Shown: piece by piece, positions 1 to 64,000 of the stretch
Position numbering within the stretch: position 1 is the stretch's first letter
How the letters are laid out: each line of letters begins with the position of its first letter
NCBI GenBank assembly: GCA_016776925.1
Contig: JADHSL010000006.1
Span: 1 to 64,000, forward strand
Reading direction: 5' to 3'
Length of the DNA: 64,000 bases
Source: Pirellulales bacterium
Lineage (GTDB): Bacteria; Planctomycetota; Planctomycetia; Pirellulales; UBA1268
Translations under genes and position numbers: made by a program
Notes under the pieces: model-generated
Told to the model about the DNA's origin: nothing
Databases searched by the model: none
What the model saw: the letters and a program-made list of their open reading frames with translations, nothing else

Positions 1-304
1 CCATGTCCGTTTCCCAAAAACAGCGATTCTGATGGGTCATGCTCGTGGTGTGATCTGCCTGGCTGCTGCACAAAAAGGAATTGAACTGCACCATTATCTG
101 CCGAATCGAGTAAAAAGCATGCTGACAGGAAGCGGTCATGCTGGAAAGGAGCAAATGCAAATGGCAGTGCAGCGCGAGTTGCGATTGAAAGCTCGCCCTG
201 AACCAGCCGATGCTGCTGACGCACTTGCAATTGCACTTGCCGACTTTTACCTCCGGCTTCGTGCATTGCCTGGCGTGCAGGCGCAGTTTCAAGACAACAC
301 ATGA
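1..304 (+). CDS. ruvC: Crossover junction endodeoxyribonuclease RuvC, C-terminal part
   Basis: This is the 3' end of ruvC; the start lies before the window and the frame is open from base 2. RuvC is the nuclease that nicks Holliday junctions held by the RuvAB motor. The visible part has the family's GHARGV helix, the SGHAGKEQMQ segment that corresponds to the usual TGxGxAxKxQV motif, and the C-terminal ADAADALAIALA stretch that carries the last acidic catalytic residues of the RNase-H-like fold. Stop is TGA at 302-304. ruvA follows after about 70 bases on the same strand, the common ruvC-ruvA-ruvB order. Identification is firm despite the truncation by the window edge. Confidence 0.9.
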   Translation, partial: HVRFPKTAILMGHARGVICLAAAQKGIELHHYLPNRVKSMLTGSGHAGKEQMQMAVQRELRLKARPEPADAADALAIALADFYLRLRALPGVQAQFQDNT

Positions 305-373
305 ACATGTTGCTTTGAAACGCTTGAGTGAGTAGGTGTTCTTGGAACGTGTTGTGGCTTGGGATGGGAAAAA

Positions 374-1003
374 ATGATTCGTAAAATTTCGGGAAGCCTT
401 GAGCGTGTGGAGCCGACAGCTATCGAGCTGGCAGTTGGCAATATTGTGCATGAGGTGCTTGTTCCCGACATGGTGAGAAGCCAACTTCAGGCTAAGCTCG
501 GTAGTGATATTTCTCTCTACACACTTGAGTACCTCGAAGGCAACCCAACACGAGGCAATCTTGTGCCGCGAATCGTAGGGTTCCTTTCGGAAGTCGAGCG
601 AGAATTCTTTGAGCTGTTTTGTGAAGTCGACGGAGTTGGTGTTCGGAAAGCGTTGCGGGCCATGGTGCGTCCTGTCGGAGAAGTCGCGACGGCAATCGAA
701 GAGCAGAACGCAACTGCGTTGTCGAAATTGCCTGGTGTGGGTGCGGCGACAGCTGAACGAATCATTGCAAAGCTCCGTCGGAAAATGCCAAAGTTTGCAC
801 TTCTTGTCGCCAAAGATTCTCCTCCAGGGGCAATGGCTGGAAGTGATGTACTTTCGGAGACGGCAGATGTTCTGCGAAGTTTAGGCCACTCTGAGGGAGA
901 TGCCCGGAGGCTGGTTGATGGACTTCGAGATAATGGTCGTAAAATAAAAGATGTTCAGGCCGCCCTTGAACTGATCTACAGGCAGACGCACGCAAAGAAG
1001 TAA
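374..1003 (+). CDS. ruvA: Holliday junction branch migration protein RuvA
   Basis: RuvA binds four-way DNA junctions as a tetramer and loads the RuvB motor. The 209-residue product has the normal length. It begins MIRKISGSL, the usual RuvA start, so I choose ATG 374 over an upstream in-frame TTG at 359. The N-terminal OB fold is followed by two helix-hairpin-helix motifs (VDGVGVRKAL and LPGVGAATAERI) and a small C-terminal domain that contacts RuvB. It lies between ruvC and ruvB on one strand, so the three are probably co-transcribed. A purine-rich GGGATGGG stretch just upstream can serve as ribosome binding site. Confidence 0.95.
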   Translation: MIRKISGSLERVEPTAIELAVGNIVHEVLVPDMVRSQLQAKLGSDISLYTLEYLEGNPTRGNLVPRIVGFLSEVEREFFELFCEVDGVGVRKALRAMVRPVGEVATAIEEQNATALSKLPGVGAATAERIIAKLRRKMPKFALLVAKDSPPGAMAGSDVLSETADVLRSLGHSEGDARRLVDGLRDNGRKIKDVQAALELIYRQTHAKK

Positions 1004-1061
1004 TCTATGAAAGATAGCCCTCGCCCGCGGTGCGAAGGCGATTCAGTCTGAGGAGGCTTTT

Positions 1062-2084
1062 GTGAGTGAATTTCGAGAACCATCGATTGAGTCGATGGAA
1101 GATTCGCAGCCAGAGGACCGTGTCCTACGTCCACAACGTCTCGAAGAAATGATTGGTCAGCAGGATGTTCATGAGCGGCTTGGCATTGCAATTGATGCGG
1201 CTCGGAAGCGATCAGAGCCCCTCGGCCACATTCTGCTCGATGGGCCACCGGGTTTAGGTAAAACTACATTTGCGACATGTATTCCCCGAGAGCTTGGAAC
1301 GTCTTTGCAGATTGCCAGTGGGGCGGCACTTGGTGCTCCGAAAGATCTGCTCCCCTATCTTACAAACGTTGGGGAAAGTTCAGTCTTGTTCATTGATGAG
1401 ATCCACCGGTTACCAATTGCGGTAGAGGAGTTTCTTTATCCCGCGATGGAAGATTTCCGTATCGATATCATTCTTGGTGATGGGATGAGCGCACGGACAA
1501 TTAATATGCCGCTCCAGCCGTTTACGCTGGTTGGTGCAACAACGCGAGCCGGACTTATTTCGGCTCCTCTTCGAGATCGTTTCGTTGTTCGAGAGCATCT
1601 GGATTACTACAGCGTTTCGGAACTTGCCAAAATAGTTTTTCGATCAGCAGGAAAACTCGAAATGCCAATGGACGATGAGACAGCGACAGAAATTGCAGGG
1701 AGAAGTCGGGGCACGCCTCGTCTGGCGAATAATCGACTTCGCTGGGTGCGGGATTACTCAACGAGTCGGGCTAATCGGGTTGTTGATCTTGAGATAGCGA
1801 GGACAGCACTTGAGATGCAGGGAATCGACGAACTGGGTCTCGACGGTTTTGACCGCCGATACCTCGAGACACTTCAGCGTGTTTTTGGAGGTGGGCCGGC
1901 GGGTATTGAAGCCATTGCACACACGATGAGTACTGCTGTCGACACCCTTGAAGACGACGTTGAGCCGTTCCTTTTACGGTACGAACTCATTATTCGAACC
2001 CCGCGAGGTCGCCGTCTTACGGAGCGAGGAGAAGCACATCTCGGTGATGCCCCACCTTCTGGGCCCCAGCAGAAATTGTTCTGA
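1062..2084 (+). CDS. ruvB: Holliday junction DNA helicase RuvB
   Basis: RuvB is the AAA+ hexameric motor that drives branch migration with RuvA. The 340-residue protein shows Walker A (GPPGLGKTT), Walker B (FIDEIHR), the sensor 1 region (GATTRAG) and the sensor 2 RGTPR motif, followed by the winged-helix DNA-binding domain ending in the typical RTPRGR motif. It starts at GTG 1062, with GAGGAGG six or so bases upstream. Two normally conserved spots differ: the usual DRFG is DRFV here, and the residues after RGTPR read LANNRLRW rather than IANRLLRR. These look like lineage drift, since all nucleotide-binding residues are present. Confidence 0.94.
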   Translation: MSEFREPSIESMEDSQPEDRVLRPQRLEEMIGQQDVHERLGIAIDAARKRSEPLGHILLDGPPGLGKTTFATCIPRELGTSLQIASGAALGAPKDLLPYLTNVGESSVLFIDEIHRLPIAVEEFLYPAMEDFRIDIILGDGMSARTINMPLQPFTLVGATTRAGLISAPLRDRFVVREHLDYYSVSELAKIVFRSAGKLEMPMDDETATEIAGRSRGTPRLANNRLRWVRDYSTSRANRVVDLEIARTALEMQGIDELGLDGFDRRYLETLQRVFGGGPAGIEAIAHTMSTAVDTLEDDVEPFLLRYELIIRTPRGRRLTERGEAHLGDAPPSGPQQKLF

Positions 2085-2119
2085 AAGTATCCTCTGCCCT
2101 TGGTTGGAGTGAACGGTTC

Positions 2120-2148
2120 TTGACGGATATCACTATGGAACGTAGGTT
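2120..2148 (+). promoter_or_regulatory. Possible sigma-70-type promoter before rpmF
   Basis: TTGACG at 2120-2125 matches five of six bases of a -35 box. After exactly 17 bases comes TAGGTT (2143-2148), a weak -10 box. It lies in the 119-base gap between ruvB and rpmF, about 55 bases before the rpmF start, and could drive the rpmF-fab genes. The call is by pattern only; planctomycete promoter consensus is poorly known. Confidence 0.3.
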
Positions 2149-2203
2149 TTTAGGGGTATCCAAAAAGCCAGCGTGTGGCTCATTTCATAGGTAAGAAGTA
2201 ATT

Positions 2204-2383
2204 ATGGCCGTCCCAAAACGTAGGCATTCAAATCGTAGAACTGGCACCCGACGGGCGCACGATTTCCTCACACCCAGGCAATTGTCTTTTTGTCCGACTT
2301 GCGGGAAGGCTATACCAACGCATCGCGTCTGTAGTCATTGTGGGTACTACATGGGCAAACAAGTAGTAAAAACTGAGGACTAG
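2204..2383 (+). CDS. rpmF: 50S ribosomal protein L32
   Basis: This short gene encodes a 59-residue L32. It starts MAVPKRRHSNRRTGTRRAH, which is the conserved basic N terminus of L32, and continues with two zinc-binding pairs, CPTC and CSHC, so it is the four-cysteine (zinc-bound) form. L32 sits on the large ribosomal subunit near the peptidyl-transferase region. fabD begins only 4 bases after the stop codon, the well-known rpmF-fab linkage that ties ribosome production to fatty-acid synthesis. The plsX and fabH genes often found between rpmF and fabD are absent. Confidence 0.96.
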   Translation: MAVPKRRHSNRRTGTRRAHDFLTPRQLSFCPTCGKAIPTHRVCSHCGYYMGKQVVKTED

Positions 2384-2387
2384 TCTC

Positions 2388-3314
2388 TTGGCGGACGAAT
2401 CGTTCGCGCTGCTCTTTCCGGGCCAAGGCGCACAACACGTCGGCATGGCTGGAGCCTGGTGCTTTGATTGCCCCCCTGCCCTAAAGATATTCCAGCAGGC
2501 TTCAGAAGTTCTTGGGTATGACCTGCTTGAGGTTTGTAAAAGTGGGCCGGCGGAGCAACTCAACACCACTGCGGTCAGTCAGCCTGCTCTTCTGGTCACC
2601 AGCCTCGCAATGCTGGAAGTTCTTCGTCTGCAGAATGATACTCCGTTTGTGAGTGGGTATGAGGAATCTTTCACGGCTGGTCTTTCTCTTGGAGAATATT
2701 CGGCTCTTGTGCATGCTGGTGCCTTGGACGTGGAGTCTGCTGTGCGGGTTGTTGACGTACGTGGCCGTGCGATGCAGGCGTGTGCCGACGCCGAGCCAGG
2801 AGGAATGGTCGCTATCTTGGGGCTGGACCGAGACCGAGTAGAGGAGGTGTGTGGCACATCTCGCGGGAACGATGTTCTTTCAATTGCAAATGTTCTCTGC
2901 CCTGGGAATATTGTTGTTTCAGGAAGCCGTGCGGCCTGTGAAAGAGTAGCCGAGGAGGCGATGAAGGCAGGTGCAATGAAATGTATTCCGCTGGAGGTTG
3001 CTGGTGCGTTTCATACACAGCTTATGGAGCCAGCCAGGGATAAACTCGCAACAATTCTTGAAGAAATAGATCTTCGCGTCCCACGAATTCCAGTGATTAG
3101 TAACGTTGACGCGAAGCCACATTCTGATCCAGCTGAAATCCGTGGTCTACTTGCGCGTCAGGTCTGCGGTGTTGTTGAATGGCATGACTCAATGGAGTTT
3201 TTGCTATCGACGGGAGTGGGGAGCTTGTGGGAGGTTGGTCCAGGTCGCGTCTTGAGGGGTCTCCTCAAGAGAATCAACAGGAAAATGCCGTGCAAAGGCG
3301 TGATTGAAAGGTAA
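2388..3314 (+). CDS. fabD: Malonyl-CoA:ACP transacylase
   Basis: FabD moves the malonyl group from CoA to acyl carrier protein, supplying the extender unit for fatty-acid synthesis in the cytoplasm. The 308-residue product has the N-terminal FPGQGAQ motif, the nucleophile elbow GLSLGEYSAL with the active serine, and the downstream GAFHT motif carrying the catalytic histidine. Length is normal. The start is TTG 2388, four bases after the rpmF stop, so translation is probably coupled to rpmF. The clear neighbours fabG, acpP and fabF support the assignment. Confidence 0.95.
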   Translation: MADESFALLFPGQGAQHVGMAGAWCFDCPPALKIFQQASEVLGYDLLEVCKSGPAEQLNTTAVSQPALLVTSLAMLEVLRLQNDTPFVSGYEESFTAGLSLGEYSALVHAGALDVESAVRVVDVRGRAMQACADAEPGGMVAILGLDRDRVEEVCGTSRGNDVLSIANVLCPGNIVVSGSRAACERVAEEAMKAGAMKCIPLEVAGAFHTQLMEPARDKLATILEEIDLRVPRIPVISNVDAKPHSDPAEIRGLLARQVCGVVEWHDSMEFLLSTGVGSLWEVGPGRVLRGLLKRINRKMPCKGVIER

Positions 3315-3371
3315 CTGCGTTCAAGAAATCTGTCCTTAAGGTGGTGGATGTTCCGAACGTTGTGAGATGAG

Positions 3372-3400
3372 AAACAGACTCTAAAAAACAGACTCTAAAA
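3372..3400 (+). repeat. 14-base tandem duplication before fabG
   Basis: A 14-base unit containing ACAGACTCTAAA occurs twice in tandem between fabD and fabG, ending about 20 bases before the fabG start. It looks like a small replication-slippage duplication in the leader. No function can be read from it. Confidence 0.55.
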
Positions 3401-3420
3401 AGTGGAATGGGGTGCATCGT

Positions 3421-4194
3421 ATGGCCGAAACGAAACAAGCGAAGTCATTGCAGGTCGACTTGTCAGACCAGGTGGCTCTTGTGACCGGTGCAAGCCAAGG
3501 CATAGGTCGAGCTATTGCAGAGACTTTGGCAGCGAACGGAGCAACCGTGTGCGTCTTGGCACGGAATCAAGAAAAGCTTGCTTTAGTAGTTGAAGCAATC
3601 ACCTCCGCAGGAGGCAAAGCCGATGCAATGCCCTGTGATGTCTCCCAGCCTGATGCGATTGAAAAGGTAGTCGAGACAATTGTTGAAAAGCACGGACGAC
3701 TCGATATTCTTGTCAACAACGCGGGCGTTACTCGTGATACGCTCCTGCCTCGGATGAGCAACGATGAATGGGACGAAGTCTTGTCAACGAATCTCCGAGC
3801 ACCCTTCTTGTTTATGCGAGCAGTGAGTCGTCCGATGATGCAGCAACGGTATGGAAGGATTGTAAATATTTCCAGCGTCTCGGGGATGATAGGAAACCCC
3901 GGACAAGCTAACTACTCGGCCTCAAAGGCAGGCCTCATTGGGCTTACTCAGACGGTGGCGAAAGAGTTGGCCGGCCGTAAAGTAACTGTGAATGCAGTTG
4001 CTCCTGGCTTCGTTAGTAGCGACATGACGGACGCCCTAGGGCCGGCCCTTCTCGATGTAGTCAAGAAACGAGTGCCGGCGAAACGGTTGGGTTTGGCAAC
4101 AGAAATCGCCGAAGCTGTCGCGTTTCTCGCTTCTCCGTCTGCAGGGTATATCACGGCTCAGACCCTTGTTGTGGATGGCGGTTTGATCGGTTGA
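3421..4194 (+). CDS. fabG: 3-oxoacyl-[ACP] reductase FabG
   Basis: FabG is the NADPH-dependent reductase that converts 3-ketoacyl-ACP to 3-hydroxyacyl-ACP in each elongation cycle. It is a short-chain dehydrogenase with the nucleotide-binding motif TGASQGIG, the NNAG motif, and the catalytic triad Ser152, Tyr165 and Lys169 (in NISSVSG and YSASKAG). Length, 257 residues, is standard. I prefer ATG 3421, which has GGGG at good spacing, over an in-frame GTG at 3412. It lies in the fabD-fabG-acpP-fabF run on one strand, which argues for the fatty-acid role over other short-chain dehydrogenase functions. Confidence 0.94.
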   Translation: MAETKQAKSLQVDLSDQVALVTGASQGIGRAIAETLAANGATVCVLARNQEKLALVVEAITSAGGKADAMPCDVSQPDAIEKVVETIVEKHGRLDILVNNAGVTRDTLLPRMSNDEWDEVLSTNLRAPFLFMRAVSRPMMQQRYGRIVNISSVSGMIGNPGQANYSASKAGLIGLTQTVAKELAGRKVTVNAVAPGFVSSDMTDALGPALLDVVKKRVPAKRLGLATEIAEAVAFLASPSAGYITAQTLVVDGGLIG

Positions 4195-4348
4195 GAAGGC
4201 CTCATTGCCGTTTTTTTGAGTACGAACTGGACAGGGTGTGGCATCAGCCGGTATATCTTGCGTTCAGAGAATAGATTGTTTCGAGCTATTCAAACGAGTT
4301 TGTGGTGTAACTGCTAACAGACTTACACAATACATTTCATACCTTTCA

Positions 4349-4364
4349 CGCGATTCCGATCGCG
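4349..4364 (+). promoter_or_regulatory. Hairpin with UCCG tetraloop in the acpP leader
   Basis: Bases 4349-4354 (CGCGAT) pair perfectly with 4359-4364 (ATCGCG) around the loop TCCG. In RNA this is a UNCG-type tetraloop, an especially stable class. It ends about 12 bases before the GGAGG ribosome binding site of acpP, within a 195-base gene-free stretch after fabG. It could be a leader stabilising element or a barrier to upstream decay; no U-tract follows, so it is not a standard terminator. Confidence 0.5.
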
Positions 4365-4389
4365 ATTCAAAATATTTGGAGGATCAAAC

Positions 4390-4626
4390 GTGGCATCAGT
4401 CCAGGATCGAGTGATCGATATCGTTGCTTCTCAGTTGGGCGTAAGCAAGGAACAAATCACTCCCGAGACATCGTTTATTAATGACCTCGGTGCCGACTCT
4501 CTTGATACTGTTGAGCTCGTCATGGAGCTTGAGGAAGAGTTTGAAATCAATATTCCTGACGATGCCGCTGAAAAAATTCAGACTGTCGGCCAGGCGGTTG
4601 AGTTCATTGAAAACAATCAAGGCTGA
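4390..4626 (+). CDS. acpP: Acyl carrier protein
   Basis: This 78-residue acidic protein is the acyl carrier of fatty-acid synthesis. The phosphopantetheine attachment site is Ser37 in the motif [12 protein letters not shown], and the protein has the usual four-helix length. The start is GTG 4390, set by a strong GGAGG about 8 bases upstream. It has its own 195-base leader with a stable hairpin, which suggests that acpP is expressed more strongly or separately from fabG, as in many bacteria. fabF follows 51 bases downstream. Confidence 0.97.
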
Positions 4627-4677
4627 TACGGTTTTTGGAAACATCACACGTTTGGCTTGGGGTTGATCAAGGACGAC

Positions 4678-5919
4678 ATGAAGCGACGGATTGTGCTTAC
4701 TGGCCTCGGAGTAGTTACTTCTCTTGCCCGGCCGGTTGAAACCTTATGGAGTCGACTGCTCGCTGGTGACAGCGGCGTAGGTCCTATTTCCCTTTTTGAT
4801 GTTTCGGGTTATCGAGTCCAATTCGCTGGCCAAGTTCAGTGGGATGGTTTGGCCGAAGGTGTTGCAAACGTAAAAGAGCTTCGACGGCTTGATCGTTTCA
4901 CGCAATTTGCGATTGCTGCTGCCGCCGATGCGGTGCGGGACTCAGGTATCGATTTTGAGAAAGAAGAGCCCTACCGGTGTGGCGTGATTATCGGTTCAGG
5001 TATTGGAGGGCTGGCCGAGTTTGAGGCGCAGCATGAGCGGCTGCTGAAAAAGGGCATCGACAAGGTCTCTCCGTTTACAATACCGAAGTTGATCGTAAAT
5101 GCTGCGAGTGGTCATGTCTCTTCAATCCATGGCATTAAAGGGCCAAATTTTGCAGTCGCTACGGCGTGTGCCAGTGCTGCGAATTCCCTCGGTGAGGCGT
5201 TGCGAGCGATCCGATACGGCGATGCCGATGTCATGGTAGCTGGAGGAAGTGAAGCTGCTCTTACTCCTATGGGTCTGGCGGGTTTTCAGAATATGCGGGC
5301 CCTGTCTTTTCGAAGTGAGGCGCCACAGCAGGCAAGTAGGCCCTTTGATAGTGACCGAGATGGTTTTGTGCTCGCAGAAGGAGCTGGTGTTGTTGTGCTG
5401 GAAGAACTTGAACATGCTCGGAAACGTGGGGCAAAGATATACGGTGAGTTAATGGGGTATGGAGCAAGCGGTGACGCAGGGCACATCACCCAGCCTGACG
5501 GGGAAGGACGCGGCGCAGCTAGAGCGATGTCGATGGCGCTTGAAGACGCGGGTGTAACACCAGAGTCCATTGATTACATCAATGCTCACGGGACAAGCAC
5601 TCCGCTCGGTGATAAGGCAGAAACTTCAGCGATTAAGAAAGTCTTCGGTGAGCACTCAAAAAGTCTTGTTGTTTCAAGCATCAAGAGCCATCTGGGCCAC
5701 ACGCTTGGAGCCAGTGGCGGCATTGAATTAGTTGCCTGTGCAAAGGCGCTCCAACACAACGTGATTCCACCGACGATAAATCTTGAAACACCAGATCCTG
5801 AGTGTGATCTTGATTACGCACCAAATCAGCCGCGAGAAATGCCGGTTCAAGTGACTATGAGCAATAGCTTCGGATTCGGCGGGCACAACGCCAGTCTGGT
5901 GCTTGGCAGGCTTTCCTGA
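4678..5919 (+). CDS. fabF: 3-oxoacyl-[ACP] synthase II (KAS II)
   Basis: FabF condenses malonyl-ACP with a growing acyl-ACP. The 413-residue protein has the full Cys-His-His set: Cys164 in TACASAANS, His304 in AHGTSTPLGD, and Lys336 with His341 in IKSHLGHTLGASGG. I choose ATG 4678, which gives the usual MKRRIVLTGLG start and has AAGGA just upstream; an in-frame TTG lies at 4657. It follows acpP closely. A second, catalytically altered paralogue lies downstream at 7207, with one other gene between them. Confidence 0.96.
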   Translation: MKRRIVLTGLGVVTSLARPVETLWSRLLAGDSGVGPISLFDVSGYRVQFAGQVQWDGLAEGVANVKELRRLDRFTQFAIAAAADAVRDSGIDFEKEEPYRCGVIIGSGIGGLAEFEAQHERLLKKGIDKVSPFTIPKLIVNAASGHVSSIHGIKGPNFAVATACASAANSLGEALRAIRYGDADVMVAGGSEAALTPMGLAGFQNMRALSFRSEAPQQASRPFDSDRDGFVLAEGAGVVVLEELEHARKRGAKIYGELMGYGASGDAGHITQPDGEGRGAARAMSMALEDAGVTPESIDYINAHGTSTPLGDKAETSAIKKVFGEHSKSLVVSSIKSHLGHTLGASGGIELVACAKALQHNVIPPTINLETPDPECDLDYAPNQPREMPVQVTMSNSFGFGGHNASLVLGRLS

Positions 5920-6036
5920 TGTGCCCTGTGCGTTCTTGCTCAGTGAGTGGGTTGGGTGAATCTTTTTTGCGAGAAAACAAGAAGTCCAGTGTTGCTTCAA
6001 GCAGAAGAACGTAATCAGAAGCCAGCAAGTTTTTTT

Positions 6037-7143
6037 ATGCGATGCTTTTCAGTACCTGATGGATTCAGAATAACGCATCGACTTGTAGTTGTGTTGTGTG
6101 TCGGCTGGTTATTGCTAGCCAATTGGATTTCGCAGCGTGCGTATTGTCAGCTTTCGTCGACTGCGGGACAGGTGTGGAAGATATACGACATCGAGCCTTT
6201 TATGCAGGTGGCTGGAAAAGGAAGTGAAGAGCACGTTGTGCACTGGATTCTTCAGCAGACGGGGTACGAGCAGTGGCATGGAAAACATGCGGCGTCTTTA
6301 TCAGCAGATACGATGAAGCTTTCGTGTTACCACACCCCGGACATGCAGAAAAAAGTTGCCAATATTGTCAAACGATTTACTGCAGATGTTGCATCACCTC
6401 ATCGTTTTCAGATTCGTGTTATCGGAATCGGATCGGTTCGGTGGCGTCAGCAGGCATCAGAGACGATGACGGCGATGCCTACTGCTACCGCAGGCGTTCA
6501 GGCATGGGTTGTACCGCGGGAGAATTCAGCAGAGTTACTCAATCGGCTTTTGTCACGGAGCGATGTTGAAGAATTACCTGTCGGCCCAGTTTTCGCGGCG
6601 AACGGTGTGCCTGCAACATTAGCCGGAGTTCGTGAACGAACGTATGTGCAAGACATTACGATCAATCCTTCGTTACCCAACGGGTGGCAGCCTTTGTCAG
6701 CAACCTGTCGTGAAGGCTTGAGTGTTGATGTTCAACCGCTTGTCTCACTTGATGGTGAGCTTGTTGACGCTGTTCTTCGCTGTCGGATCGATCAGATTGA
6801 ACGAATGGCTTCAGTCACAGTTGCTGTGCCTGTTGGCAATCGTCCTGATGTAAAAATTGAGGTGCCTCAGATTTCGGCTGTGCGAATAGGCGAGCGGTTT
6901 CGCTGGCCAGTTTCTCGAACACTTGTAGTTGGTTTGGGTTTGGTGCCCTGGCCAGTACCGGGTCAGAATAAGGCGGCATCGGCAGGTCTTTTTACTGAAA
7001 TCAAACGGAGCGATGCGATTGTTGTGATTGAGCCACGTCTTCGAAACGAAAAACCGCAACAGTCCGCTCCACCTCAATCTGATATAGGATGGATTGAGTC
7101 GGGTTCATTCAGTAGCTTTTTGTCATCTGGATCAGCATTCTGA
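6037..7143 (+). CDS. Exported or membrane-anchored protein of unknown function between two ketosynthase genes
   Basis: I do not recognise a family. From ATG 6037 the 368-residue product has a hydrophobic segment at about residues 17-30 (RLVVVLCVGWLLLANWI) followed by an Ala/Gln-type cleavage region, so it is likely exported or anchored with the bulk outside the cytoplasm. The rest looks like mixed alpha/beta with no obvious enzyme motif. One stretch near residues 60-120 (EEHVVHWILQQTG, later MQKKVANIVKRF) has a weak feel of secretin-type N domains, but I would not press this. The frame is open back to GTG 5947. It sits between fabF and the ketosynthase-like gene and could be co-transcribed with them. 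Confidence 0.6.
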   Translation: MRCFSVPDGFRITHRLVVVLCVGWLLLANWISQRAYCQLSSTAGQVWKIYDIEPFMQVAGKGSEEHVVHWILQQTGYEQWHGKHAASLSADTMKLSCYHTPDMQKKVANIVKRFTADVASPHRFQIRVIGIGSVRWRQQASETMTAMPTATAGVQAWVVPRENSAELLNRLLSRSDVEELPVGPVFAANGVPATLAGVRERTYVQDITINPSLPNGWQPLSATCREGLSVDVQPLVSLDGELVDAVLRCRIDQIERMASVTVAVPVGNRPDVKIEVPQISAVRIGERFRWPVSRTLVVGLGLVPWPVPGQNKAASAGLFTEIKRSDAIVVIEPRLRNEKPQQSAPPQSDIGWIESGSFSSFLSSGSAF

Positions 7144-7206
7144 ATACCAGTGAAGTTGTTAGTTTTTACACAATCCCTTTGAAAACATTGTACTTTGGTT
7201 TCTTCT

Positions 7207-8556
7207 ATGAACGTATCAGATCAGCGACGGGTTGTAGTGACTGGTGTGGCAGCTATTTCACCTTTTGGCCTCACCGTCGAGGATCTCTGGTCGGGTCTTA
7301 CTGAGGGGCGTTCAGCTGTTGGGCCTCTGACTGCTTTTTCAGTAGAGGGATTGCCGTTGCGACATGCCGCCGAAGCGAGTTCCTTCACTGGACATATTAG
7401 TGAGTTTGGTGACCTCGATAGCACCCGAAAAAAGTCAATTCGGAAAGGCCTTAAATTGATGTGTCGCGAGACACAGATGGCAGTTGCAGCGGCCCAGCGA
7501 GCCCTTTCAGACAGCGGTCTTGAGACAGGTGCATCACCCACTATCTCCCCAGAACGATTCGGCTGTGTGTTCGGTTCAGACTATATGCTCACCATGCCTG
7601 AAGATTTTACGGCAGCAGTTGAACGTTGTCGTGGGGAGGATGGGCAGTTTGATTTTGAACAGTGGGGTGCCGAGGGTATTCCTTCAATGACACCACTTTG
7701 GCTGTTGAAGTATTTGCCTAATATGCCAGCGAGTCACATTGCTATTTTCAATGATCTTCGGGGTCCGAGTAATTCTCTTACTGTGCGCGAGGCGAGTGGT
7801 CATGTCGCTGCTGGTGAGGCTGCCATTACGATCAAACGAGGAGCTGCCGATGTCATGCTCGTAGGGTCGACAGGCACCCGCATCCATCCGATGAAAATGG
7901 TGCATGCAATTTTGAATGAGCAAGTGGCTTTAGGCGATAATGAGCCAGAGAAGTGGAGCCGACCATTTGATCGCGACCGAAAGGGAATGGTGCTTGGTGA
8001 GGGTGCTGCGGTTCTTATCTTGGAAGAACTTGAGCATGCCAAACAAAGAAATGCAAAAATGTATGGTGAGATTCTTGGACATGGAGCTGCGGCTCATACT
8101 TCGGGAATAGCCGTTGGCCAAAGGCAGTCTGTTGTACGGTCAGTCGCTTCTCGAGCACTTGCGTCAGCAAATATGCGCCCGGACAGCCTTGGTCATGTCC
8201 ACGCGCAAGGGTTGAGCACAAGCGAAGGTGACAAGGAGGAGTATGCAGGGCTTAAAGAGTCCCTAGGCGAAACAATGGCCCATCTGCCGTTTGTTGCGGC
8301 CAAAGGCAACTTCGGTAATCTCGGGGCCGGAAGTGGTCTTGTTGAATGCATTGCGAGCATGCTGGCCCTTCAAAGGGATGCTCTGTTTCCGCAGAAAAAT
8401 TATGAAACACCAGACGTGGACTGCCCAATACGTGCGGCAACTCAAGGCGATTCTGCCGGAGAGAGCTTCCTGAGCCTGGCAGTAACGCCGCAGGGACAAG
8501 CCGGTTCTCTCGTCATTGGGCGGTGCCCGGAAGGGGCCGCTGGGGCTGCTTCTTGA
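7207..8556 (+). CDS. Ketosynthase-like protein lacking the catalytic triad
   Basis: This 449-residue protein keeps the thiolase fold of FabF over its full length: VVVTGVAAISPFG start, RPFDRDRKGMVLGEGAAVLILEELEHA, and GNFGNLGAGSGLVE. All three catalytic positions are changed compared with FabF at 4678. The active cysteine is Glu195 (VREASGH), the first histidine is Gln334 (VHAQGLSTSEGD) and the second is Asn371; only the lysine (Lys366) remains. It therefore cannot do normal condensation. Chain-length factors of type II polyketide systems also lack the cysteine, so a structural partner of FabF is one idea. ATG 7207 is preferred over TTG 7195. Confidence 0.82.
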   Translation: MNVSDQRRVVVTGVAAISPFGLTVEDLWSGLTEGRSAVGPLTAFSVEGLPLRHAAEASSFTGHISEFGDLDSTRKKSIRKGLKLMCRETQMAVAAAQRALSDSGLETGASPTISPERFGCVFGSDYMLTMPEDFTAAVERCRGEDGQFDFEQWGAEGIPSMTPLWLLKYLPNMPASHIAIFNDLRGPSNSLTVREASGHVAAGEAAITIKRGAADVMLVGSTGTRIHPMKMVHAILNEQVALGDNEPEKWSRPFDRDRKGMVLGEGAAVLILEELEHAKQRNAKMYGEILGHGAAAHTSGIAVGQRQSVVRSVASRALASANMRPDSLGHVHAQGLSTSEGDKEEYAGLKESLGETMAHLPFVAAKGNFGNLGAGSGLVECIASMLALQRDALFPQKNYETPDVDCPIRAATQGDSAGESFLSLAVTPQGQAGSLVIGRCPEGAAGAAS

Positions 8557-8575
8557 CAGTTTGCAGTGCCTGTTT

Positions 8576-8598
8576 TACCTTCTGAGGCTAGGAAGGTA
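8576..8598 (+). terminator. Hairpin after the ketosynthase-like gene
   Basis: TACCTTC (8576-8582) pairs with GAAGGTA (8592-8598) around a 9-base loop, 20 bases after the stop of the ketosynthase-like gene. No run of T follows, so it is at best a weak or factor-dependent terminator, or a structure in a long nusA leader. Confidence 0.3.
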
Positions 8599-8707
8599 CC
8601 TTGTCGTGCCTTCGTATTGGTTTGTGGCGTGCTGGTTTGAGGAAACGCTGAGATCGCCTTTATCGGGTGCTTTTTGATGGCCACGGTAACGTGGAGCGTC
8701 GACTTTT

Positions 8708-8730
8708 CCGGCACAACTTATGAGTGCCGG
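8708..8730 (+). promoter_or_regulatory. Strong hairpin in the nusA leader
   Basis: CCGGCAC (8708-8714) and GTGCCGG (8724-8730) form a perfect 7-base, GC-rich stem with a 9-base loop, ending about 80 bases before the nusA start. The 253-base gap it lies in holds no gene I can support; rimP, which usually precedes nusA, is not there. A role in nusA leader control is a guess. Confidence 0.4.
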
Positions 8731-8809
8731 CCCCCGATCACTGCACTTGGAAGTTACGCTTGGCGGTAGTCGATTCATTTGGATCGGGTTAGTGAGTTCC
8801 GAGACACGC

Positions 8810-10180
8810 ATGAAGCCAGAAGAAATTCTCCGAATTGTCGACGCAATTCATCGCGATAAAAACATCGACGAGGAGATCGTCTTCCAGGCGATTGAGTCTG
8901 CGCTGGTTACTGCATTGCTTCGCCATTATGGTGAAGAGGCAGAAGTTATCATACGAATTAACCGCCAGTCAGGTGCGATTGCCGGAACTCACGACGGTAC
9001 AAATATTGACCCCGAAGAGATCACTGGCCGCATTGGTGCGCAGACCGCGAAGCAAGTAATTATTCAAAAGATTCGTGAAGCTGAGCGGGACTCGATTCAT
9101 GATGAGTATGAAGAGCAAGTTGGCCAGATGGTGTCCGGACTTGTTACGCGTTTCGATGGTGGAGTCGCTACGGTTTCTCTTGGGGTGACCGAAGCAATAC
9201 TACCTCGAAGTGAGCAGATCCCTGGTGAGAGCTTTCATGTAAATGAGAGAATACGTGCTACGATTTTTGAAGTTCGAAAATCAGGCAGTCGTGTCAAGAT
9301 TATCCTTTCACGCATTCGTCCACAGTTGGTTCAACGTCTTTTCGAACAGGAAATCCCAGAGATCATTGACGGTGTGATCGAAATCCGCGCTATTTCTCGA
9401 GAGCCTGGTTATCGCAGTAAGGTTGCAGTGATTAGTTCTGACAACCGAGTTGACTGCGTCGGGGCGTGCGTTGGCGTCCGCGGGAATCGGATCAAGAATA
9501 TTGTTGAGGAACTTGGTGGTGAGCGAATCGATATCGTTCGTTGGAATGATGACCTCCAGGTATTAGTCCCCAATGCTCTTCAGCCAGCAGAGGTGGATGA
9601 AGTTATTCTCTGCCAAATGCTTGGCCGCGGTATTGTTCTCGTCGGAGAGGATCAGCTGTCACTGGCGATTGGACGACGAGGGCAGAATGTTCGACTCGCC
9701 AGCAAGCTGTGTGGCTGGGATATTGAAATTATGACTCGTGAGGAACTCGACCAGCAGATTGAACGTGCTGTGGATGGGTTTTCGTCAATTGAGGGTCTTG
9801 AAGAATCAGTCGCTGAACGACTTGTTGGCGAAGGGTTCTTGTCATACGACGACCTCTCTGTCATCGAACCAGATGACCTGATGGAAATGGGCGAGTTGTC
9901 TGCGGAAGCAGTTGATGCGATTGTGAATGAGGCAGAAAATCGAGCAACCGTTGCTGAAGAAGCAGCTGCAAATGAGCGTCGGAAGCAGCGGGAACAAGAA
10001 CATGTTGAGGAAGTTCCTGGAGAAGTCGAGGTCGGTGATGCTGAAGAGGAAACTCCACCAGCCGGTGAAGAAGTGCAGGAACAGGAGCAGGAGGCCACCT
10101 CGCTAGACGAGCCTTTAGATGCTGATGTTGCATCAGAGGACGCAAGTGAGGCATCAGCACCTCCGCAGTCTAGTTCATGA
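8810..10180 (+). CDS. nusA: Transcription termination/antitermination protein NusA
   Basis: NusA binds RNA polymerase and nascent RNA and tunes pausing, termination and antitermination. From ATG 8810 ([20 protein letters not shown]) the protein has 456 residues: N-terminal polymerase-binding domain, S1 domain ([18 protein letters not shown]), two KH domains ([26 protein letters not shown] and the [16 protein letters not shown] motif), a helix-hairpin-helix-like region, and a long, very acidic Glu-rich C-terminal tail from about residue 375. An in-frame ATG at 8720 would add 30 residues unlike NusA. infB and rbfA follow, the standard order. Confidence 0.95.
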
Positions 10181-10258
10181 TGTCTCAGGAATTTTTACAG
10201 TGCTGGCAAGGTTTTCTTTGTCAGCCACAGGGTACAAAAAAAGGTCGGAGTAACACTC

Positions 10259-12985
10259 GTGGCGGTTCGCATATACAGTCTTGCGAAGGAATTAAAACTC
10301 GACAGCAAAGAGCTCGTCGAGCTATGTACTCGCGCGGGTATTCAGGATAAAGGGTCTGCTCTTGCCAGCCTCGACGACACGGAAGTCGCTCGATTAAAAG
10401 AATTCATATCAGGCAAATCAAAATCGCCTGAAAGGCCGACGGCTACTACAGAGACTACGGCAACTCCAAAAGCACCCGCTGTGATGAAACGGGAGGATTA
10501 CGTTGCTCCAACCGGTGCTGCCCGTCAAGGTCGACCGAAAGAGCTTGGCTCAAAAACTCCTGCTCCAAAGCCCGCTCCGCTGGGCAGGGCCGCAAAACCT
10601 ACCAATGAACGCCCCAGTACAGACGACCAGGGTAATGAAGACTCGCCACCAATTCAGGTGAGGCCAGGAGCGAACCGAGGTCCACGATCAGGGAGCAAGC
10701 CAGCGCCTAGACCCACTTTCAAATTGCCCCCTATGCCGGCTGCAGGCCGCAAGCCAGTCGCGAAGACATCTGATGAACCAGCTGCGCAGAAGCCAGATGT
10801 AAAGCTTCCACTTGATGCAATTCGAAGTGCGAAAGCAGGAGGCACGAAGCCGCTTGCAGAACATATGCGAAAGCACGAGGACCGGCAGCAAGATCATGGA
10901 GGCGGGCAACGAGGTGGCCAACGAGGTGGGCCGCGAGGCGGCCAACGCGGTGGTGGGTTGTTGCGAGATGGAATGGCTGGTGGTGGTTTGGCTCCACCGC
11001 TTCCGCCTTCGGAATCTACCGGCCGACAGCGAAAATCAGGGAAAGGTGGGGGGCAGCGAGAGGATCTTCTCGGTGGTCGCGAGATGCGACAGTTGCACCG
11101 AAAGCGTCATGATCGGCGCGGCAGAGGAGACGATGATGAACGGTCGATGAGACGTCGTCGACCGCGTCAACGACGTGGCCCGTCCGTTTCAACCGCAGCA
11201 CCTAGAAAGACAAATGCGTCAGTTCAAGTTCCGTGCACAGTGCGGGCGTTCTCTGAAGCAATCGGTCTTGCCGCGAGTGAAGTTCTGCGAAAACTTCTCA
11301 GTTTTGAGCTCGACATGATTCCTAACATGAGTACAACGCTCGACAAAGATACAGTCGAGTTGCTTGCTGCTGAATTTGAGGTCCAGCTCGATATCAAGAC
11401 GGCAGAAGATTTAGAAAAAGAATTACTCGCTGGGTTTGATGCTGTTGATGAGGATCCTGCCCTGCAACAGTCTCGAGCACCAGTTATCACTTTCCTCGGC
11501 CATGTAGACCACGGCAAAACATCATTACTCGACAAGATTCTCGGAAGTGATGTTGCTGCAAGGGAAAGTGGTGGCATCACGCAGCACATGAGTGCATACA
11601 CCATTGATCACAATGGAAAACCGATTTCATTTGTGGATACACCCGGTCACGAAGCATTCACCCAAATGCGTGCTCGCGGAGCAAACGTCACAGACTGTGC
11701 AGTACTTGTAGTTGCGGCTGATGATGGAATCATGCCTCAGACGGAAGAAGCAATCAGTCATATTCGCGCAGCGAATGTTCCGATTGTCGTTGCGATTAAT
11801 AAAATTGATCTACCAGGGGCAGATATTGACCGAGTCTTCCAGCAGTTAGCAGCCAATGAGTTGCTGCCAACGGAATGGGGTGGTGACACTGAGGTTGTTA
11901 AGACAAGTGCGACAACAGGAGATGGTGTCGATGAACTTCTCGATACCCTTTTAACGATTGCCGAACTGCATGATGTTCGGGCAAACCCGGATCGAGCTGC
12001 CGCCGGTGTCTGCTTGGATGCTTCCATTCACGAAGGGCAAGGCGTTGTAGCTTGTTTACTGGTACAGAAGGGTACGCTTCAGGTCGGCGATGCGGTCGTC
12101 TGCGGTGAAGCAAATGGAACAGTCAAGTCGATGCAGGACACATTAAAGCATCGAAAGGTGAAGCAGGCAGGTCCATCACGGGCAGTCATGGTGGCTGGTT
12201 TTGATATTGCGCCGGGTGCTGGTGAGCGTTTTCAGGTTGTAGACGCAATTGCTCTTGCTCGCGAAGTGGCGTCAAAAAGAACTGATATTCGACGGCAGAC
12301 GAATCTTTTGTCTGCTCCTGTGCATGTCACTTTTGAAAACCTGACAGAACGTCTTGGTACGCAGAAGACACCGACGCTCAACTTGATAATCAGAGCTGAT
12401 GTTCGTGGTTCAATTGAAGCAATCCTGAAGGAATTGGAGAAATTAGAGCATCCCGAGGTGCGAATCCGGATTCTCCAGGCGTCAGTTGGAGGTATCAGTG
12501 AAGCTGACATCCAGCTTGCAGATGCTTCGGATGCTGTCGTGATAGGGTTTAATGTTGTTCCTGATGACCGTGCGAGGTCGCTTGCCGAGGATCGCGGTGT
12601 TCAAGTGCGTCGCTACGACATTATCTATCAAGTAACGGATGACTTGAGACAAGCACTCGAGGGAATGCTCGCGCCTGAGAGGCAGGAAGTGGAACTCGGT
12701 CGAGCGCTTGTTCAGCGGACCTTTTCGATCAGCCGAATTGGAGTCATTGCTGGTTGTCGGGTGGTTGGGGGTATTATCTCACGAAATGGTCGATTGCGAA
12801 TCATCCGAGACAGTCGAGTCCTCGGTGACTATCCAGTCGATACGCTACGACGTGAAAAAGATGATGCAAAAGAGGTCCGGGATGGCCTTGAGTGTGGAAT
12901 AAAAGTTGCAGGTTTTAATGACGTGAAGGAGGGCGACATCCTCGAATGCTATAAAATCGAGGAAGTTGCACGAACACTCTCGTGA
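10259..12985 (+). CDS. infB: Translation initiation factor IF-2
   Basis: IF-2 is the GTPase that places initiator tRNA on the ribosome. The 908-residue protein starts with an IF2-N domain (MAVRIYSLAKELKLDSKEL), then a long low-complexity Pro/Lys/Gly/Arg-rich linker with repeats such as GGQRGGQRGGPRGGQRGG near residues 218-235, a second IF2-N domain near 320-370, and the GTPase core with GHVDHGKT, DTPGHEAF and NKID. Beta-barrel and C-terminal fMet-tRNA domains complete it. Start is GTG 10259 with GGAG upstream. The gene overlaps rbfA by four bases (GTGA), so the two are translationally coupled. Confidence 0.97.
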   Translation: MAVRIYSLAKELKLDSKELVELCTRAGIQDKGSALASLDDTEVARLKEFISGKSKSPERPTATTETTATPKAPAVMKREDYVAPTGAARQGRPKELGSKTPAPKPAPLGRAAKPTNERPSTDDQGNEDSPPIQVRPGANRGPRSGSKPAPRPTFKLPPMPAAGRKPVAKTSDEPAAQKPDVKLPLDAIRSAKAGGTKPLAEHMRKHEDRQQDHGGGQRGGQRGGPRGGQRGGGLLRDGMAGGGLAPPLPPSESTGRQRKSGKGGGQREDLLGGREMRQLHRKRHDRRGRGDDDERSMRRRRPRQRRGPSVSTAAPRKTNASVQVPCTVRAFSEAIGLAASEVLRKLLSFELDMIPNMSTTLDKDTVELLAAEFEVQLDIKTAEDLEKELLAGFDAVDEDPALQQSRAPVITFLGHVDHGKTSLLDKILGSDVAARESGGITQHMSAYTIDHNGKPISFVDTPGHEAFTQMRARGANVTDCAVLVVAADDGIMPQTEEAISHIRAANVPIVVAINKIDLPGADIDRVFQQLAANELLPTEWGGDTEVVKTSATTGDGVDELLDTLLTIAELHDVRANPDRAAAGVCLDASIHEGQGVVACLLVQKGTLQVGDAVVCGEANGTVKSMQDTLKHRKVKQAGPSRAVMVAGFDIAPGAGERFQVVDAIALAREVASKRTDIRRQTNLLSAPVHVTFENLTERLGTQKTPTLNLIIRADVRGSIEAILKELEKLEHPEVRIRILQASVGGISEADIQLADASDAVVIGFNVVPDDRARSLAEDRGVQVRRYDIIYQVTDDLRQALEGMLAPERQEVELGRALVQRTFSISRIGVIAGCRVVGGIISRNGRLRIIRDSRVLGDYPVDTLRREKDDAKEVRDGLECGIKVAGFNDVKEGDILECYKIEEVARTLS

Positions 12986-13422
12986 GTACACGTAGACTTC
13001 TCAAGGCGGCAGAAGCGGTGCGGGAAGTGGTCAGTATGGCCATTCTTACGCAAGTTCGTGATCCACGAGTCCAGGATGTAACAGTGACCAGTGTCGAAAT
13101 GGCCCCAGATATGCGTTCAGCCAAAGTCACGGTATCTATTATGGGAAGCCCCGCAAAGCAAGAACTCGCGCTGCGTGGATTGTCAAACTCAGCTGGTTTT
13201 CTGCAGGCAAAAATTGCAGAACGAATCGACACTCGGTATATCCCAAAGCTTCGGTTTGAAATGGACCAAGGCGTGAAGCATTCTCTAGAGATTGCCCGAG
13301 TTCTTGACGAGGTATTGCCAGGTTCAGATCATGAAAAAATACACAATAGAGAATCAGGTGCCTCTCAATCTTCAGAGGTTTCCAAACAAGACCCTCAGGA
13401 TGATGCTGAAAGAAGTCTATGA
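12982..13422 (+). CDS. rbfA: 30S ribosome-binding factor RbfA
   Basis: RbfA is a KH-fold factor for 16S rRNA maturation and cold adaptation. The 146-residue product shows the family's pattern: a basic N-terminal helix, the conserved segment VRDPRVQDVTVTSVEMAPDM, and RYIPKLRFEMDQGVKHSLEIARVLDEV, followed by a short hydrophilic tail. It begins at GTG 12982 inside the infB stop codon and ends at TGA 13420-13422, which overlaps the ATG of the next gene. The nusA-infB-rbfA run therefore continues into the lysine-rich gene as one tightly coupled unit. Confidence 0.93.
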   Translation: MSTRRLLKAAEAVREVVSMAILTQVRDPRVQDVTVTSVEMAPDMRSAKVTVSIMGSPAKQELALRGLSNSAGFLQAKIAERIDTRYIPKLRFEMDQGVKHSLEIARVLDEVLPGSDHEKIHNRESGASQSSEVSKQDPQDDAERSL

Positions 13423-14861
13423 CTGCTAAGAAAAAAACAACAAAGTCAAAGTCTCAGAAGAAGAAGACGCCAGCTAAGGCCAAGAAAGCCAAGGTTGCGA
13501 AAAAAGCTTCAAAAAAGAAGACATCAAAAACCAAGACATCAAAAACACAGAAAAATGCTGCCAGTGGCATTCCGCGAAGTGGTGCCGCTAGTAAGAAAGC
13601 ATCTGCTGAGAAAAAGTCTTCTAAGGTAAAGAAGGCTGCCGTTTCAAAATCCAAGAAGGCGCCAGCCGCCGTTGCTAAGAAAGGGTCTAAGGGTAACAAG
13701 AAAGCAGTGTCTGCCCCTGCATCCAAAAAAGCAGATGTCGAAAAACAGAAGCCAAAACTTACCGCAGCCCAAAAGCAGAAACTTGTTGAGAAAATACACA
13801 CGGTGCTCAAGGGGCATTATTCGCCACAAGTGCCGAACACAACACGCCCTCTTCTGGAGCAAGTGCTTTTTGCGTGCTGCCTGGAAAACTCGCATTACGC
13901 TGATGCCGAAAAAGCATTATCGAATTTGTTGGAGAATGCTTTTGATCTCAACGAGGTTCGGGTGACTACTGTTGCTGAGTTGGCAGACTTGCTTGTTGAC
14001 TTGCCCGATCCATCTCGTGCTGCATTATCACTAAGACGAGCTCTACAGGGTGTTTTTGAATCGACCTATAATTTCTCTTTGGAGCACGCGAAAAAACATT
14101 CTGTATCGCATGGCGTTAAGACGCTCGATAATCTCCGGTCGTTGACCCCATTTACGAAAGTCTTCGTAACGTCGACGGCGTTAGGGGGGCATGGTGTTCC
14201 ACTCGATCATGGAGCAATTACCGTGTTGTATCTCACGGGCATGGTGTCTTTTGAAGAGTATCAGCAAGTAAATGCCCCTGGACTCGATCGAATGGTGACG
14301 AAGAAAATTGGTCGAGATTTCAGCTCTCTGTTGCATCAATTTGGAGCTGACCTGCTCTCGTCGCTCCATGGTGTGAAATCCAAGAAAATCCTTGGCGAAA
14401 TATCTGTCGATATAAAAGAAAGAATGCCAAAGCGAGGTGAGAAATTGCCCGAACCACTCGTTGCTGCCCTCTCCGCAACAAGTGATGGAGATGTGTCTGA
14501 GCAACACCGGCCGGCTGGTCCTCAGGCGGCGCCTCGGCCCGCGGGTAAAACGCCACAGCCACCGCCAGGTTCTGGTCCAAAACGGGACGCTGACGGTACA
14601 CCGATTGGAACTCGATCTGGACCGAAGCCTTTTGTTGTCAAGCCAAACAAAGCTCGCTCTATCACGATCAAGCCAGAGCTTGCCGCACAAAGAGAAGCGG
14701 CAGAGCGCGAGGCGTTGAAAGCGAAGTCAGATGCAAAAAAGACGCGCAAGGCTGATAGTAAGCCAACGAGTAAGAAAAGTGCTTCTGCGAAGAACCCCAA
14801 AACCACCGCTAAGCAGGCTTCGGGCCATACTCGGAAGTTAGCGAAGAAGAAGCCACGTTGA
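13419..14861 (+). CDS. Lysine-rich histone-H1-like protein with a central endonuclease-III-like domain
   Basis: The 480-residue protein has three parts. Residues 1-115 are almost pure Lys/Ala/Ser/Thr, like histone H1 tails (repeated KKxSKTKTSK and AKKAKVAKK runs). Residues about 118-315 look like a folded helical domain that I read as HhH-GPD/endonuclease-III-like: RPLLEQVLFACCLEN at the start, NEVRVTTVAELADLL in the middle, and GGHGVPLDHGAITVLYLTG, where Asp263 would match the conserved catalytic Asp. The catalytic Lys of the glycosylases and the iron-sulphur cysteines are not seen. The C-terminal 140 residues are again basic with prolines. It overlaps rbfA by four bases. A nucleoid or nucleic-acid binding role is inferred; catalysis is doubtful. 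Confidence 0.75.
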   Translation: MTAKKKTTKSKSQKKKTPAKAKKAKVAKKASKKKTSKTKTSKTQKNAASGIPRSGAASKKASAEKKSSKVKKAAVSKSKKAPAAVAKKGSKGNKKAVSAPASKKADVEKQKPKLTAAQKQKLVEKIHTVLKGHYSPQVPNTTRPLLEQVLFACCLENSHYADAEKALSNLLENAFDLNEVRVTTVAELADLLVDLPDPSRAALSLRRALQGVFESTYNFSLEHAKKHSVSHGVKTLDNLRSLTPFTKVFVTSTALGGHGVPLDHGAITVLYLTGMVSFEEYQQVNAPGLDRMVTKKIGRDFSSLLHQFGADLLSSLHGVKSKKILGEISVDIKERMPKRGEKLPEPLVAALSATSDGDVSEQHRPAGPQAAPRPAGKTPQPPPGSGPKRDADGTPIGTRSGPKPFVVKPNKARSITIKPELAAQREAAEREALKAKSDAKKTRKADSKPTSKKSASAKNPKTTAKQASGHTRKLAKKKPR

Positions 14862-14949
14862 GCAATGGTCAGAGGTATGTTCACAGCAGTCTTTCTATAG
14901 CCTCTTGGAAGTAGGTTATTGAGGAGTACACAGAAGGAGTTACGGCAAC

Positions 14950-15699
14950 GTGGCAGGCCATTCCCATTGGGCGAATATTTCACGAAAAAAATCGCTTATT
15001 GATGCAAAGCGAGGGAAGCTTTGGAGTAAGTTGGCCAAGGCCATCATCGTCGCTGCAAAGCACGGCGGTTCTGATCCGGATGCGAATCTTCGACTCCGCT
15101 ATGCCATTGATGCAGCTAAGGCTGTGAGCATGCCAAAAGATAATATTCAGCGTGCTATAAAAACTGGCTGTGGAGAGTTGAAGGGTGGGAACCTCGAAGA
15201 GTCGGTCTATGAAGGCTACGCGGCCGGCGGTGTCGCAGTTCTGTGTGAAATTCTCACAGATAATCGGAATCGAACGGCACCAGAAATTCGTAAGTTATTC
15301 GAACTCTGTGATGGCAAACTTGGTGCGACTGGGTGCGTTGCGTACTTGTTCACGAGGACAGGAATGGTGCGAGTTCCCAGTGATTCTAGTAAAGAAGACC
15401 ATTTTTACGAAGTGGCTATAGAGTCTGGTGCAAACGACGTCGCCTCTGTTGAGAGCTACTGGGAGGTGACGTGTGACCCGCAAGTCATGACTGATGTGGT
15501 AGCTGCAATCACAAAAGCTGATTTCGTGGTTGAATCAAGTGAAATCATTAGGGTTCCCGCTACAACCGTCGAAATTGATGATGTCGCAACGGCACGTAAG
15601 GTACTGAACCTCATGGAGCGGCTTGACGATCACGATGACGTCCAGAGTGTTTCTGCAAATTTCAGCATTCCAGATGAAGCAATTGGTCAGCTTGAGTAA
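14950..15699 (+). CDS. yebC: YebC/TACO1-family regulatory or translation factor
   Basis: The 249-residue product matches the YebC family throughout: MAGHSHWANISRKKSLIDAKRGKLWSKL at the N terminus, DPDANLRLRYAIDAAKAVSMPKDNIQRAI, and the EGYAAGGVAVLCEILTDNRNRTAPEIR segment. Members have been described both as DNA-binding regulators and as factors that help ribosomes at difficult proline-containing stretches. The start is GTG 14950 with AAGGAG upstream. It comes 88 bases after the lysine-rich gene on the same strand and is convergent with the cytochrome gene, whose stop lies 29 bases away; I see no clear terminator between them. Confidence 0.94.
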   Translation: MAGHSHWANISRKKSLIDAKRGKLWSKLAKAIIVAAKHGGSDPDANLRLRYAIDAAKAVSMPKDNIQRAIKTGCGELKGGNLEESVYEGYAAGGVAVLCEILTDNRNRTAPEIRKLFELCDGKLGATGCVAYLFTRTGMVRVPSDSSKEDHFYEVAIESGANDVASVESYWEVTCDPQVMTDVVAAITKADFVVESSEIIRVPATTVEIDDVATARKVLNLMERLDDHDDVQSVSANFSIPDEAIGQLE

Positions 15700-15728
15700 G
15701 TTTGACAATGAAGTGGCAGGTGGAGTCA

Positions 15729-17297
15729 CTATTCGTTTTTGTCAGTGACTTCTTCAGTGTGGTCGACAGATGGCCAGTAGTCTTCAAAATCAAATTCTGG
15801 GCTGTTGTCCAAATCGTGGCATTCGAGGCAATTGGAAATTACTTTTTGCTTACTTTCCGGCGTGTCGATTGACATGGCAAGTTCTTCCCGAAGTCTTTCA
15901 CGCTCAGTAAGGCTTGCACGAACATCACCTCTTTCAACGGCTGCATGAGCAGCGGCAGGACCATGGCAATTTTCACAGCCATTGTGAGCAAGGTGTGGTG
16001 TTTTCTGCATGCTGAGAAAGCCACCTTCAAAGGGTTCAAATCTCTGAGGTGCCCAACCGACAACGTGGCAGGAAAGACATTCCGGGTCACCGTCTCTTCG
16101 TGGCTCTTGATCTTCCAGAGTTGTAAGTGCATATGAATGAGAAGAGTTTTCCCAGACTTCGTAGGCATAGGTATGACAGTCCCCGCATGCATCACTTCCA
16201 GCAAATCGACGACCAGTCTGATGTCGCACGGGTGAAAGGCCTAACCCCGTAAGTCCGAGCGATTCAAGCTGCCGCTGGTACGTAGCAAGTAAATCGATCA
16301 TGTCTTCGGCTTCACCCCATCGAGCATCAAGTGGCACTCGTTGGCTCTTTAGCGGGTCATCTTTGTTGTCAAAGAAACCGATTGTCACAGCAAACATACC
16401 TTTGTGGCCGAGCTCTACGAGTCTCGCCCCATTTTCTAAAACAGGAAGTTTTGAAGGTGGCTCATCGGCACCTCCAGCGGTAACAACGATATCAAACTGA
16501 GGGAAAGACTTGGCTAAGGAACGTGCCTCTTCGGGATTTCCCCATGAGAGAAGTACATAGTGGTCGCACAGACCGGGCTGCATTAACTTGACGACTTCTT
16601 GGAGTGCTGCTTCCGCGGCGGTAACTTCAATTGCCGCGTTGCGGATGTCTCCGGATTTACTGTTTCCGAGCACCGAGGTAATGCCAATACGAAGACCACC
16701 AATTTCGACAACACGAAATCGAGGAGTAATGTTCGCATCGAGCCCAAGTAGGCCCACATTTGCACTGAGGAAAGGAGTCGGTTCGTTACCAACGGGTGCA
16801 ACAGCTGCAACAAGTTCTTCTGCTGGTAAGCGTAAGTCTGCAGGTCCAAATCCAATGCCGCTATAGCCCATTTGTCGTAAGCCATCTGCAATCGATTGGT
16901 ATTTAACCTCTGCCTGCCGGCCAAACCTCTTCACAAGGCCACCCAGATCGACTGCCACAACAGGCCAGCCCTCTGACTTGAGTGCAGTTAAGAAATTCTG
17001 TCGTCTACTAAGCCCGCCTTTTTGGTTTTCTTTTCCAGTGCAGCCACAGGGTTCTATGTAACCATCAAGTTCACCGGTGATAACGAGGACGGCCTGAGGA
17101 GTAGGCCAGTCGGTAAAGAGGCTTCCGTTTCGCTGCCTAAATTCTTCTTCAACCGTATCAGAAATGCCTTGCCCTCGATTGGGTGTGGCGGCGGATACTT
17201 TGGCCGAGAATATGCCAACTGATGCAATTGCAAGAAGTGTAATGCGGGCACATCGGCATGTGATTGACTGCAGAATAATTTGTAAATGACAGCGCAT
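15729..17297 (-). CDS. Exported metallophosphatase-like domain fused to a four-haem c-type cytochrome
   Basis: Two modules are fused. The N-terminal part resembles 5'-nucleotidase/calcineurin-type metallophosphatases of the kind carrying GYIEPCGCTGKENQKGGLSRR (residues 95-115 counted from the furthest upstream start at 17345). The C-terminal part has four c-type haem motifs in that numbering: CGDCH 387-391, CLSCH 423-427, CENCH 457-461 and CLECH 506-510, as in cytochrome c554-like proteins. I place the start at ATG 17297, which leaves a signal peptide (ITLLAIASVGIFSAKVSAA) for export to the periplasm where haem is attached. The DUF1573 gene lies 100 bases upstream on the same strand. The substrate is unknown; an electron-transfer role is inferred. 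Confidence 0.85.
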   Translation of the reverse strand: MRCHLQIILQSITCRCARITLLAIASVGIFSAKVSAATPNRGQGISDTVEEEFRQRNGSLFTDWPTPQAVLVITGELDGYIEPCGCTGKENQKGGLSRRQNFLTALKSEGWPVVAVDLGGLVKRFGRQAEVKYQSIADGLRQMGYSGIGFGPADLRLPAEELVAAVAPVGNEPTPFLSANVGLLGLDANITPRFRVVEIGGLRIGITSVLGNSKSGDIRNAAIEVTAAEAALQEVVKLMQPGLCDHYVLLSWGNPEEARSLAKSFPQFDIVVTAGGADEPPSKLPVLENGARLVELGHKGMFAVTIGFFDNKDDPLKSQRVPLDARWGEAEDMIDLLATYQRQLESLGLTGLGLSPVRHQTGRRFAGSDACGDCHTYAYEVWENSSHSYALTTLEDQEPRRDGDPECLSCHVVGWAPQRFEPFEGGFLSMQKTPHLAHNGCENCHGPAAAHAAVERGDVRASLTERERLREELAMSIDTPESKQKVISNCLECHDLDNSPEFDFEDYWPSVDHTEEVTDKNE

Positions 17298-17396
17298 AGA
17301 TGTATGAGGACCAACAAAGCTTGAACTGCGTTCGTAGATAGACACAACAAAACCTTTCCGACCATTATTATCGACTGCATCCCAGCAGATCGTTCA

Positions 17397-18590
17397 CTAT
17401 TCGGCAATGGCAACGCACACCGGAATCTTTAAAGTGGGTGTGCTGGGGTGACCAGTTTCCAGAAGGATATAGCCCTGCTCGGCGGTTTTGGTACATAAAT
17501 TATTTGCTGGTGGTGCTCCTGGCGGAATCTGGATTTCAATGCCAATCCGAACAACATCTCCCCCCCCTATCTGGCTAGGAGGATCGATTTTGACATTGAG
17601 GCCCTCTGGAACAATGTCGACGACACGAGGTCGCACGTTGTCACGAAATTCGCCCTTTGCCGTCAGAAAGATCTTCGTGTTCAGGCCAGTTTGGCTGGAT
17701 ACCGTTCCCAGCCGCAATGCGTTGTACGTGCGATCCCATTTGCGGCCAACAAGCATGAGGTCCCCACTGACGATGCCCTCTACTGGGACGACAGCTGTAA
17801 TGTCTTCCTCGTCGAGAGAAAAAGAAGCCTCAACAGATGTCCTGATCATTCCCAATGGCAGACCTGGCGAGATATCAATAGATAGAAGGAAACCACCCTT
17901 TGCTTCCGGTTCATCGTGTAACTCTTCTTGTGTAAGTGGGCGATCCTCTATACCTATTCTGTCAGCAAAAGAATCATCAGCGATTCGGCACTTTTTGAGA
18001 CGGGGGAGTTGGTCACTAAAAGTGTAGATTTTCACCTCGGCCTGAGATGCCGTATTGGCGGAAATTCCAGACATCACAATGCCATTCGGTTCGGCCTTCC
18101 ATGTTGGAATCACGGTACCTTCAATGGAGAATGCAATTTCTGGCCGACCTGTGTCGTTTGTAAGTATCGAGGCACTCTGTCGGAACGGCCCCCCTTCACC
18201 TTTGCCTGTCCATTTTATCCGCACGACGATCTCATCACCTGCTGAAACATTTCTGCTATTTTTCCCCTCGCCCTCACCCTCGAAGTCACTCACAGTGCAC
18301 GTGCAACTTGTTGTTCCTTTCGTGATCAGGAGGGGGGCTGTTCCTGCATTACGTACAACAAAAGCGTGACTGCCGGTGCCACCGAGGCTTACTCGACCAA
18401 AGTTATAGGTGGTCTCAGAGGTTTGCGCCACCGGTCGTGGACCAGATGACTTGGCTGAACGAGTCGCGAATGCCCCAGTTCGTAGAGGCGTTGTTGTCGC
18501 CCTCAGCAGGGCTGTACCTGAGCCAGTCAAGCTGCCAAGTAGTGCAGCAATGATCGCAACGGACCATGGATTTGGCAGGTTAAGCTTCAT
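17397..18590 (-). CDS. Exported DUF1573 protein
   Basis: The 397-residue protein has an N-terminal signal-type hydrophobic segment (SVAIIAALLGSLTGSGTALL). It then carries the DUF1573 motif near residues 62-95: YNFGRVSLGGTGSHAFVVRN followed by GTAPLLITKGTTSCTCT, an Ig-like beta fold typical of planctomycete and Bacteroidetes exported proteins. The remaining 300 residues look like further beta-sandwich units (VRIKWTGKGEGG, then PVVPVEGIV-like strands). Function is unknown; such domains are thought to act in envelope or adhesion contexts. It lies upstream of the cytochrome fusion on the same strand, so the two may be expressed together. proS is downstream of neither; it is transcribed separately toward this gene. 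Confidence 0.82.
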   Translation of the reverse strand: MKLNLPNPWSVAIIAALLGSLTGSGTALLRATTTPLRTGAFATRSAKSSGPRPVAQTSETTYNFGRVSLGGTGSHAFVVRNAGTAPLLITKGTTSCTCTVSDFEGEGEGKNSRNVSAGDEIVVRIKWTGKGEGGPFRQSASILTNDTGRPEIAFSIEGTVIPTWKAEPNGIVMSGISANTASQAEVKIYTFSDQLPRLKKCRIADDSFADRIGIEDRPLTQEELHDEPEAKGGFLLSIDISPGLPLGMIRTSVEASFSLDEEDITAVVPVEGIVSGDLMLVGRKWDRTYNALRLGTVSSQTGLNTKIFLTAKGEFRDNVRPRVVDIVPEGLNVKIDPPSQIGGGDVVRIGIEIQIPPGAPPANNLCTKTAEQGYILLETGHPSTPTLKIPVCVAIAE

Positions 18591-18677
18591 GATGATGAAC
18601 AGACCTCGTGAGCATGTAAACGCCGCATATCTTTATATACTGTAGGACAGGTCAAATCACGCGCGGCATAAAACATA

Positions 18678-20177
18678 TTAGTACGAACGGCTAATGACGC
18701 TTCTTCGGCTCACGGACTTGCCCGTGTAAAGGCATTTCCCAGGATCCTCATCCCAGTCCATTGGAGTGCACCGGACGGTGACCTTAAGCGGGTCGAGTGC
18801 TTCAGCAACAGCAGGGTCATCCGCGACATGAACGTATGCAAAGCCAGCAGTGTCTTGCTGTGAGACATCAAAAAATTCTGACACCTCGGCTTTTGTGTCA
18901 ATTCTTGATGAGTGGCTGTCACGAAAATCGACTGCTTTCTTCAGCACGTTTGCTTGTACGGATTCCAAGAGATCAGCAGCCTTTTTGGGAAAGTCCTCCA
19001 GAGGCATTGTGAGCTTCTGTTTCGGTGGCTCGTCGCGACGAGCGATACTTACTGTACCTGCTGCCAGATCACGGGGACCAATCTCAACGCGAACAGGGAC
19101 CCCTTGTTTGATGTGCTGCCAGACCTTGTCACCTCCACGCATGTCACGGTCATCGATTGTGACACGAATATTTTCATTTCGCCACTGAGATTGTTCCAAC
19201 TGATCCTTTAGTTTGTGGCAGCAGTTCATGACAGAAGCTTGATCTTCATCTGATCGGTAGATCGGTAATAGAACAATCTGTTCTGGCGCTATGCGAGGGG
19301 GCAGGACCAGCCCATCATCATCGGCATGCGTCATGATAAGGCCTCCAATCAGACGAGTTGAGACGCCCCAAGAAGTCGTCCAGCAAAAAGCTTCTTGGCT
19401 TGTCTTGTCCGTGAAGGTGATGTTCTGTGCCTTGGCGAAATTCTGCCCAAGGAAGTGTGACGTTCCGGCCTGAAGTGCTTTTCCGTCCTGCATCATTGCT
19501 TCTATCGAATACGTTTCAACAGCACCTGGGAATCGTTCGCTGGACGGCTTGGGGCCTTTCCAGACAGGTATTGCAAGATCCTGTTCAGCGAACGTTGCAT
19601 AGATGTCGAGCATTTGCAGTGTTTCCTGAATAGCCTCTTCTTCTGTTGCGTGGGCCGTATGTCCTTCTTGCCATAAGAATTCAGCAGTACGAAGAAAGAC
19701 TCGCGGACGCATTTCCCATCGAACAACATTTGCCCATTGATTAATTAGGACCGGAAGATCTCGCCATGACTGAATCCATTTTGCATACATGGCCCCGATG
19801 ATTGTTTCGCTTGTTGGTCGGACGACAAGCGGCTCTTCGAGTTTACCTTTCGGAACGAGACGGCCGTCGGCATCAAGTTCGAGCCGATGGTGAGTGACAA
19901 CAGCACATTCCTTCGCAAAACCTTCGACATGTTGTGCCTCTTGTTCCAAATAAGATAAGGGAATGAATAATGGGAAGTAGGCATTCTTGTGCCCTGTCGA
20001 TTTGAACATGCCATCAAGAATTCCTTGCATCAGTTCCCAGATGGCAAATCCATGCGGTTTGATGACCATGCAACCACGGACGGGGGATGACTCAGCGAGT
20101 TCGCCAGCCCGTACGACCTGCTGGTACCATTCCGGGTAATCTTCCTTACGGGTAGGTGAAATTCCGTTTTTAGGCAT
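18678..20177 (-). CDS. proS: Prolyl-tRNA synthetase, archaeal/eukaryal type
   Basis: ProRS charges tRNA-Pro. At 499 residues it is the short type 3 enzyme without the editing insertion of typical bacterial ProRS. Class II motifs are clear: motif 2 around WEMRPRVFLRTAEFLWQEGHTAH, the TSETI segment, the GTSHFLGQNFAKAQNI region, and motif 3 (GLIMTHADDDGLVLPP). The C-terminal anticodon-binding domain and the extra C-terminal zinc-like domain end in aromatic Tyr (SRSY), as is usual for this type. It is divergent from the YhaM-like gene, with about 175 bases between them. This enzyme type is common in planctomycetes and some other bacteria. Confidence 0.96.
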   Translation of the reverse strand: MPKNGISPTRKEDYPEWYQQVVRAGELAESSPVRGCMVIKPHGFAIWELMQGILDGMFKSTGHKNAYFPLFIPLSYLEQEAQHVEGFAKECAVVTHHRLELDADGRLVPKGKLEEPLVVRPTSETIIGAMYAKWIQSWRDLPVLINQWANVVRWEMRPRVFLRTAEFLWQEGHTAHATEEEAIQETLQMLDIYATFAEQDLAIPVWKGPKPSSERFPGAVETYSIEAMMQDGKALQAGTSHFLGQNFAKAQNITFTDKTSQEAFCWTTSWGVSTRLIGGLIMTHADDDGLVLPPRIAPEQIVLLPIYRSDEDQASVMNCCHKLKDQLEQSQWRNENIRVTIDDRDMRGGDKVWQHIKQGVPVRVEIGPRDLAAGTVSIARRDEPPKQKLTMPLEDFPKKAADLLESVQANVLKKAVDFRDSHSSRIDTKAEVSEFFDVSQQDTAGFAYVHVADDPAVAEALDPLKVTVRCTPMDWDEDPGKCLYTGKSVSRRSVISRSY

Positions 20178-20352
20178 GGTAGCGGCAGTCTTTTTGGTGA
20201 ATGGTGGTATGAATCGGTCTTAGGGATTTCCTAGATGGTGGTATTGTAGCGAGTTAGTTGGCGGTTGAGATAGTTTGGTAATAGACTAAGACCCTACATT
20301 GTTCAGGTATCCGGCAAGCACCGGCCTGCCGCCTCCTTTGCCGTTCATTCAT

Positions 20353-21375
20353 ATGTCTTCACCACAGTCCTCACGGAATGTCTTTCCACCGCCAAGAAGC
20401 CGTCGCAAATGCGTGACAGAACTTGCTCCTCAGGTCACAATCGATCAGGTTTTTTTAGCAACCCGCAAACAGCTTCGGCCGAATCGCCACGGGCAATTGT
20501 ATCTTCAGGTTGAGTTGGCGGATCGCAGCGGAACCATTACCGGACGAATGTGGAATGCCTCGGACGAACATTTCGAGGCCTTTTCTGATGGAGATTATGT
20601 TCGCGTTGCCGGTACGACGCAACTTTATTCAGGCGCGTTACAGATCATCCTCACTGAGGTGGATCAGGTCGATCCAACGCGTGTGGATGAGTCAGCTTTT
20701 CGGGTGTTGACACAAGACGCTGTTGCTCGGCTACGGCAAGAACTCAATGATTTTGCAGCAACGTTACAAGAATCTTTGCCGAAGCTTGTTTTTGAAGAAG
20801 TGTTATCTGACGCGGCGTTGATGGAAGCTTTTGAGAGATGTCCAGCTGGTATCAAGCATCATCATGCGTATGCAGGTGGGTTGCTTGAGCATGTTGTGAT
20901 GTTGTTGCGGCTAGCTGATCGAGTTGCTTCGCTTTATCCGGAGCTTGATCGAGATCTTCTGCTTGTCGGTGTACTTGTGCACGACATCGGGAAGACCGTA
21001 GAACTCGAAAATGAAAAAGGCTTTTCGTATACCGACTCAGGTCAGTTGCTCGGTCATGTTCTGCTTGGAATTCAGATCGTCGACGACAAAATACGCAAGA
21101 TTGAAGAGAGAGCGGGTCAGCCTTTTGATCAGGAGGTTTCAAACCGCATTAAGCACATGGTGGCGAGCCATCATGGTGAATACGCGTTTGGAGCTCCCAA
21201 ACTGCCGATGACATTGGAAGCAATAGCGCTTCATTTTATCGATGCACTTGATGCAAAACTGATTGGTACGTTGCAGCTTTTTCAGTCAGAGGCCGCTATT
21301 GATGATGGCTGGACACAATACCATCCAAACCATGGGCGAAAGTTTTTCCGAGGCCGTGACGGCAGCCCCTCTTAA
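20353..21375 (+). CDS. YhaM-like 3'-5' exoribonuclease (OB fold plus HD domain)
   Basis: The product has an N-terminal OB-fold nucleic-acid-binding domain (LQVELADRSGTITGRMWNA) and a C-terminal HD domain whose metal ligands are visible in HHHAYAGGLLEHVV and VLVHDIGKT, then HMVASHHGEYAFGAPKLP. This layout is that of YhaM/CBF1, which trims RNA or single-stranded DNA from the 3' end. ATG 20353 gives 340 residues and is preferred to TTG 20299, which adds a proline-rich lead. The RNase R gene starts 51 bases downstream, so two 3'-5' exoribonucleases appear to be made together. The gene is divergent from proS. Confidence 0.85.
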   Translation: MSSPQSSRNVFPPPRSRRKCVTELAPQVTIDQVFLATRKQLRPNRHGQLYLQVELADRSGTITGRMWNASDEHFEAFSDGDYVRVAGTTQLYSGALQIILTEVDQVDPTRVDESAFRVLTQDAVARLRQELNDFAATLQESLPKLVFEEVLSDAALMEAFERCPAGIKHHHAYAGGLLEHVVMLLRLADRVASLYPELDRDLLLVGVLVHDIGKTVELENEKGFSYTDSGQLLGHVLLGIQIVDDKIRKIEERAGQPFDQEVSNRIKHMVASHHGEYAFGAPKLPMTLEAIALHFIDALDAKLIGTLQLFQSEAAIDDGWTQYHPNHGRKFFRGRDGSPS

Positions 21376-21426
21376 TAAAGCGGAGTAAAGTCACCCTCCT
21401 CCGCACAAATCTAAAGAAAAAGACAT

Positions 21427-23553
21427 ATGGCCAGGACGTTGGTGGTTGGGCGGTTTAGTCGCAGTAGGCAAGGCTATGGATTTGTGCGTCCGGCTGATGC
21501 GCGGCCGGCTGATCGAGATGCTGATATTCGGGTTCCGCTGGTAGCCTCTGCAGATGCGGCAGACGGTGATACTGTTCGTGTCAAAATCACGAAAGAGCGA
21601 CATGTCGGAAGGCCGGGACTCTCCGGCGAGGTGGTCGAAGTAATTCAGAGACGCACAACGCGTTTCGTTGGTACGGCATTTCAATCAGCCGAAGAGCATT
21701 GGGTTCAGCTTGATGGTACGCAGTTTCCACGACCTATCTGGGTTGGGGATCCAAGTGCAAAAGGAGTTCGGGATGATGACAAAGTAATTGTTGAACTCAT
21801 ACGCTTCCCAAGCCCTCTGCAGGATGGCGAGGGAGTAATTGTTGAAGTTCTTGGGGCCTTCGACGCTCCAGGAGTTGATACGCAGACTGTCGTCGCTGAG
21901 TTTGGTTTGCCCGGGCCTTTCCCCGAACGTGTTCTAGAAGATGCTCGACGACAAGCTGATACTTTTTCTTCTTCTGTTCCAGCTGGTCGACAGGATCTTA
22001 CTGATGAGATAATTGTTACAATTGATCCAAAAGATGCTCGTGATTTTGATGATGCAATTTCACTCACGCGTCTGGAGCGAGGCCACTGGTTGCTCGGCGT
22101 TCATATTGCCGATGTTGCCCATTTCGTACAAAAGGGTTCGGCACTCGATCAAGAAGCCCTTGCCCGTGGTACCAGCGTTTATCTACCTGATCAGGTCATC
22201 CCTATGCTGCCTGAGATTGTTTCAAACAATCTTGCGAGCCTGCAGCCGGACCGTCTTCGTCTCGCCCGTACGTGTTGGATTGAATTCTCTGAGGACGGGG
22301 TTCCAGTTCACACTGAAGTTCAGCGAACGGTTATCAAGAGTTGTCGTCGTTTTACATACGAAGAAGTAGATGTGTTCCTTGCGGATCAAAACACCAAAGA
22401 AATAGCCATGAAGGCATCGGTTCGTGAACTGCTCGGGAGAATGCAGCGACTTGCTTCTATCTTGCGAGATCGGCGACTGACGCGCGGTGCGCTCGAACTC
22501 AATATGCCTGAAGTGAAGATTGATCTTGACCAGTCGGGCCGAGTTGCTGGTGCTCATGTTGTTGAAAACACTGAGAGTCATCAGATTGTGGAAGAATTTA
22601 TGCTTGCAGCAAATGAGGCCGTCGCCGAGAAAATAGCTGCTGCAAAAGGAAAGTTTCTACGACGAGTTCACCCATCACCAGACCTGCGGAAACTGCGACA
22701 GCTCACAGAATTTGTTCTTGAGCTTGGTTTTGAAGTCGAGTCACTTGAAAGCCGCTTTGAATTGCAACGGTTGCTCGGGCTAGCTCGTCATCAACCAGAA
22801 GAGCATGCAGTTCACTATGCAGTTTTAAGGAGCCTCTCGCGAGCAGTGTATGCTCCTCTAGACGAAGGACACTATGCCCTTGCCAGTGATTGTTATTGTC
22901 ATTTTACATCCCCTATTCGTCGATATCCTGATCTGACGATCCATCGGGCACTCGACTTTCTCGAAGCCGGTAAGAGGCCCCCTGATGACCACCTTGAGCA
23001 ACTCGGAGAACACTGTTCGGAGCTCGAGCGACGGGCTGAGGCGGCGGAACGTGAATTAATAAAGCTCAAGCTCCTGCATTTTTTGAGCAGTCGTGTTGGA
23101 ATGGAGCTTGATGGTGTGGTGACAGGCGTTGCACGATTCGGCATTTTTGTTCAAGGCATTCATTTACCAGCTGAAGGGTTGATTGAGACAGAAGAATTAC
23201 CGACCGATCAGTATCGTTTTGATCGTTCGTCTCACACGCTCAGTGGTCATCGACCCGGAAATATATACCGATTAGGTGATCAGATTCGAGTATGTGTGAG
23301 AGAAGTTGATCTCGGAAAGCGAAACCTTCTCTTTGCCCCGGCATTGGGAAACAATGAGTCGAGAAGGAAACAAAAGAGTCGTCGTCTTGCGTCGTCACGA
23401 CGGAGTCATTCCCGCGGAGGGAAAAAAAGTGTTCGGCAGACTGAGAGGCAGCGAAAAAATCATGCGGAGAAAGGACCAAAATCTGCGAATCAAAAAAAAG
23501 CAAGTGATCAGGGAACCAGGCGGAAGAAATCAAAACGGCATAAAAGCCGGTAA
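21427..23553 (+). CDS. rnr: Ribonuclease R
   Basis: RNase R degrades structured RNA processively from the 3' end. The 708-residue protein has cold-shock-type domains at the N terminus (GRFSRSRQGYGFVRPAD), the RNB catalytic centre TIDPKDARDFDDAIS with the metal-binding aspartates, the FTSPIRRYPDLTIHR motif, and an S1 domain (LDGVVTGVARFGIFVQG) near residues 555-635. The last 65 residues are a Lys/Arg/Ser-rich tail, probably an RNA-contact or unwinding extension as in other RNase R proteins. The length is slightly short compared with E. coli because the N-terminal helix-turn-helix region is missing. Confidence 0.95.
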   Translation: MARTLVVGRFSRSRQGYGFVRPADARPADRDADIRVPLVASADAADGDTVRVKITKERHVGRPGLSGEVVEVIQRRTTRFVGTAFQSAEEHWVQLDGTQFPRPIWVGDPSAKGVRDDDKVIVELIRFPSPLQDGEGVIVEVLGAFDAPGVDTQTVVAEFGLPGPFPERVLEDARRQADTFSSSVPAGRQDLTDEIIVTIDPKDARDFDDAISLTRLERGHWLLGVHIADVAHFVQKGSALDQEALARGTSVYLPDQVIPMLPEIVSNNLASLQPDRLRLARTCWIEFSEDGVPVHTEVQRTVIKSCRRFTYEEVDVFLADQNTKEIAMKASVRELLGRMQRLASILRDRRLTRGALELNMPEVKIDLDQSGRVAGAHVVENTESHQIVEEFMLAANEAVAEKIAAAKGKFLRRVHPSPDLRKLRQLTEFVLELGFEVESLESRFELQRLLGLARHQPEEHAVHYAVLRSLSRAVYAPLDEGHYALASDCYCHFTSPIRRYPDLTIHRALDFLEAGKRPPDDHLEQLGEHCSELERRAEAAERELIKLKLLHFLSSRVGMELDGVVTGVARFGIFVQGIHLPAEGLIETEELPTDQYRFDRSSHTLSGHRPGNIYRLGDQIRVCVREVDLGKRNLLFAPALGNNESRRKQKSRRLASSRRSHSRGGKKSVRQTERQRKNHAEKGPKSANQKKASDQGTRRKKSKRHKSR

Positions 23554-23654
23554 GGCTGGTTGCTTTAGTTAGAACTCGTACAATCAAGGTCCCTGAAGAG
23601 TCTATGTCTTTGACCAGTCTTTCCGTCGCCTTTCCAAAAGGATTCATTACATAA

Positions 23655-24839
23655 ATGCCGCAGCGAACACCTCTTGCCGAATGGCACGAAAATAATCGTG
23701 GACGAATGGTCGATTTTGCTGGATGGTCAATGCCCGTTCAGTACTCTTCAATTGTTTCCGAGCATCTTGGCACCCGCAAAGGGGTGGGGGTTTTTGATGT
23801 GTCGCATATGGGACGAGTTGCTGTAGAAGGGAATCAGGCAGCCGAATGGCTGGATTCTATGTTGACTCGGCAGGTTGTTGACCTGCCGGTGTGTCGAGCC
23901 CGTTACACATTGATTACTGGCGTAGCTGGTGAAGAAGATAACGTCCAGTTGGATGGAGCCCCTGTCATACTTGATGATGCTTTGGTAACCCGTCTTGCCG
24001 ATCAGAAGGACGGATCCCAGCGATTCGTCCTTGTCGTGAATGCCAGCAATCGGCAGCGTGTCGTCCGCTGGCTTCAGGCTCGTTTGCCGCCAGAAGGCGT
24101 CACTCTCAATGATACGACAGAAGACTCCGCAATGATTGCCGTCCAGGGGCCACTGGTGTTTGGGCATACGGCAGAGGATGTTTTTGCGGGGCCTTTGGGA
24201 AGTGTTTTTGGCAAAAAAGTTCTTCAACAACTTGCTACCCTGCCAAATTATGGCGTGCTCGAGACCGAATTAAGCGGAGAGCCGGTTCTCGTGAGCCGAA
24301 CGGGCTACACAGGAGAGGACGGAGTTGAAATTATTCTGGGATCATCGCAAGCGTTAGGTTTATGGAAGTGTCTGGTTGAAGAAGGTAGCGCTATTCCTTG
24401 TGGCCTCGGTAGTCGCGATACCCTGCGGCTTGAGGCTGCTATGCCGCTTTACGGTCATGAACTGTGTGAAAAAACTGACCCCTTTTCAGCAGGTCTTGGA
24501 TTTGCGGTGAATATCGATGGTCGAGAATTTCCAGGTGCTGAAGAAATGCGAACACGTCGTAGCTCGAGTGATCGCTGTCGAATTGGTCTGGTATTCGAGT
24601 CGCGTCGAGCAGCTCGAAGCGGTGATCATGTCCTGGTTTCCAAGAATGGGACTGACTCGATTTGCGGAGAGATTACGAGTGGGAGTTTTTCACCAACATG
24701 TGAACGAGGAATTGCTTTGGCCATAGTTGATCGAGCGATTGCTGAGCAGGAATGTGAACTTGAAGTACTGGTACGAGGCGTGCGACTGCCGGCAAAACTT
24801 GTTTCCCTTCCATTTTATCGTCGACATCGCCACGATTGA
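23655..24839 (+). CDS. gcvT: Glycine cleavage system T protein (aminomethyltransferase)
   Basis: GcvT transfers the methylene group from aminomethyl-lipoyl-GcvH to tetrahydrofolate, releasing ammonia. The 394-residue product begins with the family motif LAEWHENNRGRMVDFAGWSMPVQY, continues with GVFDVSHMGR, and has SRTGYTGEDGVEI and the GLGSRDTLRLEAAMPLYGHEL segment, all diagnostic for GcvT against sarcosine-dehydrogenase relatives. A small insertion near residues 93-105 (VAGEEDNVQLDGAP) differs from the usual GGVxDD loop, which contains a catalytic Asp elsewhere. gcvH follows after 55 bases, but no gcvP gene is present in the window. Confidence 0.94.
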   Translation: MPQRTPLAEWHENNRGRMVDFAGWSMPVQYSSIVSEHLGTRKGVGVFDVSHMGRVAVEGNQAAEWLDSMLTRQVVDLPVCRARYTLITGVAGEEDNVQLDGAPVILDDALVTRLADQKDGSQRFVLVVNASNRQRVVRWLQARLPPEGVTLNDTTEDSAMIAVQGPLVFGHTAEDVFAGPLGSVFGKKVLQQLATLPNYGVLETELSGEPVLVSRTGYTGEDGVEIILGSSQALGLWKCLVEEGSAIPCGLGSRDTLRLEAAMPLYGHELCEKTDPFSAGLGFAVNIDGREFPGAEEMRTRRSSSDRCRIGLVFESRRAARSGDHVLVSKNGTDSICGEITSGSFSPTCERGIALAIVDRAIAEQECELEVLVRGVRLPAKLVSLPFYRRHRHD

Positions 24840-24894
24840 CGCACCGTATTAGATCCTGGTCTGTCTAGACATCACTAACCTTTGGAGAAATGCT

Positions 24895-25275
24895 ATGGAG
24901 AAGTCTCGCCGCTACGCAAAGTCACACGAATGGGCACGATTAGAAGATGACGGATCGGTCACAGTCGGTATTTCGGCGTACGCCGTAGAAGCACTGACTG
25001 ATCTCGTTTTCATGCAATTGCCCGACGTCGGCGCGACAGTGACTGCTGGAGAATCTTTCGGTGAGATCGAAAGTGTGAAGGCAGTGAGTGATCTTTACGC
25101 ACCTATTTCAGGAACGGTGGTTGCTGCAAACACGGATCTGCCCAGTCAGCTCGAAACGCTTGGTAGCGATCCTTACGGAAGTGGATGGGTTGTTCGTGTT
25201 CAGCCTGATTCAGTCGAGCAACTCGAGGCATTAATGGATCAGGAAGCGTACGATAAGCTCATTGGAGGTGAATGA
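24895..25275 (+). CDS. gcvH: Glycine cleavage system H protein
   Basis: GcvH is the lipoylated shuttle protein of the glycine cleavage system. The 126-residue protein has normal size and the lipoylation site Lys62 in GEIESVKAVSDLYAP. It starts RYAKSHEWARLEDDG, the usual GcvH opening. An ATGA overlap at its end couples it to the downstream octanoyl/lipoyl transferase-type gene, which is a natural partner because GcvH is the entry point of lipoate attachment in organisms using LipM or LplA. Confidence 0.96.
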   Translation: MEKSRRYAKSHEWARLEDDGSVTVGISAYAVEALTDLVFMQLPDVGATVTAGESFGEIESVKAVSDLYAPISGTVVAANTDLPSQLETLGSDPYGSGWVVRVQPDSVEQLEALMDQEAYDKLIGGE

Positions 25276-26096
25276 ATTTGTCAGGTTCCAGCAAGTCTTC
25301 ACCAAATAAAAAACAGCGGATTGGCTTCTCTGTCTGGCGGGATCCCCCGGCATCTGGTGGATGGAACATGGCTGCTGATGAAGCGATTGCGCGTCGGTCT
25401 GAGGAAACGAATAGTGTGCTTATGAGGTTATACGGCTGGCACCCGCATACGGTTTCACTCGGTAGCTTTCAGCGTTACGTCGATTTTTCTGAAACACCGG
25501 AATTGTCTCACTGGCCAGTTGTTCGTCGGCCAAGTGGAGGTGGTGCAATCATCCATGGGACTGATCTCACATATGGTCTGGCAGTTCCTGGTAGTCATGA
25601 CTGGAGTCGAGGAACTGAGAAGCTTTACGCCGCAGTTCACGGCGCTCTTGTTGAAGAACTCAGCGAACGTCATCTCTCGGCATACATGGTGGAAGCTCCG
25701 GGTAGGGAAACGGAGCAAAATTTTTACTGCTTCAACCGCCGGGCATTCGGAGACCTTGTTGTAGAGCATGCAGCAGCAGGTTCTTCGCATGGTAATCATA
25801 AAATACTCGGGAGTGCGCAGCGAAGACTCTCTGGGGTCGTCTTGCAACACGGTAGTCTTCTCTTGCATAGAAATCCTCATATCCAAGGTGTTGGTAGTCA
25901 TCTGGGGCTTGGAGATGTACTTCCAGCAGGCTCGGGCTCAGTAAACGAAGTTGTTGACGGTTGGCTTCAACGCCTGGCGGATCGTCTGCATGGAGAATTG
26001 ATTGCGGAGACAGGGCCTTCATACGTCAAAGAAAATAAAGACATCATTACGCGGACAGAAAGATACGAAAGCACAGCGTGGCTACAGAGACGCTGA
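25272..26096 (+). CDS. Octanoyl/lipoate-protein transferase, LipM or LplA type
   Basis: The 274-residue protein belongs to the biotin/lipoate ligase (BPL_LplA) fold. Visible motifs are NMAADEAI near residue 32, RRPSGGGAIIHGTDLTYGL (the pocket for the lipoyl group), and HKILGSAQRR with the conserved Lys177. Cys153 in YCFNRRAFGDLVV occupies the position of the catalytic cysteine of LipM octanoyltransferases, so octanoyl transfer from ACP to GcvH is the best reading; LplA-type ligase activity is the alternative. It overlaps gcvH by four bases. After it comes a 198-base gap. Confidence 0.82.
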   Translation: MNLSGSSKSSPNKKQRIGFSVWRDPPASGGWNMAADEAIARRSEETNSVLMRLYGWHPHTVSLGSFQRYVDFSETPELSHWPVVRRPSGGGAIIHGTDLTYGLAVPGSHDWSRGTEKLYAAVHGALVEELSERHLSAYMVEAPGRETEQNFYCFNRRAFGDLVVEHAAAGSSHGNHKILGSAQRRLSGVVLQHGSLLLHRNPHIQGVGSHLGLGDVLPAGSGSVNEVVDGWLQRLADRLHGELIAETGPSYVKENKDIITRTERYESTAWLQRR

Positions 26097-26129
26097 AAAG
26101 CATTACCGACACAATCTCTGTGGGTTTGC

Positions 26130-26157
26130 CCCCCTGCGCACCCCGCCGTTTAGGGGG
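26130..26157 (+). terminator. GC-rich hairpin after the gcvT-gcvH-transferase run
   Basis: CCCCCT (26130-26135) can pair with AGGGGG (26152-26157) around a 16-base loop, 34 bases after the transferase stop. There is no strong T run after it, so it may be an imperfect terminator. It lies in the 198-base gap before the FHA gene, where I see no other feature. Confidence 0.3.
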
Positions 26158-26294
26158 AGGTGACCTTTGCCGCTGGACTTTATTGCATCGAGTTGATAGC
26201 GTTACTAAAACGAGTTGATGGTTTTTATTTTGTCCCGATCATTTTGGCTCGTTTTTGGGGAATTGGAACATGACACGTTATCGAGTTAGGTCAT

Positions 26295-26933
26295 ATGATC
26301 ACCAAATTATTGATCGCCTCCGGCAAACGCGCTGGACGGGCGATTTCAATGAAACGGGACAAATTACTTATTGGTCGTGCAGAGGAATGTGATCTGCGGC
26401 CTCTTAGTGAAGAGGTTAGTAGGAAGCACTGCGCGATTATTAAAAAGGATGATGTCCTTTGGGCAAAGGATCTTCGCAGTAGGAATGGGACTTTTGTAAA
26501 TGGTCTCCGCCTTAGCGAGCCAAAGCAATTAGCTGATGGTGACCTTGTTCGTGTGGGATCTTTAGAACTCAAGGTTTCTGTTGCGGTTGAGCCCAAACTC
26601 GAAACCGAGGAAGACATTTCTAGACTGTTACTGGGCGGCGATGACCCTGCCGGCATTCATGACACGACGCGATCAATTGACGCTTCAGGTGATGACTCTG
26701 CACTTGTTCATGGTTCCAGTGAACCGAAGGGTAAGGATGCCGCTGAGGCAACGATGATTTCTTCTGCAGGTGTTGTTGATGAGGACGATGATTCTTCAGC
26801 CCATGGAAAAGCCGTTGAAGAAATTCTGAAATCCCGTACAAAACCTGGAAATTTGCCGAAGTCGAACAAGTCAGATGGTTCAAGTCGGGAGGCCGCATCC
26901 GATGCCCTGCGGAAATACTTTGGTAATCGGTAG
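26295..26933 (+). CDS. FHA-domain protein
   Basis: The 212-residue protein starts with a forkhead-associated domain (about residues 5-95), which binds phosphothreonine peptides. The key motif is there: LIGRAEECDLRP, then SRKHCAI and LRSRNGTFVNG with the usual Gly-Arg, Ser-x-x-His and Asn residues. Residues 100-212 form an acidic, Asp/Ser/Glu-rich low-complexity tail ending in a short basic helix (REAASDALRKYFGNR), likely the contact site for a partner. No kinase gene is next to it. It probably works as a soluble signalling adaptor. Confidence 0.88.
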   Translation: MITKLLIASGKRAGRAISMKRDKLLIGRAEECDLRPLSEEVSRKHCAIIKKDDVLWAKDLRSRNGTFVNGLRLSEPKQLADGDLVRVGSLELKVSVAVEPKLETEEDISRLLLGGDDPAGIHDTTRSIDASGDDSALVHGSSEPKGKDAAEATMISSAGVVDEDDDSSAHGKAVEEILKSRTKPGNLPKSNKSDGSSREAASDALRKYFGNR

Positions 26934-27153
26934 TTCCCCAGCCGCTTTGCTTGGTCGTTGATTTAGGCACAATTCATACAATCCGACCGTTCGCGAAAAA
27001 ATCGCTATTTTGCCTGCCCGCTTCTGTTGGGATGAGCAATACTTCTTAGCCGACCGGCATGACTGATTGTTTTTGAACTCTCTCATGTCGAGAATTCATT
27101 GGAATATTCGGTCACAAAACAGGCTACGTACAAATAACATTGGAAGAGATGTA

Positions 27154-27369
27154 ATGACAAATACGAAAGAAATAGCATCAAGAAGGCGGTCCATCGATCC
27201 AGCGACGTGTGAGCGTGACTATGACTCCTCAGAGGTTGAATTCATGCAGGCCCTTGAACAATATAAAAATGACAGTGGGCGACGATTTCCAACATGTAGC
27301 GAGATACTGACAGTACTGCGTTCACTTGGATATGTCCGGGTGATGCCTTGCTCTGTGGCAGCTAGCTAA
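27154..27369 (+). CDS. Small conserved-looking protein, function unknown
   Basis: The 71-residue product starts at ATG 27154 with a GGAAGAG ribosome binding site about 6 bases upstream. Its core, VEFMQALEQYKNDSGRRFPTCSEILTVLRSLGYVRV, looks like a compact two- or three-helix domain. I recall similar short proteins in planctomycete genomes but do not know their function. The N terminus is basic. It stands alone between the FHA gene and a TPR lipoprotein gene. An in-frame upstream extension to 27067 is possible but lacks a ribosome binding site. Confidence 0.65.
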   Translation: MTNTKEIASRRRSIDPATCERDYDSSEVEFMQALEQYKNDSGRRFPTCSEILTVLRSLGYVRVMPCSVAAS

Positions 27370-27517
27370 ATCTCTTGTTCTAGTCAGTTTTACAAGGAAT
27401 ATTCGGTCTTGCCCCGGTGAAGTGCCACGCGATATCGTCTTGTTTTTCATAGAAGTCTGCGGACTGTACGTGGAGCACAATACATTGAGAGACGGTAGGT
27501 TTTTGCTTTGTCGAGCG

Positions 27518-28213
27518 ATGTCCGGCGTTTCTGTGATCGGCATGATCTGTCTCAGTCTGCTATCTGGCTGCGGCAGATTCATGCAATCTGACTCTGACAA
27601 AGGTGTGAGCCTTTATCAGCAGGGAAACTATCTTGGCGCGGCGAATTCCTTCCAAAAAGCACTTGAGAAGCAGCCCGGGGATGCGGACTGTTTTTATAAT
27701 CTTGGAGCAACCTACCATCAGCAGTCAAAACTTTTTGGTAGGGCTGGTGACCTTCAGACAGCTGAACAGTACTATCATCTTTGCTTAGCAAGAAATCAGA
27801 ATCACGCAGCATGTCAGCGAGGGCTTGCAGTGCTTCTGGTTGAAACGGGGCGTACTGGAGATGCTGCGACACAACTCGAACAATGGGCTGCAAGGGAGCC
27901 CGCTAACCCTGAACCGAAAATAGAACTTGCCCGGCTTTGTCACGAGCAGGGTGATAACCTGGATGCAGAAAATTATTTAATCGATGCAGTTTCAATTGAT
28001 CCGGACAACCCCCGGGCACTCGTTGCACTTGGTCAAATCAGGGAGTCTTCTGGTGATACGCAGCAGGCACTTGCAAACTATTCAAAAGCGCTCGAATTAG
28101 ACCGAAACCAGCCAACTGTGGCTGCAAAAGTGGCTACTCTTTCGACAAGTGGTCCTCCGCCGGTCATCGCAGTTGCGCCTCCAGCCGGCGGATCACCCTA
28201 CTCTCCGCGGTGA
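27518..28213 (+). CDS. TPR-repeat lipoprotein
   Basis: From ATG 27518 the product has 231 residues and an N-terminal lipoprotein signal: MSGVSVIGMICLSLLSGC with the lipobox LSGC, so Cys18 would be lipidated and the protein held at a membrane. The rest is a series of tetratricopeptide repeats from about residue 25 to 210 (GVSLYQQGNYLGAANSFQKAL, DCFYNLGATYHQQ, NPRALVALGQIRESSGDTQQALANYSKALEL). The C terminus is Pro/Ala/Gly-rich. The frame extends upstream to 27422, but that reading hides the signal. Such proteins are scaffolds for envelope complexes. A hairpin terminator follows. Confidence 0.8.
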   Translation: MSGVSVIGMICLSLLSGCGRFMQSDSDKGVSLYQQGNYLGAANSFQKALEKQPGDADCFYNLGATYHQQSKLFGRAGDLQTAEQYYHLCLARNQNHAACQRGLAVLLVETGRTGDAATQLEQWAAREPANPEPKIELARLCHEQGDNLDAENYLIDAVSIDPDNPRALVALGQIRESSGDTQQALANYSKALELDRNQPTVAAKVATLSTSGPPPVIAVAPPAGGSPYSPR

Positions 28214-28258
28214 TTCCGCCAAGAAACGGTAGCCCGTTGACCCTGTAGGTGGGGGGGC

Positions 28259-28285
28259 CGTACTCTTGTGAGTACGAGTATTTTT
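28259..28285 (+). terminator. Rho-independent terminator after the TPR lipoprotein gene
   Basis: CGTACTC (28259-28265) pairs perfectly with GAGTACG (28270-28276) around the loop TTGT, and TATTTTT follows at 28279-28285. Position and form fit a terminator for the gene ending at 28213. A smaller AACGG/CCGTT stem lies upstream at 28225-28238. Further on, CCCTCG (28304-28309) can pair with CGAGGG (28321-28326). Confidence 0.55.
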
Positions 28286-28415
28286 GTTGCGTTCCTTAAA
28301 GTTCCCTCGGAAGTCGTTTTCGAGGGGGACACACGTGACGCTGTGAGACAAATCATGCCTGCGGTATGCCGGTGGGTGGTGGTTCATTTGTATGCAGGCA
28401 GTGACGGAGAAATTC

Positions 28416-29519
28416 ATGGCGACGGTTGCTGATAGGGTATTTAACTTCTCAGCAGGGCCTGCAGTATTGCCATTGCCAGTGCTCGAAAAAGCTCAGGGGG
28501 AATTGCTGGCCTTGCCAGGCGTTGGCTCATCAGTGCTTGAAATCAGTCATCGTAGTAAAGCATTCGATGGCATTCTTGATCGTACGCTAGCGGGTCTGAA
28601 AAGCCTTCTAGGAATTGGTGAAGACTATGAAGTTGTATTGCTTCAGGGAGGAGCGAGTCTCCAGTTCTCTATGGTTCCGATGAATTTTCTTGCGGGTCAG
28701 TCTGGTGCTGCCAACTACATACTCACTGGAACATGGGGCAAAGGAGGGCTTAAGGAAGCAAGTCGGATTGGTAAAACGCATATTGCTTGGGACGGCAGCA
28801 CGAATGGGTACAACTGTCTGCCAGCAGCTGATGAAATTACGCTCTCAGAATCCCCCGCGTATGTTCATGTTACGAGCAATGAGACAATCCAAGGAGTGCA
28901 ATGGCAGCAGATGCCATCAGTCCAAAATGCTCCACTGATTTGTGATTCATCAAGTGACTTTCTTTCTCGACCGGTTGATATTTCACAGTATGGAATGATC
29001 TATGCCTGTGCTCAGAAGAATGCTGGAATTGCTGGAGTCACAGTCGCAATCATTCGTCGCGATCTGCTTGCCCGTTCGCGGGAGGACTTGCCGGCGATGT
29101 TGGACTACCGAACGTTTGTTGAGAAAGGATCACGACCGAATACGCCACCAGTGTTTGCCGTGTATATTTTAGGTTTGGTTTGTGAATGGCTGATGAATGA
29201 AGTTGGTGGTTTGAATGCTATTCTAGAACGCAATACGGCTAAAGCTACGAAAGTATATGGAGTGATCGATTCATCAAGCGGCTTTTATAAAGGGCATGCT
29301 TGTCCTGCAAGTCGTTCCCTTATGAACGTGACGTTTCGTCTTCCTTCAGAGGATCTAGAAGCAACCTTTGTGAAAAACGCCGCCTCGGAGGGCCTCACTG
29401 ACCTTAAGGGGCATCGGTCAGTGGGTGGTATTCGGGCAAGCATTTATAATGCTATGCCGGAAGAAGGAGTTGAGGCTTTGTGTCAATTTATGAATGATTT
29501 TAAGAGTTCTCATGGATAG
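28416..29519 (+). CDS. serC: Phosphoserine aminotransferase
   Basis: SerC converts 3-phosphohydroxypyruvate to 3-phosphoserine with glutamate as amino donor, using PLP. The product has the diagnostic start RVFNFSAGPAVLPLPVLEKAQ, the ISHRSKAF segment, LLQGGASLQFSMVPMNF, and the PLP-lysine motif ACAQKNAGIAGVTV. I choose ATG 28416 (367 residues), which has GGAGA at good spacing, over ATG 28392. serA comes 127 bases downstream, so the first two steps of the serine branch from 3-phosphoglycerate lie together. The phosphatase serB is not in the window. Confidence 0.95.
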   Translation: MATVADRVFNFSAGPAVLPLPVLEKAQGELLALPGVGSSVLEISHRSKAFDGILDRTLAGLKSLLGIGEDYEVVLLQGGASLQFSMVPMNFLAGQSGAANYILTGTWGKGGLKEASRIGKTHIAWDGSTNGYNCLPAADEITLSESPAYVHVTSNETIQGVQWQQMPSVQNAPLICDSSSDFLSRPVDISQYGMIYACAQKNAGIAGVTVAIIRRDLLARSREDLPAMLDYRTFVEKGSRPNTPPVFAVYILGLVCEWLMNEVGGLNAILERNTAKATKVYGVIDSSSGFYKGHACPASRSLMNVTFRLPSEDLEATFVKNAASEGLTDLKGHRSVGGIRASIYNAMPEEGVEALCQFMNDFKSSHG

Positions 29520-29646
29520 GTGACCTTCATTAGCTTATTCGGTGTGTCATCATTAGGATGCGTCAGAAAGGGCTCATCTTGATTTTTAATACTACGTTGT
29601 GATCCCTACTCAAGGAGTGCCGGTCTCGCCCAGGTGCAAACAAACT

Positions 29647-31296
29647 ATGCCATCGATAATCGTGCTCGATAAACTTAGCCCCGATGGGCTTGCTCTCCTT
29701 GATGCGGCTGGCCGGTTGGGGATCTCCTATGAAGTGAAGACAGGTCTCTCCGGTGAAGAATTAAAGAATGTGCTGGCATCTCATGACGGAGCCATTTGTC
29801 GTAGTGGTGTTAAAATAACGGCAGATGTGTTAGCAGGAAACCATCGCCTTCGTGCAATCGTACGTGCTGGGGTTGGTACAGATAATATCGACAAGCAGGC
29901 TGCAACTCGCCAGGGGATTGTTGTGATGAACACTCCGGCAGGAAATACAGTAAGTACTGCTGAGCATGCGTTTACGTTACTTCTGGCTCTCTCTCGGAAT
30001 GTAGCTCCTGCCGATGCGAGCCTTCGTGAGCATCGCTGGGATAGAAGTAAGTACATGGGGGTTCAGCTAGCAGGCAAGACGCTTGGTATTGTTGGTATGG
30101 GACGTATAGGGCAGGCAGTGGCTAGTCGCGCCCGTGCTTTTGATATGAGGGTCGTGGTCTATGACCCCTTTCTGGCAGCAGAGCGGGCAGGTGAGCTTGG
30201 TGTTGAATTGTTTGGAAGTGTTCGGGAAATGTTACCGGAACTCGATTATTTGACTGTCCACACGCCACTCACGGACGACACTCGTCACTTGATCGGCAAG
30301 GAAGAGTTGTCTTTGCTCAAGCCTGGCGTGCGTTTAATTAACTGCGCGAGAGGTGGAATCTATGATGAAGAGGCGTTACTCGAGGGTCTTGAAAGTGGCG
30401 TACTGGCCGGGGCAGCGCTTGACGTTTTTGAGACCGAGCCGTGTACAGAGAGCCCGCTGTTTGGACGGCCTGATGTCCTTGTAACACCACATCTTGGTGC
30501 GAGTACTGAGGAAGCACAGTCACAGGTCGCTATTGAAGGAGTAAATTTACTCACTGATTTTCTACGAACTGGAACTATTCGTCATTCGGTCAACTCAAGC
30601 CCGATTGACCCTGCAGATCTTGAAGGTCTTCGTGGTTTTCTTGATCTTGGGTGGCGGCTAGGCATATTGTTATCGCAACTTGATGATCAGCCACCCAAAG
30701 CTGTTTCAATTGCATACAGGGGAGAAATTGCATCGAGGAACACTCGACTTATCACGGCCGCATTTGCCGCTGGATTGCTTGAAACAGCACTCGAAGACGT
30801 CAATATCATTAATGCGGAGATGTTGTTGAGGGAGCGAGGAATCGAGCTTGTAGAGCAAAGTAGAACTGACCCCGGTGCGTTTAGTTCAGTCGTCGCTGTT
30901 GATCTTGTTGTCGGGGATCATGTTCACCGCGCGGCAGGAACTCTTTTTGGGCGATCCATGCCCAGGCTCGTTCAGCTTGAGGGGCATCGTCTGGAGGCGT
31001 ATCTTGATGGAACACTCCTGATTTTCATGCACGAAGATGTTCCAGGGATCATTGGGAATGTCGGTACAGCGTTTGGCGGAACTGGTGTTAATATTGCTCA
31101 GATGACCGTTGGTCGTTCGGCACCTGGCGGTGACGCGATTGGCGTGCTCAGTCTTGATCAGGAGCCGTCAGAAGAGTCGTTGTCGAATGTTCGGACGTGT
31201 GAAGGGATACATTCTGCAAAAATATGTAAGTTGCCAATGGCTGGGCAACTTCCCTACTGGTTAGCCGCTGGATCGAACGGCTCAGACGGGAGATAA
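29647..31296 (+). CDS. serA: D-3-phosphoglycerate dehydrogenase
   Basis: SerA oxidises 3-phosphoglycerate to 3-phosphohydroxypyruvate with NAD, opening serine synthesis. The 549-residue long-form enzyme has the NAD-binding motif GMGRIGQAVASRA, catalytic Arg in NCARGGIYDE, and the His/Glu pair in HLGASTEEAQ. It then has the allosteric substrate-binding domain (about residues 305-450) and a C-terminal ACT domain (LIFMHEDVPGIIGNVGTAFG), which commonly senses serine. ATG 29647 gives the family's start MPSIIVLDKLSPDGL; the frame runs on to TTG/GTG-type starts upstream at 29599. Confidence 0.95.
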   Translation: MPSIIVLDKLSPDGLALLDAAGRLGISYEVKTGLSGEELKNVLASHDGAICRSGVKITADVLAGNHRLRAIVRAGVGTDNIDKQAATRQGIVVMNTPAGNTVSTAEHAFTLLLALSRNVAPADASLREHRWDRSKYMGVQLAGKTLGIVGMGRIGQAVASRARAFDMRVVVYDPFLAAERAGELGVELFGSVREMLPELDYLTVHTPLTDDTRHLIGKEELSLLKPGVRLINCARGGIYDEEALLEGLESGVLAGAALDVFETEPCTESPLFGRPDVLVTPHLGASTEEAQSQVAIEGVNLLTDFLRTGTIRHSVNSSPIDPADLEGLRGFLDLGWRLGILLSQLDDQPPKAVSIAYRGEIASRNTRLITAAFAAGLLETALEDVNIINAEMLLRERGIELVEQSRTDPGAFSSVVAVDLVVGDHVHRAAGTLFGRSMPRLVQLEGHRLEAYLDGTLLIFMHEDVPGIIGNVGTAFGGTGVNIAQMTVGRSAPGGDAIGVLSLDQEPSEESLSNVRTCEGIHSAKICKLPMAGQLPYWLAAGSNGSDGR

Positions 31297-31377
31297 TACA
31301 AAAGAACTGTGTTCCGTCTTACAGCTAGGTTCAATGTTTCGGTTGATTTGATCCATCCTTGAAATGGTCCAAAAGCT

Positions 31378-34300
31378 ATGATGGAAGGGCCAGCAAAACT
31401 GTTGTGTTATTCCGTCCGGTTTGGTTGTGCCGGTTGTCGGCTTGTACTTCTTTTGTCTATCTGTCTACTTTTGATTAGCCTCGTTGGAGGTAGTGTTCAG
31501 GCAGAATCGATGCTGGAGCAATCAGCTTCACGGCTCATTACAGCTCTTGGTGAAAAAGGCTATCACGATACCGCGATTGCCGTACTCGACCAACTTTCTC
31601 GCAATGAGGCGGTGTCGGATTCATTCCGGCAAAAGATTCCTTTATGGCGTGCCAATGAACGTGTGGCCGGCATCCGTGAGACTTCAGATGCAGAGCAAAG
31701 GCAGCGGGCCTACGAGAGAGCGATCAGCGATTTCAAGCACATCCTTGAGGGTCACCATGATCTATCCGTTGCTGCCGAGGCAGCCTTTCAATTGGGAATG
31801 GTCTTTCTTGACATGGGGAGACTTTCGAGGAACCAGGCAGCCGCTGTCGGGAAAGATCTCAAAGAAGCTCAGCGATTCTTTTTGTCTGCCGTTGATGCGT
31901 TTGTAGGGTCACGGTCAGGCCAGACGGCTCTCAGTGCATTAGAGAAAGAGCTTCAACACGTCGAAGAGCTCATTGGTGAATATCGAGGGCGGCGAGTGAT
32001 TGCGCCAGATGGTCGTCGCAAACTGAACCAACTAGAGCAGAGCCGCGAAAGGCTGCGGGGTCGTCGCGTGCAGGTTCAATTGCTTGCAGCCGAGGCGTTC
32101 TCAGAAATGGCTGAATGTTTTGAGCAAGACTCAAAAGAATGGAGCCAGAGTCTCGAGGAGGCTTTGCGGCGGTATCATGCAGTGTATCTGTCGACACCAA
32201 CCCGTTCCGCAGGATTGTGGGCACGGCTTGAGGAAGGGAAGACGCTTCTTGCTCTGGGGCGGAAAAAAGAAGGGCAAGAAGTCTTGATTGAGATTACGAA
32301 ATTACCAAGTTCAGAGACATTAATTTACCAGCTACGAGTGAAGGCAGTCGACTCATTGCTTGCCAGCTGGACCAACACTACGAGCTTGAAAGATGATGAA
32401 CAATTTGACGAACGGCTTCGGCAATTTGTGCTCGGCGAGAGTCTAGTATCTCCGCTCAATTCAGATTATTTGGCAATGAAGTATCGTTCAGCTGAATTGC
32501 TTTGGCGACGGCTGGAGGCATCGTCAGTAGATTCAAAAGATGCTCGCAAGTCCCTGCTGGCTGATGTCAGGATTCTGGCTCGAGACGTTGCTAAAGCTGG
32601 TGGTATCTATGCTGCATCCGCAAGAAAATTGCTCGAACAGTTAGGACGGCAGGACGCAGCATTTGCTGACCGACTCGGCCGTAGCTTTGTTGCATCCTTT
32701 CGTCACGCTGAAGAAGTCTTGGAACAGTACCGCACGAATCCATCAGAAACACAGCGATCAACAGCTCTCGCGGAACTTCAAGAGGTTCTGAGGATTGCGC
32801 CCAGCCAGCCAGCCGAAGATCAAGAACTGAAAAAAGAGCAACTGTCACTTCTGCGGTATCAGTTGGCACTTCTTTTTTACGAGGATCAGCGTTACCACGA
32901 GGCTGCTTCTCTGGGCGACTTTCTTGTGAAGTATTCGTTGTATGAACCTATATGCCAAAAAGCAGCTATTCTCGCGTTAGCCAGTTGGCAAGCTTTAGTG
33001 ACACAGCAGAATGCACAGTGGGCTGATAGTGCTACGACCCAAATAGGTGAACTGGCATCAGTAATTATGCGGCGATGGCCTCGTGACCGATGTTCTACCG
33101 ACGCCGCAGAAGTAAGCATCAACCTTGCGTTGCGAAATGGGAATAGTGCAGCTATCAAGAGTGTTCTGTACAGTCTCGATGAGGATGTAATTGGACGGGG
33201 TGAAGTGCTTGTGCGCGGTGGAGTGGCACTATGGCATCTCTGTCAGAGCCCTGGTAATGGACAGGATAGAACATCAAGCGGACTGAGAACGGAATGCGTG
33301 CAGCATGCAAGCGAGGCTCTTGATGAAGGGTTTGCAGCCATCGATGAAGTAACGTCGATGCAGGGTAGGACCTTCGAAGTTGCTGTGGCTGGGGCTATTG
33401 CACGTTGCGAAATTTCTTTGTACTTGGGGCAAGATGACTCTCTGGATCTTTTTTCACTGCTTACTCATGCCGGCTATGGGCCTTCGCGGGTTCTTCGAGA
33501 TTCCTCAAGGGAACTCCCACCTTCAATTTATGAGCCTGGCTTGCGTGTGTGTGTTCGGGCCTTTTCAAAGCTTCAGCGATATGACTTGGCAATGCAGTCA
33601 ATGCAGGCCTTGGTGGAGAACATATCTTCGAATAAAGAAGCAAGGCTTCGGCTTGTTGGAACATCTATTTCAGTCGGGAAAAAGCTTATCGAAGCAGCAG
33701 AAGAACGTAGAAGCCAAGACAATGCATCAAGTGAGCAGAGCAGGTTTTCGGACGATGAGATTGAGTTTATTGAGCACTTGCTTGACTTTACGAAAGATGC
33801 CACAGATCAACTAGAGGTGATGTCCTGGGTGGCGATCACTCTAAGTAGGCTTGGGCTTCCAGGTGATGGTCTCGTTTCTCATGTTCCCGAGAAAAAAAGA
33901 AAGTCCTTTCTCTTACAGGCTTCTGCGACAATAGAGAAAATTCTGTCACATGGTGAACTTCCTCAATCAGCAATGACTTCCTGGCGACGTGAGTTGGTAG
34001 CCGTAAGGTCAAATCTTGGTCAGTGGGAGGAGGCCGTGGAGCAGATGAGGGTCATATTGGCAGATCAACAGAACAAACGGTCACCAGTGCTCCAGCAATA
34101 TGCAGCGGACTTATTTCAGAAGGCGGCACAGAATTCACAGAGTCTTGAACAGGCACGAGCGTATTTCCGTTCGGCGATTGTCGGCAGTCGGGTGATGTTA
34201 GAAGTTGGTGAAAGTGTCGTCTGGGGTTGGGGTTCACTTGCGAGTCGAGTTTCAAAAGCAGCATTTGGCTCACGTGAGGGTGTCGCTGACAAGATGCAAG

Positions 34301-34527
34301 AAATTTATTTTGAGTCGCGCTTTCGACTCGCGGCCTGCCGACTAGCATGGGCGCAGAAGGAGGTTGACGCTGCTATCAAGACTCGCCTACTCAAAGAGGC
34401 TGAAGCCGATATAAAAATTGAGGCTCAGCTGCACCCAAGCCTCGGCGGTGACGTATTAAAAGAAAGGTTTGAGGCGTTGCTGGAAGTAATCCAGCAGGAG
34501 TCTCTCACGATTTCAAAGACGAGATAA
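31378..34527 (+). CDS. Large exported TPR-like protein
   Basis: The 1049-residue protein has a strong N-terminal signal segment (LVLLLSICLLLISLVGGSVQA, cleavage expected near residue 43) and is then almost all helical repeats of TPR or TPR-like type, for example SVAAEAAFQLGMVFLDMG, GLWARLEEGKTLLALGRKKEG and LLRYQLALLFYEDQRYHEAASL. No enzyme motif is seen. Five bases separate it from the second TPR gene, and ExbB/ExbD-type genes follow, so it is likely the periplasmic scaffold of a proton-driven envelope machine. Counterparts with this order occur in planctomycetes, as far as I recall. Confidence 0.78.
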   Translation: MMEGPAKLLCYSVRFGCAGCRLVLLLSICLLLISLVGGSVQAESMLEQSASRLITALGEKGYHDTAIAVLDQLSRNEAVSDSFRQKIPLWRANERVAGIRETSDAEQRQRAYERAISDFKHILEGHHDLSVAAEAAFQLGMVFLDMGRLSRNQAAAVGKDLKEAQRFFLSAVDAFVGSRSGQTALSALEKELQHVEELIGEYRGRRVIAPDGRRKLNQLEQSRERLRGRRVQVQLLAAEAFSEMAECFEQDSKEWSQSLEEALRRYHAVYLSTPTRSAGLWARLEEGKTLLALGRKKEGQEVLIEITKLPSSETLIYQLRVKAVDSLLASWTNTTSLKDDEQFDERLRQFVLGESLVSPLNSDYLAMKYRSAELLWRRLEASSVDSKDARKSLLADVRILARDVAKAGGIYAASARKLLEQLGRQDAAFADRLGRSFVASFRHAEEVLEQYRTNPSETQRSTALAELQEVLRIAPSQPAEDQELKKEQLSLLRYQLALLFYEDQRYHEAASLGDFLVKYSLYEPICQKAAILALASWQALVTQQNAQWADSATTQIGELASVIMRRWPRDRCSTDAAEVSINLALRNGNSAAIKSVLYSLDEDVIGRGEVLVRGGVALWHLCQSPGNGQDRTSSGLRTECVQHASEALDEGFAAIDEVTSMQGRTFEVAVAGAIARCEISLYLGQDDSLDLFSLLTHAGYGPSRVLRDSSRELPPSIYEPGLRVCVRAFSKLQRYDLAMQSMQALVENISSNKEARLRLVGTSISVGKKLIEAAEERRSQDNASSEQSRFSDDEIEFIEHLLDFTKDATDQLEVMSWVAITLSRLGLPGDGLVSHVPEKKRKSFLLQASATIEKILSHGELPQSAMTSWRRELVAVRSNLGQWEEAVEQMRVILADQQNKRSPVLQQYAADLFQKAAQNSQSLEQARAYFRSAIVGSRVMLEVGESVVWGWGSLASRVSKAAFGSREGVADKMQEIYFESRFRLAACRLAWAQKEVDAAIKTRLLKEAEADIKIEAQLHPSLGGDVLKERFEALLEVIQQESLTISKTR

Positions 34528-34532
34528 AGACT

Positions 34533-35663
34533 ATGAAATACAAATATCTAGAAAAAAACCCAAGCCGAATTTTAGGACTGTTTGATTTGTTTCTCAGGCG
34601 GCTTGTGGTCTGTTGCATCTATGCCGCATCGCAAAGCGGAGCAAGCGTTGACGCGGCGGATCAGGTGGTCACTCGTAACGAAACGTTATTTGGGAAAATA
34701 GAATCTGTGTCGACTGAAGCGGTTCAGTTGCTCCCTAGAGGCTCTGCGAGTGCTGCTCGCGAAATAGGCGTTTCAGATGTCGTGATGATTCAATTTTCTG
34801 ATGAACCGCAGGATTTGATTGAGGCAAAAAGGCGGCTTGTAAAAAATAACTTTGTCGGCGCCCTCGAAGCCATTCAGCAAGTCGATGAAGATGAGATTCA
34901 GAGTGCTTCGGTGGCGGTTCGTGGTGAATATGCATATGTCCGAGCAGTGGCTGGCGGTCATGTTGCGATGGGCGTTGCTGGGAAAATATCCTCGGCCCTC
35001 CGTTCTATAAAAAATGTAATCGACCAGTTTACGCGTTCAATTCATTACTATGAATTACTCGAGGTTGCTGGAGATCTTGAGCAAGCCCTTGGACGATATG
35101 ATGAAGCTGCGTCATGGTATAAGAAAATTGCGATCGGCCCCCCGCCTATGGTGGTCCGTGCAGGAAGGCTTAAAGGAGATGTTCTAGCTGCGGAAGGTCG
35201 GCACCTAGAGGCAATAACAGAATTTGAAAAAGTGCAGTCAGTTGATCTGGTTGGGGGCTTTGTTGAGCAAGAAAAAATGATGGCATGTCTTGGGCAGGCA
35301 GAAAGTCTTCTTTCGTTAGGCCGGTTTAGTGAGGCAGCCTCTCTTATTCGTACCATGCTTTCGGGATCACACCCTGAAGAAGTACCTATTGCCACGACTA
35401 ATGTATTACTCGGGAACGCGTATAGCCTCCTTGGTCGATCGCTCGCAGAGATGAAACAAGATCAAGATGCCTTAATTGCATATTTGACTGTGGATTTGGT
35501 GTATGGCGATGCCCCTGAAACGCACGCGGAAGCACTCTTTCAGTTGTTTCAATTGTGGAATAGTGGGGGCTATCCTCGACGGGCGGAGGAAGTACGAAAA
35601 AGATTGATGAAGACCTATCCGCAAAGTACTTGGGCTACTGATTTGAATCCGTCTACTAAGTAA
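34533..35663 (+). CDS. Second exported TPR-like protein
   Basis: The 376-residue protein begins with a basic stretch and a hydrophobic segment (LFLRRLVVCCIYAASQSGASVDAA) that can serve as a signal peptide. A short beta region follows (NETLFGKIESVSTEAVQLLPRG), rather like the small SH3-like domain seen ahead of some planctomycete repeat proteins. From about residue 90 come TPR-like repeats: DLIEAKRRLVKNNFVGALEAI, EVAGDLEQALGRYDEAASWYKKI, and EALFQLFQLWNSGGYPRRAEEVRKRL at the end. It lies 5 bases after the large TPR gene and 140 bases before the ExbB-like gene. Confidence 0.76.
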   Translation: MKYKYLEKNPSRILGLFDLFLRRLVVCCIYAASQSGASVDAADQVVTRNETLFGKIESVSTEAVQLLPRGSASAAREIGVSDVVMIQFSDEPQDLIEAKRRLVKNNFVGALEAIQQVDEDEIQSASVAVRGEYAYVRAVAGGHVAMGVAGKISSALRSIKNVIDQFTRSIHYYELLEVAGDLEQALGRYDEAASWYKKIAIGPPPMVVRAGRLKGDVLAAEGRHLEAITEFEKVQSVDLVGGFVEQEKMMACLGQAESLLSLGRFSEAASLIRTMLSGSHPEEVPIATTNVLLGNAYSLLGRSLAEMKQDQDALIAYLTVDLVYGDAPETHAEALFQLFQLWNSGGYPRRAEEVRKRLMKTYPQSTWATDLNPSTK

Positions 35664-35803
35664 ATCCGCGTAGCATGTTTGATCGCCATGGAGTACAAAC
35701 AGTAAACTTCAGGCAGTCCTCAGGAAGATCTTCTGATGCAAGATGCACTTTAGGATGAGTGATCGATTAGGGCTTATGTGCCAGAAAGCAGGGATGTTCA
35801 CAG

Positions 35804-36655
35804 ATGCAGTTTTTCAGGAATCAGTTGCGGCCTCAGGGTCATATTTTTGTAATCGGAATAGTCTTTCTGTGGTCGGCTGGTGCAGTAGCTCAGGTGGCCG
35901 ACGAGAGTCAGCCTGTTAATCCAGAGGCTGGAGTAGAGATTGGTGCAGCGATTGAGCCTGCAGCGGTTGAGCCAGTCATGCCTGAATCAGATTTGGGTAG
36001 AGGTGGCAACGATGTGATTCCAAGCGCACCAGATAATTTACTTGTCTATTACATAAAAGCACTTGGTGCGACTTTTGTTATTGTTTTTGTGGCTCTTTCG
36101 TTCGCGCTTGTTGCGTTGCTTGTCATGTGCTTCTTGCAGTTACGCCGTACGGTTCTTATGCCCCCTGAACTTATTGAAGGATTCGAGATTCATCTGGATA
36201 AGAAGGAGTTTCAGCAGGCATACGAACTTGCAAAGGCTGACGATTCCTACCTTGGTCGTGTGCTTTCTGTCGGCCTTGTCAAACTGCAGGTGGGTCGGCA
36301 GCAGGCGTTTGATGCAATGCGTGAAACACAGGCTGAGGAAGCGATGCAGCTCGAGCATAAAATCAGTTATGTGTCTCTCATCGGCGCATTGGCACCAATG
36401 TTTGGATTGCTTGGAACGGTGAGTGGTATGGTTAGTGCATTCACCGTTATCGCTCAGTCTGCAACTCAGCCAAAGCATCACGAGCTGGCGAGTGGGATTT
36501 CGCAGGCACTTGTGACAACGCTCATTGGGCTTTGGATAGCGATTCCTGCTGTGGCCTGTTTTAGCTTATTTCGTAATTGGCTTGAGCAACTCAATAGTGA
36601 CGTGGATACCGAAGCCGTGCGTCTTATTTCGAAAGTACCGTTGACTCAAAAGTAG
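35804..36655 (+). CDS. MotA/TolQ/ExbB-family proton channel protein
   Basis: The 283-residue protein has an N-terminal signal-like helix, a Pro/Glu-rich periplasmic stretch (residues 35-75), then three membrane helices: about 83-112 (ALGATFVIVFVALSFALVALLVM), about 188-214 (SLIGALAPMFGLLGTVSGMVSAF) and about 236-258 (LVTTLIGLWIAIPAVACFSLF). The GLLGTVSGMV motif is diagnostic of the TolQ/ExbB family. With ExbD partners it forms an inner-membrane channel that turns proton flow into movement of periplasmic partners. The two ExbD genes follow directly. No TonB, TolA, TolB or Pal gene is present here. Confidence 0.92.
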   Translation: MQFFRNQLRPQGHIFVIGIVFLWSAGAVAQVADESQPVNPEAGVEIGAAIEPAAVEPVMPESDLGRGGNDVIPSAPDNLLVYYIKALGATFVIVFVALSFALVALLVMCFLQLRRTVLMPPELIEGFEIHLDKKEFQQAYELAKADDSYLGRVLSVGLVKLQVGRQQAFDAMRETQAEEAMQLEHKISYVSLIGALAPMFGLLGTVSGMVSAFTVIAQSATQPKHHELASGISQALVTTLIGLWIAIPAVACFSLFRNWLEQLNSDVDTEAVRLISKVPLTQK

Positions 36656-36699
36656 TGTCACGGTGACAAGAGTAAATCGAATCTACGGGAAATTTTTCA

Positions 36700-37137
36700 G
36701 TGATACGGAGAAATAATGGGCCAGCTGTAGTTGAGAACGACATGACACCCATGATTGATGTGACGTTCCAGTTGATCACCTTTTTTATGTTCGTATTGAA
36801 TTTCAGTGAGGCAGAACAGGATGAACGTATTCAGCTTCCGTCGAGTCAATTAGCGAAGCCTGCAGAGGGAGTTGTTGAAGCGCCTATAACCATGCAACTC
36901 ACGGCAGACGGTGGCGTTTTATATGCTGGTGAGATCATTCCAGTCGATGAAATTGGAGGGTCGCTGCAACGAGAGCGAGATATTATTGTGGCAGCTGATA
37001 AAGATCCAAAACGTGCAACGGTTATTGTTCGAGCAGATGGTCGGGCGAATGCCGGTGACGTGCAGCGAGTTATTCAGATTTGCCAGGAGCTTGGATTTCA
37101 GAAATTTGCGCTCCGTGCCCTTTACAAGCCGGACTGA
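36700..37137 (+). CDS. ExbD/TolR-family protein, first copy
   Basis: The 145-residue protein has the standard layout: short cytoplasmic N terminus, one membrane helix (about residues 17-40) whose motif MTPMIDVTFQLITFFMF includes the proton-carrying Asp, and a periplasmic C-terminal domain. The start is GTG 36700, with the stop TGA immediately followed by the ATG of the second ExbD gene, so the two are coupled and probably form heteromers. The domain differs from TolR in length and has EIIPVDEIG and ATVIVRADGRANAGDVQRVI, the usual ExbD fold features. Confidence 0.92.
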   Translation: MIRRNNGPAVVENDMTPMIDVTFQLITFFMFVLNFSEAEQDERIQLPSSQLAKPAEGVVEAPITMQLTADGGVLYAGEIIPVDEIGGSLQRERDIIVAADKDPKRATVIVRADGRANAGDVQRVIQICQELGFQKFALRALYKPD

Positions 37138-37629
37138 ATGATGCCCCCTCCCCTTCCCCGTCGACGACTTGAAAAAGTGGCGGTCAATATGACCCCCATG
37201 ATTGACGTTGTATTTCAACTGATGATTTTCTTTATGCTAACGTTTAACATTATCGCTCCGGAAGGAGATTTTGATGTTCGTATGCCACTTGGGAAGTCTT
37301 CTGCAGAGCCTCCTGATGACCTTCAATTGCCGCCAATTCAAGTACGTTTGGCAGCAGATCAGGAGGGCACACTCGCAGGGATTTCGATGAACGGAGAGCC
37401 CGTTCTAGATTTCGGTGATCTGCGACAAAGAGTAGCCAGCTTTGTTGATGTTGCTCTCGAGAGTGGAGCGTCACTTGAAGATGTTGAATTAGAAATTGAT
37501 TGTGACTACGAACTTAACTATATCAATATTATTGATGCAATCACTGCAGTATCTGGCAGGCTGGAAGATGGGCAGCTCATTGAAATGGTCAAGAAAATAA
37601 GTTTTGTTCCACTTCAACGACAGCCATAG
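37138..37629 (+). CDS. ExbD/TolR-family protein, second copy
   Basis: The 163-residue protein has the membrane motif MTPMIDVVFQLMIFFMLTF with the conserved Asp and a periplasmic domain somewhat longer than that of the first copy. It starts directly at the base after the stop of the first copy. Two different ExbD proteins with one ExbB-like protein are common in planctomycetes. The xerD-like gene is transcribed toward it, with a 19-base gap; I see no clear terminator between these convergent genes. Confidence 0.92.
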   Translation: MMPPPLPRRRLEKVAVNMTPMIDVVFQLMIFFMLTFNIIAPEGDFDVRMPLGKSSAEPPDDLQLPPIQVRLAADQEGTLAGISMNGEPVLDFGDLRQRVASFVDVALESGASLEDVELEIDCDYELNYINIIDAITAVSGRLEDGQLIEMVKKISFVPLQRQP

Positions 37630-37648
37630 TTTTCCCAGTCCGGGTTGC

Positions 37649-38644
37649 TCAGCTTCTTGGATGGTATTGCAGATGAACACTCTTCAGTCGTCCAGAATCG
37701 ACGTGAGTGTACCGCTGTGTTGTAGCTATGCTGGCGTGCCCTAGCATTTCCTGAACGTGTCTCAGATCAACTCCACCGGCTACAAGATGAGTGGCAAAGC
37801 TGTGTCGAAGAGTATGGGGTGAAATGTTGTCGGCAAGGCCTGCAGAGGTGGCATGCTCGCGAACAATTTCCCAGATTCGCATTCGCGAGAGTCTATTGCC
37901 CCTCGTGGACACAATGACGTAGTTCTGTTCACTCAAGCGAGACACAAATTGAGATCTGTGATCACGTATCCACTGTGAGATCGCAGCATGAGCCCGCTGT
38001 CCAAGAGGAACCACCCGTTCTTTGTTCCCTTTGCCACGGCATGTGCAGAATTGCTCCTCGAGACGGAGATCGTCTAGCTTGAGTGAAGACACTTCCGAAG
38101 CACGGCAACCGGTGGCATAGAGCAGTTCTAAGAGGGCACGGTCACGTGAGCCTGTAGCAGTAAATCGTGACGGGCTGTCAAGCAAGAGATCAACTTGACG
38201 CGATGACAAAACGGCGGGGATCGTGTCATCGGGGCGAGCCAAGACAAGTTGTTCGGCAGGGTTGTCCGTCATGATTCCTTCAAGTTGAAGGAAAGAATAA
38301 AAGCACCTGAGTGTGGCTGCTTTTCTTGAAATTGTGGCTCGAGATTGTTTCTCATCAGAGAGTGTGCCGAGGTACTCTCCAAGGTCTTGGATCGTTGTTG
38401 TCAGGGGAGAACGGCCACTGAGCCACGCTCCAAATGATTGGAGGTCACGTCGGTATGCCGACTGGGTGTTCTCGGCGAGGCCTCTTTCATGACGGATGAA
38501 GGCAAGAAATCGTTCGATGAGTTCGTCGATACGAATCGTCGAAAGAACCTTGCTCTGCGGGCCCTTAAAAGCAATCTTTCGAATGCGTGAGCGTGGCGCA
38601 TTTTTCTGCTTCTTGATGCTCGTGCCTGGTTGCTTTTTTCCCAT
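37649..38644 (-). CDS. Tyrosine recombinase XerC/XerD
   Basis: This 331-residue tyrosine recombinase probably resolves chromosome dimers at the dif site. The N-terminal SAM-like core-binding domain (about residues 38-125) is followed by the catalytic domain with Arg181 (ATGCRASE), Lys205 in GKGNKER, His277 and Arg280 (PHTLRHSFATHL), His303 (LGHAS) and Tyr312 (TTQRYTHV). All catalytic residues are present. The first 33 residues are very basic and extra to the usual family length. Xer-type lineage C or D cannot be told by eye. It is on the same strand as metH, 52 bases downstream of it, which gives no functional hint. Confidence 0.9.
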   Translation of the reverse strand: MGKKQPGTSIKKQKNAPRSRIRKIAFKGPQSKVLSTIRIDELIERFLAFIRHERGLAENTQSAYRRDLQSFGAWLSGRSPLTTTIQDLGEYLGTLSDEKQSRATISRKAATLRCFYSFLQLEGIMTDNPAEQLVLARPDDTIPAVLSSRQVDLLLDSPSRFTATGSRDRALLELLYATGCRASEVSSLKLDDLRLEEQFCTCRGKGNKERVVPLGQRAHAAISQWIRDHRSQFVSRLSEQNYVIVSTRGNRLSRMRIWEIVREHATSAGLADNISPHTLRHSFATHLVAGGVDLRHVQEMLGHASIATTQRYTHVDSGRLKSVHLQYHPRS

Positions 38645-38696
38645 GGAGTTGATTCATCTGAGCGGAAAAAGGAAATCCTCAAATCAACTCCAGAAA

Positions 38697-41600
38697 TCAA
38701 GGGTCGTACCCAAGGTTCGGCGCGAGCCAACGCTCGATCTCTTTTTCTGCCATCCCTTTTCGAGTAGCGTACGATTGCACTTGTTCACGAGTGATTCTGT
38801 CTACAGCAAAGTATCGGCTTTCCGGGTGGCCAAAGTAGAGGCCGCACACGCTTGCCGCTGGTATCATCGCAAAGTTCTCTGTGAGACTCATGCCAGCAAC
38901 ATTTTCTGCATCGAGTAGTTGGAATAAGGCCGGTTTTTCTGTGTGATCCGGACAGGCCGGATAACCGGGAGCAGGACGAATACCGCGGTACTTTTCCGCA
39001 ATAAGATCATTCGTTCCAAGCTGCTCTTGTTTCCCGAAACCCCAGTCCTTTCGTGCTTTTTGATGGAGCCATTCTGCAAACGCCTCAGCGAGTCGATCAG
39101 CAAGTGCTTTAACCATGATTGAGTTGTAGTCATCGTGATCTTTATCAAACTGTTCAGCGAATTCATTGCAGCCATGACCGGCAGTGCATGCAAAGGCCCC
39201 AACATAATCTTTGCGTCCACTTGACACGGGTGCGACAAAGTCGGCTAACGCGTAGAAGGTTTCTTGTCCACGTCGCTCCCATTGTTGTCTGAGAGTGTAG
39301 ATCCGACCAGTTTCATTTTGTCGGTCGTCATCATCAAAAAGAACGATGTCATCTCCGTCACTATTTGCAGGAAAGAAGCCGTAGACTCCACGAGCCTCAA
39401 GTTTCTGTGTGGTGACGATGTCATCTAGAAGTTTTTGAGCATCATCGAAAAGTTTTTTGGCTTCATTGCCGACCGTAACATCATCGAAAATAGTCGGGTA
39501 TTTTCCCTTTAGTTCCCAGGCCATGAAAAATGGTGACCAATCGATAAAGGGAATAAGCTCCTCAAGCGATACTTTTGGAAGGTGGCGAAGGCCGAGAAAC
39601 TCCGGTTTCTCAATCTCGGCGAGTGACCAGTCGGTCGTCCAGCGTTTTTCAACGGCGGTTTTATACGGTACGAGCTTGACTTGTTGGCGGTTCTTGAAAT
39701 TTTCAAGGTCCCTTGCCTGAGCTTGGCGGTTTGCTTCTCCAAACGCCTCTTTAGAAGCTGGGTTCAGTAATTTCTCAACAACGCCAGCCGCACGCGAGGC
39801 ATCTGTTACGTGAACGACGTTTCCAGAGTACTGAGGGGCAATTTTTACCGCAGTGTGACGCGTTGATGTCGTCGCGCCGCCAATCAAAAGAGGGACCTCG
39901 AACTTTTCATGCTGGAACTCTTTTGCGACCTGAACCATTTCATCAAGGCTTGGAGTGATGAGGCCAGAAAGACCAACAATATCGACGTTCTCCTCGCGAG
40001 CTTTGTCGATGATCGTGGCACATGGAACCATGACACCGATATCAATTATTTCGTAGCCATTGCAGCCTAAAACAACACCAACAATGTTTTTTCCGATGTC
40101 ATGCACATCACCTTTGACGGTTGCTAAGAGAATACGACCACGCTTTGTTTCCTCCTCACCTTGTGCTTTTTTCTCCTCTTCCATGTAAGGCAAGAGATGT
40201 GCAACGGCCTTCTTCATGACACGCGCGCTTTTTACCACCTGAGGAAGAAACATCTTGCCTTCACCGAAGAGATCGCCGACTGTCTGCATGCCACTCATGA
40301 GCGGCCCTTCAATGATCTGAAGGCCCGTGTCATACTTGGTTCTGGCCTCTTCGATATCGTCCTCGACATGATCAGTAAGCCCTTTAAGTAATGCGTGTGC
40401 GAGCCGGTCGTCGATGTCGAGTTCCCGCCACTCATCAACTTTTTTAGAGCCGCTTTCGCCATCACCTTTCACGGTTTCTGCAAAATCAATCAACCTGTCA
40501 GTCGCATCTTCCCGGCGGTCAAACAAGACATCTTCAATTTTCTCGAGGAGTTCGTGGTCGATGTCTTCATAAAGCGCAAGTTGGCCTGCGTTGACGATCC
40601 CCATGTCCATACCGGCTTTGATGGCATGATAAAGAAAAGCAGCATGCATCGCCTCACGAACAAGGTTGTTTCCTCGGAACGAGAAGGAGATATTGCTCAC
40701 GCCGCCAGAAATTTTTGCGAGTGGCATTTTTTCTTTGATCTGTCGCGTCGCCTCAATGAAATTTATCGCATAGCGATTATGCTCCTCCATCCCAGTGGCT
40801 ACCGTAAGAATATTGGGATCGAAAATAATATCCTCGGGAGGGAAGTCAGCCTTTTCCGTAAGGAGTTGGTAGGCTCGTTCACATATTGCGACTTTATTAT
40901 CTATGTCGGTGGCCTGGCCATGCTCGTCAAACGCCATGACAACGACAGCGGCTCCATAATCACGGATAATTCGAGCCTGTTTGAGGAACATATCCTCGCC
41001 CTCTTTTAGGCTGATTGAATTGACGATGCCTTTTCCCTGAATGCACTTCAGGCCAGCCTCAAGGACTCCCCATCGAGATGAGTCAATCATGATGGGGACA
41101 CGAGAGACATCAGGTTCACTGGAAAGGAGCGTCAGGAATTTCGTCATGACAGCTGGTCCGTCGAGCATGCCTTCGTCAACATTGACATCAATGATGTTGG
41201 CCCCATTTTCAACCTGTTGTCGGGCAACACTCAGAGCAGCCTCATAATTTTCTTCTTTAATAAGCCGGGCAAACGCTCGTGATCCTGTGATGTTTGTGCG
41301 TTCACCAATGATCGTAAAACTGCTCTCAGGACGGACTTCGAGAAGTTCAAGGCCAGAGTAACGGCTCAATCGTGGTTGATCTGGTGATCGTCGTGGTGGG
41401 TGAAGAGAGACTTCGTCAGCAATAGCACGAATATGGTCTGGAGTTGTTCCACAACATCCACCAACGATGTTGAGGAAACCATCACGAGCAAATTCACCGA
41501 TGACGGACGCCATCATTTCTGGGGTCTCATCGAAGCCTCCGAGAGCATTGGGCAACCCGGCGTTGGGGTAGCAGCTCACCATACGAGGACAGATACGAGA

Positions 41601-42389
41601 GAGATCTGCGAGATAAGGACGAAGCTTTTCAGGGCCGAGCGCGCAGTTGATTCCGGCGCTCAGTAAGTTTGCATGAGAGATGCTCTGATAGCATGCATCG
41701 ACGGTCTGGGCAGAAAGCGTTCGTCCGCCTTCGAAGACAGTAAACGATGCCATGATTGGTACTGCTATGCCTGTCGACCGGAAGGATTCTTCAATAGCAA
41801 GCAAGGCCGCTTTCAGCACAAGGGTGTCAAACGCTGTTTCTGCAAGAAGGAGGTCGACACCTCCCTCGAGAAGCGCTTCTATCTGCGCTCTGTAGCATGC
41901 AACCATTTCGTCAAAAGTGACATCACGATGTCCTGGGTCAGCTACGTTTCCAGCAATTGAGAGCTGCTTATTCGTTGGCCCTATTGAGCCTGCAACAAAA
42001 CGTGGTTTGTCAGGGGTTTTCAGTGTCGCTGCGTCAGCGGCTTCCCTTGCGATCCTGCAGGCAGCAAGATTCAATTCTCGGGTATGGTCTTGGAGTCCAA
42101 AGTCTGCCAAGGCCACAGGTGTTGCACCAAATGTGTTGGTTTCAACAATGTCGGCACCAGCCTCTAGGAAAGAGGCGTGAATCTGCTTTATGGCATCTGG
42201 CTGTGAAAGCGTTAAAGCGTCAATACAGTTTTTCAGATCACGCTCATTGTCTCGGAAAGGTTCGCCTCGAAAACCCTGTTCATCCAGGCCGAGAGCATGA
42301 ACCATTGTGCCCATAGCACCATCTAAAATAGCAATTCGTTCATTGAGAACGTTAAGAAAATCTTTCGAACGGTTTGTGGAAATCTCCAT
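38697..42389 (-). CDS. metH: Cobalamin-dependent methionine synthase
   Basis: MetH moves a methyl group from methyltetrahydrofolate through cobalamin to homocysteine. The 1230-residue protein holds all four modules in order: homocysteine domain with the zinc cysteines in NCALGPE and [11 protein letters not shown] (residues 1-330); folate domain ([28 protein letters not shown]); cobalamin-binding domain with the cap and the motif [10 protein letters not shown] supplying the axial His, then DIGVMVP; and the C-terminal reactivation domain (about 905-1220, [15 protein letters not shown]) which binds AdoMet. The upstream 320 bases have no riboswitch I can recognise. Confidence 0.97.
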
Positions 42390-42709
42390 CGCGCTTTCTG
42401 GTCGGTCGTGGGTGTAATTATGGAACAGAATCGGAAGGACGCTGTTTTCACAAAAATACGTCGAATCCTGCCCAAATTATAGGCCAGTTAATGATCTTGG
42501 GATACTGTGATGTGTTCTTTGCGGGGATTGCCCAGTGCTCATGAAATACGCCTGTGTTTGAGAATTTGGGCTGATGGCCGTGGATGTAGTGGTGGAAAAA
42601 GAAATTTCAAACAATGACCACGACCTCAGGTGGGTCAAACTCTACTGAAGGTACCTCTGCTCTCTAAAGGATTTGGCTCATTTAAGACGAGAACCTGATC
42701 AGGGGAAGT
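42390..42709. other. 320-base divergent intergenic region, metH and the membrane-protein cassette
   Basis: No gene is visible here. It must hold the promoters of metH (leftward) and of the gene at 42710 (rightward). I looked for a cobalamin box and for SAM-type riboswitch cores on the metH side and found neither. Nothing else stands out. Confidence 0.5.
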
Positions 42710-43309
42710 ATGGATCTGATTGCAATTTTTCCACGTGTACGGCATACGAAACGCTGTCTTTCGTCAGGAGACAGCTGTCGTGAGCCTGTGTGTAACCCTG
42801 AGTCGTTGTACACACATGAATCGGTGCGGCGTTTGTGTCCGTCGCACGAAGATAATCAGTTGATGAAACAATTCGATGCGGCTTGGCTAGCCGGCTTTCG
42901 AGCAGCATCCCAGGCCAGCAAGGCATCGTGTGTTTTGAAGGAATCTCGGCACGAGCCCATGATTCAATCCAGCAGCCAGAAGGCTCGGCAACAAAGTTTG
43001 CCCATGCCGGTGATAGCTGAAAATAGTAGGCGGCATGTAAAGGATTTGGAATCGACTGCGAAAACAAAAAAACGGACCGTTAAGGCTCGAGGGGACGTAG
43101 ATAAGTCTCGAAAAAATATTCGCCTTGCGGCGTTATATCTGCCATCGCTGACGTTGTGGGTCCTGTCTTTCATTGCGGCCGTAATCTGGCTTGGTGTCTT
43201 TTTTGTTGAGCGGCAGCCAACTGCACATGAGAACGTTCACGGAATAGGAACTGTTCGTTTTGCGGAAACACCTGTTTCATCGTATGGACAAGAAAAAAGT
43301 AGGCAGTAG
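42710..43309 (+). CDS. Single-pass membrane protein, first gene of a three-gene cassette
   Basis: I do not recognise a family. The 199-residue product has a Cys-containing N-terminal part (Cys at residues 16, 23, 28 and 43, possibly metal-binding), a basic middle (residues 105-137, KTKKRTVKARGDVDKSRKN), one clear membrane helix (about 140-166, LYLPSLTLWVLSFIAAVIWLGVFF) and a short tail after it. An AGGGGAAG site precedes ATG 42710, though later starts such as the Met at residue 52 are possible. The stop TAG is directly followed by the ATG of the next gene. It may anchor the two P-loop proteins that follow to the membrane. Confidence 0.6.
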   Translation: MDLIAIFPRVRHTKRCLSSGDSCREPVCNPESLYTHESVRRLCPSHEDNQLMKQFDAAWLAGFRAASQASKASCVLKESRHEPMIQSSSQKARQQSLPMPVIAENSRRHVKDLESTAKTKKRTVKARGDVDKSRKNIRLAALYLPSLTLWVLSFIAAVIWLGVFFVERQPTAHENVHGIGTVRFAETPVSSYGQEKSRQ

Positions 43310-44059
43310 ATGCAATTCGACCGACTCGATCAAAGTTTTTTGAATCATGCAACACTCTTGGAGCAGCAGGGTGCAGTGTGTGCGGAGCTCGACGCTGGGC
43401 CTACTACCGCCCGTGAAAGTGCAAGCAATAAAGCAACTCGTGGAAAAGCTAGCCTGGACAAGCAGCGACAAGGTGGTTCAACGCAACTAGAGATGTCTGA
43501 GGAAAGTGCTCTCGACGACGTATTAGCGATGCTTCTAACGGCAGTGCCAGAGCAATGGGAAATGCTTGCAGATCGAATTGTGGATGCCCGGAAAAAGGGA
43601 TGTCGCATCATCGCTATTGCCGGCCACCATGCTCAGGAGGGGCGGACAACAATCACACGGGGTTTATCCTCAGTCTTGCGGTCAGATGGCCGGCAGGTTC
43701 GTTGTCTGGGCTCTTCACAAGAGCTCTGGCGCGAGTTAATCGGTGACTCTGGGATGTGGCAGCTGCATCAGGACCGACAGGGTTGCCTTGAGTCGCAATG
43801 GAAAGAAGATATTATTCTCGTGGATTCAGGTGTCTGGTTTCCACCCGGCCCATTCCGAAAGCAAGATATAGCGTCCCGCGTTTTTGGTTGTGATGCCGTG
43901 CTGTTGGTTCGTCACGCGGATGTGACCCCCTGCCCTAGTCGGCAGCAATTCCTGTTGAGTCTAGGTGTCTTTCCTATCGGAGAAGTTGTAACCTTCTCTG
44001 GCCATAAAGATTGTGGTCCTGTTTCACGGGATGTACTGAACTCCTCCTGTATCGCTTAA
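43310..44059 (+). CDS. ParA/BY-kinase-like P-loop protein with altered Walker A
   Basis: The 249-residue protein has a low-complexity N-terminal part, then a domain resembling the ParA/MinD or exopolysaccharide tyrosine-kinase (CpsD/Wzc) fold. Strand CRIIAIAG leads into a loop GHHAQEGRTT (residues 105-114), where family members have xxxxGEGKTT, so the second Walker Lys is Arg112. The Walker B-like strand is DIILVDSG (Asp172). Later strands CDAVLLVRH and the segment PIGEVVTFSG fit the ParA order. No Tyr-rich tail is seen. It lies base-to-base after the membrane-protein gene. ATP hydrolysis is doubtful. Confidence 0.68.
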   Translation: MQFDRLDQSFLNHATLLEQQGAVCAELDAGPTTARESASNKATRGKASLDKQRQGGSTQLEMSEESALDDVLAMLLTAVPEQWEMLADRIVDARKKGCRIIAIAGHHAQEGRTTITRGLSSVLRSDGRQVRCLGSSQELWRELIGDSGMWQLHQDRQGCLESQWKEDIILVDSGVWFPPGPFRKQDIASRVFGCDAVLLVRHADVTPCPSRQQFLLSLGVFPIGEVVTFSGHKDCGPVSRDVLNSSCIA

Positions 44060-44075
44060 TTCGGAGGGTACTGCA

Positions 44076-44840
44076 ATGGTTCGGGACAAGTCGTTCGGTT
44101 CTTGTGAACCCCAAGGAGCTGAAAGAAAGCCCACAGAGCTGGTACAAACAGACCAGTTGGTGGGTCAAGGTACGAGTCAGCCGGTAGTTCGGCCTCAGGA
44201 TTTCAGCCTGTTCCACTCCCAGCGAGCCGCAGTCGCGCGTTTGCAGTATGCGGCTACTCAGGAAGCGAGTCTTGCAATTCTTTGTGGCCCAGGTGGTTCC
44301 GGCGTATCAACCGTTTTGAGTGCCTTGTCTACAAATCTTCAGCATGTAGCACATGTCGTTCAGATCGATTTGAGGACACTTGAGACATTCTCGAAACTTG
44401 CGCCGTATTCGAACAGTGAGGCACTTGTTTTCGCGATCGATAATTGTCATCTGGCGTCAGACTGCATGTTAGGGTCAGTTTCGGATGCTATATGGCGGCA
44501 ATCACCAAAAGCGTCTGTTGTTCTTGGTGGTCGTGGACGATTGCTGACGCTTTTAGCACGAGATCGTGGTTTGTTAGATAAGGCTTTGTTGCGGTCGGTT
44601 CTACATCCGTTTTCACTCGCTGAGACACGGGCTGTCGTGCAATCACGATTGAGCGGGAACGGTTTGTTTTATTCGGAAAGAGTACCGGAAGTCATTCATG
44701 AAGTGACAGCAGGCATTGCAGAAAATATTTTTCGTCTCATCGGCATGGCACAACTTGTCGGTGGTGGGCTTCCCGGCCAGCCAATTGAGGTTGCTGATAT
44801 CGAGCAGATCCACGAACGGCTTTATGCCGCAGCGGCATAA
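44076..44840 (+). CDS. ExeA/AAA-like ATPase with degenerate Walker motifs
   Basis: The 254-residue protein resembles ExeA/GspA-type AAA proteins: FHSQRAAVARLQYAATQEASLAILCGPGGSG, then IDNCHLA, and a C-terminal helical lid with RLIGMAQLVGG. The Walker A loop is GPGGSGVST (residues 71-79) with the essential Lys replaced by Val77, and the Walker B pair reads Asp122-Asn123 instead of Asp-Glu. It probably does not hydrolyse ATP, so a scaffold or regulator role is more likely. GGAGGG before ATG 44076 marks the start. It is the third gene of the cassette, 16 bases after the ParA-like gene. Confidence 0.68.
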   Translation: MVRDKSFGSCEPQGAERKPTELVQTDQLVGQGTSQPVVRPQDFSLFHSQRAAVARLQYAATQEASLAILCGPGGSGVSTVLSALSTNLQHVAHVVQIDLRTLETFSKLAPYSNSEALVFAIDNCHLASDCMLGSVSDAIWRQSPKASVVLGGRGRLLTLLARDRGLLDKALLRSVLHPFSLAETRAVVQSRLSGNGLFYSERVPEVIHEVTAGIAENIFRLIGMAQLVGGGLPGQPIEVADIEQIHERLYAAAA

Positions 44841-44936
44841 AGGTTTTGTGTGCGTAGCGAAGCACCCCGAATGAAACATTTTCTGCTTTGCTCTTGCTAG
44901 CCGGTATTCTGTTGATGTCATGTGATCTGGAATTGT

Positions 44937-44988
44937 CTCCTGTCCTTGCATTTGTGGAAACTCCGGCGACAGGAGGGCGAAGTTTTTT
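44937..44988 (+). terminator. Candidate terminator after the three-gene cassette
   Basis: CTCCTGTC (44937-44944) pairs perfectly with GACAGGAG (44968-44975) around a 23-base loop, and six T bases follow at 44983-44988. The loop is longer than usual. It ends the transcript of the gene stopping at 44840 in this reading. The surrounding 315-base gap up to fucP holds no supported gene. Confidence 0.4.
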
Positions 44989-45079
44989 CTGGACCGAGGC
45001 TGTTTGTTCATTAACGAAGTTCCTGCAAGTGGCCGGAATCCGGTGTTTACCTGATCTGGCTCTGAAAACGCAGATGTGT

Positions 45080-45091
45080 TTGTTACAACAA
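45080..45091 (+). promoter_or_regulatory. Inverted repeat before fucP, possible operator
   Basis: TTGTT and AACAA flank the two bases AC, giving a 12-base dyad about 65 bases before the fucP start. Sugar-operon repressors of the LacI or GntR kind bind dyads of this size. The dyad is AT-rich and could arise by chance, and no regulator gene is next to the cluster. Confidence 0.25.
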
Positions 45092-45155
45092 TGTTGAGCT
45101 AATCCGGGGAACTGTCCGTATTGAAGTGCGGTGGTGTCTATTGAGGAGGTTTGGA

Positions 45156-46571
45156 ATGCAGGAATCAACAAAACCAGGTCAGGCTCCACAAGATTCGGTC
45201 GTGCCGAAGCAATTTGTGGCACCGTTTATTCTCGTCACATCACTCTTTGCGCTCTGGGGCTTCGCGAATGATATTACCAATCCGTTGGTCCGAGCATTCA
45301 AAGAGATATTCCTTATCTCTAATGCCCAAAGCAGTTTAGTGCAGTGGGCCTTTTATGGTGGCTATGCCACGATGGCGATTCCCGCAGCGCTCCTGATAAG
45401 AAAAGTTTCCTACAAGTCTGGGATTATTATTGGCCTCCTTTTGTACGCACTAGGCGCCGCAATGACGATTCCGGCCAGTTTGATGATGGAATTTAATGTT
45501 TTTCTCGTTGGGTTTTACATCCTGACGTTTGGGCTCGCTTTTTTAGAGACAACGGCCAATCCATATATTCTTTCGATGGGGCCTCGCAGTACTGCAACGC
45601 AGAGGTTGAACCTAGCGCAAGCATTCAACCCGATTGGTTCACTGACCGGGATGGTTGTTGCCAGTATGTTTATTCTTCCTGGACTTGAGGTGTCCAAATT
45701 TAGAGATGTAGAAATGGATAACCATCCGGAATATCAGACGATGCTGCCCAGCGAGGTCGATGGTCTTATAACGAAGGCTATGGAGCAGTCCGCAGAGGCA
45801 AATCCTGAAAAGTACACCTCAATGGTGTCACACGATTTAGCTGTTGTTCGGACGCCCTATGTGGTCATCGCGTTAGTTGTGCTTGCTGTCTTACTGCTTT
45901 TTGTTATTTCGAAGTTGCCGGATACGGGGCATGAGGAGGAGCAGATTCATCTGGCAACGCTAGCACGAAATCTGTTCACAAATTGGCAATATGTTGGGGG
46001 TGTCATTGCGCAGACGTTTTACGTTGGCGCACAAATAATGTGCTGGACATTTATTATTCACTATGGGATGACGCTCGTGGGTTTGAGTTCAGCAGAGGCA
46101 CAAAATTATAATATTGTTGCAATGGGCATTTTCCTTGCCAGTCGGTTTATTTGCACGTTTATATTGAAGTACATATCACCGGGCTTATTGCTTGGGGTGC
46201 TTGCTGTTGGTGGTGGTTTGCTGACTGCTGGGGCAATATTCCTGCAGGGTTATACAGGGCTTTATTGTCTTGTTGGTGTGTCTGCCTGCATGTCAGTGAT
46301 GTTTCCAACAATTTACGGAATCGCACTCAATGGGCTCAGTCCGAATGATGCAAAATTAGGGTCAGCCGGATTGATTTTTGCAATTGTTGGTGGTGCGTTT
46401 ATGCCACGCTATCAAGGAGCAATAATTGACGGAGCCGGTATGACGATCGCTGGGCAGGCGCTTGAATCAGTGCGACTTTCATTCTTCCTTCCGCTCAGTT
46501 GTTTTGTCGTTATCGCAATTTTTGGTTTTGCGGTCGCGTTGTGCTCTCCGAGGCCAGTTGCAGAATCCTGA
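45156..46571 (+). CDS. fucP: L-fucose:proton symporter FucP family
   Basis: This 471-residue major-facilitator protein imports L-fucose with protons across the inner membrane. The N-terminal segment FILVTSLFALWGFANDITNPLVRAFKEIF is the hallmark of FucP, with the proton-coupling acidic residue region intact (Asp in FAND, Glu later in FLETTANPYI), and twelve membrane helices can be counted roughly. The start ATG 45156 has GAGGAGG upstream. Between helices 6 and 7 is an unusually long hydrophilic loop (about residues 185-235). fucI follows 52 bases downstream. Other FucP relatives carry glucose or galactose, but the cluster decides for fucose. Confidence 0.9.
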   Translation: MQESTKPGQAPQDSVVPKQFVAPFILVTSLFALWGFANDITNPLVRAFKEIFLISNAQSSLVQWAFYGGYATMAIPAALLIRKVSYKSGIIIGLLLYALGAAMTIPASLMMEFNVFLVGFYILTFGLAFLETTANPYILSMGPRSTATQRLNLAQAFNPIGSLTGMVVASMFILPGLEVSKFRDVEMDNHPEYQTMLPSEVDGLITKAMEQSAEANPEKYTSMVSHDLAVVRTPYVVIALVVLAVLLLFVISKLPDTGHEEEQIHLATLARNLFTNWQYVGGVIAQTFYVGAQIMCWTFIIHYGMTLVGLSSAEAQNYNIVAMGIFLASRFICTFILKYISPGLLLGVLAVGGGLLTAGAIFLQGYTGLYCLVGVSACMSVMFPTIYGIALNGLSPNDAKLGSAGLIFAIVGGAFMPRYQGAIIDGAGMTIAGQALESVRLSFFLPLSCFVVIAIFGFAVALCSPRPVAES

Positions 46572-46623
46572 TCGGTAGAACGTTTCATTCCATAGAAGTT
46601 TCCTAGTCGGTGAGAAATAATCC

Positions 46624-48426
46624 ATGAGTACAGCCCCCACAGTCTGGAACGGTGTTCTTCCACGAGTTGGTATTCGGCCAACAATTGATGGTCGACTTGG
46701 TGGAGTTCGTGAATCATTAGAAGACCAGACAATGAACCTCGCCAGGCGAGTTGCAGAATTAATATCGAGCCAACTGCGGTATCCAAATGGAGAAGTAGTC
46801 GATTGTGTCATAGCAGAAACATGCATCGGTGGAGTTGCAGAGGCGAGCGCATGCGATGACTTGTTTCGCCGTGAAAACGTCGGTGTTTCACTGACTGTGA
46901 CACCCTGCTGGTGTTATGGTAGCGAGACCATGGATATGGATCCGCTGCGTCCTAAAGCCGTGTTTGGATTTAATGGAACGGAACGACCGGGCGCGGTGTA
47001 CCTGGCTGCAGTGCTCGCTGGTCACAGTCAAAAAGGAATACCGGCATTTGGAATTTACGGCCGAGATGTACAGGATGCGGGTGATGCTGCTATGCCTGCT
47101 GATGTACGGGGCAAAATTCTCGATTTTGTGCAGTGCGGTTTAGCTGCAGCCTTAATGCGGGGAAAAGCCTATTTATCGATGGGTGGAACCTCGATGGGTA
47201 TCGCTGGTTCGATGGTCGACTATGCATTCTGGGAGAAGTGGCTCGGCATGCGAGTTGAGGACATTGATATGACCGAGTTCGTTGGTCGCATGCAGAAGGG
47301 GCAGTTTGATCCTGCGGAGTATGAACGAGCAACTGCGTGGGTGAAAGAACATTGTGTAGAAGGTGAAGATTATAATAGTCAGGAGACTCAGCGATCGCGT
47401 GAGCAGATCGATTCAGAATGGTCTGACTCTGTCAAAATGTCGTTGATCGCTCGAGATCTGATGGTTGGCAACCCACAACTGGCCAAGATGGGCTTGGAGG
47501 AACAGGCACAGGGGCACGGTGCAATTGCCTCTGGATTCCAAGGGCAACGCCAATGGACTGATCACTTTCCGAACGGTGATTTTCTTGAAGCGATTCTGAA
47601 TACGTCATTTGACTGGAATGGAAAACGATCGCCATACATCGTTGCGACGGAAAATGATGCACTCAATGCAGCAACAATGCTTTTTGGTCACCTGCTCACG
47701 AATTCTGCCCAAATATTTGCTGACCTTCGGACATATTGGAGCCCGGAGGCTGTTGCAACGGCTTGTGATGGCTACACACTTCAGGGCGCTGCTGCTGATG
47801 GTCTTCTCCACCTTATCAATTCTGGTCCCGCTGCACTCGATGGTACCGGGCAACAGGTGAGTCAAGACGGTAGGCCAACCATGAAGCCCTTCTGGGACAT
47901 TACGGATGATGAAGTGACGAAGTGCCTCAAGGCAACAACGTGGCACCCATCAATAACGGAATATTTTCCTGGTGGTGGTTTGAGTACTCGATATCGAACC
48001 TTGGGGCAGATGCCGGTAACAATGACTCGAATTAATCTTGTGGCAGGTCTCGGGCCAGCGATTCAGATTGCTGAGGGGCAGACGGTCGAACTTCCAGATT
48101 CGGTGCACGACGTTCTTGACCAACGTACGAATCCAACATGGCCAACTACCTGGTTTGCGCCAAACATTACGGGACGCGGGGCATTTACTTCGACGTATGA
48201 GGTGATGAATCATTGGGGGGCAAATCACTGTGTGATGACAGCAGGCCACGTTGGACACCTGTTTATTACATTGGCATCTATTCTTCGAATTCCTGTTTAC
48301 ATGCATAATGTGTCGGACGAACGAGTTTTTCGTCCAAGTGCGTGGAATGCTTTTGGCACCGATGGTCTCGAAGGAGCGGACTTTCGTGCCTGTGAAGCAT
48401 TTGGTCCGCTCTACGCACGTGTCTGA
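46624..48426 (+). CDS. fucI: L-fucose isomerase
   Basis: FucI converts L-fucose to L-fuculose, using a manganese ion. The 600-residue length is normal. The N terminus carries [24 protein letters not shown], the FucI signature, and the family's metal-binding region is seen in the motifs [18 protein letters not shown] and [12 protein letters not shown] near the C terminus. Start is ATG 46624. The gene comes second in the fucP-fucI-aldolase-fucosidase order. The product of FucI must be phosphorylated by a kinase before the aldolase can act; no kinase gene lies nearby. Confidence 0.95.
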
Positions 48427-48488
48427 CGAATTCTTGTCGTGGCGTAGGCAGTGTGAGTAACAGCATTTTTCAGGGATACAGAAGCATT

Positions 48489-49244
48489 ATGTCAGCAACA
48501 ACGTTAGAAACTCTGCTCGAACTTTCTCATTTTCTTGGTGAAGAGAAGCGTCAGTTGGCGATTCTTGGCGAAGGAAACACGTCGGCACAGGTTGACGAGT
48601 CAACGTTCCTCGTCAAAGCAAGTGGAAGCTGTCTTCAGACTCTTGCGACAGACGATCTTGTTGCCTGCCGATTCGATGCCCTGCTTTCGATGCTTGATCA
48701 CGATAAGATGTCAGATCAGGCGATTGAAGAATCACTCATGGCGAGTCGGGTTGATGCATCTGCAAAGAAGCCATCAGTCGAAACTCTTTTTCATGCATAT
48801 CTCCTTTCATTAGAGGGTGTCCATTTTGTTGGGCACACGCATAGTATTGCGGTCAATCAGATTCTTTGCTCACCGCTCGCGGGTCAATTTGCAACGCACA
48901 AGCTTTTTCCAGATGAGATTGTGTGCTGTGGGGCTCGCTCGGTGTTGATTCCTTACACAGACCCTGGACTGACGCTTTCGAAATCCATTCGTTGTGAAAC
49001 CGATTTATTCTTGAAGGAGTACGGCTGCGCACCACGGGTAATTCTTTTAGAGAATCATGGCATTATAACCTTGGGTAAGACGGCAGGAGCCGTAAAGGCG
49101 GCAATGCTTATGGCCCAAAAAGCGGCAGAGATATTTGTAGGAGCGGCGGCTTTAGGAGGTCCTACATTTATGAGTCCAGAAGATGTCAGTCGTATCGCCA
49201 ATCGAACTGACGAGCACTATCGACAGCGTGCGCTGAAGTTGTAG
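48489..49244 (+). CDS. Class II aldolase (L-fuculose-phosphate aldolase-like)
   Basis: The 251-residue product is a zinc-dependent class II aldolase/adducin-type protein. Metal-binding histidines show in the motif HTHSIAVN and in LENHGIITLGK; GEGNTSAQV and KASGSCLQTL are the substrate-binding loops. In this cluster it would split L-fuculose-1-phosphate into DHAP and lactaldehyde. Its sequence also resembles the aldolase half of the rhamnulose-phosphate aldolase/alcohol dehydrogenase fusions, so related substrates are possible. I choose ATG 48489 (MSATTLETLLEL) over GTG 48453. I leave the gene symbol out because the exact substrate is inferred. Confidence 0.82.
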   Translation: MSATTLETLLELSHFLGEEKRQLAILGEGNTSAQVDESTFLVKASGSCLQTLATDDLVACRFDALLSMLDHDKMSDQAIEESLMASRVDASAKKPSVETLFHAYLLSLEGVHFVGHTHSIAVNQILCSPLAGQFATHKLFPDEIVCCGARSVLIPYTDPGLTLSKSIRCETDLFLKEYGCAPRVILLENHGIITLGKTAGAVKAAMLMAQKAAEIFVGAAALGGPTFMSPEDVSRIANRTDEHYRQRALKL

Positions 49245-49368
49245 GATCCTGTTTTCTTCGCGTTATCAGTTGTCGGGAGAGCGTGCCAATACGATTAATA
49301 GACAGTCGTGTGTTCTCCTGATGGAGCAATAATCTCAGGAAGCTAAACTATTTCAATGTGCCACTTTT

Positions 49369-49386
49369 GCAGTATCGGAATACTGC
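49369..49386 (+). promoter_or_regulatory. Inverted repeat before the fucosidase gene
   Basis: GCAGTAT (49369-49375) and ATACTGC (49380-49386) form a perfect 7-base dyad with a 4-base spacer, about 113 bases before the fucosidase start, in a 254-base gap after the aldolase gene. No T run follows, so it is more like an operator than a terminator. The rest of the gap shows no gene. Confidence 0.35.
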
Positions 49387-49498
49387 TGTGAATCCATCCG
49401 GCTAGTGGCTCTTGGTGGCAGAAGGTAGTGGATTTATTCCTCGTGACACCATCGTCTAGGAAAGTCAGCGTCTTTTATTTTGGCAGGTAGGGAGTTGA

Positions 49499-51298
49499 AT
49501 GATGAGATTCGGCGTTGTTGTTTGTCTGCTTGCTGTGATCCTGCCGCTGGGGCTCGTTTGCGAAAGTCTTGCGGTTGAAAAGGTGGCCGGCCAGCCCGAT
49601 ATGGACCACTTGTGGGGTGCTCGTGTTGTGAAACTACGGGCAGAGGACGCCAAGCGAGGGCAGCTTTTTGATCAAGGCAACTACGCAATGTTTATCCATT
49701 GGGGCCTGTATTCCCAACTTGGAAATAAGGTTGATGGTGAAACCTATTACGGAATTGGCGAATGGATAATGAACCAGCGAATGGCTGGTATTCCAATTGC
49801 CGAGTATAAAAAACTGGCTAACAACTTTAATCCGGTAGATTTCGACGCTCGTGCTATTGCAAAGCTAGCTCGTGATGCAGGGATGAAGTATATCGTCATT
49901 ACCGCGAAACATCATGACGGTTTCGCTATGTATGAATCGCAGGCGTGTGATTTTAATATTGTTGATGCGACGCCCTGGGGCAAAGACCCAATGAAAGATT
50001 TGGCGGCGGCTTGTCGTGAACAAGGACTTGGTTTCGGTTTTTATTATTCACATAACCAAGACTGGACGTTTCCTGGTGGCGGGGGCGGCCCGCAAGTCGA
50101 TGCGAGCGGCAAGCCAGCGACATTCGACGACTATTTTGAAAAGAAATGTCTTCCTCAGGTGCGGGAAATTACGACGCAATATGGTCCAATCGAAATCGTC
50201 TGGTTTGATACACCTGGGAAGATGCCGAAGCACTATGTTGAGAAGCTCGTTGAAGTGGTGCACAAGAATCAGCCCGGAGCACTCGTGTCTGGACGAGCCG
50301 GTCATGAATTAGGTGATTATCAGACGCTCGGTGATATGGAGGTGCCAATTGTAAATGTCGATGGGCTCTGGGAAAGTGTCGACACTACAAACGATTCCTG
50401 GGCCTATGCGTGGTATGACGAGAACTGGAAGTCTCCAAAACAGATTCTGGAGCGGTTAGTTGCTTGTGTTGCACGAGGCGGCACCTACATGCTCAATATA
50501 GGCCCCCGTGGCGATGGAAGCGTTTCCGCCCGATGTGCTACGGCATTGCGTCACGCTGGGGATTGGATCGCTCGCTATCCTCAAGTTATCTACGATGTCC
50601 AAGGCTCTCCCTGGAAGCATTCCATGCCGTGGGGTGATGTGACCCAAAAAGACAATGTATTATTTCTGACGGTTTTTGAATGGCCGGCGTCTGGCGAGCT
50701 TTATCTGCCAAATATTGAACAGGATGTCCGAGAAGCACGCTTGCTTCTTGGTAGTGATTCCACGGAGCTTCTTTGTCAGCGTCGTGGGAAGCATGTCGTG
50801 GTTCAAGTGCCAGCAAAAGCACCAGAATCGCTGGTGTCGGTTATCAAACTTACATTTTCAGAAAAACCAACCGTTGATCCAGTGCTGACACTCGATCCGG
50901 AAGCGATGACGGAACTCGCCGTTGAGTTCGCTGATGTCAATGGAGTAAAGAAGTCAGAGAAGCGATGGATGGAAAAGTTTGGTGAATGGAAACGAATTGT
51001 TCATGGGCATGAGTTTGGTGCGGATGCTGATCTGTCATGGGAAGTAGATGTTCTTGTACCAGGTGAGTATCAGGTGTCATTGAATTATGCAGGAGAGGGA
51101 AGGCTTGTATGGCACGTAGGTATCGATGGCGGTGAATCGATCCAGAATCAGCAGGATTCATCCCATAATTATCAGACTTTTCCGATTGGGTGGCTCAATT
51201 TTCCAAAGAACGGTAGGTATCGAGTCTCAGTTCAATGTCTTGAAGGAGACGTTGGAAAAGCAAGCCTGCATGCAATTCTTTTTGATGCAGTGCGTTAA
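49499..51298 (+). CDS. Secreted alpha-L-fucosidase (GH29)
   Basis: The 599-residue protein has a signal peptide (MRFGVVVCLLAVILPLGLVCESLAV, cleavage near residue 25), so it acts outside the cytoplasm, freeing fucose from glycans. GH29 features are seen: FIHWGLYSQLG, ITAKHHDGFAMY, FYYSHNQDWTF and the nucleophile Asp237 in EIVWFDTPGKMP. A beta-sandwich and a further C-terminal module (about residues 470-599) follow. The start ATG 49499 has GGGAG upstream. It lies downstream of fucP-fucI-aldolase, closing a scavenging path from polymer to intracellular sugar. Confidence 0.95.
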   Translation: MMRFGVVVCLLAVILPLGLVCESLAVEKVAGQPDMDHLWGARVVKLRAEDAKRGQLFDQGNYAMFIHWGLYSQLGNKVDGETYYGIGEWIMNQRMAGIPIAEYKKLANNFNPVDFDARAIAKLARDAGMKYIVITAKHHDGFAMYESQACDFNIVDATPWGKDPMKDLAAACREQGLGFGFYYSHNQDWTFPGGGGGPQVDASGKPATFDDYFEKKCLPQVREITTQYGPIEIVWFDTPGKMPKHYVEKLVEVVHKNQPGALVSGRAGHELGDYQTLGDMEVPIVNVDGLWESVDTTNDSWAYAWYDENWKSPKQILERLVACVARGGTYMLNIGPRGDGSVSARCATALRHAGDWIARYPQVIYDVQGSPWKHSMPWGDVTQKDNVLFLTVFEWPASGELYLPNIEQDVREARLLLGSDSTELLCQRRGKHVVVQVPAKAPESLVSVIKLTFSEKPTVDPVLTLDPEAMTELAVEFADVNGVKKSEKRWMEKFGEWKRIVHGHEFGADADLSWEVDVLVPGEYQVSLNYAGEGRLVWHVGIDGGESIQNQQDSSHNYQTFPIGWLNFPKNGRYRVSVQCLEGDVGKASLHAILFDAVR

Positions 51299-51565
51299 CA
51301 CGGTGAGCCGTACCCAGGCGACGTCATGAATGCATACAACGATGGACCACCCGACCAAGGCGGAGCACCGCTTGGGCCATTCTATGAACTTGAAACATCC
51401 TCTCCAGCAGCGGCATGAGAGCCCAGCGAGACAATGCAGCATGTGCAGCAGACGTGGCATATGAAAGGCTCAGGTCAACAGTTGAAGGCGTTAGCTCACC
51501 AGCTGTTCGGTGCTGACTTATCAGAAGTTGAAAAAGGGTTTCCGGACAAGTGCTCCGAGAGTTGA
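51299..51565 (+). pseudogene. Decayed C-terminal fragment of a DUF6786-like protein
   Basis: Directly after the fucosidase stop, the same frame reads 88 codons with only one internal stop (TGA at 51416-51418) before TGA at 51563-51565. The translation has protein-like motifs: GEPYPGDVMNAYNDGPPD, LGPFYELETSSPAA and, after the stop, PSETMQHVQQTWHM and LAHQLFGADL. The pattern YNDGP...GPFYELETSSPA...HVQxTxH is what I recall from the end of a carbohydrate-linked family (DUF6786). The N-terminal part of that protein is missing, so I call it a remnant. The frame match to the fucosidase is probably chance. Confidence 0.7.
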
Positions 51566-51698
51566 CTACTCAATGGATACGTCCGATCGGTACCCTTGAT
51601 TGTATGTTTGTGAGGCAGGTATTTCAGTTGCTCAGTCCCCTGCCCCGTTGGCTTGCGCGACGGAGAAATGAATTCTTAGTGAGGTAGAATTCAGGGTG

Positions 51699-52877
51699 TC
51701 ACGAGACCAGTCTGGTGGATTCTAGAAGACCTGCTCGTTCAGCTGAGAAGGATTCCATTTGCAGTTGAGTCGAGATCCCACACATTGAATCAGCGATCAG
51801 ATGGGCTGTTCCTGTCGAGAGATGGAAACCAGAACGGTAATGTCCCGTTGCTAGCCACGCATTGTCCACTGCAGGCACTCGTCCAATGGTCGGTAGTCCA
51901 TCAGGTGAGCCCGGTCTTAGTCCCGCCCAAACAGCCTCCGGCTTACGAGATATGAGTTCGGGGAGAAGCTCGCCAGCAAGTGTGCTCAGTCGTTCAAGAG
52001 AGAAAGGTGTGGTTGATACGTCAAAACCAACGTCTTCGATTGTTGATCCAATGAGCAGATGTCCATCGCTCCGGGGAATCATATAGTCAAGCCCTGAGCC
52101 AATATTAATTATATGGCGGAGTAATCCAGGGTCAGTTTTGTGTAGTACGATCTGCCCTCGCCATGGCCTTGTTGGTAGGTTGAGATTGAGCTTCTGAAGC
52201 ACATGCTGTGACCACGCGCCCGCAGCAATACAAAATTGGCTCGCATGGATGGAACACGGTATTGCGTTTTGGCCTTCAAGGTTCACTGCAACAATTCGGC
52301 CAGATTCTAAATTAAAGCTTTGTACCTGCCCGCCATCGAGTACTTCCACGCCGCGGTTCAAACATGCCTTTCGCAGCGCTTTGAGGTGCCGTGGGGGGCG
52401 GACTTGTGTCTCGTGTGGCAGGTAGTATGCACTTCGCAGGTGGTCAGTAATAAATCCACTATCGAGAACAGGTTCGAGTTTCCTCAGATCCTTTAAAGAA
52501 ATGGATTCATGCGTCACTTGCAAGCGGTCCCATTTTTCTACACTGTCTAGAATCTCAGCTTCTGTTTCTTTTGTTGTTGCTATTGCAATGCTGCCACAGC
52601 GACGAAAACCATTGTCGATGCCAGTTTCTTCAAAAAGTGCTTCTGCCCATTGTCGGTGCAGTTGATCACTATACTGAGTCAATCGTTCAATGGGTGTTCC
52701 CCGGAGTTGGGTATGCGTATCTCCTGATTGGGCCGGAAAGATACCGGCTGCCGCCCAGCTTGCTACATTTTGAGGAGTATCACGACTGACAACAGACACA
52801 GATTTGCCACGTCCGGCAAGTTCCCATGCTATCGAGAGACCTATGACACCGCCTCCAACAATACAACAGTCATGCAT
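51699..52877 (-). CDS. FAD-dependent glycine oxidase/ThiO-type oxidoreductase
   Basis: The 392-residue protein has the FAD-binding motif VGGGVIGLSIAWELAGRG at the N terminus and the D-amino-acid-oxidase-family pattern through to the C-terminal DGLPTIGRVP and NAWLATGHYRSGFHLST. The latter form, with the GHYRxG segment, is typical of ThiO glycine oxidase, which makes iminoglycine for thiamine synthesis. No other thiamine gene is in the window, so a related amine oxidase is possible. Its start overlaps the 3' end of the DUF3500 gene by 8 bases, so the two are likely translated together. Confidence 0.8.
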   Translation of the reverse strand: MHDCCIVGGGVIGLSIAWELAGRGKSVSVVSRDTPQNVASWAAAGIFPAQSGDTHTQLRGTPIERLTQYSDQLHRQWAEALFEETGIDNGFRRCGSIAIATTKETEAEILDSVEKWDRLQVTHESISLKDLRKLEPVLDSGFITDHLRSAYYLPHETQVRPPRHLKALRKACLNRGVEVLDGGQVQSFNLESGRIVAVNLEGQNAIPCSIHASQFCIAAGAWSQHVLQKLNLNLPTRPWRGQIVLHKTDPGLLRHIINIGSGLDYMIPRSDGHLLIGSTIEDVGFDVSTTPFSLERLSTLAGELLPELISRKPEAVWAGLRPGSPDGLPTIGRVPAVDNAWLATGHYRSGFHLSTGTAHLIADSMCGISTQLQMESFSAERAGLLESTRLVS

Positions 52878-53895
52878 TCGTCGGGACCTGTGGGCTGTCA
52901 GCTATGTTTACGTAGACGTGTACGTGTGGCGCTCCTCGGAAATGCCAGACGAATGCAGGTCCCTCGAGACGCCAGTTGTCCCATACGCCGTCATTCCCAA
53001 GGTCTTTCTGCTGGTAGAAAACCAGACGGCATGCATCAATTCCACCCTGTGAAGCAAGGCACTGGTCGACTTCGGCCTGATCACTTGGCCGAAACGGTTC
53101 GAGAAGAAGCTTGAGCACCTTCCCCAGTTCTTCCTTTTGTTCGGTAGTAAGGTCTGTGACTGATAGTCCTGGTCGCTCGGCTTTCCCGTGAAAGCTGATG
53201 GCGGTCTCTTTTGGTGCCCGCTGAACAAGTGATTGGGCCTGCTGGTGTCGATCAAGCATCCCGTACACCTTGTTGGCAGCGACCGCTTGCGGCCAAAAAA
53301 CATTTCCCGGATGAGTGGGTTCTTCAGTAAAACTGCCCGTATCATGGCCATAGAAGATGGGACCACCGAAGGCAACATGTTCAGCAGAGTCACCATCACA
53401 CCTTAAAGTCATGTGCCGGCCAGTTAATAAAAACTGAAACTGGCCGCTCCCAGGCTCACCAAGTAGTGATACGCTTTGCGAGTAACCGAAACCACCGCAG
53501 TCGTCTTCTAATTGTTTATCAAAACGAGGTTGCCATGCAGGTGTGATGAGGCCATCGAATATTTCACGAATCATTCCCTGTTGTGCTGGTGTAAAGAAGT
53601 CACTCGCAATCTCTGGCTTGCTCGCCTGCCAATTGTTTGCGACCCTGGTGCGAAGCAATCCATACTTGGGATGCTTGTAATCCCATGGGAAGCAGACCTG
53701 CTTTCGCTGAACTGGTGAAAGTGAGGCATGGAGTTCTCCGGCGAGTGTCTCGGCCGTGGAAGATTGACTTGCTTCCGCTGCATAAGCTTTCGACCAATCA
53801 GAACCGCGGAGTAACGAAGTCAAACTGAGTGCAGCTGTGGCATTCGTAAGGAAATGTCTGCGTGAGGTTGATTTGTCTGTTTGTGATGAGGGCAT
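52870..53895 (-). CDS. DUF3500 protein with twin-arginine-type signal
   Basis: The 341-residue protein has an N-terminal SRRHFLTNATAALSLTSLL segment, a twin-arginine-like export signal, so it is probably moved folded to the periplasm. The remaining domain is DUF3500: residues such as CFPWDYKHPKYGLLRTRVANNW, FGGPIFYGHDTGSFTEEPTHPGNVFW and VWHFRGAPHVHVYVNI are typical of that family, whose function is unknown. The histidines in HGKAERPG and HVHVYV suggest metal binding. It is the upstream gene of the DUF3500-thiO pair. Confidence 0.82.
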   Translation of the reverse strand: MPSSQTDKSTSRRHFLTNATAALSLTSLLRGSDWSKAYAAEASQSSTAETLAGELHASLSPVQRKQVCFPWDYKHPKYGLLRTRVANNWQASKPEIASDFFTPAQQGMIREIFDGLITPAWQPRFDKQLEDDCGGFGYSQSVSLLGEPGSGQFQFLLTGRHMTLRCDGDSAEHVAFGGPIFYGHDTGSFTEEPTHPGNVFWPQAVAANKVYGMLDRHQQAQSLVQRAPKETAISFHGKAERPGLSVTDLTTEQKEELGKVLKLLLEPFRPSDQAEVDQCLASQGGIDACRLVFYQQKDLGNDGVWDNWRLEGPAFVWHFRGAPHVHVYVNIADSPQVPTNA

Positions 53896-54042
53896 GGCAA
53901 GAGGCTCCTTGTTACTTCCGTTGTTGTTTTAACTTCGTCTGAGTACTGACTAAACGGGTGGGCTACGGTTATGTTTCGTTCTCAACAATTTCCAGAGCGT
54001 AACACAGGTGAGCCACTGTAAGATAATAGCAGGAATTGAGGA

Positions 54043-54888
54043 TCAGTAACGTCGTTGGCACTGGGGGCAAAAGAAAGTTGAACGTTGCGCCTGGACGACA
54101 CGTTGGATTTTTGTCTCACATCGAAAGCACTTATTGTCAGAGCGGCCATATACTTTGTGAAACCGCTGGTATCTACCAGGGCGATTGTCGGCTGTTCTGT
54201 ATGTTTCATCGCCGATGGAAGAACCTTCCATTTTGATCGCATGGTGAAGTATTCGGGAACATGCTGTGGCTATACGGTCACAGGTGTTCTGGCTCAATCG
54301 ATGGCATCGTGTTCGGGGATCAACTTTGGCCTCATGAAGAATTTCAGAGGCATAGATATTACCAACACCTGCCAGTATTTTTTGATCGAGGAGTGCAACT
54401 TTTATATGACGCCTTGAGGAATGAATTTTAGTATGCAAGGCAGCTCCAGTGATGGTAAGAGCATCAGGCCCGAGTGCGTGGCTTCCAAAGCGAGCCTCGA
54501 ACGTCGATTTGTCAATCAGAGTAATCGTTCCTAATCCGCGTCGATCCCAGAAGATAAGTCGCTGCTTTTCTCTTGTTGTGATTGCCAGGCGCACGTGCTG
54601 TTGGGTTGGTGGTGAAACTCGTAGAAGCAAGCCTGTCATTCGAGGCTCAAAAACAAGGAATGAATCCACGGGGGTTTCATTGTGTTGTATGCGTAGTACG
54701 GCCCGTTTACCAAGGCGCGTGATGTCCATAATGCGTGACCGATGAAGTTTGGCTGCCATGGTTCTTGGCCGTGGTTCGATTGGAGATGGACGGCGGGTGT
54801 ATCGTGGAAACTGTGTAGTTGCAATGATTTCGCCACAGAAACAGGCAATTCCGCGGCACATTGTTTCAACTTCTGGGAGTTCTGGCAT
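54043..54888 (-). CDS. mutM: Formamidopyrimidine-DNA glycosylase
   Basis: MutM removes oxidised purines such as 8-oxoguanine from DNA and cuts the strand. The 281-residue protein has the catalytic N terminus MPELPEVETMCRG (active Pro2 after Met removal, Glu3), the H2TH region LLDQKILAGVGNIYASEIL, and a C-terminal zinc finger of CxxC...CPQC form (KCFRCETKIQ, FFCPQCQ). A relative, Nei, differs in the start and in the H2TH loop. Divergent from trpB; 152 bases lie between them. The final residues QRRY replace the usual Lys-rich end. Confidence 0.93.
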   Translation of the reverse strand: MPELPEVETMCRGIACFCGEIIATTQFPRYTRRPSPIEPRPRTMAAKLHRSRIMDITRLGKRAVLRIQHNETPVDSFLVFEPRMTGLLLRVSPPTQQHVRLAITTREKQRLIFWDRRGLGTITLIDKSTFEARFGSHALGPDALTITGAALHTKIHSSRRHIKVALLDQKILAGVGNIYASEILHEAKVDPRTRCHRLSQNTCDRIATACSRILHHAIKMEGSSIGDETYRTADNRPGRYQRFHKVYGRSDNKCFRCETKIQRVVQAQRSTFFCPQCQRRY

Positions 54889-55040
54889 CGTTCACGCGAG
54901 ATACGAGAGAAAGGTGGGATTCGCCGGGTCAAAATTCATGAAAGGAGGCTACAATTCAATGTGAGTCGAATTTTGCTGGACAATTATAACTAATAGAACG
55001 TATGACTGAAAAAGCTGCGATTTAATGTTTGGAGTCTTGA

Positions 55041-56267
55041 ATGCCTAGTGTTCACGAAGAGACGGTCGACCAAAAACTCTCTGCTGTACCGGATGACCTT
55101 GGACGTTTCGGTCGCTTCGGTGGGCGGTATGTGCCTGAGACACTTTCTGCAGCGCTCGATCAGTTGGAGAAGGCGTACGAAGAGGCAATCGCCGATCCAG
55201 AGTTTAACAGCGAACTTGAAGGTTTATTTGCAGCCTTTGTTGGACGTCCCACCCCTTTGCTTTTCGCCCGAAGACTGACTGAAAAAGCGGGTGGGGCTCA
55301 GATTTACTTTAAGCGAGAGGATCTCAGCCATACAGGGGCTCACAAAATCAATAATACGCTGGGTCAGGCATTACTTGCGATTCGCATGGGTAAGCAGCGA
55401 ATCATTGCTGAGACTGGAGCAGGCCAGCATGGCGTGGCCACTGCAACGGCGTGTGCACGATTTGGACTCGAATGCGTTGTCTATATGGGATCAGAGGATG
55501 TTCGTCGCCAGTCCCCGAACGTTCGAACGATGAAATTAATGGGTGCGGAGGTCCGTCCTGTAGAAAGTGGTTCTCGCACATTGCGAGATGCAATTAATGA
55601 AGCAATGCGAGATTGGATGGCATCTGTTGAAACAACGCATTACATCATTGGGTCGGTGGTTGGCCCCCATCCATTTCCACGTATTGTTCGTGATTTCCAA
55701 TCAATTATCGGGCGAGAGACAATAGATTGTTGCAAAAGCCTCTTCGGTAGGCTTCCCGATACTGTTGTGGCGTGTGTCGGTGGCGGCAGTAATGCAGCCG
55801 GCATGTTCTATCCTTTTGTGGATCACCCGGATGTTCGTCTCGTTGGTGTTGAGGCAGGAGGCCGCTCGGGTGGTGACGGTGAGCATGCAGCCCCTCTGAC
55901 CTATGGGACACCGGGCATTCTTCATGGAAGCCTGAGCTACGTATTGCAGGACGCTGATGGGCAGACGGCTGACGTTCATTCAGTGTCTGCAGGACTGGAT
56001 TATCCCGGAGTTGGTCCGGAGCACAGTTTCTGGCGAGATTCCGGCCGTGTCGACTACACCAGTGTGACTGATGCTGCGGCACTTGATGCCTTTGATATGG
56101 TGGCTCAGCAAGAGGGAGTTCTGCCCGCACTTGAAACTTCACATGCCTTGGCATGGGCCGTTGAAGCTGCTTCCAAGATGCGCCCTGAGGAAATCCTGGT
56201 AGTGTGCATGTCGGGTCGTGGTGATAAGGATGCTGCTGAGATAGCAAGGCTGCGTGGGCACGAGTAA
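55041..56267 (+). CDS. trpB: Tryptophan synthase beta subunit
   Basis: TrpB joins indole and serine to make tryptophan with PLP. The 408-residue protein has the PLP-lysine motif [14 protein letters not shown], the phosphate loop [12 protein letters not shown], and the C-terminal SGRGDKD motif. It begins at ATG 55041 with GGAG upstream. trpA follows 67 bases later. These two subunits form a tunnel-linked complex. The gene is divergent from mutM, and other trp genes (trpD, trpC, trpF) are not in this window. Confidence 0.97.
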
Positions 56268-56334
56268 TCAGTTGAATGATCGTACTCAATGCCTTTTCTG
56301 GACATGATTTTCCATAAGAAGAAATAGATCGTAA

Positions 56335-57168
56335 ATGGCTGCCAAAGAAGGTAAGAGAAAAACAGGAATCGAACTTCTGGAGGATGCGTTTGCTTTATGC
56401 AAGACTGAATCGCGTCGTGCTGTTGCACCGTTCGTTACAGCCGGTGATCCAGATAGTGAATCAACATCGGCTATTTTGAAGTCGATCTATGAAGCCGGGG
56501 CGACGTGTTGTGAGCTCGGTGTTCCTTATAGTGATCCGATTGCTGATGGGCCGGTAATTCAGTCCTCGTACACCCGTGCACTCAACGCTGGTATGACCCT
56601 CACAAAAATGTTTGATGTCGTTGCTACGTTTTCAAAGTCACACTCGATGCCCTTGCTGGCAATGGCGAGTTATTCACTTATATTTCGAAATGGAATAGAG
56701 ACATTTGTAAAACGTGGTGAGGCAAGTGGTTTGGCAGGGTTCGTTGTTCCTGACTTGCCGTTAGAAGAGTCTGACGAACTGGACACGCAGTGCCGGCGGG
56801 CAGGCCTTGCTCTTGTACGACTTGTCACGCCGACAACGCCACCAGAGCGAGCTCGAGAGATCGCCAGACGGTCTACAGGATTTCTTTACTGCGTATCCGT
56901 TGCAGGGGTGACAGGAGAGCGGACTGCATTGCCAGAAAATCTTGTTGAACGTATCCAATGGTTACGTGAAGAGTCAGACGTGCCGATATTGGTAGGTTTT
57001 GGAATATCAACTGCTGATCAGGCGAGAGAGGTTGCTGCAGTTGCCGACGGCGTAATTGTCGGCTCTGCGGTTGTCCGCTGTGTCGAAAAGGCTCAAGAAG
57101 GAACGTCTATGCCTGATGCTGTAGGCAATTTTGTTCGCGAACTTGTTGAAGCGTGTCGTCTCAATTGA
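56335..57168 (+). CDS. trpA: Tryptophan synthase alpha subunit
   Basis: TrpA cleaves indole-3-glycerol phosphate to indole and glyceraldehyde-3-phosphate in complex with TrpB. The 277-residue product has the catalytic motif CELGVPYSDPIADGPVIQ with the conserved Glu and Asp, the GFVVPDLPLEES segment and the phosphate-binding GFGISTADQ. Length is normal. It is convergent with the ABC ATPase gene, with only 19 bases between the stop codons; a TGACCT/AGGTCA dyad overlaps both ends. Confidence 0.96.
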   Translation: MAAKEGKRKTGIELLEDAFALCKTESRRAVAPFVTAGDPDSESTSAILKSIYEAGATCCELGVPYSDPIADGPVIQSSYTRALNAGMTLTKMFDVVATFSKSHSMPLLAMASYSLIFRNGIETFVKRGEASGLAGFVVPDLPLEESDELDTQCRRAGLALVRLVTPTTPPERAREIARRSTGFLYCVSVAGVTGERTALPENLVERIQWLREESDVPILVGFGISTADQAREVAAVADGVIVGSAVVRCVEKAQEGTSMPDAVGNFVRELVEACRLN

Positions 57169-57190
57169 CCTCACGTGTCTGGTAAGGTCA
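57166..57190. terminator. Dyad across the trpA/ABC gene ends
   Basis: TGACCT (57166-57171) and AGGTCA (57185-57190) form a 6-base stem with a 13-base loop. It contains the trpA stop codon on one side and the ABC-gene stop codon on the other. No T run is next to it, so any terminator role is weak. Confidence 0.25.
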
Positions 57191-58099
57191 GCTCTGAATG
57201 AGCGAGTTCAAGACCTGAGCAGGCCATGGTGGGTCATACGTGCAGGATTCAAGTGGACAGCCTGCTTTGACAAGCACTGCTACGGCTTCTTCAATTGGAC
57301 CACGGTTGGTGGGTAAACAGCAGGTGAAGAAATCGTCATTAACCACTGTGCTCGAATGAGTGAGGTGGCCGATAGTCTTGGCTGCTTGTGCTGCAGAGGT
57401 AGGGCATTTAAGACGAATTCTCCATTCCTTTACATCGGTAAATAGTTCAGGCTGAAAACGACCGGCAGTTACTTTCTGTCCGTCATTTAAAACAAGCAGA
57501 TCCGTGAAGTTGTCTGGGACATTTGCGTCGTTGAAAGCAGCAAGAATGATGCGGCCTGTGAGTTGTGCATTGGTAGTCAGTCGGTCAATGATCTGGCAGC
57601 CAATGGGGTCGAGGCCAGTGTACGGGTTATCGAGTAGCAAGATATGGGGCTCGCAAAGCAATGCTCGAGCAATCAGTAATCGCTTACTTTGGCCAGAAGA
57701 GAGAGTATCGATTCGGTGCCCTCGCAAGTTGCTCAGAGAAACCTCTTCCAAAGTTCGGTTTACTGCTTCATCTATTTGCTTTCCATGGAGTCCAGAGCTC
57801 GTCGCGAATAACTCGAGGCATTCATCTGCTCGTATCATCGGCCATGTCGTGATGCCGTCGGGTACGAAGCCAAAGATTTGTTGTGTTGGCGGTGAGTCCG
57901 TCGCTGACGAAGAGTCTCCGAAAGATATTTTTCCAGACTGAATGGGAAGAAGCGCAGCGATTGCTTCAAGGAGCGTGGTTTTGCCAGCTCCGGTGGGCCC
58001 AATAACCGCAACAGATTGTCCGGGGTGAATCGTGTAAGTGAATTGATCTAATGCAATGACGCCCTGTCGTTGGACAGTAACTTGTTCGAGCGAGATCAT
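57188..58099 (-). CDS. ABC-type ATPase with altered catalytic residues, coupled to trpE
   Basis: The 303-residue protein is an ABC ATP-binding domain without membrane helices. Walker A (GPTGAGKTT, residues 34-42) and the signature LSSGQ (133-137) are intact. The Walker B motif reads LLLDNPYTGLD, so the catalytic Glu is Asn158, and the switch-loop His is Asn190 (AAFNDA). Such proteins bind ATP but hydrolyse it poorly. A C-terminal extension of about 75 residues holds some Cys (CTYDPP). The start ATG lies inside the end of trpE (4-base overlap). No permease gene is adjacent. A regulatory or export role with a distant partner is possible. Confidence 0.8.
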   Translation of the reverse strand: MISLEQVTVQRQGVIALDQFTYTIHPGQSVAVIGPTGAGKTTLLEAIAALLPIQSGKISFGDSSSATDSPPTQQIFGFVPDGITTWPMIRADECLELFATSSGLHGKQIDEAVNRTLEEVSLSNLRGHRIDTLSSGQSKRLLIARALLCEPHILLLDNPYTGLDPIGCQIIDRLTTNAQLTGRIILAAFNDANVPDNFTDLLVLNDGQKVTAGRFQPELFTDVKEWRIRLKCPTSAAQAAKTIGHLTHSSTVVNDDFFTCCLPTNRGPIEEAVAVLVKAGCPLESCTYDPPWPAQVLNSLIQS

Positions 58100-59637
58100 T
58101 GTTTCCCTGCATTTGGGGCATCAACACCTTTGAGCCGTTGAAGAGTCATCTCGATTGCGATGATGAGTCCTTTGGCTTTGTTAAGTGTCTCATCAAATTC
58201 CTTTTCAGGTTGACTGTCTGCAACAATGCCTGCCCCTGACTGAACATGAGCATTGCCTTGCGTGATGACAATAGTGCGCAGTGCGATACAGGTGTCCATC
58301 GAGCCACAAAAGTCAATATAGCCAACAGCTCCAGCGTATGGTCCTCGCTTGTTTGGCTCGAGTTCATCGATGATTTCCATTGCACGGATCTTTGGTGCTC
58401 CAGATACGGTGCCGGCGGGTAAACATACTCGAAGTGCGTCGAAAGCAGTAGCCTCGGGAAGTAGCTTGCCATTCACGTTACTTGTTATGTGCATGACGTG
58501 GCTGTATCGTTCGATGGTCATGATGTCACTGAGTTCGACAGATCCGATCTCTGAGACTCGTCCAATATCATTTCGACCGAGGTCAATAAGCATGACGTGC
58601 TCTGCGCGTTCTTTTGGATCTGCGAGCAGTCCGTCAGCAAGTTCAGCATCTTGCTCAGGTGTTGATCCACGTGGCCGAGTGCCTGCTAAAGGCCTGACAG
58701 TAACTTTTCTTTCCATAACACGAACCATGATTTCAGGCGAACTTCCAACGAGCGTCGCGGATGGTGTACGGAGACAGAACATGAACGGACTGGGATTGAC
58801 AACACGAAGTGTTCGATAGAGTTCAAGTGGTGAGACGTCAAAAGGTATTGAGAGCCGACGGCTAAGCACCACCTGGAAGATGTCACCGGCATGAATGTAT
58901 TTGACTGCTTTTTCAACAGCTTCTAAATAGTCGTCCCGACTTCGATTTGCAGTGATGGTCTCTTGAGTCAACTGGCTGGGGCTCTTGACCGGACTTATGT
59001 CATGAAGGGGTGGCCAACCACCATCATGCTTGAGCTTTTCGATGGTCTGATCTACGCACTTCTTTGCGGATTCATAGGCTGATTTAATTGCTGCTGGTGA
59101 TTTGTCTTCTGTTTTGGCCAAGGCGACAATGTCAATAGATTTTGAAACATGATCGAAAACAACGAGTCGATCGTAAAGTGCAAAATAAATGTCAGGTAAG
59201 CCGAGGTCATCCGGAGGCGTATGTGGGAGATGCTCTGCATATCGAATCGCATCGTATGCGGCATAGCCGATTGCACCACTTGTAAACGGTGGCAGTTCGT
59301 CGAGACGGGCTGGCTTAAACTGTTCCATTTGCTTTTCGAGCTCGGCTAATGGATCGTCGACGTGCAGATTTTCATCTGGTAGACCTTTGCGTCGAATTGT
59401 TATGTCTGAGCCGTGGGCCTCAAACTGCATGAATGGCTCAGACCCCAGGAAACTGTACCGCCCCACCTTCTCCCCCCCAATAACGCTTTCAAAGAGGCAT
59501 CCGTCAGATCCACTGTCGATGCGAGCAAAAGCTGACAGGGGCGTGAGGGAGTCGGCAAATATGCGTCGATAGACCGGAATAAGAGTTTCTTGTTGAGCTA
59601 ACTCGGCAAAATGTTTGAAGTTCGGGAAATGGTTCAT
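58096..59637 (-). CDS. trpE: Anthranilate synthase component I
   Basis: TrpE makes anthranilate from chorismate, the first step of tryptophan synthesis. The 513-residue protein begins with the N-terminal regulatory domain (LIPVYRRIFADSLTPLSAFARI, with ESVIGGEKVGRYSFLG near 50) that commonly binds tryptophan for feedback. The chorismate-binding domain shows IHAGDIFQVVLSRR, PFMFCLRT, RPLAGTRPRG, and GTVSGAPKIRAMEIIDELEP. Close relatives PabB lack part of this pattern. It overlaps the ABC ATPase gene at its 3' end. Divergent from mcsA. The glutamine amidotransferase trpG is not in the window. Confidence 0.95.
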   Translation of the reverse strand: MNHFPNFKHFAELAQQETLIPVYRRIFADSLTPLSAFARIDSGSDGCLFESVIGGEKVGRYSFLGSEPFMQFEAHGSDITIRRKGLPDENLHVDDPLAELEKQMEQFKPARLDELPPFTSGAIGYAAYDAIRYAEHLPHTPPDDLGLPDIYFALYDRLVVFDHVSKSIDIVALAKTEDKSPAAIKSAYESAKKCVDQTIEKLKHDGGWPPLHDISPVKSPSQLTQETITANRSRDDYLEAVEKAVKYIHAGDIFQVVLSRRLSIPFDVSPLELYRTLRVVNPSPFMFCLRTPSATLVGSSPEIMVRVMERKVTVRPLAGTRPRGSTPEQDAELADGLLADPKERAEHVMLIDLGRNDIGRVSEIGSVELSDIMTIERYSHVMHITSNVNGKLLPEATAFDALRVCLPAGTVSGAPKIRAMEIIDELEPNKRGPYAGAVGYIDFCGSMDTCIALRTIVITQGNAHVQSGAGIVADSQPEKEFDETLNKAKGLIIAIEMTLQRLKGVDAPNAGKQ

Positions 59638-59884
59638 TGGGACAGCAGTTACGTTATTTCCACAAATTTTCTGTACGGTCTTTGATCCTATTTGGGACTA
59701 TGGATTAGCAGGAGTCAATGGGGAGCAAGATTGCTTCTTATCGCCATATCAATCTTATGGAAAACCAACGGAGATTGAGAGTCAGTTTCGTCTGGTTAGA
59801 CACCTGTTTTACGGTAGAGTTGCAACGATTGAAATTTGGTTTCTTAGTCGTAGACGGATGCTTATTTGGCTTTCGGAGACGGTC

Positions 59885-59911
59885 TCACTCCAGGATTAAA
59901 TAATGGAGTGA
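59885..59911. repeat. Perfect 8-base inverted repeat between trpE and mcsA
   Basis: TCACTCCA (59885-59892) and TGGAGTGA (59904-59911) flank an AT-rich 11-base spacer. It lies about 250 bases before the trpE start and 235 before mcsA. It could be an operator or a leader structure for trpE; no T run follows on either strand. Confidence 0.45.
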
Positions 59912-59988
59912 TTTGGCTTTACCGTAATATTTCCATGAATTTTTCGTTGGAATAGCGATAGTTTTCGCCGATTAGGCATGTTGTTGTC

Positions 59989-60000
59989 TTTTGGCCAAAA
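59989..60000. repeat. 12-base palindrome TTTTGGCCAAAA
   Basis: A perfect palindrome, 145 bases before mcsA. Short palindromes of this kind can be operators, but it could equally be chance in AT-rich DNA. Confidence 0.35.
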
Positions 60001-60144
60001 GTGAGATTTTTGCAGAGTGTTAGTGTGCTTTGCACCGAGTACAGGTACCATTAAACGATCGAGTAGCAGAGGGCTTCGGCATCTTGTGAGGAAAACTCCG
60101 GGATACCGTTGCTGGTGTTTAGGAAGCGTGCTAGGGGCGACAAT

Positions 60145-60687
60145 ATGCAGTGTCAGCAATGCGATAAACAGGCGATGTTTCATATTACAGAGTTGGAGGC
60201 TGGTGAAGTTCGTGAGCTGCACCTATGTGAAGATCATGCGCGGATCTATCTCAATCAGGCTGAGGCTGATTCACAACAGGAAGACTCTGATACTGAGGGC
60301 GGGCCTCTTGGTGTTGGGCAAACAGCAAAAGAACTTTCTGAGATCGACCAATTAGTGTGTGATATGTGTGGCATTACATTTTTTGAGTTCCGTAACCAAG
60401 GAAGACTAGGGTGTCCTCACGATTACGTGCAGTTTGAAAATGAGCTCGAACCCCTGATTGCAAACATCCACGGAGAAGTAGAGCACCGGGGTCGTCGACC
60501 AAATCGTCAGAAATCAGTAGGAGGAGAAGTCCTGCCAGAATCGACGGAGGAACTCACGCGTGTGATAGGAATGCGAAAAGACATTCGTAATGCGGTGGAG
60601 GGTGAAGACTATGAGAGGGCTGGAAAGCTGCGGGATAACATTCAGAAGATTCTTCACAAATGGCATGCAGAAGATTTAAAAGGCTAA
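60145..60687 (+). CDS. mcsA: McsA, activator of protein-arginine kinase
   Basis: McsA helps the arginine kinase McsB. From ATG 60145 (MQCQQCDKQAMFHITELEAGE) the 180-residue product has a first zinc-type CxxC pair near the N terminus, a second Cys cluster (VCDMCGITFFEFRNQGRLGCPHDY) and a C-terminal UVR-like helical motif (MRKDIRNAVEGEDYERAGKLRDNI). AGGGG lies just upstream of ATG 60145, which decides against the in-frame start at 60109. mcsB follows after 93 bases, the pair seen in Firmicutes and also in planctomycetes. Confidence 0.92.
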   Translation: MQCQQCDKQAMFHITELEAGEVRELHLCEDHARIYLNQAEADSQQEDSDTEGGPLGVGQTAKELSEIDQLVCDMCGITFFEFRNQGRLGCPHDYVQFENELEPLIANIHGEVEHRGRRPNRQKSVGGEVLPESTEELTRVIGMRKDIRNAVEGEDYERAGKLRDNIQKILHKWHAEDLKG

Positions 60688-60780
60688 CTTTTTACGTTTG
60701 CTTCAGAAAATGCCATTTCCCGAGCAAGTAGTCCGGCTACGTTTAGATTTTTAAAACAGGAATACTGATATAGTAAGCCC

Positions 60781-61848
60781 ATGAAATTTGAAGTGCTAAA
60801 AACCTCTGTCGGAGAATGGCTCAAGGGAACCGGTCCCGAGTCAGATATTGTTATGAGTAGCCGGGTTCGGCTTGCACGGAATCTTGCTCAATATCCCTTT
60901 GTCGGTCGGGCCTCAGAGACAGAGCGGAGTGAAATCGAAGATTTTCTTCACTCGCATCTTACGAAAACATCTGTCGGTTCACGTCTGGAATATACAAATT
61001 TGGGGGGTCTCGAAGATCTTGATCGTCAATTTCTTGTCGAGCGGCAGTTGATAAGTAGGGAGCATGCAGATGCTACAGGCGCTCGTGGGGTGGCAATCGA
61101 TCCCGCGGAACAGATCAGTCTCATGATCAATGAGGAAGATCATCTTCGAATCCAGTGCATACATAGCGGGCTGGATCTCGAGGCAGTCTGGGAACAGATT
61201 CGTGGTGTTGACGAAGAAATTGAAGCCGTCGTCCCTTACGCTTTTCATCAGCGGTGGGGATATCTGACGGCATGTCCAACAAATGTGGGTACTGGGATAC
61301 GAGTGAGCGTAATGCTGCATCTTCCTGCACTCGTGATTACTCGGCAGATTGACAAGGTTTTTCGAAGTCTGCACAAAATTTCGTTGGCCGTCCGTGGTCT
61401 GTATGGAGAGGGCTCACAGGCCTTCGGAGACTTTTATCAAATCTCAAACCAGATAACTCTTGGCCGAACAGAGGATGAGCTGATTGCCCAAGTTGCAGAT
61501 GTTGTGCCTGTGCTAATTGATTATGAGCGTCGTGCTCGGGATTTTCTTTTACAGGAAACAGAGCAGAACGTTCATGACCAGGTCAGTCGTGCCTTTGGAA
61601 TTTTAAGAACAGCTCAGACGATTAGCGCTGAGGAAACAATGCAGCTCCTTTCGCGCGTGCGCATGGGTGTTCTACTCGGACTGGTAGATGATCTCCATGT
61701 TTCTGATGTCAATAAGTTGCTTGTTCGGACGCAGCCAGCACACCTTCAAAAGATGAGAGGTGTTGATCTCGATACAAAAGATCGGAATATCGAGCGTGCA
61801 CGATTTCTTCGTGCATATTTTGAATCGGGTTCACCAGACGACAATTAG
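60781..61848 (+). CDS. mcsB: Protein-arginine kinase McsB
   Basis: McsB phosphorylates arginine residues on proteins, marking them for Clp proteolysis in bacteria where it is known. The 355-residue product belongs to the phosphagen/guanidino-kinase family: SSRVRLARNLAQYPF near residues 27-41, the MINEEDHLRIQ loop, and the LTACPTNVGTGIRVSVMLHLPAL segment with the catalytic Cys. No N-terminal creatine-kinase-specific domain is needed here, and the length fits McsB. Its neighbour mcsA supports the assignment. Confidence 0.94.
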   Translation: MKFEVLKTSVGEWLKGTGPESDIVMSSRVRLARNLAQYPFVGRASETERSEIEDFLHSHLTKTSVGSRLEYTNLGGLEDLDRQFLVERQLISREHADATGARGVAIDPAEQISLMINEEDHLRIQCIHSGLDLEAVWEQIRGVDEEIEAVVPYAFHQRWGYLTACPTNVGTGIRVSVMLHLPALVITRQIDKVFRSLHKISLAVRGLYGEGSQAFGDFYQISNQITLGRTEDELIAQVADVVPVLIDYERRARDFLLQETEQNVHDQVSRAFGILRTAQTISAEETMQLLSRVRMGVLLGLVDDLHVSDVNKLLVRTQPAHLQKMRGVDLDTKDRNIERARFLRAYFESGSPDDN

Positions 61849-61947
61849 ATGCTGTCAAAAAAAACTGGTGCTCAGGTGAAGGTAGTTCTGTTTGAGAATT
61901 GACCACGTGTGAGTAGCTGTTTCGGGGCAATTCAAGAAACAATGATA

Positions 61948-62457
61948 CTACGCGTTCGCCAGTTTTTCCCGTAGTGCTTTAACCACGGCAGGAGGAACAA
62001 ACTTTCCTAACGCGATGTCGTTTGCGAGTGGAGTAATTTGCTTCAATAGTGATGAAGAGATATGAGAATATTGGGCGTCCGCCATTAGGAAGACAGTCTC
62101 GATTCCTGGGTCGAGCATTCGGTTCGCAAGGGTCATCGTGAATTCTGCCTCGATGTCGGTCAGGGATCGAACGCCACGAAGGACAACCCGAGCTTTCTGT
62201 TCGCGAACAAACGTCACGGACAGGCCATGGAAGCGTCGAACAGTCACATTGTTCAGGTGATCAACTGCTGTTTCAACAAGTTTGACCCGCTCTTCCTGAT
62301 CAAAAAGAGGCTGTTTATCGGGGTTGATACCTACTCCGACGACGATATGGTTAAATATACGGCTTGCCCGTTCGATCACATCAAGATGACCAAGCGTGAT
62401 TGGGTCAAAAGACCCTGTGTAAACGGCGACTTGACCATCATGAGGTGGCACGAACAA
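61948..62457 (-). CDS. coaD: Phosphopantetheine adenylyltransferase
   Basis: CoaD transfers AMP from ATP to 4'-phosphopantetheine, the fourth step of coenzyme A synthesis. The 169-residue product has the nucleotidyltransferase motif TGSFDPITLGHLDVIERA, the LRGVRSLTDIEAEFTMTLANR segment and SHISSSLLKQIT near the C terminus (the usual ISSSxVKE). Length is normal. It is convergent with mcsB (99-base gap). Upstream lies a perfect dyad at 62537-62561. Confidence 0.95.
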   Translation of the reverse strand: MFVPPHDGQVAVYTGSFDPITLGHLDVIERASRIFNHIVVGVGINPDKQPLFDQEERVKLVETAVDHLNNVTVRRFHGLSVTFVREQKARVVLRGVRSLTDIEAEFTMTLANRMLDPGIETVFLMADAQYSHISSSLLKQITPLANDIALGKFVPPAVVKALREKLANA

Positions 62458-62536
62458 TTACTCCAAACAATGATTCGTGATGGACGATAAAGATTCTGTT
62501 GGCTCCCTGTGAGTCAACAAGTATGGTAGCTCAAAG

Positions 62537-62561
62537 AGAGATCTCAAGTGGAGAGATCTCT
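62537..62561. repeat. 9-base inverted repeat between coaD and a small gene
   Basis: AGAGATCTC (62537-62545) pairs with GAGATCTCT (62553-62561) around a 7-base loop, in the divergent region between coaD and the small membrane gene. Each arm is itself palindromic (GAGATCTC), so the repeat reads alike in both directions and could be a two-site operator. Confidence 0.45.
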
Positions 62562-62602
62562 GACGCTTATTATTTCGTAACTTTCCTGGAGGGTCTCACG
62601 GC

Positions 62603-62791
62603 GTGTCGAAGTCCGTTCCGTTTGTCGGCGTGGTTGTTTCGGGGATCGTAGGTATCCTTTTTTTAGCGGATTTAGCGGTCGCTATCCCATTTAGTCGGGT
62701 GAGCTTGCTTGCCGACGTTGGGTTTATCGTAAGTAGTGGAATTCTGGCCTATTTGAGTTGGTCCACGATAATGAGCAGAAAAGAAGAATAG
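62603..62791 (+). CDS. Small two-helix membrane protein
   Basis: The 62-residue product starts at GTG 62603 with GGAGGG about 11 bases upstream. It has two hydrophobic helices, about residues 6-28 (PFVGVVVSGIVGILFLADLAVAI) and 33-54 (VSLLADVGFIVSSGILAYLSW), joined by a short turn and ending in a charged RKEE tail. I do not recognise it; it is probably an inner-membrane protein. Its gene is convergent with the next gene. Confidence 0.6.
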   Translation: MSKSVPFVGVVVSGIVGILFLADLAVAIPFSRVSLLADVGFIVSSGILAYLSWSTIMSRKEE

Positions 62792-62815
62792 CCAGATCGC
62801 TTAGTAGCCGCTCTT

Positions 62816-63505
62816 TTAGGCTGCTTTGAGTATTGAAGCAGGGACTTCTCTCGAATTACCTCTCGAAATAAATTCAGGGAATTGGTCAAGGCTTATTACG
62901 TTCACTGACTTCTTGGAAACGAGAGTGTGTATTCGTCTCGTTGCTCTTACGATCTTTTTATGATCATAGGTGCCTGCTTGGGATGCAGTATCCCAAACCC
63001 GAAGGGCTCCAGGACGCTGTCGCTTACGTGTCATGCAGGACAAGAAATTCCCAATTCGTACTTGCTGTTTGGGGGTGTCTCGTGAAACCTCCCACAGTCC
63101 CCACTGAATGTTTCGGCAGGGCCACCCTATCGGGGTTGGTCGTCGGGGAGATGATGTTGTGCTGTATGACTGTGTAAGGATTACCGAGATACCTTCTTCG
63201 ACAAGCAGATCGTGATGGTGGAGTGGCCCGGTCTTGGGTGCGACTATTGTTTTAAGGTTCGGGAAGCTGCATCGCGCTGAACGGAGTTTCGTACGAAATC
63301 GGTGTTTCGAATCAAGATCTTTGAAATCTATCTCTAAACAAACATTTTCAATAGCACGAGGCATTTCTTCAAGTACGTTTAATGTGCCGTACCAAGACAC
63401 CGAGAGGTCTCTAGCCGGAACCTCGAAGACGGTCTCTATCTGTTTCTTCTCGCTAGGTAAGGGCGCACAAATGATGTGTGTATCGAACAAACTGTAGTGC
63501 TGCAC
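62816..63505 (-). CDS. Protein of unknown function next to hemD
   Basis: I do not recognise this 229-residue protein. The middle carries segments such as IENVCLEIDFKDL, KTIVAPKTGPLHHHDLLVEEG with a His triplet, and NIQWGLWEVSR, with a basic C-terminal half. The line GPLHHHDLLVEEGISVIL could be part of a TIM-barrel or polysaccharide-deacetylase-like fold, but the evidence is thin. No signal peptide is apparent. It is 154 bases downstream of hemD on the same strand and may share its transcript. It is convergent with the small membrane-protein gene. Confidence 0.55.
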   Translation of the reverse strand: MQHYSLFDTHIICAPLPSEKKQIETVFEVPARDLSVSWYGTLNVLEEMPRAIENVCLEIDFKDLDSKHRFRTKLRSARCSFPNLKTIVAPKTGPLHHHDLLVEEGISVILTQSYSTTSSPRRPTPIGWPCRNIQWGLWEVSRDTPKQQVRIGNFLSCMTRKRQRPGALRVWDTASQAGTYDHKKIVRATRRIHTLVSKKSVNVISLDQFPEFISRGNSREVPASILKAA

Positions 63506-63659
63506 ACTAAACCTCCGTGGCGACTACGCTACAGCGATCGCCATAACTCTCTGACAGTTCACAGGAAGAAACCTTAAATTTTCGTGTGCACAAGCACACC
63601 CTGCTTTGTCGGTATCGACGCAGGAACAAAATCGCTTCAGCGATTCCCGTCTTTTCGGC

Positions 63660-64000
63660 TTATTCAGCCGGCACTTTTTCCCTTGTCGGAATTTCTTTAC
63701 ATCCCGAGTCCTTCGCGTGGTCATATTGCCAGCACTCTATTGCATCCAAAAGTGAACTCATTGTGGACTCAGTCGCTTCAACCGTCGCTGGGTAGCCGAG
63801 TTCAACGAGTTTCGAAGATGTAATCGGTGAAATGCTGGCAATTTTCCATTTGAGGAGATGATCGCCAAAAATATTCGCTGCGTTTTCCGCAATAAACGAA
63901 CTTGTCAGGAGAATCCAGGTAACGGGGAACTGTTGAATCATTCGAAGAGCCGTTTGTCGGTCAGAAGAAACGGGTTGACTTGCGTAGGCGGCTACCTGCC
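63660..64000 (-). CDS. hemD: Uroporphyrinogen-III synthase, C-terminal part
   Basis: The 3' part of a leftward gene runs off the right edge of the window. Its visible 112 codons include YASQPVSSDRQTALRMIQQFPVTW-type segment, then ILLTSSFIAENAANIF and ASISPITSSKLVELGYPATVEA with the family's TSS and SPITS motifs, and a short Lys/Glu-rich end. HemD closes the linear tetrapyrrole to uroporphyrinogen III in haem and cobalamin synthesis. Homology is judged from these motifs only; the family is poorly conserved. Confidence 0.78.
   Translation of the reverse strand, partial: QVAAYASQPVSSDRQTALRMIQQFPVTWILLTSSFIAENAANIFGDHLLKWKIASISPITSSKLVELGYPATVEATESTMSSLLDAIECWQYDHAKDSGCKEIPTREKVPAE

Follow-up and report, generated by a model that had tools for sequence, protein, structure and literature searches.

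A DUF1573 protein paired with a pseudo-nucleotidase/tetrahaem cytochrome fusion in Planctomycetota: a possible haem-coupled thiol redox system

Described relatives and layout of the locus

The closest described relative of the fusion protein analysed here is the UshA-like (seleno)protein family NF041198, a COG0737-like CxU selenoprotein of the GOS survey with a PCGU motif. In excerpts of the published tables, UshA-like proteins appear as a CxU selenoprotein family and DUF1573/OS_HP2 proteins as a UxC or UGC family (PMC2398784, PMC13188914, PMC9312934). The C-terminus of UshA is a substrate-binding domain according to an excerpt of PMC8071527. The other related systems are the 5'-nucleotidases (UshA, CD73 and 2z1a of T. 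thermophilus) and SoxB, with which the fusion protein shares its fold (Z 26–28), and cytochrome c554 of Nitrosomonas (1bvb; PF13435). The Sox system (SoxB, SoxYZ and SoxAX) is alike in layout only, combining a nucleotidase-fold protein, a Cys-bearing carrier and c-type haems.

The window, a 64,000-nucleotide stretch of a Pirellulales genome, contains the two genes on the minus strand, as are all features given below. The UshA-like pseudo-nucleotidase/tetrahaem cytochrome fusion (U) occupies 15729..17345 as a 538-amino-acid ORF opening with GTG, and was assigned by profile matches and an AlphaFold2 model (pLDDT 91.2, pTM 0.87). The 397-amino-acid DUF1573 protein (D) is encoded upstream at 17397..18590, and the gap between them is 51 bp (17346..17396); the two genes are probably one co-transcribed operon. 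Re-inspection of the sequence bore out the ORFs, strand and coordinates of the original prediction, as well as its placing of a phosphatase-like domain and four CxxCH motifs in one chain. As read from the sequence, translation of U probably begins at the ATG of residue 17 (17297), which would leave a predicted signal peptide at residues 17–52 (17190..17297) that would end in KVSA, before ATP. This peptide, read by eye, and a helix at residues 18–43 of the model are in agreement with the predicted export of U; the predicted export of the upstream D is likewise supported by an N-terminal helix (residues 8–33) in its model.

The haem motifs of U, located by sequence and alignment, are CGDCH (residues 387–391, 16173..16187), CLSCH (423–427, 16065..16079), CENCH (457–461, 15963..15977) and CLECH (506–510, 15816..15830). 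Their Cys and His residues are all invariant in an order-level alignment of 65 U sequences, and so are C100 and C102 of the Cys-Gly-Cys motif described below (65/65 each); such invariance indicates that neither the haem motifs nor Cys-Gly-Cys arose by chance. The conserved His403, His467 and His529 are likely to be distal haem ligands, with the fourth haem having no universally conserved one. PF13435 (Cytochrome_C554) matched U with 52.2 bits, above its gathering cut-off of 20.8, and 1bvb matched locally in sequence over residues 381–476. Unlike in cytochrome c554, this haem region is fused to a nucleotidase-like domain, at the C-terminal position taken in UshA by the substrate-binding domain.

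The NF041198 model matched residues 86–317 of U with 175 bits, short of its curated cut-off of 275, and gave no match above cut-off anywhere in the window genome. Positions 351–519 of the model align to the haem region of U, and the PCGC/PCGU motif is common to both. U therefore shares the two-part architecture and motif of NF041198 but is a sub-threshold Cys form, paired with a DUF1573 protein. The fusion had been put forward as one without an explained function; we found no function assigned, but the fusion itself is not new because NF041198 spans both parts.

The nucleotidase fold, the PCGC motif and the DUF1573 partner

Residues 81–366 of U (16248..17105) were assigned to the 5'-nucleotidase/SoxB fold from the NF041198 match, the model, fold matches and a ligand alignment. 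Structure comparison of the model gave Z 27.9 and rmsd 3.2 over 278 aligned residues with 5'-nucleotidase 2z1a, and Z 26.4 and rmsd 3.0 over 273 residues with SoxB 2wdc. In the 5'-nucleotidase/calcineurin-like fold, metals are held by the motifs D-x-H, GD, GNH(E/D), H and GHxH. The corresponding positions of the window protein are E92/D94, G136, P168-A169, W268 and G292/D294, with D-x-H and GNH broken. Among 64 aligned planctomycete U sequences, none has the complete set of eight canonical ligands; the best keep three and 19 keep none. Since the window protein and all 64 aligned sequences have lost the dinuclear-metal ligands of the 5'-nucleotidases and SoxB, U does not resemble a functional metallophosphatase. 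As judged from the alignment and the model, it has lost the metal-dependent phosphatase site and is probably not a working metallophosphatase. No phosphatase or metallophosphatase model of Pfam was listed for U at E ≤ 1, and neither was the NCBIfam SoxB model TIGR04486, the dimetal ligands of SoxB also being lost. The phosphatase-like domain of the original prediction thus stands as a fold but not as a functional site, and the metal site looked for in that part is absent by sequence.

The PCGC motif (residues 99–102, 17040..17051) lies in the loop that follows strand 1 (E85–90), the usual place of the D-x-H metal ligands. It belongs to GYIEPCGC, which is present at residues 95–102 as predicted; the Cys-Gly-Cys of this string is no phosphatase motif but the element conserved beside the lost ligands. 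Among the rows of the 64-sequence alignment that reach the motif, C100 is kept in 61/61 and C102 in 60/61, a TGA-form row having been entered as Cys. The U protein of locus L205 has Phe in place of the second Cys. At L221 (genome G377) the motif reads PCG-TGA, and this TGA is a candidate selenocysteine codon; SelB was found above its curated cut-off in G377, with none above cut-off in the window genome. When three stretches 3' of the UGA were folded, 19, 4 and 19 of 200 shuffles folded equally well, so a SECIS element was not demonstrated there.

D consists of an N-terminal anchor/signal helix and Ig-like domains of HYDIN/ASH type, whose number its length and strand pattern put at about three, and its fold matches were to such domains. 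Its DUF1573 domain (residues 57–160, 18111..18422) matched PF07610 with 56.2 bits (gathering cut-off 26.1), while the OS_HP2 (seleno)protein model NF041425 scored 56.8, below its cut-off of 100. Compared with OS_HP2, D has extra Ig-like domains and the N-terminal anchor. A Cys pair, C96-T-C98 (18297..18305), falls in a family with UGC/UxC forms in the published excerpts. It is conserved as C-x-C in 140/143 aligned D sequences, and both cysteines are absent in the other three (L065, L130 and L146). Elsewhere in the class, outside this order, all 16 D candidates, five of which score only 21–50 bits, have a two-Cys motif (13 C-x-C and 3 C-x-x-C). The fold-match lists of D contained no SoxYZ row, which excludes nothing. 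U and D are both related, below threshold, to catalogued (seleno)protein families without assigned function. Because both carry a conserved pair of neighbouring cysteines, they look like a redox system and not like a phosphatase.

Distribution and conserved pairing

Within Planctomycetota, to which the sampling of genomes and loci was confined, the U gene was found in 141 of 146 genomes of the order and in all 59 genomes sampled from the class. A same-strand D gene lies just upstream in 52 of the 56 order loci that extend far enough to show it; over all named loci extending that far, the pairing was seen in 72 of 77. It is present in all nine loci of family f62, which includes hydrazine-synthase bearers. 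In loci from other orders of the class, D is beside U in 16/20 and was not found adjoining in 4/20; in family f21, no adjoining D was found in 5/12. The only DUF1573 match in the whole of genome G266 is the neighbour of U, and L234 encodes a natural fusion that reached NF041425 (107.8 bits, cut-off 100). The recurrent pairing that had been predicted is evident from the order and f62 loci, and we regard it as ancient.

Possible functions of the pair

Our preferred reading, to which we give a probability of roughly 0.4, is that U and D act in the periplasm as a redox enzyme that couples a dithiol or thiol-selenol to haem, D being the thiol partner. U would be an exported redox protein on a 5'-nucleotidase/SoxB scaffold devoid of the metal-dependent phosphatase site. 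Its Cys-Gly-Cys, interchangeable with Cys-Gly-Sec and placed by the alignment in the first-metal-ligand loop, may be the working centre, with the dithiol exchanging electrons with the fused tetrahaem domain. D, apparently membrane-anchored and Ig-like, contributes a further Cys pair (C-x-C or, in some cases, C-x-x-C, and Sec-Gly-Cys in relatives from the published excerpts) and could act as a dithiol donor or acceptor, or as a carrier of a sulfur or selenium substrate for U. The overall arrangement would be comparable in layout to SoxB, SoxYZ and a cytochrome, or to the pair of Mia40 (CPC) with cytochrome c. In contrast to the Sox system, U has no metal site and D resembles HYDIN/ASH-type domains; thiosulfate is unsupported as a substrate.

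A rather unlikely alternative is that the nucleotidase-like domain serves only for docking, as an inert scaffold, and that U simply carries electrons in the periplasm as cytochrome c554 does, being positioned by the domain on a partner such as hydrazine synthase in anammox bacteria. The C554-type haem region is consistent with this, as are the neighbourhoods: D-U lies 226–313 bp downstream of, and co-directional with, hydrazine synthase genes in L204, L208 and L209 (called by HZS_alpha PF18582 on the L204 member and by clustering for the other two). A unit of two genes lies divergently upstream in L211 and L212, and one member has eight CxxCH motifs (PF13447 in L211). In some loci, O-antigen ligase and GT4 genes lie upstream, and in the f62 loci galT- and glycogen-synthase-like genes, named by eye from start sequences, lie downstream; both looked uninformative. 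A scaffold would, however, leave unexplained the Cys-Gly-Cys by the lost metal site, its Sec version and the conserved Cys pair of the partner, and the presence of U in every class genome sampled suggests that hydrazine synthase is not its general partner.

It is also unlikely that Cys-Gly-Cys of U and C-x-C of D form a metal-thiolate site for Cu, Fe or Zn, through which U and D would handle or reduce a metal ion while the haems give or take electrons. An SBP_bac_6/BPD_transp/ABC-TOBE_2 importer is encoded close to U in L215, L220, L222, L233 and L235, and a five-CxxCH cytochrome also in L215, L220 and L235 (Pfam was run on the L235 proteins and the other loci were assigned by clustering). Among the solved structures nearest to the L233 binding protein, many are of proteins that bind iron(III). 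Against this, its top PDB match is 4r72, which we take to be AfuA, a sugar-phosphate binder. Iron-binding proteins carry paired tyrosines, and these fall opposite Asp residues when L233 is aligned with 1y4t. In NCBIfam, four of the importer binding proteins best matched aminoethylphosphonate-binding models, below cut-off. Iron import was rejected as a general role, with the importer in five loci only and phosphonate binders as best matches. The Sec form of U and the C-x-x-C forms of D fit redox chemistry better than metal binding.

We consider it improbable that D-U supplies the disulfide-forming oxidase otherwise missing from these bacteria, passing thiol electrons to cytochrome c in the manner of Mia40/DsbB. 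VKOR, DsbB and DSBA were each found in 0/24 genomes of the window's family; in 15 other genomes of the order, VKOR was found in eight, DsbB in three and DSBA over cut-off in four, whereas U is nearly universal. Among predicted exported proteins, even Cys counts were not in excess: 19 of 38 proteins in G010 and 21 of 42 in G085, which has VKOR, as counted with crude gene calling and ad hoc signal-peptide rules. Cytoplasmic sets gave 32/58 and 49/117, and the window's own exported set 5/7. As the VKOR-bearing control also lacks the bias, the test may have no power; either structural disulfides are not made on a large scale here or the test is underpowered. A general role in oxidative folding was not supported by this negative, weak test.

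Finally, the line of the original prediction, a live phosphatase or nucleotidase redox-regulated by the haems, keeps the 5'-nucleotidase fold in its favour but is highly improbable, U as a functional phosphatase being rejected on account of the ligand loss across the 64 sequences, the broken D-x-H and GNH, and the lack of a Pfam metallophosphatase match.

The U family was already known; the literature searched, which comprised partial texts and few subscription papers, yielded no description of the pairing, the class-wide conservation, the loss of the metal site or the adjacency to hydrazine synthase. U, a four-haem protein whose active site has been rebuilt, occurs in every class genome sampled. 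Two separately listed selenoprotein families prove to be one syntenic unit in Planctomycetota, so that the function of both can be tested together. A more far-reaching version of the preferred redox reading, which we hold as doubtful, is that D-U is a class-wide planctomycete redox machine of the periplasm: what was once a nucleotidase active site would now be a Cys/Sec dithiol centre connected to four haems and served by an Ig-like Cys-pair carrier. Such a machine would be a cytochrome-driven thiol/chalcogen oxidoreductase of a new kind, which some anammox bacteria have recruited beside hydrazine synthase. The conversion of a phosphatase fold to redox work would be an instructive switch in evolution, and the position next to hydrazine synthase offers a concrete physiological lead.

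The gene pair and its predicted folds

The window encodes on its minus strand the DUF1573 protein D (ORF of 397 aa, 17397-18590) and, after a gap of 51 bp, U, the UshA-like pseudo-nucleotidase/tetrahaem cytochrome fusion (ORF of 538 aa, 15729-17345). The genes flanking the pair look unrelated, being translation-factor-like and prolyl-tRNA-synthetase-like by reading of their sequences. The N-terminus of U is hydrophobic, the ATG at residue 17 is a better start, and four CxxCH motifs follow a nucleotidase-like region towards the C-terminus. In U, Pfam matched Cytochrome_C554 (52.2 bits, cut-off 20.8) and gave no metallophosphatase match; the NCBIfam model NF041198 ‘UshA-like (seleno)protein’ scored 175 bits, below its cut-off of 275. 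D matched DUF1573 (56.2, cut-off 26.1; Pfam) and, below the cut-off, NF041425 ‘OS_HP2 family (seleno)protein’ (NCBIfam).

The AlphaFold2 model of U (65-sequence alignment) has a pLDDT of 91.2 and a pTM of 0.87, and its best Foldseek match has an E-value of 2.3e-16. Structure comparison of the model indicated that residues ~81-437 resemble 5'-nucleotidases (2z1a; Z 27.9, rmsd 3.2, 278 aligned) and SoxB (2wdc; Z 26.4, rmsd 3.0, 273 aligned). The D model (pLDDT 90.8, pTM 0.69; 43 sequences) consists of an N-terminal helix and Ig-like domains of the HYDIN/ASH type, and residues 43-163 superpose on 2e6j (Z 10.3, rmsd 3.0, 106 aligned).

Degenerate metal site, conserved cysteines and putative haem ligands

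The five metal-ligand motifs of nucleotidases and phosphatases have all degenerated in an order-level alignment of 65 U sequences. In D-x-H, the D (residue 92) is mostly replaced by E, R or Q, and at the H (residue 94) 27 sequences have D and 14 have H. The D of GD (residue 136) is kept in 2 sequences; 33 have G there and 27 have N. The GNH position is mostly P-D or P-other, the GHxH position mostly GG, and the motif-IV His is present in 34/65 (W in the window protein). Across a phylum-wide set of 64 sequences including that of the window (44, with a further 20 drawn from other class orders), three of the eight canonical ligands are kept in 7, two in 17, one in 21 and none in 19. Judged from these sequences, the phosphatase site of U is gone.

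The Cys-Gly-Cys motif is retained beside it. All 61 rows of this set that reach the motif have C100 and 60 have C102, the exception being Phe in L205; a TGA form is counted here as Cys, and three rows without the N-terminus were left out. The GG..R segment after PCGC is also found in ordinary 5'-nucleotidases, so PCGC is the distinctive element. After exclusion of six truncated rows, D carries its own C-x-C in 140/143 aligned sequences (some rows are the same contig fetched twice); L065, L130 and L146 lack both cysteines. Of 16 D candidates in further orders of the class, 13 show C-x-C and three C-x-x-C.

A candidate selenoprotein form of U (PCG-TGA; L221:7700-9770, minus strand) occurs in G377, a Planctomycetota genome with a SelB match over the curated cut-off; no such match was found in the window genome. 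TGA replaces the second Cys codon in a frame that is otherwise open and has four haem motifs. The frame starts, by eye, with an Ig/FN3-looking stretch, and the DUF1573 profile gave no match beside it in the wider region. For three stretches starting at the TGA or slightly upstream of it, 19, 4 and 19 out of 200 shuffled sequences folded equally well, and a SECIS element is therefore possible at most. Tables in PMC2398784, PMC13188914 and PMC9312934 place UshA-like among the CxU families and DUF1573/OS_HP2 among those with UxC or UGC. Selenocysteine at either motif would argue for catalysis by the chalcogen.

His403 and His467 are each present in 64/64 sequences phylum-wide, and His529 in 58/64, with Cys in the remaining six rows. 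His375 is present in 58/65 order-level sequences yet only 25/64 phylum-wide, so one haem, by putative ligand assignment, probably lacks a universal distal ligand. The six Cys rows come from L238, L239 and L242, loci that each carry a tandem pair of U-like genes. Both copies have Cys in place of the C-terminal distal His; the motif reads VCGC in one copy, and the N-terminal region that would hold it is missing from the other.

Distribution, pairing and gene neighbourhoods

Counting the window genome, U was found in 141/146 genomes from the order, including 93/93 with completeness >=90% and contamination <=5%, in 59/59 sampled class genomes at E<=1e-40, and in 185/246 phylum genomes at E<=1e-3, where many weak matches span one part only. 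The order sample comprised 60 loci, two of them unpaired paralogues (L062, L072). D lies directly upstream on the same strand in 52 of the other 58 (gaps -343 to 151 bp between longest ORFs); the contig ends within ~400 bp of U in L041 and L047, and D was not found near U in L048, L050, L067 and L082. In 80 named loci fetched separately, partly from the same contigs, D is upstream in 72, at distances of up to 737 bp; three leave no space for it (L103, L131, L168), and it was not found in five.

In other class orders, D is beside U in 16/20 loci, with scores of just 21-50 bits in five of these, and family f21 shows the pairing in 7/12 loci (~1.3-1.5 kb of upstream sequence). Deeper in the phylum it occurs in 9/9 loci of f62, 2/2 of f93 and 1/1 of f58; in G215, a tenth f62 genome, U matched only weakly (E 1.6e-6). 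D was not found at the G377 locus L192 and lies downstream of U in L201. DUF1573 matches per genome are few: the only one in G266 and one of two in the window genome are U's neighbours, and G392 has up to 12. The other match in the window genome (G000:C62:65031-65321) is on a different contig from U. A single 1017-aa chain encoded by L234 joins DUF1573, further Ig-like domains, a UshA-like region with PCTC, and four haem motifs; it scores 107.8 bits with NF041425 and 242 with NF041198. Paralogues of U with a PCGCTSNQSGG motif (L062:5470-6840, L072:5677-7719, L229:7314-8645) had no detectable DUF1573 neighbour.

In three anammox-type f62 genomes, D-U directly follows the hydrazine synthase genes in the same direction, 226-313 bp further downstream; the arrangement is seen at L204:7958-15533, L208:8325-15672 and L209:8411-15912. 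The synthase genes were assigned by HZS_alpha PF18582 for the L204 member and by clustering for the others. The Kuenenia hydrazine synthase cluster is given as kuste2854-2861 with hzsA last (PMC6423088, PMC12053348). D-U would be expected past it; no mention of kuste2862 was found in the literature searched. The unit divergent from D-U in L211 and L212 has two genes, one of which encodes eight CxxCH motifs (PF13447 for L211). U is near an SBP_bac_6-type ABC importer in L215, L220, L222, L233 and L235 (Pfam on L235), with a five-CxxCH cytochrome also nearby in L215, L220 and L235. The closest solved relatives of the L233 binding protein are 4r72 (AfuA) and iron-binding proteins. The same five loci share a conserved ~700-aa protein; its members from L235 and L220 were scanned, and neither matched Pfam. 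An O-antigen-ligase (Wzy_C) type gene is upstream of D-U in 20 loci (15 of the order and L223-L227), accompanied by a GT4 gene in 15/20; representatives were assigned by Pfam and the other genes by clustering.

A possible thiol redox role

Databases already catalogue the UshA-like selenoprotein family together with its cytochrome part, so U varies a known, if uncharacterised, type of protein. In the literature searched, no account was found of U being paired with DUF1573, of its conservation across the class, of the metal-site loss or of the hydrazine-synthase adjacency.

VKOR, DsbB and DSBA were each found in 0/24 genomes of the window's family (G000-G023, several incomplete); the exported proteome of this family is apparently without a known disulfide-forming system. 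As an indirect test of a U-D role in general disulfide formation, cysteine counts were compared. Predicted exported proteins showed no even-cysteine bias (even in 19/38 in G010 and 21/42 in G085; 32/58 and 49/117 in the cytoplasmic comparison sets), and such a role is thus not favoured.

For U, the lost metal ligands, the conserved CGC with one CG-TGA form and the four haem motifs are established, as are its synteny with D, a conserved partner that likewise has a Cys pair, and one fusion. The CGC of U may be redox-active and wired to the haems, and D would be its thiol partner.

Follow-up and report, generated by a model that had tools for sequence, protein, structure and literature searches.

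Background

EcpK of Myxococcus xanthus and HfsB of Caulobacter crescentus are BY pseudokinases that have been proposed to act as ATP-free scaffolds for polysaccharide export; in EcpK all three Walker motifs are missing and the partner is the PCP-2 protein EpsV, and the partner of HfsB is HfsA (PMC12004946). Other described proteins that resemble the products of the locus presented here are the XrtA-associated pairs of an autokinase and an ATPase, the BY-kinases Wzc, CapB and VpsO, the KGGVGR-motif AAA ATPases and the ExeA/GspA proteins. ExeA/GspA proteins combine an AAA domain with a C-terminal peptidoglycan-binding extension. Our search of the literature on planctomycete ExeA and tyrosine-kinase loci returned no relevant paper, and the papers searched contained no report of this locus.

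Organization of the locus

The window, by which we mean the whole stretch of 64,000 nucleotides that was analyzed, contains three consecutive genes on the forward strand: gene 1 (P1) at 42710-43309, gene 2 (P2) at 43310-44059 and gene 3 (P3) at 44076-44840, which encode proteins of 199, 249 and 254 amino acids. The open reading frame (ORF) coordinates leave 0 bases between genes 1 and 2 and 16 bases between genes 2 and 3, in agreement with the initial annotation, which had described three coupled genes with this spacing, one of them for a membrane protein. The first gene indeed encodes one strong hydrophobic segment. On the opposite strand, beside the trio, lies a gene that we take to be metH (38697-42389), and downstream there are three ORFs (45126-49244) that resemble, and presumably encode, a fucose transporter, a fucose isomerase and an aldolase. 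In L032, L033 and L035, too, the trio is followed by ORFs that match this fucose set in size.

The ORF and its homologues, which are present in four same-genus genomes, describe the gene 1 product as a single-pass membrane protein with a predicted N-in topology. Its transmembrane (TM) segment spans approximately L144-V168 (43139-43213, forward strand), and relatives show a hydropathy peak at the equivalent place. At the level of the order, 62 of 80 loci encode a TM protein ahead of gene 2, and 58 of these 62 proteins carry more positive charge before the TM segment than after it. No recognized domain was found in gene 1; the protein evolves fast, and it is the topology that suggests an anchoring role. 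Many order-level copies (L072-L151) share a C-terminal tail of the approximate form ARxxGxIxxP..R..Y(D/E)R..SS(I/L)Y, predicted to be periplasmic, which gave no family match in the two proteins scanned.

The terminator candidate reported earlier at the end of the trio does exist as a hairpin (44820-44842, forward strand) with a 10-pair stem that overlaps the gene 3 stop codon and a weak T tail, but our terminator scan found 3 such sites against a mean of 3.4 in shuffled sequence, so the number of sites is not above chance. A hairpin is also to be expected here from the C-terminal Ala codons of gene 3.

Distribution among related genomes

Homologues of gene 3 were found in 50 of 59 related genomes. 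In most family-level loci that were read, gene 2 lies directly upstream of gene 3, and a single-TM protein precedes gene 2 wherever the available sequence allows it to be seen. The same trio with the same substitutions, a search that the initial annotation had recommended, is present in the same-genus genomes examined and is therefore not a chance arrangement. When named genomes were searched with the gene 3 profile built at order level, 171 relatives were obtained, of which 80 were kept; gene 2 precedes gene 3 in all 80 of these loci. The titles of the relatives are mostly Pirellulales, Thermoguttaceae, Pirellulaceae, Planctomycetaceae or Planctomycetota, and they include Blastopirellula marina DSM 3645, Adhaeretor mobilis and Bythopirellula polymerisocia. 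Judged from these genome titles rather than from a tree, the order that carries the trio appears to be the Pirellulales. Gene 3 passes a threshold of E<=1e-50 in 116 of 198 order genomes, always as one copy; this cut misses the family to which the window belongs because its members have diverged.

Gene 2 encodes a BY-kinase fold without the Walker A lysine

The window proteins taken alone matched no family above cut-off in the Pfam scan and profile searches, and relatives were required to place them. The 249-amino acid product of gene 2 (43310-44059, forward strand), which is single-copy in its own genome, is linked by profile comparison to the order-level copies at E 9.6e-21. Its AlphaFold2 model (pLDDT 78.9) has BceF, Wzc, CapB and Etk as top Foldseek hits, with TM-scores of only 0.3-0.45, and by sequence the order-level copies have VpsO, CapB, Etk and BceF as their best matches in the PDB. 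The best NCBIfam matches at order level are TIGR03018 (6.5e-15) and TIGR01007, both below cut-off, and NF047398 (KGGVGR-motif ATPase) gives a score of approximately 28-32 bits where the cut-off is 90. The protein had been annotated as ParA/BY-kinase-like. Fold and sequence matches bear out the BY-kinase part of this description; the ParA part does not hold, since the KGGxxK deviant Walker A of ParA/MinD is absent and the window protein has GHHAQEGRTT in its place.

In this Walker A motif (43622-43651, forward strand) the Lys is replaced by Arg112, encoded by CGG, as had been read from the sequence at the outset. Column counts in relatives show that the replacement is not particular to this locus. 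Among the 78 order-level copies with a readable motif none has Lys (R26 C22 A15 T6 V5 S2 G1 I1), and the flanks are fixed, with the preceding Gly and the following Thr/Ser found in 78/78 each. The 26 aligned copies from the window's family have R19 C3 A2 S1 V1, and Lys is also absent from the further family copies read beyond these 26. Copies outside the motif pattern that were read by eye likewise lack it (Cys in L223, L230 and L062, Arg in L224). In g11, a genus of the window's family, the gene 2 P-loop is also disrupted. Sampled members of two other families of the class have Arg (readable copies of f21) and Ala or Ser (f24). Because the loss is common to the order, the window's family and the sampled members of two other families, we consider it to be old, and the view that the gene 2 alteration was special to this locus has to be given up. 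The drift of this position among different residues is the behavior expected of a non-catalytic position.

The remaining motifs have been lost to different degrees. Alignments show that Asp172 is retained in the Walker-B region, IILVDSGVWFPPGP (43811-43852, forward strand), and this Asp is present in 80/80 order-level copies. The Walker A-prime Asp (hhhDxD) is found in 74/79 order-level copies and is lost in the window's family. A Tyr-rich tail is missing: the final 30 residues contain 0-1 Tyr in every copy, whereas 2-5 Tyr fall within the final 35 residues of the Lys-bearing homologues from other classes. The family alignment revealed an N-terminal motif, DxxDxxF (residues 4-10; 43319-43339, forward strand), that is family-wide, with D4, D7 and F10 invariant where the motif is present; its form in the order-level alignment is xxDxAFIKAY. 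The best-conserved positions in the family are D4, D7, F10, L75, G97, L123, W176, R201 and G219, and Arg112 is conserved at 73%.

Set against a catalytic BY-kinase, gene 2 therefore has the fold and the Walker-B Asp but lacks the Walker A Lys, the Walker A-prime motif and the C-terminal Tyr cluster. It resembles the EcpK/HfsB type in having a BY-kinase fold without the catalytic motifs, although it is only partly degraded and keeps the Walker-B Asp. From these comparisons gene 2 is best read as a BY pseudokinase that comes from a kinase/ExeA-like pair and has become detached from the export machinery.

Gene 3 encodes an AAA protein with degraded catalytic motifs in the window's family

Gene 3 (44076-44840, forward strand) encodes a 254-amino acid AAA protein of the ExeA/TIGR03015 type in which the catalytic motifs are degraded. 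Its AlphaFold2 model has a pLDDT of 86.3, and structure search returned an AAA+ fold. Alone, the window protein scores 19.4 bits against TIGR03015, for which the cut-off is 324.5; the order-level copies match this model over the full length (6.5e-52, 176.6 bits, also below the cut-off), and the window-family and order-level profiles align at E 2.4e-30. The description of gene 3 as ExeA-like is thus correct by descent. The order-level copies have an N-terminal MYxxYW signature, which we take to be linked to the ExeA lineage and which is gone from the window protein. At 254 amino acids the protein comprises the AAA domain only, and the Pfam scan found no C-terminal extension of the ExeA/GspA kind. 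A search of a defense-system library returned only AAA noise (E 0.003-0.06), and we rejected a defense-system identity for the trio.

The Walker A motif of gene 3 is GPGGSGVST (44286-44312, forward strand), in which Val77 (codon GTA) stands in place of Lys; this loss had been recognized before. The Walker-B motif reads IDN (Asp122-Asn123; 44439-44444, forward strand), and its loss of Glu was absent from the initial annotation. The TIGR03015-type residues that are missing in the window (Lys at 77, Glu at 123) are present in the order-level orthologues, which have the Walker A Lys in 80/80, the Walker-B Glu in 76/80 and the sensor-2 Ile-Asn in 79 or 80 of 80. Nearly all aligned copies in the window's family have Asp, Asn or Ser in place of the Glu. 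The Lys is kept in nine genera of this family and replaced in three, by Val in the window's genus, by Val in g11 and by Thr in g7. Parsimony gives three changes, and the AU test did not reject a single clade (p 0.173). Three independent losses, which the different end residues (Val, Val, Thr) might suggest, are therefore not adopted here, as the AU result allows one clade; judging from the residues and the tree comparison, the Lys was lost at least once and probably more than once.

Relatives with intact Walker motifs at this locus, which the initial annotation had named as evidence against its own reading, thus exist for gene 3 (Lys in 80/80) but not for gene 2 (0/78). In its order-level form gene 3 resembles a functional ATPase, so the cassette as a whole has not abandoned ATP.

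Probable descent from exopolysaccharide clusters

Homologues of genes 2 and 3 that have the Lys adjoin each other in other classes of the phylum, in the sampled cases inside XrtA-type exopolysaccharide clusters. The clusters examined have TIGR03007 chain-length genes beside the Lys-bearing kinase and the ExeA-like ATPase, and some of them (L218, L219, L220) also have TIGR03027 or EpsE-like export genes and ligase-like genes. This agrees with the earlier statement that tyrosine kinase-like and ExeA-like genes of planctomycetes occur near exopolysaccharide genes. The alignments and profile matches show that the ancestor of gene 2 was a BY-kinase and that of gene 3 an XrtA/ExeA-type AAA ATPase, kinds that adjoin in exopolysaccharide clusters. 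The simplest history would be that the pair left such a cluster, settled next to gene 1 (and in many cases metH) and gave up its kinase chemistry, with the direction of change taken from the distribution and not from a rooted tree.

Proposed function and alternatives

We think it rather probable, on the evidence of motifs, predicted folds and gene order, that the cassette is a membrane-anchored, ATP-independent scaffold. The gene 1 product would anchor the complex in the inner membrane with its N-terminus in the cytoplasm and its tail in the periplasm, and the gene 2 product would dock on it and carry the gene 3 product. Elsewhere in the order, the gene 3 product would contribute work powered by ATP; in the window's genus the complex would function through binding only, which is the mode of action proposed for EcpK and HfsB. 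The target would no longer be a Wza/Wzz polysaccharide exporter. Gene 2 retains the glycines of the P-loop as well as Thr114 and the Walker-B Asp, and may therefore still bind nucleotide. The initial annotation had suggested a regulator or scaffold that has given up ATP hydrolysis: a scaffold is still the best reading and both proteins look altered, but the Lys in 80/80 order-level gene 3 copies does not fit a general loss of hydrolysis. The broader version, a class-wide scaffold in which the pseudokinase and the AAA protein lose their ATP chemistry in succession while the complex is kept for a target other than polysaccharide export, we offer more tentatively, as one that could well be wrong.

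It is rather unlikely, in our estimate, that the trio still regulates surface polysaccharide, with gene 2 acting as a stand-alone pseudokinase for a chain-length protein encoded elsewhere, in the way that EcpK serves EpsV. Such a role would fit the descent from exopolysaccharide clusters and the EcpK/HfsB precedent (PMC12004946), and several trio-bearing relatives have Wza, some of them with Wzz and a canonical BY-kinase (G009, G051). However, when the window genome (a 93%-complete assembly of 146 contigs) was searched with one model each, neither Wza (PF02563) nor Wzz (PF02706) was matched and no BY-kinase exceeded the cut-off of TIGR01007. Two same-genus genomes gave the same outcome, yet the trio is kept. 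Nor does any polysaccharide gene adjoin the trio in the window, as judged from the ORFs. The connection to surface polysaccharide drawn at the outset thus stands for the origin of the pair, and a role in it is doubtful in this organism since Wza, Wzz and a confident BY-kinase were not detected.

The window genome (G000), in which neither Wza nor Wzz was detected, has an exosortase (PF09721, 1.6e-42; G000:C89:7948-8733) and a second, better-matching ExeA-like gene (G000:C63:5393-6178; TIGR03015 1.1e-30, 653-amino acid frame), with a MinD-like gene (C63:1603-2007) approximately 3.4 kb away. Hits separated by a few kb on a single contig were also seen in G002, G008, G009, G020, G027, G032, G049 and G053.

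Unlikely, and slightly more so than a polysaccharide role, is a working nucleotide switch, in which the Arg/Cys/Ala P-loop of gene 2 would bind ATP, perhaps hydrolyze it slowly, and alternately bind to and leave the membrane or gene 3, in the manner of a positioning protein of the ParA/MinD family. The glycines, Thr/Ser and Walker-B Asp of gene 2 are kept, as is the Walker A-prime Asp in 74/79 order-level copies, and NCBIfam includes a KGGVGR-motif ATPase variant (NF047398) that the order-level copies match weakly. Against these points, the Lys position drifts among eight residues, unlike a catalytic residue, Walker A-prime is lost in the window's family, and K540M, at the same position, is the substitution used in the Wzc structures among the Foldseek hits.

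Very little speaks for the trio as the decaying remnants of a lost exopolysaccharide cluster, a reading that is very improbable even though catalytic residues were lost stepwise and the partner machinery is absent from the window genome. The frames are open, the genes are coupled, gene 3 is single-copy in each of the 116 order genomes that pass E<=1e-50, and there are invariant residues away from the ATP site. Within the genus, dN/dS is 0.21-0.37 for gene 2, 0.11-0.27 for gene 3 and 0.37-0.55 for gene 1; the values for genes 2 and 3 (0.11-0.37) are well below 1, which indicates purifying selection and argues against decay. Equally improbable is a link to methionine or cobalamin metabolism through the conserved place beside metH: of the 61 order-level loci whose upstream sequence is long enough, 27 have a divergent metH, an arrangement that occurs across several families of the order and also in G067 and G071, two genomes from f24, another family of the class, but 34 of the 61 have no metH within the flank, none lies near the trio in f21, an Rfam scan of 38000-49000, including the metH-trio intergenic region, gave no riboswitch or other match, and divergent neighbors can stay paired for non-functional reasons.

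If the broader scaffold reading is true, the locus would offer living intermediates of an enzyme pair turning structural. The graded loss (the gene 2 Lys throughout the order, the Glu of gene 3 across the family, the Lys of gene 3 in three genera) allows a cross-species test of which part of the complex needs ATP, and a conserved planctomycete locus receives a function that can be tested. The pseudokinases of the trio form a deep and uniform set whose membrane partner differs from that of EcpK and HfsB and which is accompanied by an AAA protein; the set persists in genomes where Wza/Wzz machinery was not detected.

Comparison with known systems

Gene 2 shares with EcpK and HfsB the BY-kinase fold, the absence of a Tyr tail, the stand-alone form and an argued scaffold role. 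It differs from EcpK in that only the Lys is lost (and Walker A-prime in the window's family), not all Walker motifs. The trio further differs from both in its neighbor, which is the single-pass gene 1 product instead of a PCP-2 (Wzz) partner, for which no PF02706 match exists in the genome, and in the addition of a third, AAA protein. Wzc, CapB and VpsO provide the best sequence and fold matches of gene 2, but gene 2 has neither the Walker A Lys nor the Tyr cluster and no fused or adjacent PCP. The NF047398 family resembles gene 2 in that Arg replaces the P-loop Lys, but it is a different subfamily, as the weak match (approximately 28-32 bits, cut-off 90) indicates. Gene 3 appears to belong to the same AAA lineage as ExeA/GspA through the MYxxYW signature of the order-level copies; it differs in having no extension past the AAA domain and in the loss of MYxxYW in the window's family. 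The likeness that covers both genes is to the XrtA-associated pair of TIGR03018 autokinase and TIGR03015 ATPase, which the order-level genes 2 and 3 match (6.5e-15 and 6.5e-52) and whose homologues adjoin in the exopolysaccharide clusters of other classes. The trio departs from this pair in scoring below both cut-offs, in the missing Lys of gene 2, and in having gene 1 alongside instead of chain-length, export or ligase genes.
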